In this document: positions 1-59,632 of the stretch, piece after piece
Position numbering within the stretch: the first letter of the stretch is position 1
Layout: each line of letters begins with the position of its first letter
Source: Desulfobacterales bacterium
GTDB taxonomy: Bacteria > Desulfobacterota > Desulfobacteria > Desulfobacterales > JANQIE01
Length of the DNA: 59,632 bases
Reading direction: 5' to 3'
NCBI GenBank assembly: GCA_028282295.1
Contig: JANQIE010000110.1
Span: 1-59,632 of the forward strand
Made by a program: the position numbers and the translations under genes
The notes under the pieces: generated by a model
The model's database searches: none
What the model was told of the DNA's origin: nothing
Seen by the model: the letters and a program-made list of their open reading frames with translations, nothing else

Positions 1-265
1 TAATCTATCATTCGCTACTAAAATACATCCGTACTCTCGTAGCGTTTACTCATTATTAACGCGGACCTAAAACCACTATTCAGTTTTCAAAGATCAAAAG
101 GTTAAAGCGAGAAGTTCGCTGTCCATCAAAAGAACTCGGCCGTTTTACAGTTCCTCCGTGGAAATGTCAACAGCTAAAATCAAAAAAAAACAGAAAATTT
201 ATAACATACTGAAAATAAAGGTATAAATTTATCAGCGGATATTACGACACCTTACCGGTCGCACG

Positions 266-1447
266 CTATCGCTCTTCAGCCAAAGGTAAATGCATATTCA
301 TCAAATCGATCTGCTTCTTTTCGGCGTCATTTATTTCATCGATATAGTGATTGAAGAATCGATCCATACGGGGATCAAAAAATCGGTGCAGACTCATATT
401 CGCAACGGCGCGAAATCCCCGGCGCAATTTATGCGCCGCACCGATACCCGGGTCAAAATAACGAAAGTTGTTCTTTACGATCCATTCGATCGGTTTGTAA
501 AAACAGGTATTGAAGTGCAAAAAATTAACATCTTCACGGCACCCCCAATATCTGCCATAAAGCCGGTCGGAATTGGTCACGAACATGCTCAACCCCACGG
601 GATTGGTCACAGCGGAACCTTTTTCAAACGCCCCCACAAACATCAAATGGCGTTTAAAATGTTCACCGATACCGCTGAAGAAGGCCTCGTTTAAATACTT
701 ACATCCCCAGATGCCGTACCGGTCGTTGGTGCGCGCATAGTAGCGATACATCCGCTCAAAAAATGCATCCGGAATCTGGTCCCCTGCAAAAGACTTCAAC
801 GTAATCCCCTGCGTTTGCATCGCCTTGCATTCGCGCTTGATATTGCGTCTCTGGTTTGTTTTGAAAACAGCCAGATAGTCGTCAAAACTCTTTAAATCCG
901 CATTGTACCAAAGAAATCCCTGATGATACCAGGCGGACATGCCCATATCGAATGTACCGCTACGCCAGTCTGGATCCACAAAGAGCATATTAAAACTCGC
1001 CAGCTTGTTGGTACGGCAAAAGCGTACAATTTCGTCCACCATCAACCTGGTTATCCGACTGTGGTCTAGTCCGGCTGCAATTAAAAACCGATAGCCGACC
1101 ACAGGTGTAACCGGACTCATCCCTACGAGTTTGGGATAGTAAGCCGCACCGATTTTCTGAGCAAGTTCATACCAGGCGTTGTCAAACACAAACTCGCCCT
1201 GGTTGTGCATCTTGATATATAAAGGCGCGGCTGCCACCAAAGTCTCGCCCTGCCAAACTGTCAAATGACAGGGATTCCATCCTTTTTCGGGAACAATGCA
1301 GCCGGATTGTTCGAGTTGATTAAGCCAAGCCCATTGCAGGAACGGCCATGCCGGTTTCATAGCCAAAGCATCCCACGCCGCTTGCTCGATCTGAGCCATG
1401 CGGGTTTTCCAGGCAAAGTGTAGTGGTGGTTGCAACGCATCTGTCAT
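266..1447 (-). CDS. FemAB-like/COG3146 (DUF482) acyltransferase
   Basis: A 393-residue cytoplasmic protein of the COG3146 (DUF482, PF04339-like) family, which has a GNAT/FemAB-type acyl-transfer fold; the substrate is not established for the family. Visible family marks are YGRYWG near residue 297, then LHF and CFYKPIEW, and the conserved tail FDPGIGAAHKLRRGF from about residue 331. No signal peptide or membrane helix is seen. The start is an ATG at 1447; the next better-supported Met is far inside. It is separated from the yidD-like gene upstream by a 333-bp gap that holds a palindromic repeat, so it probably has its own promoter or relies on read-through. Assignment to the family is confident, the biochemical role is not. 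Confidence 0.85.
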   Translation of the reverse strand: MTDALQPPLHFAWKTRMAQIEQAAWDALAMKPAWPFLQWAWLNQLEQSGCIVPEKGWNPCHLTVWQGETLVAAAPLYIKMHNQGEFVFDNAWYELAQKIGAAYYPKLVGMSPVTPVVGYRFLIAAGLDHSRITRLMVDEIVRFCRTNKLASFNMLFVDPDWRSGTFDMGMSAWYHQGFLWYNADLKSFDDYLAVFKTNQRRNIKRECKAMQTQGITLKSFAGDQIPDAFFERMYRYYARTNDRYGIWGCKYLNEAFFSGIGEHFKRHLMFVGAFEKGSAVTNPVGLSMFVTNSDRLYGRYWGCREDVNFLHFNTCFYKPIEWIVKNNFRYFDPGIGAAHKLRRGFRAVANMSLHRFFDPRMDRFFNHYIDEINDAEKKQIDLMNMHLPLAEER

Positions 1448-1780
1448 TGTCTTGTTGCCACTATGTCAAAATTATCGGCTTGAGTACCAAGGCATTTTTC
1501 TAAAAGTTAGTGTCCATCCGGAAATAGCAGATTTTGGTTCCTGGCAAGGCCCGAGCTTTTTTTAAACCGCAGGCATAGCGGGCTACTGCCGAGGATTTAA
1601 AAAAAGCGAGAACGCCGCCAGGGGCCAAAATCTGCTATTTCCGGATGGACACAAGCTAAGATGCGTTGGCGGCATTGTCATTAACCAACCTTTGTCGAGG
1701 TTAAAAAAACAGGTGGGCCAGCAGAAGTCAAAACAATCGGAAAGCCTCAGGGGGGGAAACAAAATACTTCTCCCGCATCC
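1448..1780. other. Intergenic gap holding a family A palindromic element
   Basis: This 333-bp gap between the yidD-like gene and the acyltransferase gene contains the 143-bp family A element (1510-1652) and otherwise unremarkable AT-rich sequence. I see no small ORF with a convincing ribosome binding site. Confidence 0.6.
1510..1652. mobile_element. Family A palindromic element, copy 1 (143 bp)
   Basis: Long imperfect hairpin. The left end GTGTCCATCCGGAAATAGCA and the right end are perfect inverted repeats for 28 bp, then continue with a few mismatches (CTGGC/GCCAG, and T7AAA against TTTA7). It is flanked by near-identical 6-bp direct repeats, AAGTTA at 1504-1509 and AAGCTA at 1653-1658, which look like a target-site duplication with one later mutation. 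No coding capacity. Confidence 0.8.
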
Positions 1781-2176
1781 TTAAGGCTTTTCGGTAGTCC
1801 TCCAGAAGGCGTTGTGTTCGAGGGGATCGTATTTTTTAGGGACACCATCAATATAAACAGTCGGAGCGACATTCATTTCGTCCCGACCGCATCGCATCAA
1901 GCGATCCGTTGTCATTACCCAGCCAATGATCGGGCCATACTCACTAAAAGCCTGACGGCTGTAGTGCGAGCAACTCGGATACATGGGGCATTGCCCTCGA
2001 CGTACGCCGTTCAAATGATTGAGATGGTGTTGATAGATGGTTGCGATCATGCCGGCAGGCAGTGAAACAGACCGGTCTGACTGGAACCGGTGGGGCGCAT
2101 GACCGCACGCGCTTAAAATCGAAGCCGCCAATATGCCCACAATCAACAGCAAGAATTTAACGGTAAAGTTACTCAT
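1781..2176 (-). CDS. YidD-domain lipoprotein
   Basis: A 131-residue protein with the YidD (membrane protein insertion efficiency factor, DUF37) core: CPMYPSCSHY at residues 63-72 and LMRC ending at Cys96, matching the family pattern C-x-[FM]-x-P-[TS]-C-S-x-Y followed by a third Cys. YidD proteins normally are short (about 70-85 residues), stay on the inner face of the inner membrane and assist YidC insertion. Here the N-terminus is a lipoprotein signal (hydrophobic stretch, then LSAC with Cys24), which would send the domain outside. The ATG at 2176 was chosen because a longer reading would overlap galE and because it places the signal peptide at the N-terminus. It follows galE by 44 bp, probably in one transcript. 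Confidence 0.8.
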   Translation of the reverse strand: MSNFTVKFLLLIVGILAASILSACGHAPHRFQSDRSVSLPAGMIATIYQHHLNHLNGVRRGQCPMYPSCSHYSRQAFSEYGPIIGWVMTTDRLMRCGRDEMNVAPTVYIDGVPKKYDPLEHNAFWRTTEKP

Positions 2177-2220
2177 GTGATTTGAATCCGCTGATGGTGT
2201 TGCAACGTTCTTACCGGCTT

Positions 2221-3231
2221 CTATCGGTAACCATTCGGAAACTTGGACTGCCAACGCCATGCATCGGCACACATTTGGCCCACATCTCTTTCAGCGCGCC
2301 AGTTCAATTCACTTTGAGCTTTGGAGGGATCGGCATAGCAAACCGCAACATCGCCGGGCCGGCGGGCTACGATTTCATACGGGATTTCCCGCCCTGAGGC
2401 GTCCGCAAATGCCGCCACCATATCAAGGACGCTGTACCCCTTGCCCGTGCCTAAATTGTAAACGGCAATACCGGGATTTTCCATCAACTTATCCAGTGCT
2501 TTAAGGTGACCGACGGCCAGATCCATGACATGAATATAATCACGCACACCGGTTCCGTCGGTGGTTGGATAATCGTCGCCAAAAACCGCAAGCCGGGCCA
2601 GTTTGCCGATGGCGACCTGACTGATGTAGGGCATCAGATTGTTGGGGATATCATTCGGGTCTTCGCCGATGGTGCCACTGAGGTGGGCGCCCACCGGATT
2701 AAAATACCTCAGCAGGGCGATATTCCACGAAGCGTCGGCAGCGTGCAAATCCCTCAGAAGGTACTCGATCATCAATTTGGTTTGTCCATAGGGATTGGTG
2801 GCACTTAGAGGAAAGTCTTCTTTTATCGGAACAGTTTCAGGGTCACCGTAAACCGTGGCCGATGAGCTGAACACAAGTGTTTTCACGCCATGTTCAACCA
2901 TGGCGGCGCATAAATTGATCGTTCCGGTTAAATTGTTGTGGTAGTATTTTAACGGTTGCGCGACCGATTCGCCCACCGCCTTCAAGCCTGCAAAGTGAAT
3001 GACGGCCTCGATTCTCTGTTCCTTGAACACCTGCGATACAGCCGAACGATCCAACAAATCGGCTTTATAAAAATCCAACTGCCGACCGGCGATCTTTTCT
3101 ACCCGTTGTAAAGCAATTTCACTGCTGTTGGCTAAATTGTCAAGAACGACAACATCATGGCCGCAGGCCAGCAATTCAACACAGGTATGGCTGCCGATAT
3201 AGCCGGCGCCGCCCGTCACTAAAATTTTCAT
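2221..3231 (-). CDS. galE: UDP-glucose 4-epimerase GalE
   Basis: Extended short-chain dehydrogenase that interconverts UDP-glucose and UDP-galactose with bound NAD+, feeding envelope polysaccharide synthesis. The 336-residue length is typical. Seen: nucleotide-binding GGAGYIGSH at residues 7-15, catalytic SSSATVYG near 122-129, and the catalytic pair Tyr148/Lys152 in NPYGQTK. The start is the ATG at 3231 (MKILVTGG); a TTG two codons earlier is possible but less likely. There is no good Shine-Dalgarno directly upstream; the stop codon of a 38-codon ORF lies two bases before the ATG, so translation is probably coupled to it. Confidence 0.97.
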
Positions 3232-3233
3232 GA

Positions 3234-3350
3234 TCAATCAATCTGCAGATAAGCTAAAAAAGGGATCCCTAAAACACACAGGAGTAAAAGGGCGCCGATT
3301 ATTTGTTTACTGCTACGTTCAAGTTTGTCGATCAAAATATCATTTTTCAT
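3234..3350 (-). CDS. Small single-helix membrane protein upstream of galE
   Basis: A 38-codon ORF: charged N-terminus ([16 protein letters not shown]), then one hydrophobic helix of about 20 residues ([12 protein letters not shown] followed by IPFLAYL). Its TGA ends two bases before the galE ATG, so the two are tightly spaced. An AGGGA-like motif lies about 12 bases before its ATG. I recognise no family; the gene is supported by the plausible membrane-helix composition and coupling to galE, not by similarity. Confidence 0.5.
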
Positions 3351-3760
3351 CAGTTCTATTTTCCCTAACCATCACAAATTAAATTGTTGATACAGGAACC
3401 GGTTTGTAAATCGTAAATCAGTGAACGGGATAACTGCAGGGCATTGCATCTATCGACAGGTAACGGAATATAAGAACAAAGAAACTAAAGATGCAATCTT
3501 TTTTTTTAGCCGGTGCCCATCCGGAAATTGTGGATTCTGGCTGCGGCCTTGGCCTGAACCAAAATCTACAATTTCCGGATGGGCATTAGCTCACAGTTTT
3601 TCCCTTTAGGCGTTTTTTTAAACGCCGCACCGGTTGATTCGCAGTTTTCTCAATATGTTCCGCTTTTAGCACGCCTATGTGCACAAAACATCACATTGAC
3701 GATGCCCCGCCGGACGTTTACTTTTACTATCAATGAACGACCATACCGGAGGAAATCCAC
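3351..3760. other. Divergent intergenic region galE / small membrane protein
   Basis: 410 bp between the leftward galE unit and the rightward htpX unit, so promoters for both directions are expected here. It contains the short family A element at 3513-3586. I see no convincing promoter motif or ORF. Confidence 0.5.
3513..3586. mobile_element. Family A palindromic element, minimal copy 2 (74 bp)
   Basis: Shortest copy of the family: both arms are present (GTGCCCATCCGGAAATTGTG on the left, its near-complement on the right) but the internal core is missing, leaving a loop of only a few bases. Flanks TAGCCG and TAGCTC agree in 4 of 6 positions, compatible with an aged target duplication. Confidence 0.7.
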
Positions 3761-3946
3761 ATGATTGAAATCGTTATCGGAACCGCTGCCGGAATCTGTG
3801 TGTTCGCACTGTTCGCAATCGTTTTCTTTATTAAATCTCGCGACAGCTCGCGCTTGCCCACATGCGGCAAACCGGAATGTCGCTGCCAAAAAAAACGCAA
3901 CCCACCGATATTGCGCCAACATCAGGCGGCCAGCAACGACCGGTAA
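3761..3946 (+). CDS. Small membrane-anchored Cys-rich protein
   Basis: 61 residues: an N-terminal membrane helix (about residues 3-23, IVIGTAAGICVFALFAIVFF) and a basic tail with three cysteines in PTCGKPECRC, which could bind a metal. A strong ribosome site, CGGAGGAAATCCAC, precedes the ATG. It lies 59 bp before htpX on the same strand and is probably co-transcribed with it. No family recognised; a role in membrane quality control alongside HtpX is only a guess from position. Confidence 0.6.
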   Translation: MIEIVIGTAAGICVFALFAIVFFIKSRDSSRLPTCGKPECRCQKKRNPPILRQHQAASNDR

Positions 3947-4005
3947 CGATGAATATGCATTTTTTGTACCTGAAATACCAAGCAGTAAAATAAGGAGAAC
4001 CACTG

Positions 4006-4932
4006 ATGATGAATCAGTTTCGAACTTTCCTGCTATTGGCTTTATTGACCGGGTTCATCCTATGGATCGGGCAAATGTTGGGTGGACGCCAGGGCCTGCT
4101 GCTGGCGCTGTTCCTGGCCGCAGCGATGAACATAGGCAGTTACTGGTTTTCCGACAAAATCGTGCTGTCCATGTATCGTGCCCAACCGGTCGACGCGGCA
4201 TCAGCGCCGGAACTTTATCAAGTGGTGGCCACACTGGCCAAACGGGCACACCTGCCTGTGCCCAGAATTTATCTGATTAACCAGGATACGCCCAACGCCT
4301 TTGCCACGGGTCGCAATCCTCAAAACGCGGTTGTCGCCGTGACATCCGGTTTGATCCGAATCATGGAACCGGAAGAAATCAAGGGCGTGCTGGCCCATGA
4401 ACTGGCCCATGTCAAAAATCGTGACATCCTGATCGGATCGATTGCCGCAACCATGGCCGGGGCGGTCATGTTTCTTGCGAGCATGGCCCGCTGGAGCATG
4501 TTCTTCGGCGGCAGTAATGATGACGACGAAGGCGGCCTTGGAATAATCGGCTTGCTGATCATGTCGATTCTGGCGCCCATGGCCGCAATGGTCATCCAGA
4601 TGGCGATTTCCCGTGCGCGCGAATATCAAGCCGACGCGACCGGAGCGGCGATTGCCGGCAACGGCGACGGCTTGGCCGGTGCACTGGAAAAACTAGCATC
4701 ATACAACCATCGGAATCAGATGCAGGCGCAACCGTCCACCGCGCATCTGTTTATCGTGAACCCGCTGAGCGGTGCGGGCCTGATGAACCTGTTTTCAACC
4801 CATCCGCCGATCGCACAACGCGTGGCCCGTTTACGGGGTGTGCCCCCCCATTTGGTCGGTGAAGCCGCGAAACCGGCCCCCCGAAACCAAGCACAAGAAG
4901 CAAGCCGATTTTGGGATCGGTTAAACCGATAG
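4006..4932 (+). CDS. htpX: HtpX-type membrane zinc metalloprotease
   Basis: M48B family inner-membrane protease that degrades damaged or misassembled membrane proteins with FtsH. The 308-residue length fits. Two N-terminal helices (about 5-25 and 30-48) precede the catalytic domain; the zinc site is HELAH at 131-135 with the third ligand Glu206 in REYQADATGA. Two more helices lie around 145-160 and 178-200. The TAAGGAG ribosome site at 3991-3997 supports the ATGATG start at 4006. The 3' end is convergent with the PilZ gene downstream. Confidence 0.96.
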   Translation: MMNQFRTFLLLALLTGFILWIGQMLGGRQGLLLALFLAAAMNIGSYWFSDKIVLSMYRAQPVDAASAPELYQVVATLAKRAHLPVPRIYLINQDTPNAFATGRNPQNAVVAVTSGLIRIMEPEEIKGVLAHELAHVKNRDILIGSIAATMAGAVMFLASMARWSMFFGGSNDDDEGGLGIIGLLIMSILAPMAAMVIQMAISRAREYQADATGAAIAGNGDGLAGALEKLASYNHRNQMQAQPSTAHLFIVNPLSGAGLMNLFSTHPPIAQRVARLRGVPPHLVGEAAKPAPRNQAQEASRFWDRLNR

Positions 4933-5044
4933 GCCGCGAAACAATAAAAATAAAAAACAGGATAAGTATAGTATGGGGCGGAACAGAAAAAAGCAGCCCT
5001 GCAGAATTGTCCGATGATCTATGCGGCTGGTGCACAGCGGGCTA

Positions 5045-5467
5045 TCAGAACGACATGGCGGTAGCCGCCCCGCAATACACGCCCTGTTCCAGCCAGGATT
5101 GAGGCAAGGTGCATTGCCGGATGAAATACTCAAGCTTACTTGTTTGATGGTCGGTCAGGTGAGTGAAAATGACGCTGCAGCGACGCATGATTATGGAACT
5201 AAAGCAACTGCCACTCTCTATAACCGTGTCGGAAACCACTTTAAAGGCCAGTCCATCCAGGTTGAATCTTTCGCTCGCATAGAAAATGGTTAATTGGGAG
5301 TTTTCGTTCGGGCGAATATCATTTTGCATATAATGAAAAGACAGGCCGCCCAAACTAATGTCAATGATCTGTCCGAGTATTTTCGACTCGGGTTTCAATA
5401 CCGCAACCGCACCTTCTTTTGCTTTGAAACGATGATCCCGCCGCGCTTCAGGAACCTCATTAAACAT
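5045..5467 (-). CDS. PilZ domain protein
   Basis: 140-residue stand-alone PilZ domain, the family that binds cyclic di-GMP. The two binding signatures are recognisable: RRDHRF at residues 9-14 (RxxxR-like) and DISLGGLSF near 37-45 (the [DN]xSxxG motif). No other domain or membrane helix is seen, so it would act as an adaptor for an unknown partner. It is convergent with htpX; the next gene upstream on the same strand is 319 bp away. Confidence 0.9.
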   Translation of the reverse strand: MFNEVPEARRDHRFKAKEGAVAVLKPESKILGQIIDISLGGLSFHYMQNDIRPNENSQLTIFYASERFNLDGLAFKVVSDTVIESGSCFSSIIMRRCSVIFTHLTDHQTSKLEYFIRQCTLPQSWLEQGVYCGAATAMSF

Positions 5468-5786
5468 AAACCCACCCTAAATTGGTTGGCCGATGCCTAA
5501 CCGGCATATTGACATTAAGAAAAGAAATTCAAACAGTTGAATACCAACTAAACCATTGCATTTAGTATGTCAATATATTTTTTATACCATATTTTGTGGT
5601 TTCAGCCTCCAAAACGCTTCGCAATTTAGCAACAACCGGTAATTACGGCGACTCGCGGTTGACCGTTTGCATGTAAAAAAACAATCCAAATCGCACCCAT
5701 CCGAAAACACTATATCGCGTGCAAGATCAAGCTTGCCGTCCAGCACGGATATCGCGCAAAAGATGCTGTCTGCGGATGGGGACCGA
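5468..5786. other. AT-rich intergenic region
   Basis: 319 bp between two leftward genes. AT-rich, with runs of T around 5578-5586. It likely carries the promoter of the PilZ gene and the 3' end of the kinase-like gene; I see no repeat, ORF or clear terminator. Confidence 0.4.
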
Positions 5787-6458
5787 CTAAACCGCGACGG
5801 CCTCCTTGATAAGATTGACCGCGGATTTGATTCCCACGGTGGCAGTGTTGATCACAATGTCATAATTAACCGGGTCTTCGATATCCGCATGAAAATACTT
5901 ACGGATGAACGCACGCCGGTCATTTTCCGTGCGGATAATGCGGTATTTTGCTTCTTCTGGTGAAACACTGAAATACTCCGCCACCCGATTCACACGAAAC
6001 TCCTGAGGGGCAATAATGCGCACCCGAAACCGCTTATCCGGCGGTAAAATAAAATTCGCGCCCCGGCCCACCAATACCGCCCGGCCATGTTTACCGATCG
6101 TGCCGACAACCTTGAACAAATGTTGACTATACTGATCCGGCCACAAATGACGCGTGTTCACAAGGGCGGCAATCCAGTCTTCCAAGACCGAAAGCCCCCG
6201 CTCGTCCAGTGTTTCGAGCAGACGCGAACTCACATTGGCACTTTTGGCCATTTCATGAATCATTTCCTGGTGAAACAGGTCAAATCCCAATGCCTGCGCG
6301 AGTTGTTCGGCGAGGATACGTCCCCCGCTGCCGGGTTCGCGGGAAATGGTAACCGCCGGCACGAGCCGCCGGTCCGTTTTACTGGCAGTATGCTCCAGAT
6401 GCCACTTTTTAACCTGCTCTTCGACGATTTGCTGGATCGAACGCTTCGACATTTTCAT
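5787..6458 (-). CDS. Cytidylate-kinase-like protein
   Basis: 223-residue P-loop protein of the cytidylate kinase-like family (PF13189, 'Cytidylate_kin2'). The phosphate-binding segment is VTISREPGSGG at residues 37-47, followed by the typical LFHQEMIHEMA block. Family members are found widely in Desulfobacterota and Firmicutes; they resemble CMP kinases but the real substrate is unknown. The start ATG at 6458 has a strong AAGGAGGGG ribosome site. Stand-alone gene divergent from the PilZ gene at 6995. Confidence 0.88.
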   Translation of the reverse strand: MKMSKRSIQQIVEEQVKKWHLEHTASKTDRRLVPAVTISREPGSGGRILAEQLAQALGFDLFHQEMIHEMAKSANVSSRLLETLDERGLSVLEDWIAALVNTRHLWPDQYSQHLFKVVGTIGKHGRAVLVGRGANFILPPDKRFRVRIIAPQEFRVNRVAEYFSVSPEEAKYRIIRTENDRRAFIRKYFHADIEDPVNYDIVINTATVGIKSAVNLIKEAVAV

Positions 6459-6994
6459 GTCCCCTCCTTGCTCTAAGAATTAAATTATTCGGGCGAAGAC
6501 TGGTGGCGATTATCAACACGCCAAAAACGCCTACACGCCGCAACGCGGGTCAGAAAGACCCCGGAATCATCCGGCTGTGAGGTTCAATTGGAGACACTTG
6601 GTTTCGAAGGTATGGATTGCTGGGGAGATTTGTACGGGTATCGAGTCGCTGGCGCCGATAAGGGTTCCTACAATTTAAACTAACCGCATTGCCTTGCTTG
6701 TCAACCTGCATCCAGTTTTGGATTGATTCAGCCGGAACGGATATGCTAAAAGCAACGTTAACATACAAAATCCGCCCGGCCCTGAGCAAAGCGCCATTGA
6801 CCAGTCATTGCAATCATTCACCTCAATTTGATTGACTCTGATTAATCTGGTCCTATTTTGAATGACATACCCGCCTTAGCAAACGGAACGATCTGAAAAA
6901 TGACAATGAAATGATGTTGTTCGTTACAGTTGAATAAAAGATTGAATCACGACAAGCACTGCCTGAAGTACGATCTGGGCAAGGAGACAGGATC
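6459..6994. other. Divergent intergenic region
   Basis: 536 bp between the leftward kinase-like gene and the rightward PilZ gene; both promoters should lie here. I see no copy of the dispersed repeats and no ORF with a ribosome site. A TTGTTC...GAATAA pair around 6918-6941 could be a weak promoter for the PilZ gene, but the evidence is slight. Confidence 0.4.
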
Positions 6995-7273
6995 ATGGCT
7001 CTCGGCACCTCCCGTCCTATACGCGAGAGAAGGATGAACAACCGCAAGCGGTGCTCGCGATCCACGGAGCTACTCGTGAACAACCGGCCCTACCGTGGAT
7101 CAATGACAAACATCAGCATTGAAGGTGTTTTCATTGAAATCGAGCAACACTTTCGAGTCGGACAGAAAGTGACAATACGTTTCAACTCCAGTCGTGACAA
7201 CCGGCCGATAACCATGCGCGGAGAAATTGTGCGCAACACACAGCGCGGTGTGGGCGTGCGCTTCAAACATTGA
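6995..7273 (+). CDS. Small PilZ domain protein
   Basis: 92 residues consisting almost only of a PilZ domain: ERRMNNRKRCS (residues 11-21; RxxxR) and NISIEGVFIE (about 39-48; the [DN]xSxxG-like motif). This group is common in Desulfobacterota as single-domain c-di-GMP receptors. The AAGGAGACAGGATC ribosome site just before the ATG at 6995 fixes the start, although MNNRKR (7034) is an alternative. Convergent with the efflux permease gene only 10 bp downstream. Confidence 0.85.
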   Translation: MALGTSRPIRERRMNNRKRCSRSTELLVNNRPYRGSMTNISIEGVFIEIEQHFRVGQKVTIRFNSSRDNRPITMRGEIVRNTQRGVGVRFKH

Positions 7274-7283
7274 TGCCGCCCCG

Positions 7284-8561
7284 TCAAACATGCCGCAACG
7301 CTTGAATCGGGTCCAGATTGGCGGCCCGCCAGGCGGGATAAATACCAAACACCAACCCCACAGCCGCGGAGATTCCAAAAGACAGCAACAACGACCAGGC
7401 GGTGAATAGCACCTTAAGGCCGGTAAACAAGGCAATCAGCAGCGGCAGCGTCACGCCCAGCCCCAACCCCAACACACCCCCCACCACCGACAGCACCACC
7501 GTTTCGGAAAGAAATTGAATCGTGATGTCCCGTTTCCCGGCGCCCAAAGCACGCCTAATCCCGATCTCGCGGGTCCGTTCGGTGACATTGGCCAACATGA
7601 TGTTCATGATGCCGATGCCCCCCACCAACAGTGAAATGGCAGCGATCATCCCCAACACAATACTGAACATGCGGGCGCTGCGCCGAATCTCTTCGAGCAA
7701 CTTGAGCGGAATGATAATTTCGTAGTCTCTGCGGGGATGGTACCGCGCCAGCAGCGTCTCGATCATTTCAGCCAGGGGCAATACCCTTTCCATATCCGTG
7801 ACCTTCACAAAAATCAGATGCAACTCCACGGTCTCCGCCTCAAACGAACCGGCGCTCACTTTCAGGATCGTTTTGCCGAACCGCGCCCGGGCCGTGGTGA
7901 AGGGAATGTAGACCTCGGCATTGTTGTCCGTAACCAGACCGGCCTCGCCCGCACCGGACAGGATGGGCTGCATGACCCCCACCACCCGGTAGTAATCCTT
8001 GCCGATTTTGATAATACGTCCCAGCGGATTTTCGTACGGAAACAACTTGCGCTTGACCGCACTGCCGATGACGCAGACCGCCGCCCGGGCGTGCATATCC
8101 ACGTGCGAAATAAACCGTCCGCCATGCAACCGCTGACCGGTCACCTGCAAATACCAGGGCACGGCCGCGCGCACCAGGCCGTCGATCTTGCGATCCCGGT
8201 TCCAGATATCCTGACGGGTCTCACGAATCGGCATCACCACATCGATCCCCGGCAAGGTGGCCTGCATCCGCTCGGCATCGGCATACGTCAACCCGTAAAT
8301 CGCCGACGCAATACCGTGTGACGGCGGCCGCGCCTTGGTCTCCTCCGGCGGCTGGACACTCTTGATAATAATGTTTTGACTCCCCAGACTCTTGATCCGC
8401 TCCTGGGATTCATAACTGGCCCCCTCGCCGATGGCCAGCATCGCCACCACCGCCGCCACGCCGAAGACGATTCCCAGCATGGTCAGAATCGAACGGGTCA
8501 AATGCCGCGCCAGATTCTTGAAGCCGAGTTTCAAATTACGTTTGAGACCAAGTCGCAACAT
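7284..8561 (-). CDS. MacB-type ABC transporter permease
   Basis: 425-residue permease with the MacB/LolC topology: an N-terminal helix (about 20-45), a large periplasmic MacB_PCD domain (about 46-280), and three C-terminal helices in the FtsX domain, including the conserved REIGIRRALGAGKRDI near 340-355. It is the last gene of a four-gene operon (OMF, adaptor, ATPase, permease); the gap to the ATPase gene is 11 bp. Such systems move substrates (macrolides, lipopeptides, siderophores or toxins) from periplasm to exterior; the substrate cannot be read from sequence. Confidence 0.93.
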   Translation of the reverse strand: MLRLGLKRNLKLGFKNLARHLTRSILTMLGIVFGVAAVVAMLAIGEGASYESQERIKSLGSQNIIIKSVQPPEETKARPPSHGIASAIYGLTYADAERMQATLPGIDVVMPIRETRQDIWNRDRKIDGLVRAAVPWYLQVTGQRLHGGRFISHVDMHARAAVCVIGSAVKRKLFPYENPLGRIIKIGKDYYRVVGVMQPILSGAGEAGLVTDNNAEVYIPFTTARARFGKTILKVSAGSFEAETVELHLIFVKVTDMERVLPLAEMIETLLARYHPRRDYEIIIPLKLLEEIRRSARMFSIVLGMIAAISLLVGGIGIMNIMLANVTERTREIGIRRALGAGKRDITIQFLSETVVLSVVGGVLGLGLGVTLPLLIALFTGLKVLFTAWSLLLSFGISAAVGLVFGIYPAWRAANLDPIQALRHV

Positions 8562-8572
8562 CGCTTCGGTGC

Positions 8573-9259
8573 CTAATTAAAATGATCACTTGCGATCCGT
8601 CCATCCCGCAACCGGATCACTCGGCGGGCCCGTTGGGCCACGTGATCGTCATGGGTCACCATCAACAACGTGGTGCCGGCCCGGTTCAGTTCATCCAACA
8701 ACGCCAGAATTTCCTTACCCGTGGCCGAATCGAGATTGCCCGTTGGTTCGTCGGCCAGGATGACCAGCGGATCGTTGCACAACGCCCGTGCAATAGCCAC
8801 ACGCTGCTGCTGCCCGCCAGACAATTGATTCGGCTTGTGAAACAGGCGTTGGCTCAGTCCGACCCGCTCGGCCAGGGCCACGGCGCGCTCGCGACACCGC
8901 CGTTCCGACTGTCCCTGGTAGAACAGCGGCACCTCGATATTTTCCACCACCGAAAGCTGGGGAATCAAATTGTAAGACTGAAAAATAAATCCCAACTGCC
9001 GGCACCGTATCCGGGACAACCGGTTGTCATCGAGCGTGGCCACATTTTGACTGTCCAGGAAGTACTGCCCCCCGGTCGGCCGGTCCAGGCACCCCAGAAT
9101 ATTCAGCAGGGTCGATTTGCCCGATCCCGAAGCCCCCATAATGGCGGCATACTCGCCGGTGTTCACCGTCAAATCGACCCCTTGCAGGGCCGGCACTTCG
9201 ACGTCACCATCACCGAGGACATAGGTCTTGCTGATATGATCGAGTTTGATAAGCGACAT
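8573..9259 (-). CDS. MacB/LolD-type ABC transporter ATPase
   Basis: 228-residue ATP-binding subunit that powers the neighbouring permease. Walker A GASGSGKST at residues 42-50, signature LSGGQ at 146-150, Walker B LVILADEP at 165-172 and the switch His in THDD are all present, so it should be active. The ATG at 9259 (MSLIKLDHIS) was chosen: it lies 28 bp after the adaptor stop and gives the standard family length, whereas a longer reading would run into the adaptor gene. Confidence 0.95.
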   Translation of the reverse strand: MSLIKLDHISKTYVLGDGDVEVPALQGVDLTVNTGEYAAIMGASGSGKSTLLNILGCLDRPTGGQYFLDSQNVATLDDNRLSRIRCRQLGFIFQSYNLIPQLSVVENIEVPLFYQGQSERRCRERAVALAERVGLSQRLFHKPNQLSGGQQQRVAIARALCNDPLVILADEPTGNLDSATGKEILALLDELNRAGTTLLMVTHDDHVAQRARRVIRLRDGRIASDHFN

Positions 9260-9287
9260 AGATATTGCTGCACAGCACAATTGAAAA

Positions 9288-10913
9288 CTAGAAAGGTCGT
9301 GGACGGGTGGCGGTATCAAATTCGGGGGCGACCTTTTTAATACGGGCGCCGGCAGCCGGTTCATGCAGCAAAATCGCCTCGCCGCCCTCCAGGCCGGCCA
9401 CAATCTGCACAAACCGGTCATTGGCGCTGCCCATCAACACCGGACGGGCCTCATAATGTCCCCCCTTATCCACATAGCAAACCGATTGTTCTTTCAGGGC
9501 AAACACCGCCTGGGCCGGCACCAGCAGGACATCCGCCAAAACTTCGGCGATAATCTCCACACTGGCCGTCAGCCCCGGTTTCAGATACGGATGCCGCCCC
9601 TGCACAAGCACTTCGGTGGTGTAAACCTTCAGATCGGGATTCATCCAACTGACCTGCGAATCGGCCACGGCCGCGACCTTGGTGACCTTACCGGTGAGCG
9701 CCAGATCCGGATAGGCATCCAACTTGATCTTCACCTGCTGCCCTGCCTTGACTTTCTTCACCGCCGATTCAATAACCTTGACCTCCACGGCCATCTCGGA
9801 AAGATCGGGCAACCGGATCAACGCCTGCCGCTCGCGCACGGTCATGCCAGCCTCGATCGGCTCCTGTCGGCGCCGCCAGCCACCCTGGGCGGCATAAACC
9901 ACCAGACCGGGCTGGGTAGCGCGGATAACACACTTTTCAACCTGGTCGAGCAGCTTTTGAAGTTTGCTGTTTTGCAATTCATAGTTAAGCCGGCGCGACG
10001 CCTCCTTGGCGCGGGCACGTGCCTCCTTGCTCTTGGCCCGGGCGGTAATCCGCTCCAGCTCGCGCTCCGCCTCGCGGTAGTTGGACAGCAGCCGCTCGGT
10101 CTCCTTGGCAAAATCGTATTTAATGAACAACTCACGCGCAGTCTGGGCCCGCTCCAGCTCGACCCCCTTGCGTTTCAAGCTCAGCGTGTCCGCTTCCAGT
10201 TCATCGCGGGTCACATACCCCTTGGCATGCAACGTCTCGGTCCATTTCAGTTTATTCTGAGCCCGAGTCACCTCCTCGCGCGCCAGGTCGATATCGGTTT
10301 CCAAATAGCGTTTTTTCTGCAACGCCTCGCCGTCCAGCGCCTGACCGGCGATCAACCGGTCGTAGGCGTTCTTCTTGTTCTGTAAAATCTGCCGGGCCAA
10401 TCCGGCGCCCACATATTTTTCAAGATCCATCCAGGCAAATTTAACCTTCAACTCACCGGCATTGATATCACTTTCATTCTGTTTCAATTCGATCAACAAA
10501 TCCTCAGTGGCCTGATTAAAGGCTGAACGAGCGTCGTTAACCTTGATATGTTGCTGAGTCGCCTTGTCCTCCAAAGCCGAGGAATCGAGTTCCACCAGAA
10601 TTTTGCCCGCGGCGACATCCGCTTCGGTGATCAACGTCCCCTCGTCGACAATGCTGATCAAAGTGGTCGAGCCCTGCACCTGCGAGCGGATATCCTGAGA
10701 CCGCAACGCTTTCAGATTGCCCCGTTCCAGGACACTGACCACCAACTCCCCGCGCCCGACCTTGTAAAGCGTGCCGTTTGCATCAACCTCGTCAGGATCC
10801 GGAGCCATCAACGTTTGCAGCCCCATGAGCACCAGCGCGATACCGAACGCACCGAACCCGTAGAGCAAAAAACGCCAACCACCGCGCTGTCTCAACCTTT
10901 GCACAAAAGACAT
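9288..10913 (-). CDS. HlyD/MacA-type periplasmic adaptor
   Basis: 541-residue membrane fusion protein linking the inner-membrane permease to the outer-membrane channel. One N-terminal helix (about 15-32), a lipoyl/barrel half near 45-110, a long alpha-helical hairpin (about 115-350, rich in Lys/Glu/Arg heptads), then the second lipoyl half and beta-barrel (about 350-520). The hairpin is long for MacA, suggesting reach through a wide periplasm. The ATG at 10913 follows the OMF stop by 8 bp with an AGGAAA-like site; the two genes are translationally close. Confidence 0.92.
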   Translation of the reverse strand: MSFVQRLRQRGGWRFLLYGFGAFGIALVLMGLQTLMAPDPDEVDANGTLYKVGRGELVVSVLERGNLKALRSQDIRSQVQGSTTLISIVDEGTLITEADVAAGKILVELDSSALEDKATQQHIKVNDARSAFNQATEDLLIELKQNESDINAGELKVKFAWMDLEKYVGAGLARQILQNKKNAYDRLIAGQALDGEALQKKRYLETDIDLAREEVTRAQNKLKWTETLHAKGYVTRDELEADTLSLKRKGVELERAQTARELFIKYDFAKETERLLSNYREAERELERITARAKSKEARARAKEASRRLNYELQNSKLQKLLDQVEKCVIRATQPGLVVYAAQGGWRRRQEPIEAGMTVRERQALIRLPDLSEMAVEVKVIESAVKKVKAGQQVKIKLDAYPDLALTGKVTKVAAVADSQVSWMNPDLKVYTTEVLVQGRHPYLKPGLTASVEIIAEVLADVLLVPAQAVFALKEQSVCYVDKGGHYEARPVLMGSANDRFVQIVAGLEGGEAILLHEPAAGARIKKVAPEFDTATRPRPF

Positions 10914-10921
10914 ATTGCCGA

Positions 10922-12586
10922 TCACTTTCCTTTTTGTCCTGCCCCGGCGCCGTAAAGCCACTGTTCGGGGGTGCGCACATCCAACAATCCCAGGTCCCGG
11001 TAAAACTCCAGCCGGGCGATAGTATGATCCGTCAGCGCCCGCACCAGGGCGTTTTGCGACTCCACCAGGGCGGCCCGCGCTTCGAGCAGATCACGGGTAT
11101 CGGCCCGTCCGGCCTGCAACAACAAGGTTGTGCTGTCCACCCGCCGGCCGGCCAGGGCCACGCTGTTCTGTTGAATAATATAGCTTTGGCGGGCCTGCTG
11201 CAAGGTGCGCCAGGCATTGCGAACATCCAGCTTGACCTGATCCGTGCGGCGGCCCAGTTCGCGTTTGGCGCGGTCCAAAACAATCAAAGCGCGACGATAG
11301 GCATTGCGTTCGGTCAACCGGTCAAAAGGCAAATCAACATCCAGACCCGCATTGTAAGTGGCGTCGTCAGTGTCGAATTCAGTGTAGCGGGTGTCCGGCT
11401 TGGACGGCAGACTGGCACTGAAACTCAAATCGACATCCGGCCCCAGGTCACGGACCGCTACGGTTACCTTGCGTTTGGCGTCATCGACCCGGTCCCGTTC
11501 GACCAGCAGGTCCTGGCGATGATCCAAGGCAATGGCGATGGCCGGCGCCTGTTCCCACTCAGGATGAACAATTCCCGCAGCCTGCAACTGCTCCAGGTCG
11601 TTTTCATCCAGATCGATCACAGTATCGATGGGCAACGCCAGATCCAGCTTCAAGACGTCGAGTAATTCAAAATACCGTTTCAACGCCCCGATCCAGCGAT
11701 CCTTGGCGCGCAGTTCATCCTGTCTGGCCTGATCGGCCTGAAATTCGGGCAACCGGCCTGCGCGAGCCACCATCGCGGCGCGATCGCCGGCGATCCGCAA
11801 ATTCTCATAATTGTTCCGCTCGTTGCGCACCACCACCCTTTGCTGTAACACGCGGTAGTATGCACCGGCGATCTGCACTGCAAACGTTTTTTTGAAACGC
11901 GCAAACTCACGGATGGCGTAAATCACATCCCGCTCAGCCTGCTTCAGGTCCTCAGTGGCGATGTCCTTGCCCGCACCGCGCCACAGCGGCTGAATGATAT
12001 TGAGCGCCAGAATCGAAGCCGCCGTGCGCCGCGGATCGCCGGTCAGATGCTTCAAAAACTCGGTGCTCAAATTAAGACCGATGGTGGCACCGGTTTTCAA
12101 CAAACGCGCCACCCCCACTTGCCCGCCACCGGCAATGGTTTCATCGCCGGGCGACTTATCCCAGTCGGCATTGAGCAGGCCGCTGAACCGGTTCGAAAAA
12201 TCGTGCCGCGCATCGGTCAGAGCGAGCGCGGTCAGATAAACATCTTCCTTCTCATTTTGATAAGTACGGCTATTGAATTCGGCCAGTTCAAGCGCCTTGG
12301 CCAGCGGCAGGATCAACGGGGGTTCCAGGCGCTGCCGGAATTCAGGCGGCAGGGTCAATAGCGGCTGTGCGGCCCGTTCAAGCGACGGCAACGGATCGCG
12401 GGTCAATTTTTCGATCGTATACAATTCGTCACCGTCATAGAGCGCCCGGTGCTTTTGCGCCAGAATAGAATACACCTGGGCATCGGCCTGGTTGCGATAA
12501 TACTTGGCCCCGCAGCCGGTCAACCAAACCGCCGCCCAAACAGCCCCCATGAGGCACCATAAACTAGGCCAACGTACTAACCCCAT
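10922..12586 (-). CDS. TolC-family outer-membrane efflux lipoprotein
   Basis: 554 residues. N-terminal lipoprotein signal with lipobox LTGC (Cys near residue 25), then two TolC-type OEP repeats with long helices; the second contains the typical LDVRNAWRTLQQARQSY segment. It would form the outer-membrane channel of the efflux system encoded downstream. The ATG at 12586 gives a normal signal peptide. The upstream 81 bp to sppA is filled with an AT-rich TTTCAAA repeat. Confidence 0.92.
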   Translation of the reverse strand: MGLVRWPSLWCLMGAVWAAVWLTGCGAKYYRNQADAQVYSILAQKHRALYDGDELYTIEKLTRDPLPSLERAAQPLLTLPPEFRQRLEPPLILPLAKALELAEFNSRTYQNEKEDVYLTALALTDARHDFSNRFSGLLNADWDKSPGDETIAGGGQVGVARLLKTGATIGLNLSTEFLKHLTGDPRRTAASILALNIIQPLWRGAGKDIATEDLKQAERDVIYAIREFARFKKTFAVQIAGAYYRVLQQRVVVRNERNNYENLRIAGDRAAMVARAGRLPEFQADQARQDELRAKDRWIGALKRYFELLDVLKLDLALPIDTVIDLDENDLEQLQAAGIVHPEWEQAPAIAIALDHRQDLLVERDRVDDAKRKVTVAVRDLGPDVDLSFSASLPSKPDTRYTEFDTDDATYNAGLDVDLPFDRLTERNAYRRALIVLDRAKRELGRRTDQVKLDVRNAWRTLQQARQSYIIQQNSVALAGRRVDSTTLLLQAGRADTRDLLEARAALVESQNALVRALTDHTIARLEFYRDLGLLDVRTPEQWLYGAGAGQKGK

Positions 12587-12614
12587 AACCTCGCCCGATG
12601 TCTTCAAAACGTTG

Positions 12615-12667
12615 AAACCCCAGCCCCAAATTTCAAGTTTCAAACTTCAAACTTCAAATTTCAAATT
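12615..12667. repeat. AT-rich TTTCAAA/TTGAAA intergenic repeat
   Basis: A run of degenerate TTTCAAGTTTCAAACTTC units. Similar strings occur at 24713-24733 and 25078-25112 in other gaps of this window, so this is a dispersed simple repeat, not a gene-specific signal. Confidence 0.6.
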
Positions 12668-13651
12668 TCAATTTCCGGCACCAGCCGTCCAAAGATAGTA
12701 AAATCCGGGTTTAAGCGCCGCGGACGGCACCGGCCAATCGATTTTCACCAGGGCCGCGCCCGGTCCCGTCACCTGATTGACCGCATCGTTGTACCAGTTG
12801 TCATCGGCATAGCGGGTGCGGCGGTAAACAACGACCTTGGCGTCTGCCGGCAACTCGGCCAGCGATTTGGCCTTGGTCACGGCATCGCTCAAATAGCCGA
12901 CCTCATCGACCAGCCCCAGTTTGCGGGCCTCTTCGGCCAGGTAGATCCGGGCGGTGGCAACATCAGCCAGGGCCTCGGATGTCAACGTTCGATGCTGGGC
13001 AACCAACTCCAGAAAACGATCCCCCATCGCGTCGGTCAAATCCTGCATGATCTCCTGCTCCTGGTCCGTGCTGCGGCGAAACGGCGAGCCCATATCCTTA
13101 TTCTCACCCGATTTGCTCACCTCGACATCGACCCCGATCTTGCCCATCAAATCAGCCACCTGTGGACGCATGAAAATCACCCCGATGGAGCCGGTCACCG
13201 AAGTCGGATGGGCCATGATGTAATCGGCCGGCAGGGCCATGTAGTAACCGCCCGAAGCCGCCACGTTCATCATCATGACAACCACCTTGGCCTTGCTGCG
13301 GCTCTTGAACGCCATGATCTCGTGATACAACACATCCGAAGCCGTGACAGTTCCGCCGGGTGAATCGATCTTGAGCAGCACGGCCTTGATTTGTTTGTCC
13401 TGCTCGGCCCGTTTGAGCTGTCCGACAATTTCCTGGACCATGCTCGGTTGCGCACTCAGCAAACCTTGCCGGGGAGAACCGGAGATAATACCGCGCACGG
13501 AAACGATCAACACCTTGCCCTTTTTCTTGCCCTCCAACGTAAACTCACGCAACGGCTCAGTGGCATCCGGAAACAGTTTGACTTTCGGTGCCGCGCATCC
13601 GCTCAAAACAACCATGGCCAGTAAGACCGCACATAGGTAAAAAAGACGCAT
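12668..13651 (-). CDS. sppA: Signal peptide peptidase SppA (lipoprotein)
   Basis: 327-residue S49 serine peptidase that cleaves leftover signal peptides in the membrane. The N-terminus MRLFYLCAVLLAMVVLSGC is a lipoprotein signal with Cys19. Catalytic Ser133 is in VAASGGYY and the likely general base Lys185 in SGENKDMG; their spacing of 52 residues equals that of Bacillus SppA (Ser147/Lys199). It is the short, single-repeat form. GGGGAGGAAAAC before the ATG at 13651 fixes the start. Same strand as the efflux operon and 81 bp upstream of it, so perhaps co-transcribed. Confidence 0.94.
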   Translation of the reverse strand: MRLFYLCAVLLAMVVLSGCAAPKVKLFPDATEPLREFTLEGKKKGKVLIVSVRGIISGSPRQGLLSAQPSMVQEIVGQLKRAEQDKQIKAVLLKIDSPGGTVTASDVLYHEIMAFKSRSKAKVVVMMMNVAASGGYYMALPADYIMAHPTSVTGSIGVIFMRPQVADLMGKIGVDVEVSKSGENKDMGSPFRRSTDQEQEIMQDLTDAMGDRFLELVAQHRTLTSEALADVATARIYLAEEARKLGLVDEVGYLSDAVTKAKSLAELPADAKVVVYRRTRYADDNWYNDAVNQVTGPGAALVKIDWPVPSAALKPGFYYLWTAGAGN

Positions 13652-13826
13652 TGTTTTCCTCCCCACCCGTGATTTCAGATTTGGTGTCCACCGTTGGCTT
13701 CGACTTTGCTTTTTGCTTGATTCATGCGGCATTATCGGGCATTTTTTTAAGCAGTACAACCATTTTGTTCGCCGCAGCCAACGGTGCTCACACCAACGCC
13801 AACCAACTTCGGACAAGGTGCTCGGC

Positions 13827-14534
13827 ATGCAATTGTTCCGCGCGTACATCACCATCACGCTTGTACTTTGCACCCTGCCCTGGCAGGCCACGGCCATGAA
13901 TCCTGCCGAGGCACGGCGAACCATGGTTGCAAGAGACATCCGTGGCAGAGGCATCCACGACCTGAAAGTCCTCGCCGCCATGACCAGCGTCCCTCGTCAT
14001 CGCTTTGTACCACAGGCCATGCAACGGCGTGCCTATGGCGACCACCCGCTGCCCATTGGCGACGGTCAGACCATTTCCCAGCCCTACATCGTCGCCCTGA
14101 TGACCACCAAATTAAACCTGACCGGCGACGAAAAAGTCCTGGAAATCGGCACCGGCAGCGGCTATCAGGCCGCGGTGCTGGCCCACATCGTCAAGACCGT
14201 CTACACCATTGAAATCCGTGCCAACCTGCACCGCAAAGCCACCCGCACCCTGCAAACGTTGAAATACACCAACATCCACACCCGGCATGCCGACGGGTAT
14301 TTTGGATGGCCGCAGGCCGGTCCGTTCGATTGCATCATGATCACGGCGGCGGTCGATCACATCCCGCCCCCACTGAAAAGCCAACTCAAGGAAGGCGGCC
14401 GCATGATCCTGCCCCAAGGCAACCCGTTCAGCTATCAGAACCTGGTGCTGGTCACCAAAAAAAGCGGCGACTATTTTGTCGAACAAATTGCCGGGGTGTT
14501 GTTCGTACCGATGACCGGAGAAGCGCTGAAGTGA
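13827..14534 (+). CDS. pcm: Protein-L-isoaspartate O-methyltransferase with signal peptide
   Basis: SAM-dependent enzyme that methylates isoaspartyl residues to start their repair. The SAM-binding motif I is VLEIGTGSGYQAAVL and the upstream QTISQPYIVALM block is family-typical. With the ATG at 13827 the protein is 235 residues and begins MQLFRAYITITLVLC followed by TLPWQATA, a credible cleavable signal peptide, so a periplasmic enzyme is likely; normal Pcm is cytoplasmic. No strong ribosome site is seen (weak GACAAGG about 10 bp upstream). Divergent from sppA. Confidence 0.88.
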   Translation: MQLFRAYITITLVLCTLPWQATAMNPAEARRTMVARDIRGRGIHDLKVLAAMTSVPRHRFVPQAMQRRAYGDHPLPIGDGQTISQPYIVALMTTKLNLTGDEKVLEIGTGSGYQAAVLAHIVKTVYTIEIRANLHRKATRTLQTLKYTNIHTRHADGYFGWPQAGPFDCIMITAAVDHIPPPLKSQLKEGGRMILPQGNPFSYQNLVLVTKKSGDYFVEQIAGVLFVPMTGEALK

Positions 14535-14805
14535 ATTAAGAATTATGAATTAAAAATTAAGAATTGAGGTTGGCAAAAATGGGAAGACGATCGTATCAAC
14601 CGGTGGCTAAACAGACAAGCACCCGTCATGCCGGACCCGATCCGGGGGCCGGCATGACAAAGATTGACATAATTGTTTGCCGCGTCAGTGCTGGCGGCGG
14701 AGCACTTCTGCGCAGTTGATTTGGATCTAAAAATGCAACGTATAAAATCGATAAAATACCTTAATTTTTATTTTTTAATTCCCAATTCTTAATTGCACCC
14801 AATCT
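14535..14805. repeat. AT-rich inverted arms around a GC-rich palindrome
   Basis: The gap is bounded by inverted AT-rich arms (AATTAAGAATTATGAATT near 14534 and its degenerate complement ending near 14798). Between them lies a GC palindrome at 14622-14658 (TCATGCCGGACC ... GGCCGGCATGA). The same AT arms recur around 41375-41478 and singly at 44467, and the GC palindrome has relatives at 25013-25039, 38770-38797 and 44517-44568. Confidence 0.65.
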
Positions 14806-17193
14806 ATGTTGCTTCCAGCCGTTTTCAGCGTGTCGCTCGCATCACTGGCCTACGAGGTTTTACTGACGCGGACCTTTGCCGTCAGTCAGTGGAACCATCT
14901 GGCGTTCATGGTCATCAGCATTGCCCTGTTCGGCTTTGCCGCCAGCGGGACCTTTCTGGGGCTGCTGGACCATCGACGGCCCGGGTGGGTGCGGCATTGG
15001 CCGGAACCGGCGATGGTGCGCCGGTTGGTGATTCTGTTCAGTCTGGTGACACTCATTTCATTTTGCGGCCTGAACCGACTGCCGCTCGATTACTTTCGCC
15101 TGCCGGTCGATCCGGCCCAGGCACTCTATCTGCTCGCGGCCTACCTGCTTTTGGCCCTCCCCTTTTTCTTCACCGGCCTGCTCACCTCGATCGCCTACAC
15201 CACGCAAACCCGCCGCACCGGCCGGGTTTATTGCGTCAGCATGACCGGTTCGGCCATCGGCGCCCTGGTGCCGGGTATATTGTTACCGGTGTTTTCCACC
15301 GGCACACTTGTGGTCATGTATGCGCTCTTGCCGCTGTGTGTTTGCGCAGGCCCCCCGCTCAACCGGCCCTGCCGCTTACAAGGATATTTCGTGCGCGGTT
15401 GCGGCCTTGTCTGTCTGGCGGCCATCGGCATGGTGCTCGTGAACACGGCCGCACCGCTGCTGCGCGTCCGACCGTCCGACTACAAGTACATGAGTCAAAT
15501 CCTGCGTTTCCCCCATGCCCGGCTTACCGCCGGCAGCCATCATTTGACCGGTCGCATCGATCGCCTTGAAAGCCCGTCCCTGCGCTTTGCGCCGGGTTTG
15601 AGCCTGACGTACGAGGGCCCCCTGCCCCAGCAAACCGCCGTATTCAAGGACGCGGACGCGTTTTTAATGCTCTACGATACCCGGACCGATTGGCCGCAAA
15701 GCTTCGCCCGCCACACCCTGCCCCACGCCGCCTACGTGCTGGTCGGTGCGCCGCAGACCGCCTTAATCATCCAAAACGGCGGCGGCACGGCCGTGGTCAA
15801 TGCGCTGGCCGCCGGAATCGCCGCCCCGACCATCGTGGAACCGAATCCGCAATGGGCCGCCATACTGCAAGACCACTACGGCATTCCGGTGACAACTGCC
15901 AATCCACGCGCGTACCTGAACCGCTCCGCGGCAACCTTCGATGTCATCCAAATCGAAAGCTGGGGCGGTTCAATTCCGGGTGCAACAGCTTTAGAGCAAA
16001 GCACCCTTTTGACCACCAACGCCTTATCCTTGTATCTCAGCCGTCTGAAGCCGGACGGGATCCTGCTCATGGCCCGCAAAACCCTGCTGCCGCCGGCGGA
16101 CAGTCTGCGCTTGTGGGCCACCGCTTACGAAAGCCTGCAAAACCATGGTGCAGCCGAACCGGCCCGCCATTTAGTGATGATTCGCAATTGGGACACCTTT
16201 GCCTTGATCGTGTCCCGGCAACCGCTACGCCTCTCAAAACGCTTTACCCAATTTGTCCGGCGCCACAATTTTGACTGGGTGCACACCGCCACGCCGACCG
16301 GCCAACCGGCCAACCATTTCAATCGCTTCAAAGCGCCGTATTATCACCAAGCCGTCACCCAACTGAACAAAGCTTACGCACAGGGCCACACGGAGCGCTT
16401 TTTCAGCGACTATAACCTTGATGTGCGCCCCCAGTCCGATGATCGCCCGTTTCCAGGCCGCCATATGAAATGGACCAAAATCAGAGCCATGTATCACGCC
16501 ATGGGCAGTCGTTTGTATGCCGTGATGCTCTCGGGAGAAATCATCGTCGCGGTTGTTTTCGGCGAGGCGGTGGTCATCGCGGCCCTGCTCCTGCTTGTAC
16601 CGATGATGGCCGGCCGCCACGCCCGTCAACACATGCCGTGGCGGTCGCTGGTCTTTTTTCTCGCGGTCGGCGCCGGTTTTATCCTGGTAGAACTTTATTT
16701 CATCAAACAGTTCACCCAGGTCTTCATCGAACCGGCGATCAGTTTCGCCGTGGTGCTGGCCGGCATCCTGGCATTTTCCGGTCTCGGTGGCCTGCTGTCG
16801 CAGTACTGCCCCCGCGCCGCCTTGCCCCGGCCGACGTTTGGCGCCGCCGGGGTATTGCTGCTGATCCCGGTAACGCGCTTCTGGTGGCACCCCTGGCTGT
16901 TGTCGCTGGCCTTTCCGATGCAGGTCGCCGGTGCCCTGGCCCTCATAGCCGTGCCGGGGATGTTGATGGGCTTTCCCTTTGCATTGGGGATGCGCTTTGC
17001 AGCGCAAACCAGCTTTCAGCGGGTTTACGCCTGGGCCGCCAACGGATGCGCCTCGGTGCTCAGTGCGGTGGCGGCCGCCCAGATCAGCCTTGCCTGGGGA
17101 CTTAACGCCATCATGATCGGCGCCGTAACCTGCTATATCGGCGCGGGTATCCTGGCAGCCGTTGCCGGCCGGCCAACCGCTGCGCGGCCTTGA
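14806..17193 (+). CDS. Membrane-embedded spermidine-synthase-like protein
   Basis: 795 residues in three parts: about six N-terminal membrane helices (1-215), a soluble Rossmann methyltransferase-like domain resembling spermine/spermidine synthase (about 230-560), and about seven C-terminal helices (570-790). The nucleotide-binding region reads NGGGTAVVNALAAG with a following VEPNP, matching the GGG...VExdP pattern of the family. Such fusions are common in Desulfobacterota and Myxococcota; whether they make polyamines is unproven. No Shine-Dalgarno is obvious before the ATG at 14806, which directly follows the AT-rich repeat arm. Confidence 0.82.
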   Translation: MLLPAVFSVSLASLAYEVLLTRTFAVSQWNHLAFMVISIALFGFAASGTFLGLLDHRRPGWVRHWPEPAMVRRLVILFSLVTLISFCGLNRLPLDYFRLPVDPAQALYLLAAYLLLALPFFFTGLLTSIAYTTQTRRTGRVYCVSMTGSAIGALVPGILLPVFSTGTLVVMYALLPLCVCAGPPLNRPCRLQGYFVRGCGLVCLAAIGMVLVNTAAPLLRVRPSDYKYMSQILRFPHARLTAGSHHLTGRIDRLESPSLRFAPGLSLTYEGPLPQQTAVFKDADAFLMLYDTRTDWPQSFARHTLPHAAYVLVGAPQTALIIQNGGGTAVVNALAAGIAAPTIVEPNPQWAAILQDHYGIPVTTANPRAYLNRSAATFDVIQIESWGGSIPGATALEQSTLLTTNALSLYLSRLKPDGILLMARKTLLPPADSLRLWATAYESLQNHGAAEPARHLVMIRNWDTFALIVSRQPLRLSKRFTQFVRRHNFDWVHTATPTGQPANHFNRFKAPYYHQAVTQLNKAYAQGHTERFFSDYNLDVRPQSDDRPFPGRHMKWTKIRAMYHAMGSRLYAVMLSGEIIVAVVFGEAVVIAALLLLVPMMAGRHARQHMPWRSLVFFLAVGAGFILVELYFIKQFTQVFIEPAISFAVVLAGILAFSGLGGLLSQYCPRAALPRPTFGAAGVLLLIPVTRFWWHPWLLSLAFPMQVAGALALIAVPGMLMGFPFALGMRFAAQTSFQRVYAWAANGCASVLSAVAAAQISLAWGLNAIMIGAVTCYIGAGILAAVAGRPTAARP

Positions 17194-17312
17194 GTCCGCC
17201 AAATCAAGATTTGACAAGGGCTTACCAAGCGTTAATACTTTAAAGGCTTGTGAAAAAATAACCGGACGCCACAAAATGACCGTGGCGCTCGATCCTGAGA
17301 AAGGGGGCCACC

Positions 17313-17942
17313 TTGAACATCACAAAAAAAAAGAATGAATATCGGCTTTTGATGATCGCGGCGATAATCGCCTCATTTTGCCTGGCATGCGCCACCGACC
17401 ACAACCAAATGACGGACACACCGCAATCATTGTCTTTCGAACCGGTAAACGTAAATGATTTAGCCCCCGGACTGGCGGTACGGTATTATAAACGTAAATT
17501 TCGTCACATCGACCAAATGCCGACCGGTAAAGCAGAAGTGACCGAGGGTGTCGCCGGCGCTCCGATCACCTACATCAATCATCGCTTCGGCTCGAAAGGT
17601 GTTTTCGACAGCCGCCGCAGAATCAAAATCGGCGTCCGCCTGGCCGGTTTTCTACATTTCGACCAGCCGGGCATCTACCGGTTGCGCACCATTTCCAATG
17701 ACGGGGTCGAAGTCTATCTCAACGGCGTCACCGTGGTCAGCGACCCGGGCATCCACTCCGCCCACGAAATGATCTCCAATCCGATCAGAATCAAAAAAAA
17801 AGGCTGGTATGCATTTAAAATAAAATACTTCCAGAACAAAAAATCGGCGGTCCTGCGTTTTTCCCGCCAGCACCCCAAGTCAAACACCTTCGAAGTCGTC
17901 CCGCCGGAGGCTTATGGGCACAAACCCGGTGAAGACAATTAA
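17313..17942 (+). CDS. PA14-domain lipoprotein
   Basis: 209 residues starting at TTG, supported by AAGGGGG 5 bases upstream. A Lys-rich N-region and hydrophobic segment end in SFCLAC, a lipobox-like site (Cys26). Residues about 50-195 form a PA14-like beta domain: GLAVRYYKRKF, the turn GIYRLRTISNDGVEVYLNG, and GWYAFKIKYFQ are typical. PA14 domains bind carbohydrate or form adhesive modules, so a cell-surface role is likely. Convergent with the lipase gene with 26 bp between. Confidence 0.8.
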   Translation: MNITKKKNEYRLLMIAAIIASFCLACATDHNQMTDTPQSLSFEPVNVNDLAPGLAVRYYKRKFRHIDQMPTGKAEVTEGVAGAPITYINHRFGSKGVFDSRRRIKIGVRLAGFLHFDQPGIYRLRTISNDGVEVYLNGVTVVSDPGIHSAHEMISNPIRIKKKGWYAFKIKYFQNKKSAVLRFSRQHPKSNTFEVVPPEAYGHKPGEDN

Positions 17943-17968
17943 AAATGATGAGAAGACAATGTTGGAAT

Positions 17969-19423
17969 TTACGGTCGCGGCTGCTCGAGCAGAAAATAGA
18001 GGATGTTGTCGGTAAAGGCCGGATCTTTGGTCAGCCCCAGGTGGTCGGAAAACAAGAACAGGACTTGCTGCCAGTGGATGGGAGAGACCAAACGTTTTTC
18101 GACCTGTCCGGGGGGGCGCTCGTCCATCAGGGCGCTGGTGCGCAGCACGGTGCCGTCGCCCGGACCGGTTTGCACAACTATCAACCGGCCGTCGGCGTCG
18201 ATTCGGACGGTCCGGGCGGTGTCCACCGAGTCGCCCGCCACCAGAAACAGCCGCAGGCTGTTGGGGGGACGAGCCGGCCGGTCAAGGGCGGCCGTAAATT
18301 GATTGGCCCGGTGCAGGCACCGGGTCAGATGGGCCAGGGCTATTTGGCGTCGCTCTTCAGGATCGCTCACGTGAGGCAGCAGCATTTGCAATACCGGCGC
18401 CTGATCCGGATCGGCCAAGCCCCATTGGTGATGTCGCCACAGGCCGGGATCGAAAATATCTTCAACCGCACGGCCGGCGTTGTCTATCAGCGGTTTGTGC
18501 CGGGTACGGGGTAGCAATTGGTACACCGAAGGCATCGTCCCCACGACGGCGGCCGGGTATTTGGGAAAAAAAGCGGCCGGTTTGATGCCCTGGACCAGGT
18601 GTTGCAATGTGCTCAGCGAGCCGGCATTGGGCGGGCCGATCATAATCAGATGTTCGATATACTTGGTCCCTTCCCAGGTGACCGGCGGCAGGCTGCCGTC
18701 GGCGGGCAAGTCCTGGGTGCCGTAGCGGGCATAATACCTGGCCACCAGACTGCCCATGGAATGGGCCACGATGTCGAATTTGGTGGGTGCGGGTTTGATG
18801 CCGAAGCGCCGCAACCGTTCCTGCTGCACGTAGGCCAGCTTTGCCTTGATGAACCGGTCGAGCTGACGGGCGCTTTCGACGATATCGCGGCGCCAGTCAT
18901 AGTCGAACTGGAAACAGGTGAAATGGCGGTCGCCGTAGTCGATGGCGCCCGCTTCTCCCAGCCCTTGATCCCGATACCCGCCCACCCCCAGGACCTGCAG
19001 GATATGATAGTACGCGTTAAGCTGGATCGGATACCCCATGAAGTTGATGACGACCCGGTCCAACGCCCCGTCGGCGGTCACATCATCCGCCAGATCGGCC
19101 AGCGGTGTTTCCGGCCGCATCGGCAGGGCGATCAGACGCGCCCCTTCGGGGGTGTTGGGATTGACCTGCCCCAGTCCGAAGGCCCCCCAAACCAGATTGC
19201 CGGATGGTCTTTGAACCAGACGCGACCCGAGAATGCCGGGGATGACGATAACCGGATTGCGGGTCGGGTCTTCATACTGCGCCAGGTCGTTGTAAAGTTT
19301 GCCCAGATCCGGGGACCGGTACTTGGGGGCGCAGGCAACGGGCGCAAGGATAAGAATCATTAAAAGAATCGAGGTACAAAGCGGGTGGTGAGCAGCACCC
19401 GGGGCTGTTCGATGAGCATCCAT
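17969..19423 (-). CDS. LCAT-type lipase/acyltransferase
   Basis: 484-residue alpha/beta hydrolase of the lecithin:cholesterol acyltransferase family (PF02450). Family start VIVIPGILGSRL at residues 58-69; nucleophile Ser222 in DIVAHSMGSLVARYY; acid and base candidates in LVAGDSVD and PIHWQQ near the C-terminus. The N-terminus (about 1-31) is a hydrophobic export signal ending APVAC, a non-canonical lipobox, so either a lipoprotein or a cleaved secreted protein. Role: probably phospholipid or lipid ester remodelling at the envelope. 58 bp downstream of nhaA, possibly co-transcribed. Confidence 0.85.
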   Translation of the reverse strand: MDAHRTAPGAAHHPLCTSILLMILILAPVACAPKYRSPDLGKLYNDLAQYEDPTRNPVIVIPGILGSRLVQRPSGNLVWGAFGLGQVNPNTPEGARLIALPMRPETPLADLADDVTADGALDRVVINFMGYPIQLNAYYHILQVLGVGGYRDQGLGEAGAIDYGDRHFTCFQFDYDWRRDIVESARQLDRFIKAKLAYVQQERLRRFGIKPAPTKFDIVAHSMGSLVARYYARYGTQDLPADGSLPPVTWEGTKYIEHLIMIGPPNAGSLSTLQHLVQGIKPAAFFPKYPAAVVGTMPSVYQLLPRTRHKPLIDNAGRAVEDIFDPGLWRHHQWGLADPDQAPVLQMLLPHVSDPEERRQIALAHLTRCLHRANQFTAALDRPARPPNSLRLFLVAGDSVDTARTVRIDADGRLIVVQTGPGDGTVLRTSALMDERPPGQVEKRLVSPIHWQQVLFLFSDHLGLTKDPAFTDNILYFLLEQPRP

Positions 19424-19445
19424 GTCGTTTAATCCGGCTCAGTTA

Positions 19446-19459
19446 GTGTCCATCCGAAA
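19446..19459. repeat. Family A element remnant
   Basis: Only the terminal GTGTCCATCCGAAA survives between nhaA and the lipase gene, preceded by CAGTTA, which resembles the hexamers flanking complete copies. Confidence 0.45.
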
Positions 19460-19481
19460 CGGGTTGATGTGCATCCAGATT

Positions 19482-20861
19482 TCAAGTTGCCCCCTCCCCC
19501 GCCTGCTGCCGTTTACACTGAAGCGCCAGAAACGCCATGCCGGCCAGGGCGGCCAGGATCGATCCGGCCAGAATACCCATTTTGGAATAGTCGCTCAGGG
19601 CCTGATCCGTGAACGACAGGCCGGAGACGAACAGTGACATGGTAAAGCCGATACCGCCCAGCATGCCGGCGCCGATCATGTGCGACCAGTTCACGCCTTC
19701 GGGCAGGGACGCCAGGTTCAAACGGACAGCCAGCCATGCAAAAACCGCGATACCGACCGGTTTGCCGACCAGCAGGCCGAGGGCGATGCCCACGGTCACC
19801 GGATGCAGCAGCGCTTCGGTCAGATCAAGGCCTTGCAGGCTTAAACCGGCGTTGCCGCATGCAAATACCGGCAAAATCAGAAAGGCCACGTAGGGGTGCA
19901 GGGCGTGCTCCAATCGTTGCAGCGGGGTTTCCACATCAGTGCAGGCCTGATGCACGGCATGCACGCAATTCAAGTGATCGCGATTGAGCAAAATGGAATA
20001 CCAGTAGCAACTGTTGCGCACGTTGCACTGGTAGTTGTCCATGACGGTGTTCACTTTTTCGGCAAATTGTTCGGCATCGTATTTGGCCCGGACCGGAATG
20101 AACAGGGCGCCGATAACCCCGGCGATGGTGGGGTGGATGCCGGAACCGAGCACGGCCAGCCACAATCCGAAGCCCAGAAAGACATATAATGGAATAAACC
20201 GGATACGCAGCAGGTTCAACACGGCCATGCCGCAGGCAAAGCCGGCGGAAATCAGAAGGTAGTTCACGGCGATGTGCTTGCTGTAGAAGATGGCGATAAT
20301 CAACACGGCCCCCAGATCGTCGGCGATGGCAAAGGCGGCCAGAAAAATACGCAGGCCCACCGGCAGTTTGGTCCCGAAAACAGCGATGGCGCCGATGGCA
20401 AAAGCGATATCCGTGGCCATGGGAATGGCCCAGCCGTTCATGCCGGCGCCGCCGTGGTTGAAGGCCCAGTAGATCAGGCCGGGCACCACCATGCCGCCCA
20501 GGGCCGCGATAACCGGAAGCATGGCGATTTTGGGCGAAGAGAGCTCCCCCACCAGGGTTTCGCGCTTGATTTCAAGACCGACAATGAAGAAAAAAACCGC
20601 CATCAAGCCGTCGTTGACCCAATGGACCAGCGAATGCGACATACGGTAGGGGCCCCAGAACAGGGCGACTTCGGTGTGCCAGAAATGGGCGTAGGTTTCC
20701 GACGCGGCTGAGTTGGCCCAAACCAGGGCCAGAAACGTGGCGAACAGGAGCAGGATGCTGCTGGCCGCTTCAAGTCTGAAAAAACGCAACATCGGGCCGA
20801 ACATCTGGTCGGCCACCAGGCGTTTGGGATAATTCATCGGATCTATGTTTTGATCTTCCAT
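19482..20861 (-). CDS. nhaA: Na+/H+ antiporter NhaA
   Basis: 459-residue electrogenic Na+/H+ exchanger of the inner membrane. Eleven to twelve helices are evident. The ion-binding acidic residues are present: the Asp pair at 181-182 in FAIADDLGAV (E. coli Asp163/164) and Asp151 in MATDIAFAIG (E. coli Asp133). It is longer than E. coli NhaA (388) because of an N-terminal extension and an extra soluble loop around 290-345. The ATG at 20861 has AAGGAG just upstream, though spaced closely. Complements the two Mrp systems nearby in sodium and pH homeostasis. Confidence 0.95.
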   Translation of the reverse strand: MEDQNIDPMNYPKRLVADQMFGPMLRFFRLEAASSILLLFATFLALVWANSAASETYAHFWHTEVALFWGPYRMSHSLVHWVNDGLMAVFFFIVGLEIKRETLVGELSSPKIAMLPVIAALGGMVVPGLIYWAFNHGGAGMNGWAIPMATDIAFAIGAIAVFGTKLPVGLRIFLAAFAIADDLGAVLIIAIFYSKHIAVNYLLISAGFACGMAVLNLLRIRFIPLYVFLGFGLWLAVLGSGIHPTIAGVIGALFIPVRAKYDAEQFAEKVNTVMDNYQCNVRNSCYWYSILLNRDHLNCVHAVHQACTDVETPLQRLEHALHPYVAFLILPVFACGNAGLSLQGLDLTEALLHPVTVGIALGLLVGKPVGIAVFAWLAVRLNLASLPEGVNWSHMIGAGMLGGIGFTMSLFVSGLSFTDQALSDYSKMGILAGSILAALAGMAFLALQCKRQQAGEGAT

Positions 20862-20966
20862 ACTCTCCTTGCAATCGGTGAAGGTGCGCGCGGAGCGTGC
20901 CGCGGGGGCCAACAACGTAACTGCAACTTTTTAAGATTTTATACGTATGACGTCAAATTTCTGCTG

Positions 20967-21452
20967 CTATTCCAACGACCTGACCGGCAACACCCGATAA
21001 CCGCGCCGATGCACCAGACGGTCTTTATGGTGGAAGCCGCCGGCAAAGTTGAAAACACGGGCCGTGATCGCTATTTTTTCCGCGGTCCACACCCAGCCGC
21101 AGGAAATGCGCACATCCTTGACGATTTTAACCCGCTGGCCGCATTCGGTTTCATAGCCTTTGTAAGCGGCATCGCCGACGTAAAGGCTGGCCAGCTCCGC
21201 AAGGGTCGGCAAACGCCAATTGTCATACCGTTTTTCCAGCGTGTAGGGAAAGGTGTAGCGTACCCATTGATCCGCTTCCTTCCAATTGATGTGGCCGTTG
21301 TTATCGTTCTGAGCCCACATCACGTTGAGCTGGTGATCGGTTACCGTGCCGTCGCCGTTATCCGTAAAGCGCGAGCCGGCGCCAAGTGGCATCGCCGCAA
21401 GCCCAAACCACATTAAAATCGCAATACCAACGGCAATTTTGGTCCTGCTCAT
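20967..21452 (-). CDS. DUF1566 (Lcl C-terminal-like) exported protein
   Basis: 161 residues. Signal peptide at 1-25 (WFGLAAMPLGAG), then a DUF1566 domain: FTDNGDGTVTDHQLNVMWAQ opens it, NWRLPTLAELASL and the end RGYRVLPVRS are the family hallmarks. These domains are related to the C-lectin-like fold of Legionella Lcl and are typically surface or periplasmic with unknown ligands. Strong AAAGGAGGATACC ribosome site before the ATG. A long perfect hairpin lies 27 bp upstream. Confidence 0.88.
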   Translation of the reverse strand: MSRTKIAVGIAILMWFGLAAMPLGAGSRFTDNGDGTVTDHQLNVMWAQNDNNGHINWKEADQWVRYTFPYTLEKRYDNWRLPTLAELASLYVGDAAYKGYETECGQRVKIVKDVRISCGWVWTAEKIAITARVFNFAGGFHHKDRLVHRRGYRVLPVRSLE

Positions 21453-21478
21453 GGTATCCTCCTTTGCCTGTTCGGGTT

Positions 21479-21549
21479 AGGGCCGCGGAAAAAATAAAAT
21501 ATCCCAAACGCAAACGTACTTTGGAACATTTTATTTTTTCCGCGGCCCT
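21479..21549. repeat. 22-bp perfect inverted repeat hairpin
   Basis: Arms AGGGCCGCGG followed by A6TAAAAT (21479-21500) and their exact complement (21528-21549), with an inner CCAAA/TTTGG pair, around a short loop. It sits in the leader region of the DUF1566 gene; it could terminate transcription from the left-running cNMP gene side or be a repeat end: a CTAAGGGCCCGCGC relative occurs at 41069-41082. Confidence 0.7.
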
Positions 21550-21793
21550 TAGACGCTGAGGACCTTCGGGATTACCCCGGGCAACATGAAATCGTGGTTT
21601 TCGAATGCTGGCAGGTTGGATGAGAGCCATTGTGCCGCTGGAAATCGAATGCCGGGCTCGAAATTGTAATATGCGTCCCTGACGTTGACCGCAAGCTGCA
21701 ACCGGCGTGACGCATTGAACTGAATTGATTATAGGTGACGCTTGAAACCGGTGTCAAGCAGGCCGTATTTTAATCCAACGCCTGTAGCGAGTA

Positions 21794-21832
21794 GGGTGGG
21801 CGCCCACCAACTTGAGCTATTCCTTGATCAGG
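21794..21832. repeat. Family D repeat, partial copy overlapping a gene end
   Basis: GTGGGCGCCCACCAACTTGA and the following bases resemble the copy at 31260-31293 (GTGGGCATGGCCCACCAAAT then TGAGCT and TGATCAG). It spans the stop codon of the cNMP-domain gene. Some of the likeness could be chance. Confidence 0.4.
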
Positions 21833-22314
21833 TCTTCAATATCCGGATGTTTGGTGATCAGCCGGACAAACTGATCGGTGCGATGCACCAGACGGCGACG
21901 AATCACCCGGATCAACCGTTTGAGCAACAGATACCCCATGGAGTGATCGTTTTCCAGCAAATTTGATAAGGCTTCCCCGTTAATGGAAAAGACTTCACAG
22001 GGTTCGGCGCAGATGGCATCGGAAGTAAAAGTGCTGTAGGGTTCCAGTTCGCCCGAAGTCAGCGAAGACCAGCCAAAGGAATAGCCCGGTTTGATCGAAT
22101 CAATGGAGACGGTCATGCCCGAAGATATCCGTTGTTCCAGAAGTACTTTGCCACGCTTGAGCATGTAGAAATTTTCCGCCACATCGCCGCCGCGAAAAAT
22201 GGCTTCGCGTTCGTCATATTGGTGCAGCTCAATCAACGGCAAGACCTTGTCCAGCATAGCGTCCGAAAAATACCCTAAAATTACAATTTGTCTGAAATCT
22301 TCTTTGGCAAGCAT
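21817..22314 (-). CDS. Cyclic nucleotide-binding domain protein
   Basis: 165 residues forming one Crp-type cNMP-binding beta-roll (about 15-130) with the characteristic blocks EAIFRGGDVAENFYMLKRGKV and GYSFGWSSL, then a C-terminal helical tail. No helix-turn-helix follows, so it is a ligand sensor without DNA-binding domain, acting on a partner. The phosphate-binding cassette lacks the usual Arg-Ser pair, so nucleotide binding is uncertain. The last codons and stop overlap a degenerate copy of a repeat also seen at 31246-31319. Confidence 0.85.
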   Translation of the reverse strand: MLAKEDFRQIVILGYFSDAMLDKVLPLIELHQYDEREAIFRGGDVAENFYMLKRGKVLLEQRISSGMTVSIDSIKPGYSFGWSSLTSGELEPYSTFTSDAICAEPCEVFSINGEALSNLLENDHSMGYLLLKRLIRVIRRRLVHRTDQFVRLITKHPDIEDLIKE

Positions 22315-22373
22315 GCTTAACTCCTTTCACAAAGCTTTGTTCGGGGGGAGATCGATTAACAAACACGAATATA

Positions 22374-22519
22374 GTGCCCATCCGGAAACAGCATCTTCTG
22401 GCCCCTGGCGGCGTTCTCGCATTTTTAAAATTCTCGGCAGTAGCTTGTTGCTATGCCTGCGGTTTTAAAAATGCTCGGGCTTTGCCAGGAACCAAAGCCT
22501 ACTATTTCCAGATGGGCAC
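22374..22519. mobile_element. Family A palindromic element, copy 3 (146 bp)
   Basis: Complete copy with ends GTGCCCATCCGGAAACAGCA and the complement, and a core containing GGCGGCGTTCTCGCATTTTT and TTGCTATGCCTGCGG. The direct flanks (AATATA, TAATCT) do not match clearly, so the target duplication is lost or the ends have drifted. It lies between the last antiporter gene and the cNMP gene and could act as a terminator hairpin. Confidence 0.75.
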
Positions 22520-22628
22520 TAATCTAACATGGAACCGCCAACATGGCAAAAGGGCGTCAATTTCGTTTGAATCGGATTACCAGACCAAACTATCGAACCA
22601 GGTTATCGAACCAGGCTATCGAACCAGG

Positions 22629-24425
22629 CTATCGAATAAGATAGATAATGATCAGGGCCAAAGTGGCAAAGGCCGCGCTGATGCCGAGCGGAAACGATCC
22701 GGTTTCAAAAGCCAGGTAAACCTTTTTCTTCATGTCGTCCAATTGGGATTTGTCCGCGCCGGCAATGGCCCGCACCGGCAGCAGCACCATCAGGGTCAGA
22801 CGCGTGGCACCGTTTTTGGCAAACCGGGCGATATTGCGGGGCAAATCCTCGGCAAAAATCAGATTACAGATTCGGTTGAGCCCATTTAAACTTTTATCCA
22901 TGAGCCGGTAAAACCCGGCGCCCCCCTTGCGATAAAACCAGTCGACGTCGAGGTTCATGGCCCGCACTTCCGAGGGGTAGTACCCGGCCCGCAGCAACAG
23001 AAAAAAAGCGAAGATGCCGAACAGCAAAAGCTGGAGCTGACCGACCACATGCTGACCCGAATAGGGGACATAGCGGGCCGCCTCCACCGGAAACGGCAAA
23101 ATGGCGTACAAAGGCTGTGGGTAAACACCGATAAAAACACACAAAAAGGCGGCGATCCCCATGGCGACGAGCATATTCAGAGGCGGTTCCTTGGCGCGGA
23201 TACCCGAATCATGCCCGAAAAAGGTGAAGAACGGCACCTTGATGCCCGCATGGGCGATGACGCCGGCCGAAGCAAACTGCAGCATCAGCCACGCCAGTAC
23301 GATGTGTTCGTTGCCCGCCGCACTGATAATCATTGATTTGCTGACAAAGCCCGAAAAAAGCGGAAACGCCGAAATCGACGCCGCGCCCACGATACAAAAC
23401 AGGCACGTCAACGGCATGGTTTTATACAAGCCACCGATTTCGGTGCACTTGATCTTACCGGTCACATGCAGCACCGCGCCGGCCGACATGAACAACAGGG
23501 CTTTGTACAAAATATGGCAAAAGGCGTGCGAGACCGCGCCGTTGAGCGCCAGTTGGGTGCCGATGCCGATGCCGCACATCATGAAGCCGACCTGATTCAT
23601 CAGGCTGTAGGACAAAACCCGCCGGATATCGTTTTCGATCTCGGCGTAAAAGACCGGAAAAATGGTCATGAAGGCCCCCAGCCAGATCAGCACTTCGGCG
23701 CCGGCAAAGGTCCGGGCCATGACGTAAACAGCGCTTTTGGTGGTAAAGGCGCTTAAAAAGACCGAACCGGTGGGGGTGGCCTCGGGGTAGGCGTCCTGCA
23801 ACCAGGGGTGCAGCGGCGGGATGGCCGCGTTGACGGCGATGCCGACAAACAGGAGCCAACTCGACAGGCTGTCGAGCTGCATGGCGCCGAAGGTGGTGGT
23901 GCCGGTTTCGCTGATTTTGAGCACAATGCCGGCCAGCAGGCACAAACCGCCGAAGACGTGCACCAGGATGTAGCGATACGCCGCGGCCTGGGCCCGTTTA
24001 GTCCGGCGGGCCAGAATCAGAAAGGTGGAGGCCACGGCCATCAGTTCCCAGAAAATATAAAGGCTGAACAGATCACCGGCAAAGGTGACCCCCAGCGCCC
24101 CGCCGGCGTAAAGCAGCCCGGTGACATGCTGCAGGTCGTCCTTGACCTGGATTGCAAAAATCAAAGCAATAAAGGCGATGAGCACAAAAATGTACCCGAA
24201 CACCCGGCTCAGCGCATCCACGCGCCCTAGCACCAGCGGATAGTCGAGCAGGCTGAACACCCAGTGATTCCCATCAGGGGTGTTGATCAGACTGATAAAG
24301 GCAATGACGGGCAGCAGCAACAGGTATCCCTGCTTGGCCCGGCCTTTGAAGGCCGGAATCAGCAAGGCGCCTAGGATAAAAATCAAGGCCGGCGAGTAGG
24401 TTGCGTCTAAAATTGATGGACCCAT
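22629..24425 (-). CDS. Na+/H+ antiporter MrpD/NuoL-like subunit
   Basis: 598-residue proton-conducting membrane transporter (PF00361 family) with about 14 helices. Conserved elements: LYIFWELMAVAS (Glu of helix 5), the Lys/His-containing PLHPWLQDAYPEATPTGSVF block and the HAFCHILYKALLFMSAGA segment. A C-terminal soluble-plus-helix extension (about 500-598) sets it apart from plain MrpD. Last gene of the leftward Mrp/Mbh-like operon; 4 bp after the preceding 86-residue gene. It likely adds an ion-pumping module to the complex. Confidence 0.9.
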   Translation of the reverse strand: MGPSILDATYSPALIFILGALLIPAFKGRAKQGYLLLLPVIAFISLINTPDGNHWVFSLLDYPLVLGRVDALSRVFGYIFVLIAFIALIFAIQVKDDLQHVTGLLYAGGALGVTFAGDLFSLYIFWELMAVASTFLILARRTKRAQAAAYRYILVHVFGGLCLLAGIVLKISETGTTTFGAMQLDSLSSWLLFVGIAVNAAIPPLHPWLQDAYPEATPTGSVFLSAFTTKSAVYVMARTFAGAEVLIWLGAFMTIFPVFYAEIENDIRRVLSYSLMNQVGFMMCGIGIGTQLALNGAVSHAFCHILYKALLFMSAGAVLHVTGKIKCTEIGGLYKTMPLTCLFCIVGAASISAFPLFSGFVSKSMIISAAGNEHIVLAWLMLQFASAGVIAHAGIKVPFFTFFGHDSGIRAKEPPLNMLVAMGIAAFLCVFIGVYPQPLYAILPFPVEAARYVPYSGQHVVGQLQLLLFGIFAFFLLLRAGYYPSEVRAMNLDVDWFYRKGGAGFYRLMDKSLNGLNRICNLIFAEDLPRNIARFAKNGATRLTLMVLLPVRAIAGADKSQLDDMKKKVYLAFETGSFPLGISAAFATLALIIIYLIR

Positions 24426-24429
24426 AATG

Positions 24430-24690
24430 TTATTTTGAATCGTAATGGTTTTCTTTGCGCATCACAAACACGCGCAGCAGTTTGGCGCCGAAGATCACCA
24501 GCACACAGCAGACAAATCCGTACACGGCGAAAAACTGCGGCTTGTCTTCCCAGGCAAAATGACCATGCTTGAGGTGGCCGAAGTAAAGATAAAAATCAGC
24601 CCCCAGCAGGGCTCCCAGCACAACGTAAAAAAAACGGATCAGCTTTTTGACGTTGTTGGGGTCATCGAAAATCGTAAGTTCTTTTTTCAT
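24430..24690 (-). CDS. Small two-helix membrane protein in Mrp operon
   Basis: 86 residues with helices at about 19-38 and 52-73 and charged ends (MKKELTIFDDPNNVKK at the start, RKENHYDSK at the end). It begins at ATG 24690 with AAGGT upstream and ends 4 bp before the next antiporter gene. I do not recognise a family; its position implies an accessory subunit of the antiporter complex. Confidence 0.7.
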   Translation of the reverse strand: MKKELTIFDDPNNVKKLIRFFYVVLGALLGADFYLYFGHLKHGHFAWEDKPQFFAVYGFVCCVLVIFGAKLLRVFVMRKENHYDSK

Positions 24691-24749
24691 GTCGGACCTT
24701 GGTTGGGGGTGGAAACTTGAAACTTGAAATTTGGTAAAACCAGTAATTG

Positions 24750-24872
24750 CTAAATGAACGTGTAGGCCAAATATAAAACCGCCACGGCAAAGACCACATG
24801 AAAGGCCCTGCGATAGCCGGGGACCGGCTCGTGTTTAAGTTCATCGTGTTCGTTGGTCTGGTCTTCGTTCAT
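24750..24872 (-). CDS. 40-residue single-helix protein in Mrp operon
   Basis: Short ORF: acidic, hydrophilic N-terminus (MNEDQTNEHDELKHEPVPG) and one C-terminal helix (AFHVVFAVAVLYLAYTF) ending in Ile-stop. GAGGATTAGAGC precedes the ATG at 24872. The topology, with the C-terminus ending inside the membrane, is like small subunits of oxidases and antiporters. It lies between two large antiporter subunits on the same strand, which supports it as a real accessory subunit. Confidence 0.6.
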   Translation of the reverse strand: MNEDQTNEHDELKHEPVPGYRRAFHVVFAVAVLYLAYTFI

Positions 24873-24942
24873 GTTGCTCTAATCCTCGCAGGGGTAGAAA
24901 TTTGAAACTCAATGTCATTAACTCAAGCCTGATATTAACCCG

Positions 24943-25071
24943 ATATTAACCCGGCAATAAAATACCTTAAAAATTGTGATTCCGGCGAGCGCCGGAATCG
25001 AGCGTCAATTCTGGATGCCGGATCAAGTCCGGCATGACGAAGGTCTACATATTTAGTCGCCGATTTAATAT
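24943..25071. repeat. Family B repeat, copy 1 (129 bp)
   Basis: Begins ATATTAACCCGGCAATAAAA and ends TCGCCGATTTAATAT, short imperfect terminal inverted repeats, with two internal GC palindromes (ATTCCGGCGAGCGCCGGAAT and GCCGGATCAAGTCCGGC). A second copy with the same order and spacing lies at 38700-38829. This copy sits inside the Mrp operon, between the NuoM-like gene and the 40-residue gene. Confidence 0.75.
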
Positions 25072-25110
25072 CCTCCCAAATTTCAAGTTTCAAATTTCCA
25101 ATTTCAAACC

Positions 25111-26604
25111 TCAAACATCAAAGCCCATCGACCGCACTGCCATGCGGGCCAGGTTGAAAAACGGCTGCGGGTAGAAAAACAGCACCACCGACAGGCATGC
25201 GGTGATGACCGGCGGCACCAAACACCAGCGAGGGGCTTCCTTGACCTGGTTTTCAAATTGGGATTCTTCTTCCGTACAGAAGAAGGCCCGGTAGACAATC
25301 GGCAGAAAATAGGCGGCGTTCAGGATCGAGCTGACCAGCAGCACGATCAGCAAAGGGAATTGATCCGCCTCCAAGGTTCCCAGGACAAGGTTCCATTTGC
25401 TGATCAACCCGCCGCAGGGCGGCAGCCCGATGACACTTAACGCACCGATTAAAAAAACGGTCATGGTCACCGGCATCCGTTTGCCGATCCCGACCATGTC
25501 GCTGATATTTTTTACGCCCGTGGCCACAAAGATGGCGCCGGCGCAGAAAAACAGGGTGATCTTGCCGAAGGCGTGCATGGCGATGTGGACCATGCTGCCG
25601 ATCAAGCCCTTGGGTGACAGCAGCGCGGCGCCCAGTACGATGTACGATAGCTGGCCGATGGTGGAAAAGGCCAGACGGCGTTTCAACCCGTCCTGGGACA
25701 GGGCGATCAGCGATGCGGTGATAACGGTCACCGCCGCCACCACCGCCAGCGGCGTGCCCAGGCCGATTACGTTTAAATGCTGAACGCCGAAGACGCCGGT
25801 GACCACCCTGAGGATGCAAAACACGCCGACTTTCACCACGGCCACCGCGTGCAACAGGGCGCTGACCGGGGTCGGCGCCACCATGGCCGCCGGCAGCCAG
25901 GAGTGAAACGGCATGATACCGGCCTTGGCAAAGCCGAAGACAAACATGAACAGCAAGACGGCCAGTGTACTTTTGGAAGCCGCGCCGGCCATGAAGCCCT
26001 GGCCGCTGAATTCGAGCGTGCCGGTGAGGTGATAGGTCACCAGCATGGCCGGCAGCGCCAGCCCGATGGATGAACCGACAATATAAAAAAGGTATTTGCG
26101 CCCGGAACTGCGGGCCTCTTTGTCCTGGTGATGAGTGACCAGGGGATAGGTGGCAAAGGAAAGCAATTCGTAAAACAGATACAGGGTCAGCAGATTGGCG
26201 GCAAAGGCCACGCCGATGGTGGCCGACAGCGACAGGGCGAAAAAACAGAAGTAGCGGGTCTGACTGTGCTCGTCGAGGCCGCGCATATAGCCGATGGAGT
26301 AGGCCGAGGTGACAATCCACAAAAAGGACGAGACCAGGGCGAACAGCATGGCCATGGGATCGACCCTGAATTTGATCGCCAGACCCGGCATGACTTCGAT
26401 CAGGGTGCACTCCAGCACCGTGTGGTCGAGCACCGCCGGCAGCATGGAAAGGACCACGGCAAATTTGAGCGCGGCCGCGGTAAACGTCCAGCCCTCGCGG
26501 ATATTGGCGTTTTTGCTCGAAACGAGCACCGGCGTGACGAGCATCGAGATCAGGACGGCGATGAGCGGTTTGATCGAAAAAATGGTGTGCATACTCGTAG
26601 TCAC
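25111..26604 (-). CDS. Na+/H+ antiporter MrpD/NuoM-like subunit
   Basis: 497-residue PF00361 transporter with about 14 helices. Conserved helix-5 Glu in LYLFYELLSFATYP, Lys-bearing KAGIMPFHSWLPAAMVAPTP, and HAFGKITLFFCAGA. Second of three such subunits in this operon; overlaps the preceding mrpD by 4 bp. Together with its neighbours it would form the ion-translocating arm of an Mrp/Mbh-like complex. Confidence 0.92.
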   Translation of the reverse strand: MTTSMHTIFSIKPLIAVLISMLVTPVLVSSKNANIREGWTFTAAALKFAVVLSMLPAVLDHTVLECTLIEVMPGLAIKFRVDPMAMLFALVSSFLWIVTSAYSIGYMRGLDEHSQTRYFCFFALSLSATIGVAFAANLLTLYLFYELLSFATYPLVTHHQDKEARSSGRKYLFYIVGSSIGLALPAMLVTYHLTGTLEFSGQGFMAGAASKSTLAVLLFMFVFGFAKAGIMPFHSWLPAAMVAPTPVSALLHAVAVVKVGVFCILRVVTGVFGVQHLNVIGLGTPLAVVAAVTVITASLIALSQDGLKRRLAFSTIGQLSYIVLGAALLSPKGLIGSMVHIAMHAFGKITLFFCAGAIFVATGVKNISDMVGIGKRMPVTMTVFLIGALSVIGLPPCGGLISKWNLVLGTLEADQFPLLIVLLVSSILNAAYFLPIVYRAFFCTEEESQFENQVKEAPRWCLVPPVITACLSVVLFFYPQPFFNLARMAVRSMGFDV

Positions 26605-28100
26605 GTAATCTGCCCCGGAAGCGCCAAATGAATCACCTTGGTCACCAGATCTCCTGAAAAGACGCCCAGCAGAATCAGACTGCCGGCCGCCACCAACAAC
26701 GGAACCAACATGCTCATCGGCACCTCCCGGAATCGACGCACCGGCGGTTGATGATGGCCGTGATGATTTGCGTGGGTAAACGGTTCAAAGTAGCCGATTT
26801 CAATAATCCGGAAAAAAAGGACGGCATTGACCAGACTGCTGAATAACAACGCCGCCACAAAGCCATAGTGCCCGGCCTCGATGGCGCCTGAAATCAGGTA
26901 CCACTTGCTGAAAAAGCCGCAGGTGGGCGGCACCCCGATGATCGACAGCGCCCCCACCACAAAGGCGGCCATGGAAACCGGCATTTCCCGAAACACCCCT
27001 TTGAGGGCGCCGAAGGAATCGCCTTTGAGGCGGTAGAACAGGTTGCCAGCCGCCATGAACACCACCAGGGTCATGGCCGCGTCGTTGACAATGTGCAGCA
27101 CGGCGCCGCTGATGCCGGCCCGGTTGCCCAGCCAGAAACCGCCCACCATGTAACCGACCTCGGCCACAATGACATAGGCCAGCATTTTCTTGAGCTGCCG
27201 TTGCGCCAGCGCCAGCAGCGATCCCATGACGATCGCCGCCACGGCCGCCCAGACCAGCGGTTCACCGATGCCCATTTGTTCAAAGGTAAATTCGGGTTTG
27301 AATACAAACAGGGCGATGCGGACCATGGCATAAACCATCACCTTGGTGGTCAGCGGCGCGATCAGGCCGGCGGCGGCCGAAGGTGCATAGGCGTAGGCAT
27401 TCGGCAGCCAGCCGTGCACCGGGAAGAAAGCCATTTTCATGAACAGGCCGGCCATGCAAAAAATAAAGGCGAACAGGACGACCTTGGACGCATAGATTTG
27501 GGGCAGGATGGCCGCGATATCGGCCATGTTGAGCGAACCGGTGATCAGGTAAAGATAGCCGACCCCCAACAGATAAAAACTCGCACCGATGGTGCCCATG
27601 AAGATGTAATTGAGCGTGGCCAGGGGGGCGCGGTCGCGTCCCATGCCGATGAGCGCGTAACCGGTGATCGACGCGATTTCGAGCAGCACGAATAAATTGA
27701 ACGCGTCACCGGTGGAAACAATGCCGAGCATGCCGACCACGAACAGCAGATACAGCGTGTAAAACGCGCCGATTTTTTCGCTGAATTCCAGCGCCACACT
27801 GCGTTGGGTGCCCAGCAGGTTGAGCAGTGCCACGGCCGCGATCACCACCAGAATCAAGGCATTGAGGGGGTCGATCTGGTAGGCGATGCCGAACGGCGGC
27901 GCCCAACCGCCCAGGCGATACTGCACCGGGCCGTGTGTGAGCACATAGGACAAGAGGCCCACTGAAGATGTCAACGCGCCGGTCAAGCCAAGCGCTGCCA
28001 CCGCAAAGCAGTATTTCTTATTGACCCAGCCTGCGATGGTCGCCACAAACGCGGCGATCAACGGCATCAGTAGTATTAGTGATGGGTAGTGGGTGCTCAT
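26601..28100 (-). CDS. mrpD: Mrp antiporter subunit D (first system)
   Basis: 499-residue MrpD/NuoN-like subunit. Seen: LFVLLEIASITGYALIG with the essential Glu, KMAFFPVHGWLPNAYAYAPS with the conserved Lys, and the second-half helices around 300-450. A His-rich loop (HANHHGHHQPP) near 445-455 is unusual. Overlaps the downstream NuoM-like gene by 4 bp and starts 10 bp after mrpC, typical of one translational unit. Confidence 0.94.
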   Translation of the reverse strand: MSTHYPSLILLMPLIAAFVATIAGWVNKKYCFAVAALGLTGALTSSVGLLSYVLTHGPVQYRLGGWAPPFGIAYQIDPLNALILVVIAAVALLNLLGTQRSVALEFSEKIGAFYTLYLLFVVGMLGIVSTGDAFNLFVLLEIASITGYALIGMGRDRAPLATLNYIFMGTIGASFYLLGVGYLYLITGSLNMADIAAILPQIYASKVVLFAFIFCMAGLFMKMAFFPVHGWLPNAYAYAPSAAAGLIAPLTTKVMVYAMVRIALFVFKPEFTFEQMGIGEPLVWAAVAAIVMGSLLALAQRQLKKMLAYVIVAEVGYMVGGFWLGNRAGISGAVLHIVNDAAMTLVVFMAAGNLFYRLKGDSFGALKGVFREMPVSMAAFVVGALSIIGVPPTCGFFSKWYLISGAIEAGHYGFVAALLFSSLVNAVLFFRIIEIGYFEPFTHANHHGHHQPPVRRFREVPMSMLVPLLVAAGSLILLGVFSGDLVTKVIHLALPGQIT

Positions 28101-28110
28101 GGGTTATCTA

Positions 28111-28506
28111 TCACCGCCCCCGCAATCTCGCGTTAATCTCATCCTCTTCCAGCGTGTTGTACTGTTTGTAAATCTTGATGGTCAGCGCCAGGGCCACGCC
28201 CAGGGTCGCCACGGCGACCACGATGGCGGTGAGCATCAGCACGTGCGGCAGCGGATTCATGTAATCCACGGCATGCACGGCGTGATGCGCATCGCCGTGC
28301 CCGTGGGCAATGATCGGCAGGGTCGCGTCGCGCTTGGCGCCGATGGACACGTAGAAGAGAATAATCGCCGTTTGAAAAATATTCATGCCGATAATTTTCT
28401 TCACTAGATTTTTTTTGACAATCATGGCGTACATGCCGATCATCATCAGCACCACGTAGCCCCAGTAGTTGTATTTGGATACGATAAAGTCGAACAGGCC
28501 GTCCAT
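28111..28506 (-). CDS. mrpC: Mrp antiporter subunit C (first system)
   Basis: 131-residue NuoK-like protein with three helices (about 14-30, 36-55, 88-112). The loop between helices 2 and 3 carries a His cluster (HGHGDAHHAVHAV) absent from the other MrpC here. LPHVLMLTAIVVAVATLGVA is the family-typical helix 3. Directly follows mrpB with 1 bp between. Confidence 0.93.
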   Translation of the reverse strand: MDGLFDFIVSKYNYWGYVVLMMIGMYAMIVKKNLVKKIIGMNIFQTAIILFYVSIGAKRDATLPIIAHGHGDAHHAVHAVDYMNPLPHVLMLTAIVVAVATLGVALALTIKIYKQYNTLEEDEINARLRGR

Positions 28507-28507
28507 T

Positions 28508-29338
28508 TTACAGCCCCTCGTCGTGGCGCCCGCGGGAAGCCAGATTGTAGTAAATCCAGACCATCACCGCCATGACGGCGATGGCCACACCGATTTCCAC
28601 GATCAGGATGCCGTGGGAGTGCGCCATTTTGGGATCGCCGCCCAACAGTGGTGCCAGGGCGCTGTAATCGAGAAAATTGGCTCCCAGCAACAGGCACAGG
28701 ATCCCGGTGCCGGCGTAGACCAACACGCCCGAGGCGGCGAACAGGGCGCTGGTTTTTTCATTGATCCGTTTCAGACTGTTGCTCAGATTGTGGGTCAGGG
28801 CGAACAAGATCAACGCCGCGCCGAAAATGACACCGCCCTGAAAACCGCCACCGGGGCTGTGGTGCCCGTGAGCGACGACGTACAGCGCGAATAGCTGGAT
28901 AAACGGCACCAGCAGGCGGCAGGTGATTTTGATAATTAAATCATAAGGGACCCAGACACTGTCGATCCGCTCAAAGTCGGCCGAGTCGGGCGGCGTTTTA
29001 CTCCCCTTTTCGATCCGCAGCGTGATACCGGTGGGGATGTGACGGTAAAGCATCGATTCGGGGGTTTTGGATTTGGCGGCCCGCAGCAGGAAGAAACAGG
29101 CGATGCCGGCGGCAAAAACGACCACGGTCTCGAACATGGTATCGTAACTGCGATAATCGGCCAACACCGCCGTCACGAGGTTGGGCACCATGGTGTCGTC
29201 AATCGAATGTTCGATGTAGTAAGGGGAAAGGTGCGTGCTGGCCGGCGACGCAGGGTCGCCCCAGGCGGGAAAATCGGCCGTGTGATAAATCAGCAGACCA
29301 CCACACAGCAGTACTGTAAGCAGGCCGAAAATTCTCAA
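28508..29338 (-). CDS. mrpB: Mrp antiporter subunit B with MbhE-like N-terminus (first system)
   Basis: 276 residues. The N-terminal ~100 residues (two helices with a periplasmic loop) resemble the last domain of MrpA / MbhE; residues about 140-270 are an MnhB domain (HGHHSPGGGFQGG and the HGILIVEIGVAIAVMAV end). The start is a TTG at 29338: it overlaps the stop of the preceding DUF4040 gene and has AGGAGG 8 bases upstream, whereas an upstream start would run through that gene. A MrpA-tail/MrpB fusion of this kind is the Mbh/Mbs arrangement. Confidence 0.88.
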   Translation of the reverse strand: MRIFGLLTVLLCGGLLIYHTADFPAWGDPASPASTHLSPYYIEHSIDDTMVPNLVTAVLADYRSYDTMFETVVVFAAGIACFFLLRAAKSKTPESMLYRHIPTGITLRIEKGSKTPPDSADFERIDSVWVPYDLIIKITCRLLVPFIQLFALYVVAHGHHSPGGGFQGGVIFGAALILFALTHNLSNSLKRINEKTSALFAASGVLVYAGTGILCLLLGANFLDYSALAPLLGGDPKMAHSHGILIVEIGVAIAVMAVMVWIYYNLASRGRHDEGL

Positions 29339-29580
29339 TCCTTGGTCCTCCTGGTGGTTCGAAATACAGCCGCCACGAAAAAGACGGTGCTGACCCCGGC
29401 GCCCACCGACGCTTCGGTAAAGGCCACGTCCACCGCGCCCATGATGGCCCACAACAGGCACATCAAAAAACTGTAGGCCCCGAACAGGATGGCCGCCCCC
29501 AGGTTGTCCTTGACGCTGATGGCGCCGATCCCCGCGGCGATGACCAGCACCATGATAATCAGGTCGAGCTGCCAGATCAT
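29335..29580 (-). CDS. DUF4040 / MbhD-like antiporter subunit
   Basis: 81 residues with three helices; AAILFGAYSFLMCLLWAIMG and DVAFTEASVGAGVSTVFFVAAV are the hallmark of the DUF4040 (MrpA C-terminal, MbhD) domain, including the Glu in FTEA. In canonical Mrp this domain is part of MrpA; here it is a separate gene, as in archaeal Mbh hydrogenases. Overlaps mrpG (4 bp) and mrpB. Confidence 0.9.
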   Translation of the reverse strand: MIWQLDLIIMVLVIAAGIGAISVKDNLGAAILFGAYSFLMCLLWAIMGAVDVAFTEASVGAGVSTVFFVAAVFRTTRRTKD

Positions 29581-29930
29581 GGGGCCTCCTCCCCGCTGTC
29601 CTCCTTGGCCCAGGGCGCCAGACCGGCGCGCACCCCGGCATCGACAATGGCATGGGTCGCCGTGGGGCTGGTGATAAAAATGAACACCACGATGAGCATG
29701 ATTTTTAAACTGGTCAGCAAGGCGGTAAGCGTGAAACCGTGCAGCAGGCTGTAAACGGCCATGGCGATCATGGTCATGGAAACCCCCATGGTGTCGAGCT
29801 TGCCGGCCGGATGCAGACGGGAGTAAAAGTCCGGAAACCGTAAAATCCCCACGGCCCCGCCGGCGAAAAAGAGCAGGCCGACTAAGACCAGTATGATGAC
29901 GATGCTGTTACCGATGATGCTTAAAAGCAT
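29577..29930 (-). CDS. mrpG: Mrp antiporter subunit G (first system)
   Basis: 117-residue PhaG/MnhG protein with three helices; VGILRFPDFYSRLHPAGKLDTMGV is the family signature region and SPTATHAIVDAGVRAG the typical C-terminal block. The 113-bp gap to mrpF upstream is large for this operon and holds repeat remnants. Confidence 0.93.
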   Translation of the reverse strand: MLLSIIGNSIVIILVLVGLLFFAGGAVGILRFPDFYSRLHPAGKLDTMGVSMTMIAMAVYSLLHGFTLTALLTSLKIMLIVVFIFITSPTATHAIVDAGVRAGLAPWAKEDSGEEAP

Positions 29931-29946
29931 TGCATTTCCTATATTG

Positions 29947-29996
29947 CCGGATGGACATCAGGGCTAAAGCCCATTGCCGTCAGATTAAGGGGATTT
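29947..29996. repeat. Repeat remnants between mrpF and mrpG
   Basis: CCGGATGGACAT (29947-29958) is the right tip of family A. The following AGGGCTAAAGCCCATTGCCG and TCAGATTAAGGGG resemble AGGGCTTTAAGCCCATAGCC at 41045 and its TCAAGCTAAGGG, so a second repeat type is joined to it. Confidence 0.5.
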
Positions 29997-30043
29997 CTGA
30001 ATTTCACTTATGCGCCAACATTGTCTCATTTGAAATCTGACAT

Positions 30044-30328
30044 TCATCTTTGTCTCTCATCATACAGCCCCTTTTTCTTCTGAAAATAGCGCGAGGCCGC
30101 CAAGACGGCGATAAAGTTCAAGGTGGCATAGGCCAGGGCAATGTCGACAAACATGTCGACCCGTTCGTATAAAATGCCGATCAAAATCAACAACGCCGTG
30201 GTTTTACTACCGATGGCGTTCACCCCGATCAGCCGGTCGAGTACCGTGGGGCCCACCAGGGCCCGGTAGAGCGACAGCGCCATCAGCAGGCACAGGAATA
30301 TGCCGCTGTACAGAAAAAAATTATTCAT
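30044..30328 (-). CDS. mrpF: Mrp antiporter subunit F (first system)
   Basis: 94-residue MnhF/PhaF subunit with three helices; GPTVLDRLIGVNAIGSKTTALL is the conserved block and DIALAYATLNFIAVLAASRY the third helix. Overlaps mrpE by 8 bp. Confidence 0.94.
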   Translation of the reverse strand: MNNFFLYSGIFLCLLMALSLYRALVGPTVLDRLIGVNAIGSKTTALLILIGILYERVDMFVDIALAYATLNFIAVLAASRYFQKKKGLYDERQR

Positions 30329-30926
30329 AGCGCTCCGGTTCCAGGATCTGGGCGACCCGTTTTTCCATTTCGCCCGGCAAGCCTTCTCCCGACTTGCGGT
30401 CGATCACGTGCACGGTGTATTTGCCGAAGGTGTTGACATAAACGGTGATGGTGCCGGGCGTCAGGGTGATGGAATTGGCCAGGATGAACAGACTCATGTC
30501 ATTGCGCAACCGGCTGCGAAACGTGATGATTTTCGGATCGATTTTTTCCAGCATATTGGGGTGAAACACCAGTTTCATCACATGCCAGTTGGCAATCAAC
30601 ACCTGGCCCAACAGCCAGGGGACGTATTTGACGAATTGAAACCACTGGCCGGACAGACCCTTTGGCCGGTGGGAATAGAACATCAGGTCGGCGGAAAAGT
30701 AGGCCACCAGCAGGCAGCAGATAACCCCCAGGGCCAAATGAAACAGGTCGAACTTACCTGAAAGGACCAGCCAGGTGGCAAATGAAATGCCGAACGTGAG
30801 GATAAAAGGGACAATCGGATGTTTCGACCGCGACGCACTGTCGTCGGAAGGGGAGGATCGCGGCGAATCGTCCCGGCGTTGGGTGGCTTGATCCTTTTTC
30901 ATCGATGCGGGAAGCTCCTCCTGCAT
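30321..30926 (-). CDS. mrpE: Mrp antiporter subunit E (first system)
   Basis: 201 residues: a charged, Ser/Asp-rich N-terminal extension (about 1-35), two helices, then the soluble MnhE domain with LANSITLTPGTITVYV, the family signature. First gene of the leftward operon, so the promoter should lie within 30927-31070. An internal Met at residue 9 (30902) is an alternative start. Confidence 0.93.
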   Translation of the reverse strand: MQEELPASMKKDQATQRRDDSPRSSPSDDSASRSKHPIVPFILTFGISFATWLVLSGKFDLFHLALGVICCLLVAYFSADLMFYSHRPKGLSGQWFQFVKYVPWLLGQVLIANWHVMKLVFHPNMLEKIDPKIITFRSRLRNDMSLFILANSITLTPGTITVYVNTFGKYTVHVIDRKSGEGLPGEMEKRVAQILEPERYE

Positions 30927-31076
30927 AATTGGGCCGATGAGTAATACTTTCGATGCTGAATCCGATTCAATTAATTACCATTCGCAGAAAATTTGGACCG
31001 AAGGGCAAGTCTTACCAGACGATTATTTTACTGTCAACTTTTTCGGCTGCGATCTTCAGAGTAACCGCATTTGCTA

Positions 31077-31241
31077 GTGTCCATCCGGAAATAGTAGCTT
31101 TTGGCCCAGGCCAAGGCCGCAACGAATTTGAAACCGCAGGCGTAGCAAGGCTACGTCGCAAGAACGTGAACGGCTACGCCATTATTTCAAATTCGTGAGA
31201 ACGCCGGCATGGACCAAAAGATGCTATTTCCGGATGGGCAC
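31077..31241. mobile_element. Family A palindromic element, copy 4 (165 bp)
   Basis: Complete copy, ends GTGTCCATCCGGAAATAGTA and CCGGATGGGCAC, flanked by the identical hexamer TTGCTA at 31071-31076 and 31242-31247, an intact target-site duplication. The core contains a palindrome-rich insert (GCGTAGCAAGGCTACG; GAACGTGAACGGCTACGCC) shared with the copy at 59540. Confidence 0.85.
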
Positions 31242-31245
31242 TTGC

Positions 31246-31319
31246 TAATCATCCAGTGGGCATGGCCCACCAAATTGAGCTGTTTTGATCAGACGTGCTT
31301 TCCAAATTGCCAAATGCGG
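31246..31319 (-). repeat. Family D repeat, full-length copy
   Basis: On the minus strand it begins GCATTTGGCAATTTGG and runs through CTGATCAAAACAGCTCAATT to GGTGGGCCATGCCCACTGG. The same order is seen on the plus strand at 38630-38697. Confidence 0.6.
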
Positions 31320-31790
31320 TCAGCCTTTATGCTCGTCGTCCGGTTTGGATGCTGCGGCCGCTTTGCGCCGCATGCGGTGAAGGGTGTGTCTGGTAACGGT
31401 TTTTTTCACCAAAAAATAGCCGGCACTCAACGCGATAATGGTCAAGGCGGTGCTGGTCAACATTTCGGGAGTGATTTTTTTGTAATCCAGAATGATAATC
31501 TTACGGGCGATGGCGATGATGGCCACCAGCATGACCACTTCGACATGAATGATGTCTTCGTCCAGATAGGTTTTGATCGATTCCAGAAGCTCCAGCCCGA
31601 TGAGCACCATCAGAAAGAAGCCGAACACCTCCAGCATTTCGGCGATATTCAACAGCAGCAACGGCGGCTTGAGCATCTGCTGGACCAGAATGACACCCAA
31701 TTCAATGGTCGATACAAAGATAGCCAGCATCATCATACCCAGCAAGCCGAGGATGATGATGCGTTCGAATTTTTTCAGAAATCCGCCCAT
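31320..31790 (-). CDS. PsiE-like membrane protein
   Basis: 156 residues with four helices and the PsiE (phosphate-starvation-inducible E, PF06146) pattern: MLEVFGFFLMVLIGLELLES, then LDEDIIHVEVVMLVAIIAIARKII, and a basic C-terminal tail. The family's function is unknown. It is the last gene of the canonical mrp operon, 13 bp after the UspA gene, which suggests a stress-linked role. Confidence 0.85.
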   Translation of the reverse strand: MGGFLKKFERIIILGLLGMMMLAIFVSTIELGVILVQQMLKPPLLLLNIAEMLEVFGFFLMVLIGLELLESIKTYLDEDIIHVEVVMLVAIIAIARKIIILDYKKITPEMLTSTALTIIALSAGYFLVKKTVTRHTLHRMRRKAAAASKPDDEHKG

Positions 31791-31803
31791 TGGATTTGAA
31801 TCC

Positions 31804-32742
31804 TTAATTTACCAGCCACAGGGCCCCGTTGCTGAATTTATTGATGACATAGCGCGACACACTGCCGGTGAAAAACGATTTGGCCAACCCCCGGCGTCCC
31901 ATGACCAGGGTGCCGATGTTGTCCTGTTCGATCTTGTCCAGAATGGTCTTGCCCGGTTGGCGAACACCGTCGACCACTTCGGTTTCAATCCGGCCGGCAT
32001 CGATGCCGTGCTGCGCCAGGTTGTCCAGGGCCTGTTGAAAAAACCGGTCGATGCAATTCTGGTTTTCACGGTTAAGGGTCGTCTCCAGATCGCCGTCGGC
32101 GTCCGTGGCGTCGAAGTCCACCGCACAATAGTTGCCCAGTTTGGGGCGGACATGAAAAAAAAGCAGACGCACATCCGGGTTGGCGCCGACCATGAATCCC
32201 AGGTGATCCACCGCCTTGAGCGCGTTTTCCGATCCGTCGACGGCGATCATGATTTTCGAGGCTTTTATGTCGCCATCAACCAGCCAGACCGGCAGAACCT
32301 TGGAATGTTCCAGGACATCGGCGGTCACGCTGCCCATGATGGTTTCCCGCAGCCACGACGCGCCGCGGCGCCCCAGGACAATGGCGTCGTAGTGCCCGTT
32401 TTCGCCAAAGGCAAGAATATCCTTGGCCAGCCCCTGGCTGCGAACGCAGGTTTTCAGAGTAATCCGCTCGGCCGCGATACCGGCCTTGACCAACTGCTGT
32501 TGATGGGTTTGCAGCATTTGTTGGCCGTGCTCCTGGTCACGGGCGGCCATCTGATTCAGTTTTGTCCGGGTGGTCTGATTCCGCTGCGCCTCGGCGAGCA
32601 TGAATTGCGACATGGCCGGCAACACATTAAGCAGCACATAATTTAAATCAGGAACCGTTTCCGCGGTCCGGGCGACGTAGCGTAAAGCGTTTTGCGAGTG
32701 GACCGAATCGTCCACCGCCACCAGTATTTTTTTTTTTTCCAT
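31804..32742 (-). CDS. Tandem universal stress protein (UspA)
   Basis: 312 residues with two Usp domains: KKILVAVDDSVHSQNALRYV opens the first, KIMIAVDGSENALKAVDHL the second (about residue 158). The ATP-binding G-x2-G-x9-G(S/T) motif is readable in both, e.g. VMGRRGLAKSFFTGSVSRYV at the end and VLGRRGASWLRETIMGSV in the first. Starts at ATG 32742, inside the same transcript as mrpG (4-bp gap). It probably couples energy or stress state to the antiporter operon. Confidence 0.93.
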   Translation of the reverse strand: MEKKKILVAVDDSVHSQNALRYVARTAETVPDLNYVLLNVLPAMSQFMLAEAQRNQTTRTKLNQMAARDQEHGQQMLQTHQQQLVKAGIAAERITLKTCVRSQGLAKDILAFGENGHYDAIVLGRRGASWLRETIMGSVTADVLEHSKVLPVWLVDGDIKASKIMIAVDGSENALKAVDHLGFMVGANPDVRLLFFHVRPKLGNYCAVDFDATDADGDLETTLNRENQNCIDRFFQQALDNLAQHGIDAGRIETEVVDGVRQPGKTILDKIEQDNIGTLVMGRRGLAKSFFTGSVSRYVINKFSNGALWLVN

Positions 32743-32746
32743 AAGC

Positions 32747-33154
32747 TTATTCCCTTTCTTCCAGTCCGGTTTCGGCGCCGTCCATACTCGGGATGACACA
32801 CACCTGCCCGAATGGGCTACAAGCGTCGGGTGGGTAAACATCCTGCAATTCATCCTTGATGGTGCCCCGCCACAAAGGGACCCTGACCAAGTAGGCGATG
32901 CGTCCGATGCGATGCGAGGCGATCGGCGCAGTCAATAGCACAAAACAGATCGTGGCCGCGGCCCGCGCCGCGATGCCGAACTCCCAAAAGTAGATTGCCA
33001 GGGCCAGCAACAGCGCGCCCAGGCTGATGGTGCCGGCCTTGGTGCTGCACGACATGCGCAGCAACAGATCCGGCATCCGGATGATCCCCAGGGCGGCCAC
33101 GACCATGAAAAACGAGCCGACAATCAACAGCAGCGCGGTAATGACTTCGATCAT
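32747..33154 (-). CDS. mrpG: Mrp antiporter subunit G (second system)
   Basis: 135-residue MnhG/PhaG protein: three helices, LGIIRMPDLLLRMSCSTKAGTISLG signature region, LLTAPIASHRIGR. A hydrophilic tail of about 35 residues (DELQDVYPPDACSPFGQVCV) is longer than usual. The ATG at 33154 overlaps the mrpF stop (ATGA) and has GGAGGGGG upstream. Confidence 0.93.
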   Translation of the reverse strand: MIEVITALLLIVGSFFMVVAALGIIRMPDLLLRMSCSTKAGTISLGALLLALAIYFWEFGIAARAAATICFVLLTAPIASHRIGRIAYLVRVPLWRGTIKDELQDVYPPDACSPFGQVCVIPSMDGAETGLEERE

Positions 33155-33423
33155 GGCTGCCCCCTCCATTTTTCAATGTAGTACGCCAGGGCGATGACGC
33201 CCAGAAAAGAGATGATCGCCCAGACACTGGCCACATCGAGCAGTACCGGACGGTCCATGACAATCGCCGCGGTAACGATGACGCCGGCCGACGCACTGGC
33301 GATGATGTCAAAGGCCACGATCCGGTCGGGCAGGGTCGGTCCCTTTACCAGACGGACAAAGCCGAGGATCAACGCCAGACTGAGCATCGGATAGACAAAG
33401 TACGTCGCGACATTCTGGATCAT
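33151..33423 (-). CDS. mrpF: Mrp antiporter subunit F (second system)
   Basis: 90-residue MnhF subunit with three helices; GPTLPDRIVAFDIIASASAG is the conserved block. Its start shares one base with the mrpE stop and its end overlaps mrpG by 4 bp. Confidence 0.94.
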   Translation of the reverse strand: MIQNVATYFVYPMLSLALILGFVRLVKGPTLPDRIVAFDIIASASAGVIVTAAIVMDRPVLLDVASVWAIISFLGVIALAYYIEKWRGQP

Positions 33424-33911
33424 TATTCGAATAACTCCCGCACCCGTCTTTCAAGACGGTGTTTGATGTCTTGGCGAAACGCGTCGATGTCCCGCACGTG
33501 CATGACGTGCACGAACAGGGTCTTGCGGTCCGGCGAGACGTCCAGGCTCAGCGTGCCGGGGGTCAGGGTGATGAAATTGGCCAGCACGGTGATCTCCAGG
33601 TCGCTTTGCAAGTCGAGATCCACGGCCACGATGGCCGGCCGCATGCTGTGGCCGGGGGTCAGCACCTCGTGGGCCACGCGCAGGTTGGCAATAATCAACT
33701 CGCCGATAAAAAACAGGACAAAGCGCACAAACCGGTAGAACCGGATCACGTAGACAATGAAGGTGACCTCCCGGGGCGAACTGATCACCCAGAGGCACAC
33801 CGCACTGATCCCGAATCCGATGGCGAAATTGGCCAGGGAAAAGCGGCCGGTCAGGGCCATCCAGACCACCGGTAAAAAGGCATTGCCCAGTATGATGTTG
33901 ATTCGTTTCAT
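33423..33911 (-). CDS. mrpE: Mrp antiporter subunit E (second system)
   Basis: 162-residue MnhE subunit with two to three N-terminal helices and the soluble domain carrying [19 protein letters not shown]. Overlaps mrpD by 4 bp. Unlike the first-system MrpE it has no N-terminal extension. Confidence 0.94.
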
Positions 33912-35404
33912 TGCACGCTTCCCAGCACGGCCCGGATGTAGGCCCGCGGATCGATAAGCTGATCAGCGGTTCGTTCGGCCAGGGTGAGGATCGGACCGGT
34001 GCCCAGGCCGATGGTCACCGTGATCAGCGCCAGCAGGATTATCGGTACATACAACGCCGCCCGTCGTCTACCGGAAAGCGGCTGCGGGTCCGCGGCAACC
34101 GCCGGTTCTCCCCAGAACACGGCCGCCCAGATCTTGGTCATGGAAAACAGGGTCAGCAGGCTGACCAGCAAGGCCGTGGCGGCGATCAGATATGACGCGT
34201 CCTTGAACGAGGCGATAATCAAAATAAGCTTGGCCCAGAAACCGGACAAGGGTGGAATCCCCGCCAGGGAAAAAGCCGACACCGCAAACAACAGACTCAG
34301 ACCCGGCGCGCTCAGCGACAGGCCGCCGAGCCGCTCCAGCCGGTAGCTGCCGCCCAGCAGTCGGGCCACCCCGCTGACCAAAAACAGATTGGTCTTCACC
34401 ACAATGTGATGCATAATATAAAACACCGAACCGGTCAGGGCCAGGGGGGTGAACAGCCCCAGCCCCATAATCATGTAGCCCACCTGACTGATGATGTGAA
34501 ACGACAAAATGCGCCGAAACTCCCCCTGGGCCGCCGCACCCAGCACGCCGGTGACCATGGTGAAACCGGCGATGATCAAAATCAGGGTGTGGGTGTAGGC
34601 GACGTCGCCCATGAACAACAGGGTGAACACCCGCATGAGCGAGTATACGCCGACCTTGGTCAGCAAACCGGCGAAAATCGCCGAAACCGCCACCGGCGGG
34701 GTATGGTAGGACGCCGGCAGCCAAAAGAAAAGCGGAAAGACCGCGCTTTTGATGCCGAAGGCCACCAGAAACAGCATGGCCACCGTGGTGACCATGAACG
34801 GATGCTCGCTTTGGGGCAACACCGTGGCGAGATGGGCCATGTTCAGGGTGCCGGACATGCCGTAGAGAATCCCCAGACCGGTGAGAAAAACCGCCGAAGA
34901 TATCAGGTTCAAGGTGACGTATTTGATGGCGCCTTCGAGCTGTTCCTTTTCGCCGCCCAGGGCCATGAGCACAAAAGAGGCCATCAGCATCACTTCAAAC
35001 CAGACGTACATGTTGAACAGGTCACCGGTTAGAAAAACGCCGCACACACCCATCAGCAGAAAATGATAGAAGCAGAAGTAGCCGTAGCGGACCCGGCGCG
35101 GATCGACCGTGGCCAGGGAGTAGAGGGCCACCGTAAAGCCCATCAGGGCCGCCAGGACCACCATGATGGCGCTGAACAGGTCGGCTGCCAGGGTGATGCC
35201 GAACGGTGCCGGCCAGTTGCCCAGTTGCAGGGCCATGGGACCGTTTTGCCAAACCCCGTGAAGCAGGCTGCCGGCCGCGGCCAGCAAACCACCGGCCCCC
35301 AGCAGGCCGATCACCTGCTGAGCCCTGATTGATCGCCAGCACAGCAGGCCGACGGCCGCCGTGGTCAGCGGTAAAATGATGGGTAGAATCAGAAGCAGTT
35401 TCAT
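33908..35404 (-). CDS. mrpD: Mrp antiporter subunit D (second system)
   Basis: 498-residue proton-conducting subunit with 14 helices. [20 protein letters not shown] holds the helix-5 Glu, [22 protein letters not shown] the conserved Lys and loop. Starts right after mrpC (5-bp gap) and overlaps mrpE. Paralogous to the 26601-28100 gene but diverged, so the two operons are not a recent duplication. Confidence 0.95.
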
Positions 35405-35409
35405 CCGTT

Positions 35410-35757
35410 TTAACTGTCGGTTGTCTTCATTTCGTCCAAATGGGTGGCGGCCAGGGTTTTAAAGGTGCGGCTGAAGAGAACCAGCGTAAACGCCAACACA
35501 CCGAAAGAGATCACAATCGCCGTCAGGATCAGGGCCTGGGGCAGCGGATCGGCCACCGCCTGGGCGGCCCGCAAACTGCCCTCGGGAATAATCGGCGGCT
35601 TGCCGCGCGTCAGCCCGGCGGCCAGGAAGATAAGCAGGTTGATGGCATTGGACAGCAGCACCAGCCCGATGATCAATTTCACCGGTGTGCGCCACAACAA
35701 CAAATACACCGCGGCCCCGAACAGCCCGCCCACCACGATGGCGGCCACAAGTTCCAT
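35410..35757 (-). CDS. mrpC: Mrp antiporter subunit C (second system)
   Basis: 115-residue NuoK-like subunit with three helices; [21 protein letters not shown] is the family signature. The ATG at 35757 shares one base with the mrpB stop (TGATG), and gives the expected family length; longer readings would lie inside mrpB. Confidence 0.94.
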
Positions 35758-36185
35758 CAGTCTTCCTCCGCCAGGGATAAAATAATGATCAAGGTGGCGC
35801 CGATGACCACCAGGTAAACACCGACATCGAAGAAGACCGGTGTGCCCACGTGCCATTTGTCGCCCTGCCCCAGCACCAGTTCATACCATTTGCCGGTCAG
35901 AAAGGGCGCCCGGGTGAACACGCCCACCAGCCCGCTGGCCATGGCGATCAGCAGCCCGAGCCCCATCAATTTGACCGGCCGGACCCGCAGGATCTTGCGG
36001 GTTTCACCCACACCGAACACCAGGCTGTGCAGAATAAACGTGGCCGCCGCCACCAGCCCGCCGATAAACCCGCCGCCGGGCAGATTATGGCCCCGGAAGA
36101 GTAGAAATGCCGAGAAGAGAAGTAACATCGGCATCAGGTAACGGGTGGCGGTGGCTAGAATTACGGACGTCATTGAGTTTGACAT
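35757..36185 (-). CDS. mrpB: Mrp antiporter subunit B (second system)
   Basis: 142-residue stand-alone MnhB protein, four helices, with [21 protein letters not shown] and the ending [19 protein letters not shown]. Three bases separate it from the mrpA stop. In contrast to the first system it carries no MbhE-like extension, since that domain is in MrpA here. Confidence 0.95.
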
Positions 36186-36188
36186 TCC

Positions 36189-38489
36189 TCACCTGTCTTC
36201 TTTGGGGCGCAATTTCAACAACGTATACACCCCGGCCCCGGCCAGCGTCAGCACGGTGATCTCCCCCAAAGTGTCCATGGCGCGAAAATCGACGATGATG
36301 ACATTGACGATATTGCGGCCGTGGGCCTTGATGAAGCTGTTGGCTTCGAAGAATTCGGAAAGCAAAGAGCCCTCCCGCACGCCCAGGGCCACGAGGACCA
36401 GGGTGGTCATCAACACCCCGGCGGCAACGGCCACCACGCCGTTGCGGGCGAACTGCCGGGGGGTGGAGATGATTTTATACGCCGGCAGCCGGTAGATCAC
36501 GAAGACAAACAGGATCACGGTCATAGTCTCGATGATAAATTGGGTCATGGCCAGATCCGGCGCACCGAAATCGATGAACAGCAGGGCCAGACCGTAGCCG
36601 ACCACGCCCATGGCCACGATGGCGCTCAGGCGCGATTGAGCCCGCACGGTTACCACGGCGGCAGACAACATCAGCGCAGCCAGCACGCCTTCATAGAGCT
36701 TGACGTCCATGGCCGGCAGGGTGAGTTGAAACGGGGCGCCGCGCAGCAGGGTATAGCCGACCAGAGCAATGGTGGCGATGATCAGGGTCAAAATGTAATT
36801 GTGCAGGTAGCCGCTTTGCAGAAACCGGGTTTGCCACTTGGCCAGTTTCATCATCCCGTTCAAGCTGATCTCGTATCCGGCGGCCGGGCCGCAAGCACCC
36901 AGGGCAAATCGTGCCGACCCGTCACGGATACCGGCATGCCGGCGATACACGCCAAAGGCGAGCAGCAGGGTCAGGCCGGTCAGACCGAGCATCGGGGTGA
37001 ACCCGTGCCACAGGGCCAGATGAATGTCCTGGGGCTGAGCCAACACCGCGGCAACGGCCGGGGTGATGAACACCTGTGCCGGCCAACCCGGCAGCAAGCC
37101 GCAAAGCAGCCCCAGCACGGCGGGCAGCAGCGGCCCCAGCCAAAGGGCCGGTCCCACCGGGTGATGGCCGTCGGGCACTGTGCGGACAGGGCCGAAAAAC
37201 GGTTTGATCACCAGCACACCGGTGGCGGCAATCAGCAGGGCGTTGGCCGCGACGGCGGCGGTGGTCAGCAAACCGGATGTCTGCCCCACGCTTTGCCAGG
37301 TGGCTTCATAGATCAACTCCTTGCCGATAAAGCCCCAAAACGGCGCCAGACCGGCCATGGACAGACCGGCCAGCACGGCGGCGCTGCCGATCAGGGGCAA
37401 ATGGCGATAGAGGCCGCCCAGGCGGCGCACGTCACGGGTGCCGGTTTCGTGATCCACCACCCCGGCATTTAAAAACAGCGACGCTTTGTACAGAGCATGG
37501 GCCACCAGAAAGACCACGGCCCCGATGATCGCCGTGCGGGTGCCGATGCCGGTCAGAAACATCAAGGTGCCCAGGCCGTTGACCGTGGAATAGGCCAACA
37601 GCCGTTTCAGATCGGTTTGCAGCAGCGACAGCCACGCCCCCAGGATCATGGTCACCGCGCCGACGAGCATCAATGTGGTCTGCCACGCGGCAGTGCCGCC
37701 CAGAATCGGCGTCAGTCGCAAGACCAGATAAACCCCGCCTTTGACCATGGTGGCCGAGTGCAAAAACGCACTGACCGGGGTGGGGCCTTCCATGGCCGAG
37801 GGGAGCCAGAAATGAAACGGAGTTTGGGCGGATTTGGTAAACGCACCGGCGAAGATCAGAATGACGATGGCGAGATAAAACGGATGGCCGGCCAGATTCA
37901 GGCGGCGGTCCAGCATTTCGGCCAACTCCCAGCTATTGCCGGCCAGCGCCATCAACACCAACCCGGCCATCAGGGCCAGACCGCCGATGCCGGTAACCAG
38001 CAAGGCTTGCAGGGCCGCCTTGCGGGCCGCTTCCCGCTCGTGTTCAAAGCCGATCAGCAGATAGGAACTCAGGCTGGTCAATTCCCAGAAGATAAACACG
38101 GCAATGAGATTGCCGGCCAGGACCAGCCCCAGCATGGAGGCCATGAAAGCCAGCAGGTAGGCGTAAAAGCGGCCCAGGTTCGGATGACCGGACAGATAGG
38201 CGCCGCTGTAAATCACGATCAAGGTGCCGATGCCGCTGATCAACAGGGCAAAGAGCAGGCTCAGGCCGTCCAGGTAAAAGGACAGCGTTACGCCGAGCGC
38301 GGGGGCCCAGGCATGGCTTTGTGCGATGACGCCGCCATCGGCAATCGTCATGGCATGACGGGCAAGGGTGACGGTTACTCCCAGCGGCAGCAACGCCAGC
38401 AGCCACCCGGCGTGCCTGGGCAGAAGACGCTGCACGGCCGGTGCGACCAGGGCCAACCCAAAACCGGATAAAACCACGATGGCGATCAT
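36189..38489 (-). CDS. mrpA: Mrp antiporter subunit A (second system)
   Basis: 766-residue NuoL-like large subunit, about 18-20 helices. N-terminal PF00361 core: IFWELTSLSSYLLIGFEHE (Glu), KSAQTPFHFWLPSAMEGPTPVS, HALYKASLFLNAG. The C-terminal part (about 600-766) includes the DUF4040 domain (DFGAPDLAMTQFIIETMTVI) and the MbhE-like domain (NIVNVIIVDFRAMDTLGEI). AAGGAGCAGC precedes the ATG at 38489. First gene of the canonical mrpABCDEFG-uspA-psiE operon; the promoter should lie within 38490-38620. Confidence 0.96.
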   Translation of the reverse strand: MIAIVVLSGFGLALVAPAVQRLLPRHAGWLLALLPLGVTVTLARHAMTIADGGVIAQSHAWAPALGVTLSFYLDGLSLLFALLISGIGTLIVIYSGAYLSGHPNLGRFYAYLLAFMASMLGLVLAGNLIAVFIFWELTSLSSYLLIGFEHEREAARKAALQALLVTGIGGLALMAGLVLMALAGNSWELAEMLDRRLNLAGHPFYLAIVILIFAGAFTKSAQTPFHFWLPSAMEGPTPVSAFLHSATMVKGGVYLVLRLTPILGGTAAWQTTLMLVGAVTMILGAWLSLLQTDLKRLLAYSTVNGLGTLMFLTGIGTRTAIIGAVVFLVAHALYKASLFLNAGVVDHETGTRDVRRLGGLYRHLPLIGSAAVLAGLSMAGLAPFWGFIGKELIYEATWQSVGQTSGLLTTAAVAANALLIAATGVLVIKPFFGPVRTVPDGHHPVGPALWLGPLLPAVLGLLCGLLPGWPAQVFITPAVAAVLAQPQDIHLALWHGFTPMLGLTGLTLLLAFGVYRRHAGIRDGSARFALGACGPAAGYEISLNGMMKLAKWQTRFLQSGYLHNYILTLIIATIALVGYTLLRGAPFQLTLPAMDVKLYEGVLAALMLSAAVVTVRAQSRLSAIVAMGVVGYGLALLFIDFGAPDLAMTQFIIETMTVILFVFVIYRLPAYKIISTPRQFARNGVVAVAAGVLMTTLVLVALGVREGSLLSEFFEANSFIKAHGRNIVNVIIVDFRAMDTLGEITVLTLAGAGVYTLLKLRPKEDR

Positions 38490-38629
38490 GCAAGCTGCTC
38501 CTTTGCGAGGCGTCGGGTTAATGTCGGGAATAAATCGTCGCGAGTGCGCGCTGTAAAAAAAGATCGCGTCATCCTATGCGAAAAAAATACTGCTTGTCAA
38601 TTTGGATCGACGATTTATCCAGGGCAACT

Positions 38630-38697
38630 GCATTTGGAAATTTGGAGCGCACGCCTGATCGAAACAACTCAATCCGGTGGGTATGGCCCATAATCTT
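38630..38697 (+). repeat. Family D repeat, second copy
   Basis: GCATTTGGAAATTTGGAGCG, then CTGATCGAAACAACTCAATC and GGTGGGTATGGCCCA, colinear with the minus-strand copy at 31246-31319. A terminal fragment recurs inverted at 39013-39040. Confidence 0.6.
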
Positions 38698-38699
38698 AC

Positions 38700-38829
38700 A
38701 TATTAACCCGGCAATAAAATACTTTTAAAAAAAGTGATTCCGGCGCGCGCCGGAATCAAGCGTCAATTCAGGATGCCGGATCAAGTCCGGCATGGCGAAG
38801 GCTTACACATTTAGTTGTCGGTTTAATAT
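38700..38829. repeat. Family B repeat, copy 2 (130 bp)
   Basis: Same layout as the copy at 24943-25071: ATATTAACCCGGCAATAAAA start, two GC palindromes, TTAGTTGTCGGTTTAATAT end. Differences are scattered substitutions and small indels, so the copies are related but old. Confidence 0.75.
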
Positions 38830-39011
38830 AAGGTTATTATCGATTTGATCCTGGACCCCGGCCTTCGCCGGGGTGACAGATGTTTTTTTGTTTTTATTTT
38901 GGCTTCCCGCATCCGCCGTGCACGCGATCCGGGACTGTCAGGTAAAGGGGGACCTTAATCGCGTCACCCCGGCGAAAGCCGGGGGCCAGAGTCAAAACGT
39001 CATTAACCTTA
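38829..39011. repeat. Family C repeat with ~50-bp inverted ends (183 bp)
   Basis: Left end TAAGGTTATTATCGATTTGA then CTGGACCCCGGCCTTCGCCG; the right end is the near-complement (CCCCGGCGAAAGCCGGGGGC then TTAACCTTA). Each arm carries its own GC hairpin. A half copy lies at 44648-44697. Confidence 0.65.
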
Positions 39012-39422
39012 TTTTTTACGCTCCAGATTTCCAAATGCGGCGACCCTGATGGTTTCTCTGTTATGGTATAAAAACATCGTTTTGCTTGACGAATAGATGA
39101 ACAATCGCTAAAAACTAAAATCAACCCCAATCGATTTTCGTGCATTTCTTTACTGAATAAAATTCATTCTCCGGGATCGACACCACCGAAACTTGCCTTG
39201 CGTTCGTTCCAAAGTTGTTCGGCTTTTTTTTAAACCAACACCAGGCCTGCCGTAATTAAGGACCGCGCCGGGCTTGCCGCCGGGGTTGAAAACCGCGTGT
39301 ATCGCTTCCTTGCATCCGCAGGCGGTTTGCCTGACCTGTTTTTATACAGGCTAATTGTGTTTGCCGGGTTCGGCTGTTTCAAGCGCCGGATCCTGGCAAC
39401 CATAAAATTAAAGGAGGTTGTG

Positions 39423-40976
39423 ATGGTCAAAAAAATCGGAATCATCGTGACGTTGGTTTTTGTACTCGCCGGTGCGCCGGCCTGGGCCGGTCATACGCTC
39501 AAACTGGGCCTGGATGCCGACCCGGTAACCCTTGATCCGCATATGCAACTGTCCGGCGGCATGTTGCAATACTCGCACTGGGTGTTCGATCCTTTGGTTC
39601 GCTGGACCCAGGCCATGGAATTCGAGCCGCGTCTGGCCACGCGCTGGGAGCGGATCGATGACCTGACCTTGCGGTTTTACCTGCGCAAGGGGGTCAAGTT
39701 TCACAGCGGCAATCCTTTTACCGCCGAAGACGTGCGCTGGACGGTGATGCGCTTGAAGAAAAGCATCGATTTCAAGGGGCTGTTCGAGCTGTTTGCCGAG
39801 CCCAGGGTGATCGATGCGCACACCGTGGATATCGTCACCACCAAACCCTATGCCCTGACCTTGAACATGGGCACCTATATCTTCCCCATGGATAGTAAAT
39901 TTTATTCCGGCACCGATGAAACCGGGCAGCCCAAGGACGCCATCGTCAAAATTGGACCATCCTTTGCCTTGACGAACGCGTCCGGTACCGGCCCGTTTAC
40001 GGTGGGGTATCGTGAACACGGCGTCAGGACCGAATTCGAGCGTTTCAAGGAGTACTGGGACACAGCGTCGCCGGGCAATGTGGACCGGATCATCCTGACC
40101 CCGATCAAGGAAGACGCCACCCGTGTAGCGGCCCTGTTGTCGGGGGATGTCGACTTTATTTCACCGGTGCCGCCCCAGGACTTCAAGCGGGTGGACCGGG
40201 ACCCGAAACTCAAACTGTTTACCTTTCCGGGCGGCCGCATTATCATGGTGCAACTCAACCAACTCCGGCGGCGCGAATTTCGCGTCGGTATCGTGCGGCA
40301 GGCCATGGTCCTGGCCATCAACAACGTCGGCATCGGCAAGAAAATCATGAAAGGCACCGCCACCCCGGCGGCCCAGCAAAGCCCCAAGGGGTATGCCGGC
40401 TACAACCCCGCCCTGCAACCCCGCTACGATTTGAAAAAGGCACGGGCCCTGATGAAGGAAGCCGGTTATCCCAACGGCTTTGACTGCACCATGATCGCCC
40501 CGAACAACCGTTACGTGAACGATGAGAAAATCGCCGAAGCCGTGGTGGGGATGCTGGCCAAAATCAATATCCGCGTCAATCTCAAGACCATGCCCAAGGC
40601 CCAGTACTGGGATGAGTTCGACGCCCAGGTGGCCGACATGCAGATGATCGGCTGGCATTCAGACACCGAGGATTCGGGCAACTTCACCGAATATCTGGCC
40701 ATGTGTCCTGACAAGAAAACCGGCTTGGGTCAATACAACAGCGGCAATTACTGCAACAAGGAAGTGGACCGGCTCACACTGGCGGCCCAGACCGAAACCG
40801 ATCTGGCCAAACGGGCGACCATCCTGCAAAAAATTGAACAGATCCTGTACGACGATGCGGCATTCATCCCGTTTCATTGGCAAAACCACTCCTACGGCGC
40901 CAAAAACAACATTGATGTCGCGCCGATCATCAACACCATGAATTTTCCGTATTTCGGCGACATGATAATCCGGTAA
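39423..40976 (+). CDS. Peptide ABC transporter substrate-binding protein
   Basis: 517-residue periplasmic binding protein of family 5 (SBP_bac_5, DppA/OppA-like). Cleavable signal peptide at 1-22 ending APAWAG. Conserved entry LKLGLDADPVTLDPHM, then FEPRLATRWERIDDLTLRFYLRKGVKFHSGNPF split across the usual lobe. The AAAGGAGGTTGTG ribosome site fixes the ATG at 39423. First gene of a dpp/opp-like operon, though a 529-bp repeat-filled gap separates it from the permease. Ligand likely di- or oligopeptides; nickel or other solutes cannot be excluded. Confidence 0.93.
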   Translation: MVKKIGIIVTLVFVLAGAPAWAGHTLKLGLDADPVTLDPHMQLSGGMLQYSHWVFDPLVRWTQAMEFEPRLATRWERIDDLTLRFYLRKGVKFHSGNPFTAEDVRWTVMRLKKSIDFKGLFELFAEPRVIDAHTVDIVTTKPYALTLNMGTYIFPMDSKFYSGTDETGQPKDAIVKIGPSFALTNASGTGPFTVGYREHGVRTEFERFKEYWDTASPGNVDRIILTPIKEDATRVAALLSGDVDFISPVPPQDFKRVDRDPKLKLFTFPGGRIIMVQLNQLRRREFRVGIVRQAMVLAINNVGIGKKIMKGTATPAAQQSPKGYAGYNPALQPRYDLKKARALMKEAGYPNGFDCTMIAPNNRYVNDEKIAEAVVGMLAKINIRVNLKTMPKAQYWDEFDAQVADMQMIGWHSDTEDSGNFTEYLAMCPDKKTGLGQYNSGNYCNKEVDRLTLAAQTETDLAKRATILQKIEQILYDDAAFIPFHWQNHSYGAKNNIDVAPIINTMNFPYFGDMIIR

Positions 40977-41505
40977 TGCAATTAAGAATTTGAAATTCAA
41001 TGTCATTAACTTAAATGATCCGATGAGTAGAAGAAATGTAGCGCAGGGCTTTAAGCCCATAGCCGTCAAGCTAAGGGCCCGCGCAAAGAAAAAATGAATA
41101 ACAATTGAGCAAAATTGCATGTTGAAGTCTGACAACAACACTTAGGTTTTTTTGCTATATCTCCTGGATTCCCGCCTGCGCGGGAATGAGGACGTAGGTT
41201 TTGCCCCGTCGTGTTTAGACGTCATTCCCGCGCAGGCGGGAATCCAGGAAATGTCCCTGAATGCGCACATTGCTCGTTCCGGCGGCCCGCCGGAACGTAA
41301 GGGCGCTTTTCAAATGTCGGCTGCAGACAAAAGCCCTGAGCCACTGCCTTAAATTAATGACATTGATTTGAAACTAAGAATTAAGAATGACGGTTGAGGG
41401 GTCTTTTTTTAATTGAACATATTAATAACATTGGTAGAATACCTTCATTCTTAATTCCAAATTCATCATTCTTAATTGTACTCAGTACTCATTTCGGAGC
41501 CGGTT
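40977..41505. repeat. Repeat-filled gap inside the peptide ABC operon
   Basis: 529 bp made of: an AT-rich AAATTCAATGTCATTAACTT unit (40991) and its inverted relative (41349-41367); AGGGCTTTAAGCCCATAGCC (41045) related to 29957; a 92-bp palindrome at 41160-41251 whose arms CTGGATTCCCGCCTGCGCGG are perfect inverted repeats; and inverted AATTAAGAAT-type arms at 41375-41393 and 41445-41478. No ORF is supported. Confidence 0.7.
41160..41251. repeat. Palindromic repeat of the GATTCCCGCCTGCGCGGGAA type
   Basis: Two copies of a GC hairpin in inverted orientation (CTGGATTCCCGCCTGCGCGG...; complement at 41223-41251) around a ~35-bp spacer. Hairpins of this sequence type are widespread in proteobacterial intergenic DNA (established knowledge). 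Confidence 0.8.
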
Positions 41506-42480
41506 GTGTTTGCATTCATCGTCCGCCGTATTACCCAGGCCGTTCTGGTTATGCTGGTCATCAGCCTGATCGGGTTCGCCATCAAAAACCGTATCGGCGA
41601 TCCGGTGCGCGATTTGGTCGGCGAACGGGTCACCCCGGCCGAGCGGGCGGAAATGCGCGAAAAACTGGGCTTGAACGACCCGTTTCTGATCCAGTACGGC
41701 CGGTTTGTCAAAAACGCCCTGCGAGGCGACCTCGGCCTGTCGTTCTTCCATAAAAAACCGGCTGTGGCGGTGATTCTGTCCAAGGCGCCGGCCACCCTGG
41801 AACTGGTGTTCGCGGCGGCCTTGATCATCATTGTTATCTCCCTGCCGGTGGGCATGTTCACGGCCATTTACCCGCGCAACTGGTTTTCCCGTTTCACCCT
41901 GAGTTTCAGCACCCTGGGGGTCTCCATCCCGGTGTTTCTGACCGCCATTATGCTGATCTATGTGTTTTCGGTGGAGCTGAACTGGCTCCCCTCCTACGGA
42001 CGCGGCGAGATGGTCAACATCGGCGGCTGGCAAAGCGGCCTGTTGACCCTGGACGGTTTGAAACATCTGGTCCTGCCCAGTTTTTCACTGGCCTCCATCA
42101 TGCTGCCGCTGTTTATCCGCCTGATCCGCTCTGAAATGATGGAGGTGCTCGAAACCGAGTACATTAAATTCGCCTGGGCCAAGGGCTTGTCGCGTCGTCG
42201 CATTTTTCTGGTGCATGCCTTTAAAAATACATTGCTGCCGGTGATCACGGTTTTCGGTGTTCAAATCGGGATCATGTTCGCGTTTACCATCCTCACCGAG
42301 ACGGTTTTTCAGTGGCAGGGGATGGGCTTTATGTTCCTGGAAGCGGTGGAGCGCAGCGATATTTCCCTGCTGGTGGCCTACCTGGTTTTTGTGGGCGTCA
42401 TTTTTGTGGTGGTCAATACGGTGGTCGACCTTGTTTACGGACTGATCAATCCCACGATTCGCATTGCCGGACGGAAGTGA
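41506..42480 (+). CDS. Peptide ABC transporter permease (DppB/OppB type)
   Basis: 324-residue inner-membrane permease with six helices. The EAA loop is readable in YIKFAWAKGLSRRRIFLVHA, and GDLGLSFFHKKP marks the family's N-terminal half. The GTG at 41506 is preferred: GGAG lies 6 bases upstream and it gives the usual start VFAFIVRRITQA; a TTG at 41476 is less likely because it lies within the AT-rich repeat. Four bases separate its stop from the next start. Confidence 0.93.
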   Translation: MFAFIVRRITQAVLVMLVISLIGFAIKNRIGDPVRDLVGERVTPAERAEMREKLGLNDPFLIQYGRFVKNALRGDLGLSFFHKKPAVAVILSKAPATLELVFAAALIIIVISLPVGMFTAIYPRNWFSRFTLSFSTLGVSIPVFLTAIMLIYVFSVELNWLPSYGRGEMVNIGGWQSGLLTLDGLKHLVLPSFSLASIMLPLFIRLIRSEMMEVLETEYIKFAWAKGLSRRRIFLVHAFKNTLLPVITVFGVQIGIMFAFTILTETVFQWQGMGFMFLEAVERSDISLLVAYLVFVGVIFVVVNTVVDLVYGLINPTIRIAGRK

Positions 42481-42485
42481 CTTTG

Positions 42486-43397
42486 ATGTTCAGACGCTTT
42501 AAAGACTCTTATCTATTCTACAGTTTCAAACAGGATAAAACCGCCATCCTCAGTTTTGCCATCCTGATGTTACTGCTGGTGCTCGGCAGCCTGGCGCCGG
42601 TGATCGCGCCCTTTGATCCCTACGACCCGAACAGCATCGACATCATGAACGCCGAATTGCCGCCGGCCTGGGCGGGCGAAGGCGAGGCGCAATTCTGGCT
42701 CGGCACCGATATCCAGGGCCGCGATCTGCTCAGCACCATTTTGTACGGTCTGCGCCTGTCGATTTTAATCGGTCTCGGCGCCGTGGGACTGCAGGCCCTG
42801 TTGGGGATTCTGGTCGGGCTCGCGGCCGGTTACCTCGGCGGCAAAACCGATGCCGTGCTCATGCGCATGGCCGATATCCAATTATCTTTTCCCTACCTGA
42901 TGGTCGCCATCTTCATCAGCGCCATTTTCCAGGTGGTCTTCGGCATCGGGCGCTACGAACAGTTGGCCGTGCCGCTTCTGATCGTGATCATCGGTCTGGC
43001 CGAGTGGCCGGTCTACGCCCGCACCGTGCGGGCTTCGGTTCTGGGCGAGAAGAAAAAAGAGTATGTTGAAGCGGCGCGGGTCATCGGATTGAACCGGCGG
43101 TTGATCATGTTCCGGCATGTGTTGCCCAACTCGCTGACCGCCGTGATGGTCATCTCCACCATCCAGGTGGCCAATGCCGTCATGAGCGAAGCCGCCCTGT
43201 CGTTTCTGGGCCTGGGGATGCCGATTACCAAGCCGTCGCTGGGCGCGTTGATCAAATCCGGCTTTGAATACATTTTCAGCGGTTCCTGGTGGATCACCCT
43301 GTTTCCGGGCGTGCTGCTGGTGCTGCTGGTATTGGTGATCAATCTGTTGGGCGACTGGCTGCGCGATGTGTTGAATCCCAAATTGTATAAAGGGTAG
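42486..43397 (+). CDS. Peptide ABC transporter permease (DppC/OppC type)
   Basis: 303-residue second permease. Family marks: FWLGTDIQGRDLLSTILYGLRLSI, EAA loop EYVEAARVIGLNRRLIMFRH, and the end LGDWLRDVLNPK. The ATG at 42486 lies five bases after the upstream stop, so the two permeases are translationally coupled. Length and topology (six helices) are normal. Confidence 0.94.
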   Translation: MFRRFKDSYLFYSFKQDKTAILSFAILMLLLVLGSLAPVIAPFDPYDPNSIDIMNAELPPAWAGEGEAQFWLGTDIQGRDLLSTILYGLRLSILIGLGAVGLQALLGILVGLAAGYLGGKTDAVLMRMADIQLSFPYLMVAIFISAIFQVVFGIGRYEQLAVPLLIVIIGLAEWPVYARTVRASVLGEKKKEYVEAARVIGLNRRLIMFRHVLPNSLTAVMVISTIQVANAVMSEAALSFLGLGMPITKPSLGALIKSGFEYIFSGSWWITLFPGVLLVLLVLVINLLGDWLRDVLNPKLYKG

Positions 43398-43501
43398 AAG
43401 GGTAATTTCAAAATTAAGATTATAGATACCAAATCAAGTCCAAATGCTAAATTTCAAAAAGCTGGCGGGCAACCGTGCTCATCGGAAATTTATAAAAAGC
43501 A

Positions 43502-44470
43502 ATGTCGCATTTACTCGAAGTCAAAAATCTGAATGTGAAATTCGCCTTGCGTTTTGGTGAATTGACCGCCATCGACGGGGTCAGTTTCACGTTGGACAAG
43601 GGCGAGAAGCTCGGCCTGGTGGGCGAGAGCGGGGCCGGCAAGTCGGTGACCGGCTTTGCCATCATCAATCTGATCAGCAAACCGGGCTACATTGCCGACG
43701 GGCAGGTGTTGTTCGACGGGCAGCAGCTCACGACGCTGGATGAGGACGCGCTGCGGCGGATTCGGGGCGACCGCATCAGCATGATTTTCCAGGACCCGAT
43801 GATGACGTTGAACCCGGTGCTGACGGTGGGCGCCCAGATGATCGAAACCCTCAAGGCCCACCAACGCCTGACCAACCGGCAGGCCCGCGAGATCGCCCTG
43901 GAAACGCTGCAAAAGGTCCGGATCCCCTCGCCGGAAAAACGCCTGAACCAATATCCTCACGAGTTTTCCGGCGGCATGCGCCAGCGCATCGTCATCGCCA
44001 TCGCCCTGATCACCAATCCGGCGCTGATCATTGCTGATGAACCGACCACGGCGCTGGATGTTACCATTCAGGCCGAAATCATGGATCTGTTGCAGGCCCT
44101 GTGTGCGTCGGAGAAAATGGGGTTGATTCTGATCACCCACGATTTGGGGGTTGTCTCCCAGGTCACGGAAAAAATCGCGGTGATGTATGCCGGCAAGATC
44201 GTCGAGTCCGGGCCGACGGTCGATATCATTACAACGCCCCGGCATCCATACACCCAGGGCCTGATCAACGCCCTGCCCGGCAGCCGGCAGCCCGGCGAGA
44301 CCTTGAGCCAGATTCCCGGCATGATGCCGACGTTAACCGATATCCCGCCCGGTTGCGCCTTCCATCCGCGTTGCAACTTCAAAACCCTGGTTTGTGAAAT
44401 GGAAGTGCCGCTGTTGATGAGCAGGTTTGATCGGGCGCGCAGTGTCGCCTGCCACATAAAAGACAATTAA
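43502..44470 (+). CDS. Peptide ABC transporter ATPase (DppD/OppD type)
   Basis: 322-residue ATPase. Walker A GESGAGKS near residue 40, signature EFSGGMRQR, Walker [14 protein letters not shown], and a C-terminal oligopeptide/dipeptide domain with the Cys-rich [17 protein letters not shown] motif that can bind an Fe-S cluster in this family. No good ribosome site is visible before the ATG, which lies 104 bp after the permease. Confidence 0.94.
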
Positions 44471-44737
44471 GAAATGGGAATTAAAAATTAAGAGCGGATG
44501 GAGATCATTTATAGACCCGATGCCGGGGCCTGCCCCGGACTCGATCCGGGGTTCGCCGGCATGACGAAGATGAGGGGCCCCGCTACCCGGTGAGCCACTG
44601 GGCGCGTCTACGACTTGGTAGTAACATAAAAATGACAGAAAAACATCCGTCACCCCGGCGAAGGCCGGGGTCCAGAATCTAAACGACAAGAACCTTGATT
44701 TTCAACTCTGCGTTCTTGGTGGAAATAACAAGGTGCC
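44471..44737. repeat. Repeat-filled gap between the two ABC ATPase genes
   Basis: 267 bp with an AT-rich AATTAAGAAATGGGAATTAA unit (44467), GC palindromes at 44517-44568 (CCGGGGCCTGCCCCGG; GCCGGCATGACGAAG) and half of family C at 44648-44697 (CGTCACCCCGGCGAAGGCCG). No ORF seen. Confidence 0.65.
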
Positions 44738-45793
44738 ATGGAAAACAGCCAAAACAGTCTGCTGACTCTGGAAAATCTGGATAAACATTTCGACATTTCG
44801 GGCGGTCTGCTTGATCAGTTGGCTTTCGAAGGCTTGCGCCTGACGCGCAAGCGCACCATTGTCAGGGCGGTCAATGGCGTCAGCCTGGATATCTTGCCGG
44901 GCGAAACGCTGAGCGTGGTGGGCGAGAGTGGATGCGGCAAGTCGACGTTGGCCCGCACCATCATGGGGCTGTATGCGCCTGAAAACGGCGCGGTTTACTA
45001 CCGGGGCGCGCGCATCGACCGGCTGACCGCCCGGCAAATGCTTCCATTTCGTCGCAAAATGCAGATGATCTTCCAGGACCCTTACGCATCGCTCAATCCC
45101 CGCAAAACGGTCAAAGCCATTTTGCGTGAGCCGGTCCGTTTTCACAACCGAACCTTGACCAACGGCCAGGTGCTCGAACGGGTGGAAGCGGTGATGGAAC
45201 AGGTCGGCGTCGATCCCAAGTGGGCAGACCGCCATCCCCACGAGTTTTCAGGGGGGCAGCGCCAACGGATCAGCATTGCCCGGGCGCTTATGGTCGACCC
45301 CGAGTTTATTGTCGCCGATGAGCCGGTTTCGGCCCTGGACGTTTCCATCCAGGCGCAAATTCTCAACTTGATGATGCAGGCCCAGGCCGAGCGCGGTTTG
45401 ACCTATCTTTTTATCACCCACGATCTTTCGGTGGTGCAGCATATCAGCACCCGGGTGGCGGTGATGTACCTGGGGCACCTGTGCGAGGTAGCGCCGGCGG
45501 CCGATTTGTTTGCTTCCCCGTTCCATCCTTATACCCAGGCGCTGTTGAGCGCGATTCCCAAACTGGGGGCGCGCACTTCGAATCATGTCAAACTCAAGGG
45601 GGAAGTGCCCACACCCATTGATCTGCCGGACGGTTGTATTTTTCACCCGCGATGTATTTATGCCAAAGCGGTGTGTCGCAAAATGGTGCCCAAGTTCCGC
45701 GAAATCGAACCCGGCCGCCGGGCCGCCTGTTTTTTTGCCGGAAAAGTCGGCATAAGTTGGCTGCCAGCACAAGGTGGGCTAAAAAACTTATAG
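44738..45793 (+). CDS. Peptide ABC transporter ATPase (DppF/OppF type)
   Basis: 351-residue partner ATPase: GESGCGKST near residue 65, EFSGGQRQRISIARAL, Walker B EFIVADEPVSALD, and C-terminal GCIFHPRCIYAKAVC. The N-terminus has a ~25-residue insertion (ISGGLLDQLAFEGLRL) before the conserved VRAVNGVSLDI. Completes the five-gene importer. The stop at 45793 lies just before a family A tip and the sensor gene. Confidence 0.94.
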   Translation: MENSQNSLLTLENLDKHFDISGGLLDQLAFEGLRLTRKRTIVRAVNGVSLDILPGETLSVVGESGCGKSTLARTIMGLYAPENGAVYYRGARIDRLTARQMLPFRRKMQMIFQDPYASLNPRKTVKAILREPVRFHNRTLTNGQVLERVEAVMEQVGVDPKWADRHPHEFSGGQRQRISIARALMVDPEFIVADEPVSALDVSIQAQILNLMMQAQAERGLTYLFITHDLSVVQHISTRVAVMYLGHLCEVAPAADLFASPFHPYTQALLSAIPKLGARTSNHVKLKGEVPTPIDLPDGCIFHPRCIYAKAVCRKMVPKFREIEPGRRAACFFAGKVGISWLPAQGGLKNL

Positions 45794-45797
45794 ATGA

Positions 45798-45817
45798 GTG
45801 TCCATCCGGAAATATAG
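45798..45817. repeat. Family A element tip
   Basis: GTGTCCATCCGGAAATATAG, the left terminus of family A, with nothing of the core following. The next bases (GTATAATTAT at 45822-45831) include a -10-like TATAAT directly before the sensor gene. Confidence 0.6.
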
Positions 45818-45834
45818 TAACGTATAATTATTGT

Positions 45835-47538
45835 ATGAAGCTGCGTATCATCATATTGATTCTTGCTGTGAGCACGGTGGTTTCCGTTGTGGCCGGTGGC
45901 TGGTTTTATCACCGTTTGCTGAAGTCATCGTTGTATGATGAGGCCCGGAAAAAGACGATCTACCAGGCCGAGGGTGCCCAGGCGCGCTTTAGCACCTATA
46001 TGACGGAGCAGGCCCGTTCGATCCGGGTTGTTGCCGGCCTGCCGGATATCGTCCGGGCGTTGGCCGCGCCCACCCCCGACGTCCTGGAAAAAACCGGACA
46101 CATTCTGGATCATTTTAAATCAAGGCTTGAAGCCGATATTTGCTATTTGCTCGACCGACGCGGCCGTTGTATCGCGGCGAGCAACCGCCGGGCCAAGGAC
46201 AGCTTTGTCGGCCAATCCTATGCCTTCAGGCCCTACTACCAAAGCGCCATGCGCGGTGTTTCCGATATCTACATGGCGTTGGGGGTTACCTCCGGCAAAC
46301 GCGGGGTTTATTATTCCAGCCCGGTTTATGCCATCCGGAGCGAGGAACCGATCGGGGTAGCGGTGATCAAATCGTCGGTGAAGCGGCTTGAGGCCGGCCT
46401 GTTGACCTTGGCCCCCGATAAAAACGAGGTGACCCTGGTCACCGATGCCAACGGGCTGATTTTCATCGCCAATCATGCCCAATACCGTATGAAGCTGCTT
46501 TGGCCGCGGTCCAGCCGGGAAATCGAGATATTGTCACGGTCACGCCAGTTTGGCCCCGGTCCGTGGGCATGGAGCGGTTTGGCCCGCCTGGATAGCCACC
46601 GGGCACAGGATCAGGACGGAAAAACCTATTTCGTGCATGAACTCAGGCCCTCCGGCTACCCGGACTGGCGCGTAGTTCAACTGATCAGCAGCACCTGGGC
46701 GTTAGGCCAATCGGCCGACCGGCTGGTGCGGCGCACCGGTTTTGCCATTGCCATTGTGTGTTTCGGCATCGCGCTGGTCACATTGGTCCTGTACCGGATT
46801 GCCCAGACGGCGATTGCGCGGCATAAACGGGTTGACGAGGATCTGGTTCGCAAGAACAAGATTCTTGACGGTATTTTGTCCGCTTCACCCATCGGCATCG
46901 GTATGGCCGAAAATCGAACCATTCAGTGGGCCAACAACGCCCTGGTCAACATATTCGGTTATGACGATCAGGCGGATTTTGTCGGTAAAAGCACGCGTAT
47001 CCTGTATGTGTCGAAGGACGAGTACCTGCGCGTCGGCCGCTTGACCTACCCTCAGCTCGAACCGGGACAGACCGCCGCCATCGACGCCGACTTCAGGCGC
47101 AAGGACGGCACCCATTTTGTCGGCCATATCAAGATCAGCGTGCCGGACCCCGATGCCCCCCGGCGCCGGACCCTGTTTACAATCTCGGACATCACCGGAC
47201 GCGTGCAGGCGCAGAAAGAGCGCCTGGAAAGAGAAAAACTGGAAGGGGTCCTGGAAACCGCCGGGGCGGCCTGCCATGAGTTGAATCAACCCTTGATGGC
47301 GATTCAGGGCCTGTGCGAACTGGCCCGCATGGAAATGACGCCGGACCATCCGGTCGCCGAGCGGCTGTCCAAAATCGAGAGCGCCGTGAGCCGCATGGGT
47401 CGCATCACCTTCAAACTGATGGGCATTGCCAAGTATAAAACCCGCATCTATTCCGGCGGCAAAAAGATCATTGATATCGATCAAGCCTCCGAGCATACCA
47501 ATACATCACTGGAGCCGGATAACAACACTTCGGACTGA
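45835..47538 (+). CDS. Membrane PAS sensor with HisKA domain but no kinase ATPase domain
   Basis: 567 residues: helix 1 (about 5-25), a periplasmic Cache-like sensor domain (about 30-300; YLLDRRGRCIAASN, GQSYAFRPYYQSAMRG, VTDANGLIFIAN are typical of double-Cache), helix 2 (about 302-322), a PAS domain (about 345-460; ILDGILSASPIGIGM ... ISDITGRVQAQ), and a HisKA-like helix with His481 in AACHELNQPLMAIQ. Only 86 residues follow, too few for HATPase_c, and none of its N/G boxes are present. The tail YKTRIYSGGKKIIDID resembles other desulfobacterial proteins of this type. No ribosome site is seen. Possibly a phosphotransfer or dimerising scaffold. Confidence 0.82.
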   Translation: MKLRIIILILAVSTVVSVVAGGWFYHRLLKSSLYDEARKKTIYQAEGAQARFSTYMTEQARSIRVVAGLPDIVRALAAPTPDVLEKTGHILDHFKSRLEADICYLLDRRGRCIAASNRRAKDSFVGQSYAFRPYYQSAMRGVSDIYMALGVTSGKRGVYYSSPVYAIRSEEPIGVAVIKSSVKRLEAGLLTLAPDKNEVTLVTDANGLIFIANHAQYRMKLLWPRSSREIEILSRSRQFGPGPWAWSGLARLDSHRAQDQDGKTYFVHELRPSGYPDWRVVQLISSTWALGQSADRLVRRTGFAIAIVCFGIALVTLVLYRIAQTAIARHKRVDEDLVRKNKILDGILSASPIGIGMAENRTIQWANNALVNIFGYDDQADFVGKSTRILYVSKDEYLRVGRLTYPQLEPGQTAAIDADFRRKDGTHFVGHIKISVPDPDAPRRRTLFTISDITGRVQAQKERLEREKLEGVLETAGAACHELNQPLMAIQGLCELARMEMTPDHPVAERLSKIESAVSRMGRITFKLMGIAKYKTRIYSGGKKIIDIDQASEHTNTSLEPDNNTSD

Positions 47539-47610
47539 CCCGGACTGGTGACATGGACCGGGTAATTCAATAAAGATGCAAACGTCCTGTTTCGTAATTA
47601 ATATTAGGGT

Positions 47611-47630
47611 GTGTCCATCCCGAAATAGCA
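47611..47630. repeat. Family A element tip
   Basis: GTGTCCATCCCGAAATAGCA, one mismatch to the family terminus, 47 bp before the next ATG; no partner arm is visible. Confidence 0.55.
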
Positions 47631-47676
47631 TTCACTTGGTGGATTAACGCAAACCGTGCAACAGGACGGAGGGCCC

Positions 47677-49269
47677 ATGGCGTCCGATCATCAAAAAGCC
47701 CTTTTTCACCGGATGCACCACCCTGACTTCTATCCCCATCCGACCGCAACCGTCATCAACCGGGAAACGCACATCTCTCAGGTTTTTCTCACCGGCACCT
47801 ACGCTTACAAAATCAAAAAACCGCTGGATCTGGGCTTTCTCGACTTTACAACCCTGGACAAGCGCAGGCACTACTGCCGGCAGGAGGTTGTGCTGAATCG
47901 CCGACTGGCGCCCAAAGTCTATCTCGAAGTCGTTCCCATCACCCACGACGGTGGTAACTATCACCTGGCAGGTGCCGGACCTGCTGTGGAGTATGCGGTA
48001 AAAATGCGCCAATTGCCGGATTCGCAAAGCCTGGCCCATTTGTTGACCAGGCGCGCCATCGATCATCAGGCCATCCAACGCCTGGCCCGTCATCTGGCCC
48101 GTTTTTATTCCCAAGCCCGTTGCGATGCCGACACCAGGGCCGTCGGCGCCCGGCAAACCGTGCGTGTCAACTGGGAGGAAAATTTCTCCCAGACCGCCGC
48201 CGAGGCCGGCGACGGCCCCGACAGCCCTATCGAGCGACACCGTTTTCTAAGTATCCGGGCCGCGGTCCGGTCGTTTTTGCGCCGCAAGGCAAGCCTGTTC
48301 GACCGCCGCCTGCAGCAGGGTAAAATCCGTGACTGCCACGGCGATTTACGCGCCGAGCACGTCTATTTCAGCAACGGGATTCAGATCATCGACTGTATCG
48401 AATTCAACGAACGCTTCCGCTATGCCGATGTTGCCGCCGATCTGGCCTTTTTAGCCATGGATCTCGATTTCCAAGGGCACGGCGATGTGGCCCGGCAGCT
48501 CATGGCCGCCTATGTCGACCACAGCCGGGACGAAGACATGTTTGCCCTGCTCGATTTTTACAAATGCTACCGGGCCTATGTCCGGGGTAAAATCGGCAGC
48601 TTCCAGCTCCGGCAGGCCGATCCCGCCGGCCGCCGCTATGCCGGTCTGCGGCGCGACACCCAACGGTATTTTCAGTTGGCCTTTGATTATGCCCGTGCGT
48701 TTACCCGGCCGGTGCTGTGGATTTTCTGCGGACTGCCCGCCAGCGGCAAAAGCACCCTGGCGCAGAACCTGGCCGCTGCTTTGGCGGTCCGGCATTTAAA
48801 GTCCGATGCCGTGCGCAAGACCTGGGCGCGGCCGCAGGGCGAAAGCGCCTTTGAACAGGGCCTGTACACTAAGGGGATGACGGCCCTGACCTATGGACGC
48901 CTGTTGTTGGCGGCCCAGGACGAACTTGAAAACGGCACCTCGATGATTCTGGATGCCACCTTCAGCCGGCGCCACCAGCGGCGCGAAGCCCGGCGGCTGG
49001 CCCGCGACATGGATGCGCAGGTAATCTTTGTGCATTGTCGTTGTTCGGACGCAAGCCTGAAAAAACGGCTGCGGGCCAGGCAGGGACGTGCCCTGCTGTC
49101 CGATGCCCGCTTGCCGTTGCTAAACGATTTCAAAGCCAATTTTGAGCCGCCAACGGAAATCCCCGCGGATATGTTGATTACCGTCGACACGGATCAGCCC
49201 CAAGCCAAAAGCATGGCCCGGATTCTGACGCATGACGTCGACCCGCAAGACCGTATCCAACGCAATTAA
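47677..49269 (+). CDS. COG2187/COG0645 fusion: kinase-like domain plus P-loop ATPase
   Basis: 530 residues in two parts. The N-terminal ~330 residues form an aminoglycoside-phosphotransferase-like domain (LTGTYAYKIKKPLDLGFLDF, then catalytic-loop-like CHGDLRAEHVYF and IIDCIEFNERFRYADVAADL). The C-terminal part is an adenylylsulfate/zeta-kinase-like P-loop domain with GLPASGKS at 352-359 and DATFSRRHQRREA. Such fusions are common in proteobacteria; substrate unknown. The ATG at 47677 was chosen with GGAGG 4-5 bases upstream; a GTG at 47656 is the alternative. Confidence 0.9.
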   Translation: MASDHQKALFHRMHHPDFYPHPTATVINRETHISQVFLTGTYAYKIKKPLDLGFLDFTTLDKRRHYCRQEVVLNRRLAPKVYLEVVPITHDGGNYHLAGAGPAVEYAVKMRQLPDSQSLAHLLTRRAIDHQAIQRLARHLARFYSQARCDADTRAVGARQTVRVNWEENFSQTAAEAGDGPDSPIERHRFLSIRAAVRSFLRRKASLFDRRLQQGKIRDCHGDLRAEHVYFSNGIQIIDCIEFNERFRYADVAADLAFLAMDLDFQGHGDVARQLMAAYVDHSRDEDMFALLDFYKCYRAYVRGKIGSFQLRQADPAGRRYAGLRRDTQRYFQLAFDYARAFTRPVLWIFCGLPASGKSTLAQNLAAALAVRHLKSDAVRKTWARPQGESAFEQGLYTKGMTALTYGRLLLAAQDELENGTSMILDATFSRRHQRREARRLARDMDAQVIFVHCRCSDASLKKRLRARQGRALLSDARLPLLNDFKANFEPPTEIPADMLITVDTDQPQAKSMARILTHDVDPQDRIQRN

Positions 49270-49358
49270 TTAAAAAAAACGGGCAAAGAGGCCGTGACAG
49301 CGGCAAATACGGCCTTACTATGGGAAGACAAAGGAAGTTGGATACAAAGGGAAACGTT

Positions 49359-49655
49359 ATGAACCAATCCCAGCTATTAGCACAGGTTCACGAGTGTTTG
49401 ATTCAACTGACGTGCCGGCACCTGACCGGTAAAGAGCGACGGTTGATGGAAGCGGCGGTGCAGGATTTCGTCAACCGGGAAGTGAGCCGCTGGTCACACG
49501 CCGAAATCCTGGACCGGTTTGTCAATGCCCGCGAATCGCTGGAACAATTGGCCCTGTTTTTAAACCGGCATGCGCCGCAAACCCTCTGCACCATACCGCT
49601 GCCGTTCGGCAGGCTGTTCGCCGATTGCAAAAAGCCGGTTATCCCCCCGGCCTGA
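49359..49655 (+). CDS. Hypothetical small protein
   Basis: 98 residues, soluble and mostly helical (MNQSQLLAQVHECLIQLTCR ... RRLMEAAVQDFVNREV), with four Cys. AAGGGAAACGTT before the ATG at 49359 supports the start. I recognise no domain. Stand-alone between the COG2187/0645 gene and a convergent hypothetical. Confidence 0.6.
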   Translation: MNQSQLLAQVHECLIQLTCRHLTGKERRLMEAAVQDFVNREVSRWSHAEILDRFVNARESLEQLALFLNRHAPQTLCTIPLPFGRLFADCKKPVIPPA

Positions 49656-49697
49656 CAGCAACGAACCGAAGCCATCCATGCGGTTCAGCCGACGCGT

Positions 49698-50087
49698 TCA
49701 TTCCGGCAAGAGGGTGAGCTTTGCAATGCGTTGCGCATAATCGTCAACCGATAGCTGACGCCACGGTTCTCGCGGTGAAAATCGCAAGGCCGACTTGGCC
49801 TCCGGCACAAAAAACTTACCTGCCTGAATCACCGGTTGCGACAAAGCGAATTTGAATTCCGCTCCCAAATCCAAAATCATATCCAGCCTGTCACCGGTTT
49901 CCATCAATTCAATCACCCGCAAATTGTTCACTCTTGCGCGCCCTTTCAGGTAACGCCGGCCCCCGGCGTCGGAATACACCTCGATAATCGCATCTGCCAG
50001 CAACAGGGCCGAATCGTGGCTGCCGATCAAATACGCCTTGTCGACCAAGTATTCCCCGTCGGCAAAAGGGATCCAGTTTTCATGCAT
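49698..50087 (-). CDS. Hypothetical protein
   Basis: 129 residues, predicted mainly beta in the middle (AIIEVYSDAGGRRYLKGRA, then VIELMETGDRLDMILDLG) with a helical end; PilZ- or OB-like in outline but no diagnostic motif. GGGAGAGACCACC precedes the ATG at 50087. Function unknown. Confidence 0.6.
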   Translation of the reverse strand: MHENWIPFADGEYLVDKAYLIGSHDSALLLADAIIEVYSDAGGRRYLKGRARVNNLRVIELMETGDRLDMILDLGAEFKFALSQPVIQAGKFFVPEAKSALRFSPREPWRQLSVDDYAQRIAKLTLLPE

Positions 50088-50196
50088 GGTGGTCTCTCCC
50101 GTTTCAATGTGCTGTTTGGTTTGATTCTGACCATAACCTTGTCGTCGATTGAAAACAAGCGTGTGGCCATGACGGGCACACCCCCAATCCTAACTA

Positions 50197-50285
50197 GTGT
50201 CCATCCGGAAATAGTAGATTTTGGTTCAGGTCAAATTCGTGAGAACGCCGACCTGAGCCAAAAAATGCTATTTCCGGATGGACAC
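50197..50285. mobile_element. Family A palindromic element, copy 5 (89 bp) with perfect target duplication
   Basis: Compact copy: ends GTGTCCATCCGGAAATAGTA and CCGGATGGACAC; the core is reduced to a short segment including AAATTCGTGAGAACGCCG. The identical hexamer TAACTA flanks it at 50191-50196 and 50286-50291. This is the cleanest evidence that the family moves by transposition. Confidence 0.88.
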
Positions 50286-50396
50286 TAACTAGCCGCCGGC
50301 ACTAGTTGTAAAAAAATGATGCTTTAATTTTGGACTAACACCCTCCTGGTTTAAACGGCGCCGACGAACACAAGTCATCGTTTGAAAGGAGGGGGC

Positions 50397-50591
50397 ATGC
50401 GTTTTGTCGCCAGATTCAGATGTTCGATGATATTCATCATTTTGACCGGCGCGATGCTGGGAACCGCGTTGTTCGACAACCACCCACCGGCCGTCCTGTC
50501 CGAACCCTTACTCGCGTTGGCCGTCGGGATTGGATTTTTGGTGATTGCAACCGAGTGGCGCTTTAACCGTCCACCGAAAGGTGAGAGGTGA
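50397..50591 (+). CDS. Small two-helix membrane protein
   Basis: 64 residues with two helices (about 10-25 and 37-53) and a basic end (RFNRPPKGER). A strong AAAGGAGGGGGC site precedes the ATG at 50397. It ends 7 bp before the next ORF, so they form a pair. No family recognised. Confidence 0.6.
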   Translation: MRFVARFRCSMIFIILTGAMLGTALFDNHPPAVLSEPLLALAVGIGFLVIATEWRFNRPPKGER

Positions 50592-50598
50592 AAAAAAG

Positions 50599-50817
50599 AT
50601 GAATTCAAAAGAAATGGAAATGGAAATCGAGGCGTTGGCCCATGAGGTCCACCGTTTATATAAAAGTCCCAACCCTGTTTTGGAGCACCAACTTTACTAC
50701 CTGCTGCTGTCCGCGATCAAAGAGAATCTGAGGAAACGGCGCAGGTTGCCCACCCCCTGGTCACCCGGGACGCAGGACGACTTGAACGCCACGACCGTGG
50801 TGCCGCGGATTGACTGA
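50599..50817 (+). CDS. Hypothetical small soluble protein
   Basis: 72 residues, Glu/Lys-rich helical N-terminus (MNSKEMEMEIEALAHEVHRL) with YYLLLSAIKENLRKRRRLP, suggestive of a coiled coil. GAGAGGTGA lies about 9 bases before the ATG. Probably co-transcribed with the membrane protein just upstream; function unknown. Confidence 0.55.
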   Translation: MNSKEMEMEIEALAHEVHRLYKSPNPVLEHQLYYLLLSAIKENLRKRRRLPTPWSPGTQDDLNATTVVPRID

Positions 50818-50914
50818 AAAACAAACCGTTTCTTAACATGGATCTAATTTTGTTCCCTTATTATCATTGTGAATCCACTTGGTGCCGATATGACGATTGT
50901 CCAAGAGGTGCAAT

Positions 50915-51448
50915 ATGAGATCTATACGCAACAGCTTTGTCCATTGGGACGAGTACTTTTTCACTAGCATTTTTCAGTTAGGCGGCCGGCGACTGTTGTC
51001 GCAATGGATCGTCTATCTTTCCCACAGCGGTGACGGCTATCTGTATCCGCTGATCGGCGGTTTGGTAATACTGCTGACCCCCGGCGTCGCCACCTTGTTC
51101 TGGGGAACCACCATCGTCGCCTTTGCCATTGAACTGTCACTTTACAAAATCCTTAAAAACACCATTCGCCGTGAACGGCCCTGCCGGGTGATGGCCAATG
51201 TCACGGAGAAAATACAGGCCAGCGATCGCTTCAGTTTTCCATCCGGTCATACCGCCGGCGCCTTTTTGATGGCCACCATGGCCTATTTTTTCTTCCCGGC
51301 GTTTGCGCCGTTGATGTTCGCCTGGGCCTGCGCCATCGGCTTTGCCAGAATTTTTTTGGGAGTACACTACCCCACCGACATTCTGGCCGGCGCCTTGCTC
51401 GGCATGCTCAGTGCGCTGGTCAGCTTGCGAATGGTTATGTACTTTTAA
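50915..51448 (+). CDS. PAP2-family membrane phosphatase
   Basis: 177-residue type 2 phosphatidic-acid-phosphatase-like enzyme with five to six helices. All three catalytic motifs are present: KNTIRRERP (K-x6-RP), FPSGHT (PSGH) and ARIFLGVHYPTD (the SR-x5-H-x3-D motif, with Ala for Ser). It would dephosphorylate undecaprenyl pyrophosphate, lipid phosphates or similar. AAGAGGTGCAAT before the ATG at 50915 fixes the start. It lies 12 bp before the glycosyltransferase gene, likely an operon for a lipid-linked saccharide step. Confidence 0.92.
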   Translation: MRSIRNSFVHWDEYFFTSIFQLGGRRLLSQWIVYLSHSGDGYLYPLIGGLVILLTPGVATLFWGTTIVAFAIELSLYKILKNTIRRERPCRVMANVTEKIQASDRFSFPSGHTAGAFLMATMAYFFFPAFAPLMFAWACAIGFARIFLGVHYPTDILAGALLGMLSALVSLRMVMYF

Positions 51449-51460
51449 GTCTGAGAATAA

Positions 51461-52486
51461 ATGAAAATTCTTTATGGGGTGCAGGGAACCGGCAACGGGC
51501 ACATCAGCCGCAGCCGCGAAGTCGTGCGTGAATTAATCGCCCGTGGTCATGACGTGCAAGTACTGATCAGCGGACGCGATCCCGCCTTGCTGCCACCGCT
51601 GGAAGAATTCGGTGCCTATCAAACCCGGCGGGGCCTGACATTCATTGTCACACGCGGTAAAATCGAACATTTGAAAACCGCGTGTCAATTGAAGCTGAGC
51701 GAGTTTTACCACGATATCCGCACCTTCGACGCCTCAGCATTTGATCTGGCCATCACTGACTTTGAGCCGCTCACCGCCCGCATCGCCCGGCGGTCCAAAA
51801 TCTTTTGCATTGGCATCGGGCACCAGTACGCCTTTTTCTATCCCATACCGATGAAAGGGGCGCATCCTTTGGCCAAATGGATTATAAAAGACTTTGCTTT
51901 TTGCGATATCCCCATCGGCCTGCACTGGCATCATTTTGGTTTTCCCATTTTGCCGCCGATCATCCCCAATTTTAACGGCGCCAGCCCATCGGTTCAACAA
52001 AATACAATTATCGTCTACCTGCCGTTTGAAGCACGCGAAGATATCATTCACCTGGTCGCGCCCTATCCCGACCACCAGTTCTACATTTACGGCATGCCGC
52101 ATAACGAAGACCACGGCCACATCCATTTGCGCGCCTTTTCCCGCACCGGTTTTCTGGCCGATTTGCATCGCTGCCGGGGAGTCATCTGCAACGCCGGTTT
52201 TGAACTGCCCAGCGAAGCCCTGCAACTCGGCAAAAAACTGCTCGTGCGCCCCTTGAAGGGGCAGATGGAGCAATTGTCCAATGCCCTCGCCATGGAGCGG
52301 TTGCAACTGGGCCGCACCATGACAGCCATGGACCCTGCGCAAGTGGCGCCTTTTCTGAAACAACCGGATCAGCCCCGCCAAAACTACCCTGATGTCGCCA
52401 GACTTCTCGCCGACTGGATCGACAGCGGCCGAAAAACCGCGTTGTCCGATCTGGTCCGACAGGCTTGGCAGGGATTGGAAAAATAG
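51461..52486 (+). CDS. MJ1255/VC2487-family glycosyltransferase
   Basis: 341-residue GT-B-type glycosyltransferase. The opening MKILYGVQGTGNGHISRSRE is the family signature; the acceptor-side ICNAGFELPSEALQLGKKLLVRPLKGQMEQ matches the nucleotide-sugar binding region of MurG-like enzymes. No membrane helix. Probably acts with the adjacent PAP2 phosphatase on a lipid acceptor; sugar and acceptor unknown. Confidence 0.9.
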   Translation: MKILYGVQGTGNGHISRSREVVRELIARGHDVQVLISGRDPALLPPLEEFGAYQTRRGLTFIVTRGKIEHLKTACQLKLSEFYHDIRTFDASAFDLAITDFEPLTARIARRSKIFCIGIGHQYAFFYPIPMKGAHPLAKWIIKDFAFCDIPIGLHWHHFGFPILPPIIPNFNGASPSVQQNTIIVYLPFEAREDIIHLVAPYPDHQFYIYGMPHNEDHGHIHLRAFSRTGFLADLHRCRGVICNAGFELPSEALQLGKKLLVRPLKGQMEQLSNALAMERLQLGRTMTAMDPAQVAPFLKQPDQPRQNYPDVARLLADWIDSGRKTALSDLVRQAWQGLEK

Positions 52487-52922
52487 ACCCCGCCTGTGTT
52501 ACGACTCCGAAGGAAACCACCGTGTCCAAACAAGACCGCGTGGCCAACTGCGCCAAGGGCAATTCGGCCATGGCTGCCCGCCTGTTCTCAAACCGTCATC
52601 AATTCCCCCGTGCAGGGCTTGAGCAACGTCGTTGCCAACAACCAGGGTCCGTCCTGCGCAAGGGCGATAGCGGCATTCACTCTGCTTGTGCCCATCCGGA
52701 AATAGCATCTTTTGGCCCCCGGCGGCGTTCTCGCATTTTTAAAGTCCTCGACATAGCCTGCTATGCCTGTGGTTTAAAAAAGGATTCCTTAATCAACCGC
52801 CTTCGGCCGATGCACCGTTATAGTACAAGCCTATTTCAAAGAACAACGACCTGAATTGGTCTGGATTGCATGACTTTTACTACGTAACCCTGTGAACGGT
52901 TACCCTATCCCTATATGGCGTA
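52487..52922. other. Intergenic region with a truncated family A copy
   Basis: 436 bp. Left part (52487-52680) is GC-rich with no supported ORF and could be a decayed gene; the minus strand reads AIALAQDGPWLLATTLLKPC around 52583-52672, perhaps a protein fragment. The half element lies at 52688-52781. The right part becomes AT-rich toward the unrecognised gene. Confidence 0.4.
52688..52781. mobile_element. Family A element, left half only
   Basis: Starts GTGCCCATCCGGAAATAGCA and follows the copy at 22374 through the GGCGGCGTTCTCGCATTTTT and CTATGCCTGTGG core, then stops; the right arm is absent. Preceded by CTGCTT, a hexamer like the other target sites. Confidence 0.7.
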
Positions 52923-53723
52923 TTATTCCGGTTCTAAGACAGCAAAATTAGTGGTGACCTCGTATCTTATAAGTTTGTATTGCTCATACGTAATCTTTGC
53001 GATGCATGCGAAGTCTCGGCCCCTACTTTTCCGTAAAAGTTCATTAGCTCTTTCCCTCAAGCAACGCGCCGCACCCCAAGTGCCGATCCCCCTGATTCCG
53101 GATACTATCAATAATTTCTTCCTATTGTTCCAGGGATTTTGAATTCGGGCAAGCAAAGCATAATCATCTAACGTTCCGTTTTCAGGGTTTTCGTTTTTAT
53201 CCAATAAATCCTTTGTCTGTTGATAGCTAGGGGATTCATAACATGCGCCATCAAAACAAATCATCCAGCGTTCCGGATATCCCTTTGTCTGTCGAAATGA
53301 GGCTTGAATGTTCGCATTCATTTCCGGGTGAGTTTCTAAGACTTCTCTTGTTACATCATTCGCTTTCGGGCTGCAGATCAAAATGACATTATGTTGTTTA
53401 TTTTCAGTATTTTTTTGAAATTGTGCTACACCCCTTACTGCAGTTTTACTATCTGGAACCCCGGCCAAGGATAGCACTCTCTCCATATAATTTGCTGCAA
53501 GCATATCTTCAAATGTGACATGATTACGGTGGGTGGCATAGGGAGTACCTGCTCCTTCAGATAGAGGGCGCTCAGGCACGACGATTATGGTTTTATCTTT
53601 TGGACTAATGCCAGTAACCGATGTAAAAGGCGTCCGAGATTTTTTAAATTTATACAACCAGGTTGCCCCTCCACCTATAACCGCTGAAAAAAGATTTGCT
53701 ATTATCCCCACTATTACATCCAT
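52923..53723 (-). CDS. Unrecognised membrane-anchored protein in AT-rich island
   Basis: 266 residues: one N-terminal helix (about 3-23, VIVGIIANLFSAVIGGGATW), then a soluble alpha/beta domain. Alternating hydrophobic strands and Gly/Pro loops (TIIVVPERPL at 45-54, VILICSPKANDVT near 114-126, LLIVSGIRGIGTWGAAR near 208-224) suggest a Rossmann-like nucleotide or ligand-binding fold. I do not recognise a family. CGGAGG precedes the ATG at 53723. Codon use is AT-rich compared with both neighbours, so horizontal transfer is likely. Candidates include signalling or defence effectors, but nothing proves this. Confidence 0.7.
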   Translation of the reverse strand: MDVIVGIIANLFSAVIGGGATWLYKFKKSRTPFTSVTGISPKDKTIIVVPERPLSEGAGTPYATHRNHVTFEDMLAANYMERVLSLAGVPDSKTAVRGVAQFQKNTENKQHNVILICSPKANDVTREVLETHPEMNANIQASFRQTKGYPERWMICFDGACYESPSYQQTKDLLDKNENPENGTLDDYALLARIQNPWNNRKKLLIVSGIRGIGTWGAARCLRERANELLRKSRGRDFACIAKITYEQYKLIRYEVTTNFAVLEPE

Positions 53724-54141
53724 ATCAAGCGACCTCCGAAATAATTCATTACAATGTCGGCGTGAAGCAACATGTTCGCCGCAGGCGTTATTAAAGTTTG
53801 CGGCATTTGAAATGTTTTCTTGATGAGTTTACTTTTTTGCACACTACGGATTTTTTCTGAATTTTTCAAGTTTTTTTGTAACAATCTGTTGATTGGGCTG
53901 ATTACACCGCGGTTGCGGCTGCTTGGAACATGAATGTATATCATCTGTAGATATTCTCCCACCATCCTGATGGCTTTTATCGCACGGCCGTGCAGTCCCT
54001 TTAAAGTGGCGAAGTAACAAGGCCCGCGCGGCAAAGACTGCTATCAGAAAGACTTTTCCACGCATAGAGATCTTTAATCCGCCCTTAGGGCTCGCGCAAA
54101 AATAATAGGCCGGGCGGCGACAAGGTGGTTTCAGGTAGGTT
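53724..54141. other. AT-rich intergenic region upstream of the unknown gene
   Basis: 418 bp, AT-rich in its left two thirds. It presumably holds the promoter of the unknown gene. Minus-strand ORFs here have no motif support, and one overlaps the start of the real gene. No repeats of families A-D found. Confidence 0.4.
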
Positions 54142-55356
54142 TCAAACGGCGGTAGTAGGGCGCAACCCCAGAGCAGCGGCGTACCGCTGCAACGCGGTTT
54201 GGACTGCCTGGTGGATTTGAGCGCGGCCGGTTCCGGCGGTTGGGGCCGGCTCGTCGTGCCGGGCAAGTACTTTCAGGGTGCCGGCTTTGGTGTCCGCCTT
54301 TAAATCGACACGGGCGACCAGCCGGTCACCGGCCAGAACCGGCAGGCAGTAATAGCCGTACTTGCGTTGGGCTGCCGGTTTGAAAATCTCTAACACCTGG
54401 TCGAATCCGAACAGGCGCCGGACCCGCGGACGGTCCCACAACACCGGGTCAAAGGGCGAGAGCAGGACTCCGGTATCCGGCCGCGGCCGGACCCGGCGCA
54501 GCCGTGCGGCCAACTCAAGGTCACCGGGCCGTATCCAACCCGGCTGCTTCCTGCCGTTGGTGTCAACCAGGCCGCACGGCACAATCTTGCTTTGGTCGAC
54601 CAGCCGTTGCAGGGCCGCTTTGATTTGCGCGGCGCGGTTGCGCAGGCGCCAGGTTTGGGTTAAGGTGCCAGTGGCAGCCCAGCCGTGCCCCTGCAGCGCT
54701 TGCAACAATAATTGCCCCAGGGCTGCGTCCGGCGCGGTGTCCTGATTGCGCCAGTTGTCCGGGATCACTCTCTCGGCCAGATCGTAATACCGCTGGAAGT
54801 TACGCCGCGTGCGGATGGCCAGCTCACCGGCCGACCAAAGAGCGGTGGCCACCTGTTTGGTGATCTTCAGATTCCACCACCCTTTGCCACCCGCGCCGTC
54901 CATGTCCAGGGACCGAAGCGGTCCTTCTTCCCGGATGCGGCGGCGCAGGTTCGCGGCGATTTGAGGGTATTGGCCGATCAGATCACCCCACCAGGGATGC
55001 GTTTGGAATTCTTCCCGTCGAAAGGCAAAAGCCGGGTAGAGGTCCATGGGAAGCCAACTGGCTTCGTGGCCCCAGTATTCGAAGAGCGGTTCGCCGGGCT
55101 GAAGCAGATTTTCAGCCAATGCCGGGTCAAAGCCGTCGAGCCGGGACAGCAGTACAATGGCATGGCTGCGGGCGCCGGCCACGGATACGGTATCGAGTTG
55201 CAGATAGCCGAAACGCCGGATAATTTTGAGCGCCGCGTTGCGCGCGCGCCGGGTGTGCCCGGCGGCCCGTTGCGGCATGCCGGTCCATTGCGGTTTCAGT
55301 AAGCCGGCGCGGGCCAGGGCCAGACGCCGGGCAGCGCGAAGATCGATGGTTTCCAT
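54142..55356 (-). CDS. YcaQ-like DNA glycosylase (winged-helix, HTH_42)
   Basis: 404-residue member of the HTH_42/YcaQ (AlkX) family, whose E. coli member unhooks interstrand DNA crosslinks. The catalytic QxD motif is present as QLDTVSV near residue 53; YWGHEASWLPM and the late SPFDPVLWDR...RLFGFDQVLEIF blocks are family-typical. The ATG at 55356 (METIDLRAARRLAL) gives the normal length; the ribosome site is weak. GC-rich, contrasting with the AT-rich gene downstream. Confidence 0.9.
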   Translation of the reverse strand: METIDLRAARRLALARAGLLKPQWTGMPQRAAGHTRRARNAALKIIRRFGYLQLDTVSVAGARSHAIVLLSRLDGFDPALAENLLQPGEPLFEYWGHEASWLPMDLYPAFAFRREEFQTHPWWGDLIGQYPQIAANLRRRIREEGPLRSLDMDGAGGKGWWNLKITKQVATALWSAGELAIRTRRNFQRYYDLAERVIPDNWRNQDTAPDAALGQLLLQALQGHGWAATGTLTQTWRLRNRAAQIKAALQRLVDQSKIVPCGLVDTNGRKQPGWIRPGDLELAARLRRVRPRPDTGVLLSPFDPVLWDRPRVRRLFGFDQVLEIFKPAAQRKYGYYCLPVLAGDRLVARVDLKADTKAGTLKVLARHDEPAPTAGTGRAQIHQAVQTALQRYAAALGLRPTTAV

Positions 55357-55414
55357 GCTGTCGGCTGGTGGTTGCTGATGCAAGATCGGGTTACCCCGAC
55401 GGGGCCGCCGCCGG

Positions 55415-55445
55415 GAACTAAAAGCTACCACTTCCAGATGGGCAC
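55415..55445. repeat. Family A right-arm remnant
   Basis: GGAACTAAAAGCTACCACTT followed by CCAGATGGGCAC matches the right end of the copy at 22374-22519. The complete copy begins 7 bp downstream, so a later insertion landed beside an older remnant. Confidence 0.6.
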
Positions 55446-55451
55446 CAACTT

Positions 55452-55614
55452 GTGTCCATCCGGAAATAGTAGTTTTTGGTTCAGGCCAAGGCCGCAGCCC
55501 AATTGCGACCGTGGGCGTAGCCAGGCTACGTCGAGGATCGCAGAGGATCGCAATTGGGCGAGAACGCCGTCCTGGACCAAAAGATGCTATTTCCAGATGG
55601 ACACCAGCTTATAT
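55452..55614. mobile_element. Family A palindromic element, copy 7 (163 bp)
   Basis: Complete copy, ends GTGTCCATCCGGAAATAGTA and CCAGATGGACAC. Flanks CAACTT (55446-55451) and CAGCTT (55615-55620) agree at 5 of 6 positions. The core has GCGTAGCCAGGCTACG and the tandem AGGATCGCAG/AGGATCGCAA. Confidence 0.82.
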
Positions 55615-55687
55615 CCGGTTTCACAAACAGGTCAATCCCAACTTCAGGGCAGTCGCTTCCGGCAACTACCCGGATACGGAGTTTTTC

Positions 55688-56557
55688 ATGCTACACTGTC
55701 GTTACCGGCAACACGGCACCGACACTGCGCGCGTCTGGGGTGTGATCCTGGTCGCATTGGCTTGTGTGGGGGGATGGGGTGCGGGCGCATTAACCGCCCA
55801 ACCGCTCCACATTATTGAATTGCGCCACCTGCGCGCCGATGAGGTGATTGCGGTTCTTGAACCGTTACTGGCGCCCGGCGATGCGGTAACCGGGCATGGG
55901 TACAAGCTGTTTCTCCGAACATCGCCGGACAACCTGCCCCGGCTGCAAGCGGTGGTCGCCCGCATCGATCAGGCTCCGCGCCAGCTTTTGATTACCGTGC
56001 TTCAGGGGCGTGAGGCGCACGACAGACTGCGCGCCGGTCGTCTGACCGGTGAGGTTGAGATAGCGGATGACGCCAAGGTGCGCGTGGGACGACGCACGCC
56101 CCGGCCGGACACGTCGGTCACGGCCCGCGTTCGTGACGGTCACGGCCGTCAAACCGGCGAAAACCGGCAGCAGGTCCGCGTCGATGCCGGACGGACGGCC
56201 ACGATCTACATTGGCCACTCAATTCCGGTCACGGTTACGGAAACGTACGGCGGGCGGCCCGTACCGGTCAATACCTACCGGGACGTCACCACCGGTTTTG
56301 CGGTGACGCCCCATGTGGCCGGACAACGGGTGACCATCGCCATCCGGTCGCAAACCGAAACGCTTTTGAATCCCGATGCCGCCCGGATCGCCACCCAGCA
56401 CGTGGACACCGTGGTGACCGGACACCTGGGGCACTGGATCGATATCGGCGCTGTCGTACAAACGCGATTCAGCAGCCGAAGCGGCATTTTGAATCGACGT
56501 CACGATAAGCACGGAGATAATCGCCGGGTACTGATCAAGGTGGATGAAGTCGAGTGA
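55688..56557 (+). CDS. Exported secretin_N-domain-like protein
   Basis: 289 residues. Hydrophobic signal segment (VWGVILVALACVGGWGAGALTA, about 17-38) then a secretin_N/N1-like module: HIIELRHLRADEVIAVLEPLL, VIGHG-type turn and LPRLQAVVARIDQAPRQLLITV. No secretin barrel follows; the rest (about 110-289) is beta-rich with IGHSIPVTVTETY and VTPHVAGQRVTIAI, resembling the pre-barrel part of GspD/PilQ but ending early. Probably a periplasmic protein that uses the secretin N-fold; it stands alone with no secretion genes nearby. Confidence 0.72.
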   Translation: MLHCRYRQHGTDTARVWGVILVALACVGGWGAGALTAQPLHIIELRHLRADEVIAVLEPLLAPGDAVTGHGYKLFLRTSPDNLPRLQAVVARIDQAPRQLLITVLQGREAHDRLRAGRLTGEVEIADDAKVRVGRRTPRPDTSVTARVRDGHGRQTGENRQQVRVDAGRTATIYIGHSIPVTVTETYGGRPVPVNTYRDVTTGFAVTPHVAGQRVTIAIRSQTETLLNPDAARIATQHVDTVVTGHLGHWIDIGAVVQTRFSSRSGILNRRHDKHGDNRRVLIKVDEVE

Positions 56558-56611
56558 ATCCAAAATCCGCAGCGGTGCCGAACCAGGACAAGTTAACCGG
56601 CGATCAGAATT

Positions 56612-57967
56612 TCAGATGGCGGCGGCCACCATCCCCACCCGCAGGCGTGACCGGCCCCCGGTCCGGCACGAGGCCATTTCGGATTTACGCAACGCTTGGG
56701 CCAAATCGTTCGTGATGTCAACCGGATCTTCAATCCCGATGGACAGCCGGATCAGATTCGGCGTGATCCCGCCGGCCCGCTGTTCTTCCTCGGTCAACTG
56801 GCTGTGGGTGGTGCTGGCCGGATGGCATGCCAGGCTTTTGTTGTCGCCCACATTGGCCACATGTGAAAACAGGTTCAAGTTGTCGATAAACCGCGCGCCG
56901 GCGTCACGGCCGCCTTCGATACCGAAGACCACCATGCCGCCGAAACCACCGGTAAACTGTTGTTTTGCCACCGGATGGGCCGGGTCGTTCTTGAGCCCCG
57001 GATAACGTATCCATTGAACCTGTTTCCGGGCCTGTAAAAAACGGGCCACGATCAGGGCGTTCTCGCAATGGCGCTGCATGCGCAAGGGCAGGGTTTCAAG
57101 CCCCTGCAAAAACAGCCAGGCATTGTCCGGACTGAGGCAGGCCCCCAGGTTGCGCAGCGGCACCAACCGCATCCGCAGGATAAAGGCCAACGGGTTCAAA
57201 TCGCCCAGGTCGTGGGCATAGCGCAGTCCGTGATATGAGGGGTCGGGCTCGTTGTAAAGCCGGAATTTGGGATCGGTCCAGTCGAACCGGCCGCTGTCGA
57301 CCGCCACGCCGCCGATGCCGGTGCCGTGACCGCACAGCCACTTGGTGAGTGAATGGACCACGATGTCGGCCCCCAGTTCCAGCGGCCGGCACAAGCAAGG
57401 CGTGGTAAAAGTCGCATCGACCACCAGGGGCACATGGTGCTTTTTAGCGATGGCCGCCACGGCGCGGATGTCGACAACATCCAGGGCCGGGTTGCCGATG
57501 GTTTCCACGAAAAGCAGGCGGGTTTTGGCATTCACGGCGCGATCGAAACCGTCGGGATCGCGCGGGTCGACGAATTGGGCCTGGATGCCCATTTCCGGCA
57601 GAATATGTTTGAACATGGTGAACGTGCCGCCGTACAAATTGTTGGCGACGACAATCTCATCGCCCCGGCCGCAGATGTTGATGATGGTGTAGAAAATGGC
57701 CGAGGTGCCCGAGGACAAAGCCAGCGCGCCGCCGCCGCCTTCCAGGGCAAAGAGGCGTTTTTCGAGCATCTCCTGGGTCGGGTTGGTCAAGCGGGTGTAA
57801 ATGTTGCCCAGCTCCTTCAGGGCGAACAGGTCGGCGGCATGGCGGGTATTGTTGAATAGGTAGGCACTGGTCCGGTGGACCGGCACCGCCCGGCAGCGGG
57901 TGCTGTCGATCATGGTTCCGGCGTGCAAGGCCATGGTCGCAAATTGAGACGCATTTGCATTCGGCAT
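56612..57967 (-). CDS. metY: O-acetylhomoserine sulfhydrylase (MetY)
   Basis: 451-residue PLP enzyme of the Cys/Met metabolism family that makes homocysteine from O-acetylhomoserine and sulfide (or methionine from methanethiol). PLP Lys209 is in VVHSLTKWLCGHGTG; SSGTSAIFYTIINIC and YTRLTNPTQEMLEKRL are typical. The C-terminal HPASTTHSQLTEEEQ...IRLSIGIEDP is the O-acetylhomoserine-type end. GAGGAGGG upstream supports the ATG at 57967. A sulfide-assimilating enzyme suits a sulfide-rich anaerobe. The last ~18 residues are Arg-rich and unlike the family. Confidence 0.93.
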   Translation of the reverse strand: MPNANASQFATMALHAGTMIDSTRCRAVPVHRTSAYLFNNTRHAADLFALKELGNIYTRLTNPTQEMLEKRLFALEGGGGALALSSGTSAIFYTIINICGRGDEIVVANNLYGGTFTMFKHILPEMGIQAQFVDPRDPDGFDRAVNAKTRLLFVETIGNPALDVVDIRAVAAIAKKHHVPLVVDATFTTPCLCRPLELGADIVVHSLTKWLCGHGTGIGGVAVDSGRFDWTDPKFRLYNEPDPSYHGLRYAHDLGDLNPLAFILRMRLVPLRNLGACLSPDNAWLFLQGLETLPLRMQRHCENALIVARFLQARKQVQWIRYPGLKNDPAHPVAKQQFTGGFGGMVVFGIEGGRDAGARFIDNLNLFSHVANVGDNKSLACHPASTTHSQLTEEEQRAGGITPNLIRLSIGIEDPVDITNDLAQALRKSEMASCRTGGRSRLRVGMVAAAI

Positions 57968-58003
57968 ATTCTCATCCCTCCTCATTTTGGGCGCTACACA
58001 GGC

Positions 58004-58585
58004 TTATTTGCGTGTGACGACAAATTCACCATGCGCATCGCCGTGTTCGATCCCTTTGGTCTGTTCACAGGTATAGGTGTCCATCCCCTCGGGATATTCA
58101 TCGGCGTAAGCCAACTCGAAAAATGCGGCACTGACCCCCCGGATCATAAAGGCCCGCATGTCGCCCGGCGGGCCGTCGGCTTCATAGTAATCGGTGGCGC
58201 GCACCACCATTTTTTCCTTGGGATCAATCTTGGCGATTCCGGATTTGGCCCACCCCCAGGCCGTAAAAACCGCGTAAGCGCCGCGCAGTACATCCTTTTC
58301 ACCCTCGGTAACCATCGGCATGACCACCTTTTTAAATTCTTCCGAAGTGATAATGCCGTAGCCGGTGTGATAGCCGCACTCGTAGGCGCAGCGCACCAGC
58401 GCGGCTTCCACTTGCTTGCGTCGTTCCGGCGGCGCGGCGTCCATCATCCGCAAGGCGAATGTGTTCCAGAAGGCCACCGGCAGTTGATTGACAAACACAC
58501 CAAAAGCATCGATCAAACCGTCCTGGTCACCTTGAACCGTAAGGCCGGCCAGTGCTTTGACCACATCGTCACGCATCACTGTCAT
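58004..58585 (-). CDS. V4R-like (hydrocarbon-binding-type) sensor protein 2
   Basis: 193 residues. The C-terminal half fits a V4R-like domain: DYYEADGPPGDMRAFMIRGVSAAFFELAY and the ending CEQTKGIEHGDAHGEFVVTRK, where the usual Cys-x-Gly-x-x-x-C-x-F ligand motif is altered (one Cys left). N-terminal helical part about 1-90. CAGGAGGAAAGTACC precedes the ATG at 58585. It lies 16 bp after the first V4R-like gene; third gene of the operon. Proposed role: small-molecule sensing, inferred from family. Confidence 0.7.
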   Translation of the reverse strand: MTVMRDDVVKALAGLTVQGDQDGLIDAFGVFVNQLPVAFWNTFALRMMDAAPPERRKQVEAALVRCAYECGYHTGYGIITSEEFKKVVMPMVTEGEKDVLRGAYAVFTAWGWAKSGIAKIDPKEKMVVRATDYYEADGPPGDMRAFMIRGVSAAFFELAYADEYPEGMDTYTCEQTKGIEHGDAHGEFVVTRK

Positions 58586-58601
58586 GGTACTTTCCTCCTG
58601 A

Positions 58602-59120
58602 TCAATTGTTGGTATGAACCTTGAAACGGCTGTAGTCGTTTCCGGTTGCAATGGCTTCCATTTCATGCACCGCAAAGCTGCGCGCCGGTTTGCCCACCGC
58701 GGCGGCGAACATGGCCGCAATATAGCCGCGGGTGAAGAAGTTCACTGGTTGGCTGTTGCGGCCCCATCTTTTCAGCCATCCCTGGTCCACATGCGAGCGC
58801 GCCAACACCACCTCGCCGCCCTGCTCGTTGGCGGTCGCCTTCATTTTACCCAGGCCCATGACCGCGTAATAGCGCATGCCGACCAGCAATTTATCCTTGA
58901 CGGTGGTCACATCGTTTTTCTTAAAATACTCTTCGAACACCGGGCGCATGGTGTCTTCGGCCGTTTCCTGAAGAATTTGCAGACCGTTGATTTCCTTGAA
59001 GTCCATGGCGGTTTTGGTGGTCAGACACAGGTAGTGGTGGCAGTGCAGAACGGAAAGAAAACCGTTCATGTAATGCCGGTAACTTTTTTCATCAAAGGTG
59101 AAGTTTACATTTAATGTCAT
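58602..59120 (-). CDS. V4R-like (hydrocarbon-binding-type) sensor protein 1
   Basis: 172 residues, with GGEVVLARSHVDQGWLKRWG, NFFTRGYIAAMFAAAVGKPARSFAVHEMEAIATGND and YSRFKVH, the layout of a V4R domain with the terminal Cys pair replaced (Glu-Ala-Ile, Asp-Tyr-Ser). The N-terminal half has LCLTTKTAMDFKE and a helical linker. GGAGGTCATTGACA precedes the ATG at 59120. Second gene of the roadblock-V4R-V4R operon. Confidence 0.72.
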   Translation of the reverse strand: MTLNVNFTFDEKSYRHYMNGFLSVLHCHHYLCLTTKTAMDFKEINGLQILQETAEDTMRPVFEEYFKKNDVTTVKDKLLVGMRYYAVMGLGKMKATANEQGGEVVLARSHVDQGWLKRWGRNSQPVNFFTRGYIAAMFAAAVGKPARSFAVHEMEAIATGNDYSRFKVHTNN

Positions 59121-59141
59121 TGTCAATGACCTCCTTATGAA

Positions 59142-59507
59142 TTAAAAGAAGTCAACCAGTGCAGGCTTGATCTTTTTTAGTTTGAAGCGCAACATGCCCA
59201 ACGAAGACGCGTCCGACGCCAGCACAGTCAGGATTGCATCACCAACCGGCGAGCACAGCAGCAGGGCGTCGCCGTACTCGATGAACATGTCTTTGAACTT
59301 TTCAATTTGCAGATCCTGGCCCATGGTTTCAAGCCGCATCACGGCGCCCGCAATTGAAGCGCCCAGGGCGTCGAGCTCGACGGAAATCTGTTTGCCCACT
59401 TGCTCGATGACAAACCCGTCGCGTCCGATCACCACAGCGGCTTCAACTTCCTGGATGGCCAGCAGATCGTTGAGCAAACTTGTGGGTGAAATAGCTTGTG
59501 CGTCCAT
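59142..59507 (-). CDS. Roadblock/LC7 domain protein
   Basis: 121 residues forming one roadblock/LC7 (MglB-like) domain: SLLNDLLAIQEVEAAVVIGRDGFVIE opens it, AVMRLETMGQDL and LLLCSPVGDAILTVLASDASSLGMLRF follow. Roadblock proteins dimerise and regulate small GTPases or scaffold sensors. AAGGAGAGTAAAGT fixes the ATG at 59507. First gene of the operon with two V4R-like proteins; no Ras-like GTPase lies in the window. Confidence 0.88.
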   Translation of the reverse strand: MDAQAISPTSLLNDLLAIQEVEAAVVIGRDGFVIEQVGKQISVELDALGASIAGAVMRLETMGQDLQIEKFKDMFIEYGDALLLCSPVGDAILTVLASDASSLGMLRFKLKKIKPALVDFF

Positions 59508-59539
59508 ACTTTACTCTCCTTGAATGATTTATTTACCTA

Positions 59540-59632
59540 GTGCCCATCCGGAAATAGCATCTTTTGGCCCCCGGCGGCGTTCTCGCATTTTTAAAATAAT
59601 GGCGGAGCCATTCACGTTCTTGCGACATAGCC
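59540..59632. mobile_element. Family A palindromic element, copy 8, cut by window end
   Basis: Starts GTGCCCATCCGGAAATAGCA after TACCTA and reads into a core (GGCGGCGTTCTCGCATTTTT, then AATGGCGGAGCCATTCACGT) like the inverse of the 31077 copy. The right arm lies beyond the window. It sits 32 bp before the roadblock gene's ATG and may overlap its promoter. Confidence 0.75.

Follow-up and report, generated by a model that had tools for sequence, protein, structure and literature searches.

A conserved bacterial gene module links a divergent V4R-fold protein pair to a roadblock protein

The last genes of a Desulfobacterales contig encode a roadblock protein (RB) and two paralogous proteins of predicted V4R fold (P2 and P1), and this trio is conserved in other genomes. 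We present it as a candidate for a small, conserved input module, in which a stand-alone, heteromeric V4R-fold pair with no zinc site travels with one type of roadblock protein. To our knowledge, few inputs are known for roadblock proteins outside the MglA/MglB scheme. No earlier description of the operon, or of a conserved module that would couple V4R-fold sensing to a roadblock protein, was found in the titles or abstract openings of open-licence papers among the matches listed.

Operon organization

The window, meaning the whole stretch of 59,632 nucleotides that was analyzed, is an entire contig (C240 of its assembly). The minus-strand operon RB-P2-P1 occupies its last 1.5 kb, with RB as the operon gene nearest the contig end. 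The features are:

59516..59521, minus strand: ribosome site of RB, AAGGAG
59142..59507, minus strand: RB (P0003), stand-alone roadblock/LC7 protein of 121 aa by PF03259 profile, with the motif GRDGFVIE
59130..59136, minus strand: ribosome site of P2, AAGGAGG
58602..59120, minus strand: P2 (P0002), V4R-fold subunit of 172 aa by predicted fold, with HCHHY at residues 26-30, His110 and no zinc-type Cys at the C-terminus
58594..58599, minus strand: ribosome site of P1, AGGAGG
58004..58585, minus strand: P1 (P0001), paralogous V4R/Bet3-fold subunit of 193 aa by homology to P2, with an ECGYHT region and the invariant Cys70
56612..57967, minus strand: PLP enzyme of Cys/Met metabolism downstream of P1 (PF01053, Cys_Met_Meta_PP, E 3.8e-129), with its own ribosome site

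The original prediction described three genes on one strand with strong ribosome sites and short gaps. This holds, as the gaps are 21 nt between RB and P2 and 16 nt between P2 and P1, and in all three genes a ribosome site rich in purines precedes the ATG by a few bases. Because all three genes are conserved together in other loci, their grouping is confirmed as real and not a product of chance. The transcript may exceed three genes, since the PLP enzyme begins only 36 nt past P1; however, no homologue of this enzyme was found by phmmer at 1e-10 in the 80 comparison loci described below or in a further locus, L051, and it is therefore not a conserved part of the module. Neither Rfam (at gathering scores) nor a tRNA search found anything in the window. 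Elsewhere in the window, mechanical reading frames at ~50.2 kb and at 55.5-55.7 kb share the peptide QKMLFPDGH and are perhaps a repeated DNA element.

Relatives and clades

A P1 profile search of the GTDB collection yielded 110 confirmed loci, the best 80 of which were named and compared; a search of the same collection with the single P1 sequence had returned nothing. These 80 are divided into A1 (31 loci, L074-L104) and A2 (49 loci, L105-L153), both of type A. Type B is a sister group (15 sequences; loci L049 and L056-L070) in which the zinc-type Cys residues are kept. In a P1 tree of 91 rows, made by a quick method and rooted on type B with the long-branched L048, the A1 loci, the window and L051 form one clade (SH-aLRT 100). 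This clade is nested among A2 by branches with support of 84-93, and A2 is not one clade.

By record names, A1 covers Desulfuromonadia, Desulfobacteria, Acidobacteriota, Myxococcota, Gammaproteobacteria and one archaeon, although nearly all of these records are metagenome bins and some "Myxococcota" are merely records called Deltaproteobacteria. One of the closest P1 proteins (L074, 74%) lies in a bin named Methanoregulaceae archaeon; this is probably a binning error that placed a bacterial contig in the wrong bin. The records of L103 and L126 share the Myxococcota bin name Old_saline.mb.39, so that one genome may hold both an A1 trio (L103) and an A2 pair (L126).

The P2-P1 pair and its link to the roadblock protein

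P1 and P2 are paralogues, as seen in cross hits and an hhalign probability of 93, and P2 adjoins P1 in every one of the 80 loci (the best 80 of 110). Three natural P2-P1 fusions were found: L127 and L153 are single-gene fusions, and L084 carries a second, divergent pair that is fused, in addition to its main pair. In a sample of 116 relative genomes, our own included, P1 matches were present in 22 and P2 matches in 21. In the genomes with matches the two lie side by side, except in G083, where they are on different contigs, and G073, which has a partial P1 and no P2. The constant adjacency and the natural fusions are strong evidence that P2-P1 is a heteromeric unit. Within A1, the distances of all three proteins correlate, with Mantel r of 0.82 for P1-P2, 0.70 for P1-RB and 0.60 for P2-RB (0 of 1000 permutations in each case).

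RB itself is recognized by the Robl_LC7 profile (PF03259) at 38.3 bits and E 1.1e-9 against a cut-off of 23. All 31 A1 loci have a roadblock gene beside P2-P1 and in the same orientation. As called with an A1 roadblock model, it is found only before P2 in 27 loci, on both sides in two (L092 and L095) and only after P1 in two (L084 and L090). Co-occurrence of the trio, a check named in the original prediction, is thereby borne out in this clade. A reverse search from the roadblock side agrees. Strong roadblock matches of at least 180 bits were confined to G000 and G002 among the 116 relatives and to G000 and G385 among 395 genomes of the phylum, two samples that overlap; these three are the only genomes in both samples with a P1 of at least 66% identity. 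G385 is the genome of L092 and adds no further case. Below these, roadblocks score at most 91 bits, and their genomes have no P1 of at least 66% identity.

In A2, no roadblock was detected near any of the 49 pairs within the fetched flanks, many of which are cut by contig ends, using the A1 model and a broader model that included the MglB-like protein of our own genome. Roadblocks occur somewhere in the genome in 13 of 48 searchable A2 genomes (L148 left aside). As all 49 A2 pairs are without a recognizable roadblock, the P2-P1 pair does not need one. The module is not simply the compact trio of the original prediction; its core is the pair. The A1 clade fits a single gain of the roadblock link, followed by inheritance of the operon through rearrangement, and the 31 loci should thus not be counted as 31 independent events.

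Absence of a neighboring GTPase

The original prediction also placed the trio, with no GTPase beside it, outside the standard MglA/MglB scheme. A phmmer search with the MglA of our own genome as query (E values up to 10) detected no MglA-like protein in the 80 loci (the best 80 of 110), in L051 or in the window, whose sequence stops before any gene upstream of RB; at the level of genes the trio is thus outside that scheme. The genome does encode an MglA-like protein away from the operon (C71:57176), next to a roadblock of its own (C71:56741) that is distinct from RB. RB matches MglB and other roadblock structures by sequence (MglB at E 2e-7 with a roadblock profile) and scores 15.6 bits with the NCBIfam MglB equivalog, for which the cut-off is 200. 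The trio could act on MglA in trans. Near weaker relatives of RB, in two of five loci that have no P1, MglA-like genes with an adjacent roadblock lie a few kb away (L171, 11905-12507; L172, 3467-4318).

Predicted fold of P1 and P2

Profile searches alone would not place P1 and P2 among V4R proteins. P0002 scores 16.2 bits with V4R (PF02830) against a curated cut-off of 31, P0001 has no Pfam match, and at E 0.01 the V4R profile was found in three of 63 type-A P2 proteins and none of 63 type-A P1 proteins (63 scanned per subunit, drawn from the 80 loci and the window, the window included). NCBIfam matches of P1 and P2 were below cut-offs. Searches of solved structures by sequence, with single P1 or P2 proteins or their profiles, gave no V4R or Bet3 chain, and the few matches that they did return look like chance. 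A distant P2 from L048, 29% identical to P0002, reaches 46.6 bits with V4R and exceeds the cut-off.

The assignment holds by fold. The AlphaFold2 model of the window P2, made from 63 sequences, has a pLDDT of 95.6 and matches the phenol-sensor domains of PoxR, MopR and DmpR at Z ~19 with an rmsd of 2.6 over 169 of 172 residues (Foldseek, VIA-align). The next matches are MJ1460 (Z 13.8) and, at Z ~12, TRAPP Bet3-family chains, including Bet3-TPC6B, Bet3-Trs33 and TPC6 chains, together with Thorarchaeal TRAPPC3; a match to H-NOX at Z ~8 is in the range where the tool warns of common arrangements. For P1 we used a model of the natural P2-P1 fusion of L153 (pTM 0.87, pLDDT 87, 24 sequences; five models from 64.9 to 87.0), based on the smaller of two alignments, as the larger placed P2 on the P1 half and was discarded. 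Over 164 residues, the P1 half aligns with 3cue_E, a TRAPP chain, at Z 11.6. A V4R/Bet3 fold was found both in the P2 model and in the P1 half of the fusion model, and on these predicted structures P1 and P2 are divergent V4R/Bet3-fold proteins. The V4R label in the original prediction thus failed for the window proteins at the Pfam cut-off and was upheld by structure.

Loss of the zinc site and new invariant residues

In DmpR, zinc is held by three Cys and one Glu (Cys151, Glu172, Cys177 and Cys185; PMC7264223, excerpt). At the aligned Cys positions of P2 (127, 156 and 164), all three residues are Cys in 15 of 15 type B proteins and none is in 81 of 82 type A proteins; L107 is the sole type-A P2 with one of the three. 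At the aligned positions of P1 (145, 178 and 186), Cys is present in 15 of 15 type B proteins and in 0 of 82 type A proteins. The intermediate L048 has all three zinc-type Cys in both subunits. The predicted lack of the usual Cys ligands was therefore correct and applies across type A, with all three absent in 82 of 82 P1 and 81 of 82 P2. Because these Cys residues are missing, we file P1 and P2 as a divergent branch of the V4R superfamily and not as canonical V4R proteins. The loss by itself is not exotic, since mouse TRAPPC3 has lost the zinc site too (PMC10933270, excerpt).

Other residues are conserved in its place or throughout. Type-A P1 has His73 in 77 of 82 and Cys173 in 75 of 82 (both Ala in type B), and Glu180 in all 82. 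Type-A P2 has Asp112 in 78 of 82, with Glu in the other four and Val in type B. Across all types, the HxHH residues of P2 (His26, His28 and His29) do not vary in any of the 97 readable sequences. Cys70 of P1 is likewise invariant in 98 of 98, and 97 of 98 sequences retain His110 of P2. Cys27 of the HCHHY motif is replaced by Ser in 16 of 33 A1 proteins.

By structural alignment ranges, HCHHY sits at the end of an N-terminal region equivalent to the region through which DmpR dimers interlock (PMC7264223, excerpt). The strand leading into HCHHY spans residues 22-28 (VCSVIHC) in the fusion model but 21-23 in the model of P2 alone; the fusion model also has an equally long P1 strand at 230-236 (VYVQQLP; window P1 30-36). 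In the model, the lengthened strand and its equal in P1 would fit a pairing of strands across the two subunits.

The His that positions phenol in DmpR aligns with position 85 of P2, an equivalence taken from an alignment of L048 with MopR; this residue is Tyr, Phe or Trp in 96 of 97 readable P2 proteins and Cys in one. The pocket Trp of the DmpR type, whose position was read by eye, is not kept in P2. As this His and Trp of the PoxR/DmpR pocket are not kept, nothing points to phenol, and we regard it as an unsupported ligand.

Gene neighborhoods of the relatives

The relatives add genes to the module: DUF4388 and receiver domains, ParA, FIST and further roadblocks. Pfam's DUF4388 is what we take to be the PATAN domain. 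In L079 (Geobacteraceae), the roadblock is a DUF4388-roadblock protein (PF14332 and PF03259), with an upstream FIST protein that is NosP-like (277.6 bits, cut-off 450). Downstream lie genes for a ParA-type ATPase and for another protein resembling roadblocks (C200). Over the A1 loci, FIST was found in 16 of 31, ParA in 23 and the C200 protein in 19. In L051 and L092 a receiver-DUF4388-roadblock fusion is encoded directly upstream of P2.

The A2 neighborhoods have a protein of ~60-70 aa directly before P2 in 44 of 49 loci, and MCP-like proteins, a domain call that rests on one member, nearby in 14. The small A2 protein may be related to the A1 protein that precedes FIST (hhalign probability 40, E 3e-4). 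A domain of ~120 aa, here called X, was seen near A2 pairs in six loci. It stands alone in four (L131, 4801-5202; L143, 706-1125; L114, 10637-11047; L139, 5363-5758) and is part of a receiver-DUF4388-X protein in L149 (7900-9243, by Pfam) and L133 (6143-7414, by similarity). Domain X is roadblock-like by eye, but profile comparison gave a probability of 1.6 and we do not count it as a roadblock.

In the type B locus L066, the pair (9215-10354) precedes a PAS/HisKA_3 kinase and is followed further downstream by MtrH and a gene of the URO-D family, which suggests that a Cys-keeping pair of this sort is a sensor for corrinoid-dependent methyl metabolism. Three loci with weaker RB relatives (L173, 5971-7532; L174, 5617-7080; L175, 4247-6120) have a DUF4388-roadblock or receiver-DUF4388-roadblock gene followed by one for a Cys-rich protein of ~205-217 aa, which belongs to no Pfam family and is unrelated to P1 and P2 by profile comparison. 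These loci represent another roadblock-partner pair.

Proposed function and alternatives

We consider it probable, with room for doubt, that P2 and P1, as a V4R/Bet3-fold heterodimer, detect a small ligand or a metal and use the roadblock protein to pass the signal on. RB-P2-P1 would then encode a soluble sensory complex in which P2 pairs obligately with P1, in a heterodimer with the architecture of the interlocked sensor dimer of PoxR/DmpR. The small ligand or metal would be bound near the dimer interface, where HxHH and His110 of P2 and Cys70 and His73 of P1 are candidate residues, and its binding would alter the shape of the heterodimer. Roadblock proteins are generally dimers, and RB probably is too. 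RB would contact the pair, read the change and, acting as scaffold or output, relay it in the role that a fused AAA+ or kinase domain would otherwise have. A precedent is HGbRL, whose sensor domain has been proposed to drive a roadblock (PMC4476040, excerpt). Because the roadblock in relatives is joined to DUF4388/PATAN and receivers and is co-encoded with a ParA-type ATPase, the module probably controls a cell-surface or polarity machine rather than acting on transcription directly. A surface machine is our guess since a connection of PATAN-domain receivers with type IV pili has been described in cyanobacteria (PMC7690835, excerpt).

The best-supported rival, which we still judge unlikely, makes the V4R pair an enzyme or cofactor carrier in sulfur chemistry and not a sensor; it would act jointly with a desulfurase-like protein and a protein of ~95 aa encoded nearby, the roadblock only assembling or regulating it. 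It owes this standing to two genes often found near the pair: a class V aminotransferase resembling cysteine desulfurases, within 6 kb in 31 of 49 A2 and 9 of 31 A1 loci (one member scores 362 bits with TIGR01977, cut-off 377), and a protein of ~95 aa, within 6 kb in 36 of 49 and 9 of 31; L107 offers an A2 example of both (6794-8235 and 9145-9423). The different Cys/Met PLP enzyme immediately downstream in the window, the conserved His and Cys of P2 and P1, and the cleavage of a C-S bond by ATC hydrolase, a related domain (PMC5847659, excerpt), would all suit such chemistry. However, no desulfurase-like gene was seen up to 6 kb away in 40 of the 80 loci (some are cut by contig ends), the nearest folds are ligand sensors, and much of the other context is one of signaling, with receivers, MCP-like proteins in 14 A2 loci, a histidine kinase in L066, ParA and FIST.

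We give little credence to two further readings, each about as improbable as the other. In one, the V4R heterodimer and the roadblock would together serve as a TRAPP-like platform for nucleotide exchange in bacteria; its target NTPase would be the operon's ParA-type ATPase or an MglA whose gene lies elsewhere. This reading is favored by the shared set of folds, in which a Bet3-fold heterodimer is combined with a subunit of roadblock/longin type (PMC10933270, excerpt), by the TRAPP chains that P2 and P1 match, by ParA in 23 of 31 A1 loci, by the MglA-like GTPase at C71 and by the MglA-like genes of L171 and L172; yet P2 is much nearer to PoxR/MopR (Z 19) than to TRAPP (12), the 80 loci, L051 and the window gave no MglA-like protein by phmmer, the MglA of our genome already has its own roadblock neighbor, and ParA was not found within 6 kb in 8 of 31 A1 loci, some of them on short contigs. 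In the other reading, the roadblock is a passenger of a separate DUF4388/receiver pathway that merely shares an operon with the V4R pair. Ten genomes of the phylum that have no P1 match at E 1e-20 do contain weaker RB relatives (43-91 bits), these adjoin the unrelated Cys-rich protein in three of five such loci (L173-L175), and A2 pairs exist without a roadblock; on the other hand, A1 retains the roadblock in all 31 loci despite changes in gene order, and the strong roadblock type is restricted, in two samples, to genomes with this type of P1. A sensory heterodimer signaling through RB remains the reading we prefer. As a more speculative and quite doubtful extension, the module could be a bacterial counterpart of the TRAPP core in both make-up and mechanism, with a zinc-free Bet3/V4R heterodimer and roadblocks forming a ligand-gated platform that controls a ParA-type or MglA NTPase and so links a chemical signal to polarity or pilus control.

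Comparison with known systems

Among characterized proteins, the V4R sensors PoxR, MopR and DmpR are the closest in fold. The 169 residues over which P2 aligns with them include the interlocking N-terminal region of DmpR (PMC7264223, excerpt), and by analogy a dimeric ligand sensor is a natural model for P2-P1. Unlike these homodimers, P2-P1 is a probable heteromer and stands alone, with no AAA+ or DNA-binding domain and without the zinc Cys residues. P2 also differs from DmpR in the aromatic residue at position 85, where XylR also has Tyr (PMC7264223, excerpt), in the lost Trp and in the invariant HxHH.

RB is related to MglB by sequence, but unlike in MglA/MglB no GTPase was found in the operon or in the loci of the 80 relatives. 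HGbRL of Methylacidiphilum is similar, as its ligand-binding sensor is coupled to a roadblock and the polypeptide contains no GTPase (PMC4476040, excerpt). HGbRL, however, is a heme globin fused to its roadblock in one genus, whereas the module described here has a V4R pair, separate genes and a wider range of taxa.

The TRAPP core (Bet3-Trs31/Trs33 plus longin subunits) and the Asgard TRAPPC3/roadblock proteins share with the module two paralogous Bet3-fold subunits and a roadblock/longin-type fold. Unlike TRAPP, the module is bacterial, has no Rab, uses a roadblock instead of a longin and matches TRAPP structures less well than PoxR, and the likeness is probably one of convergent composition. 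If the proteins bind one another, they would form a bacterial assembly with the fold set of the TRAPP core and would help in tracing how V4R and roadblock folds began to work together before eukaryotes.
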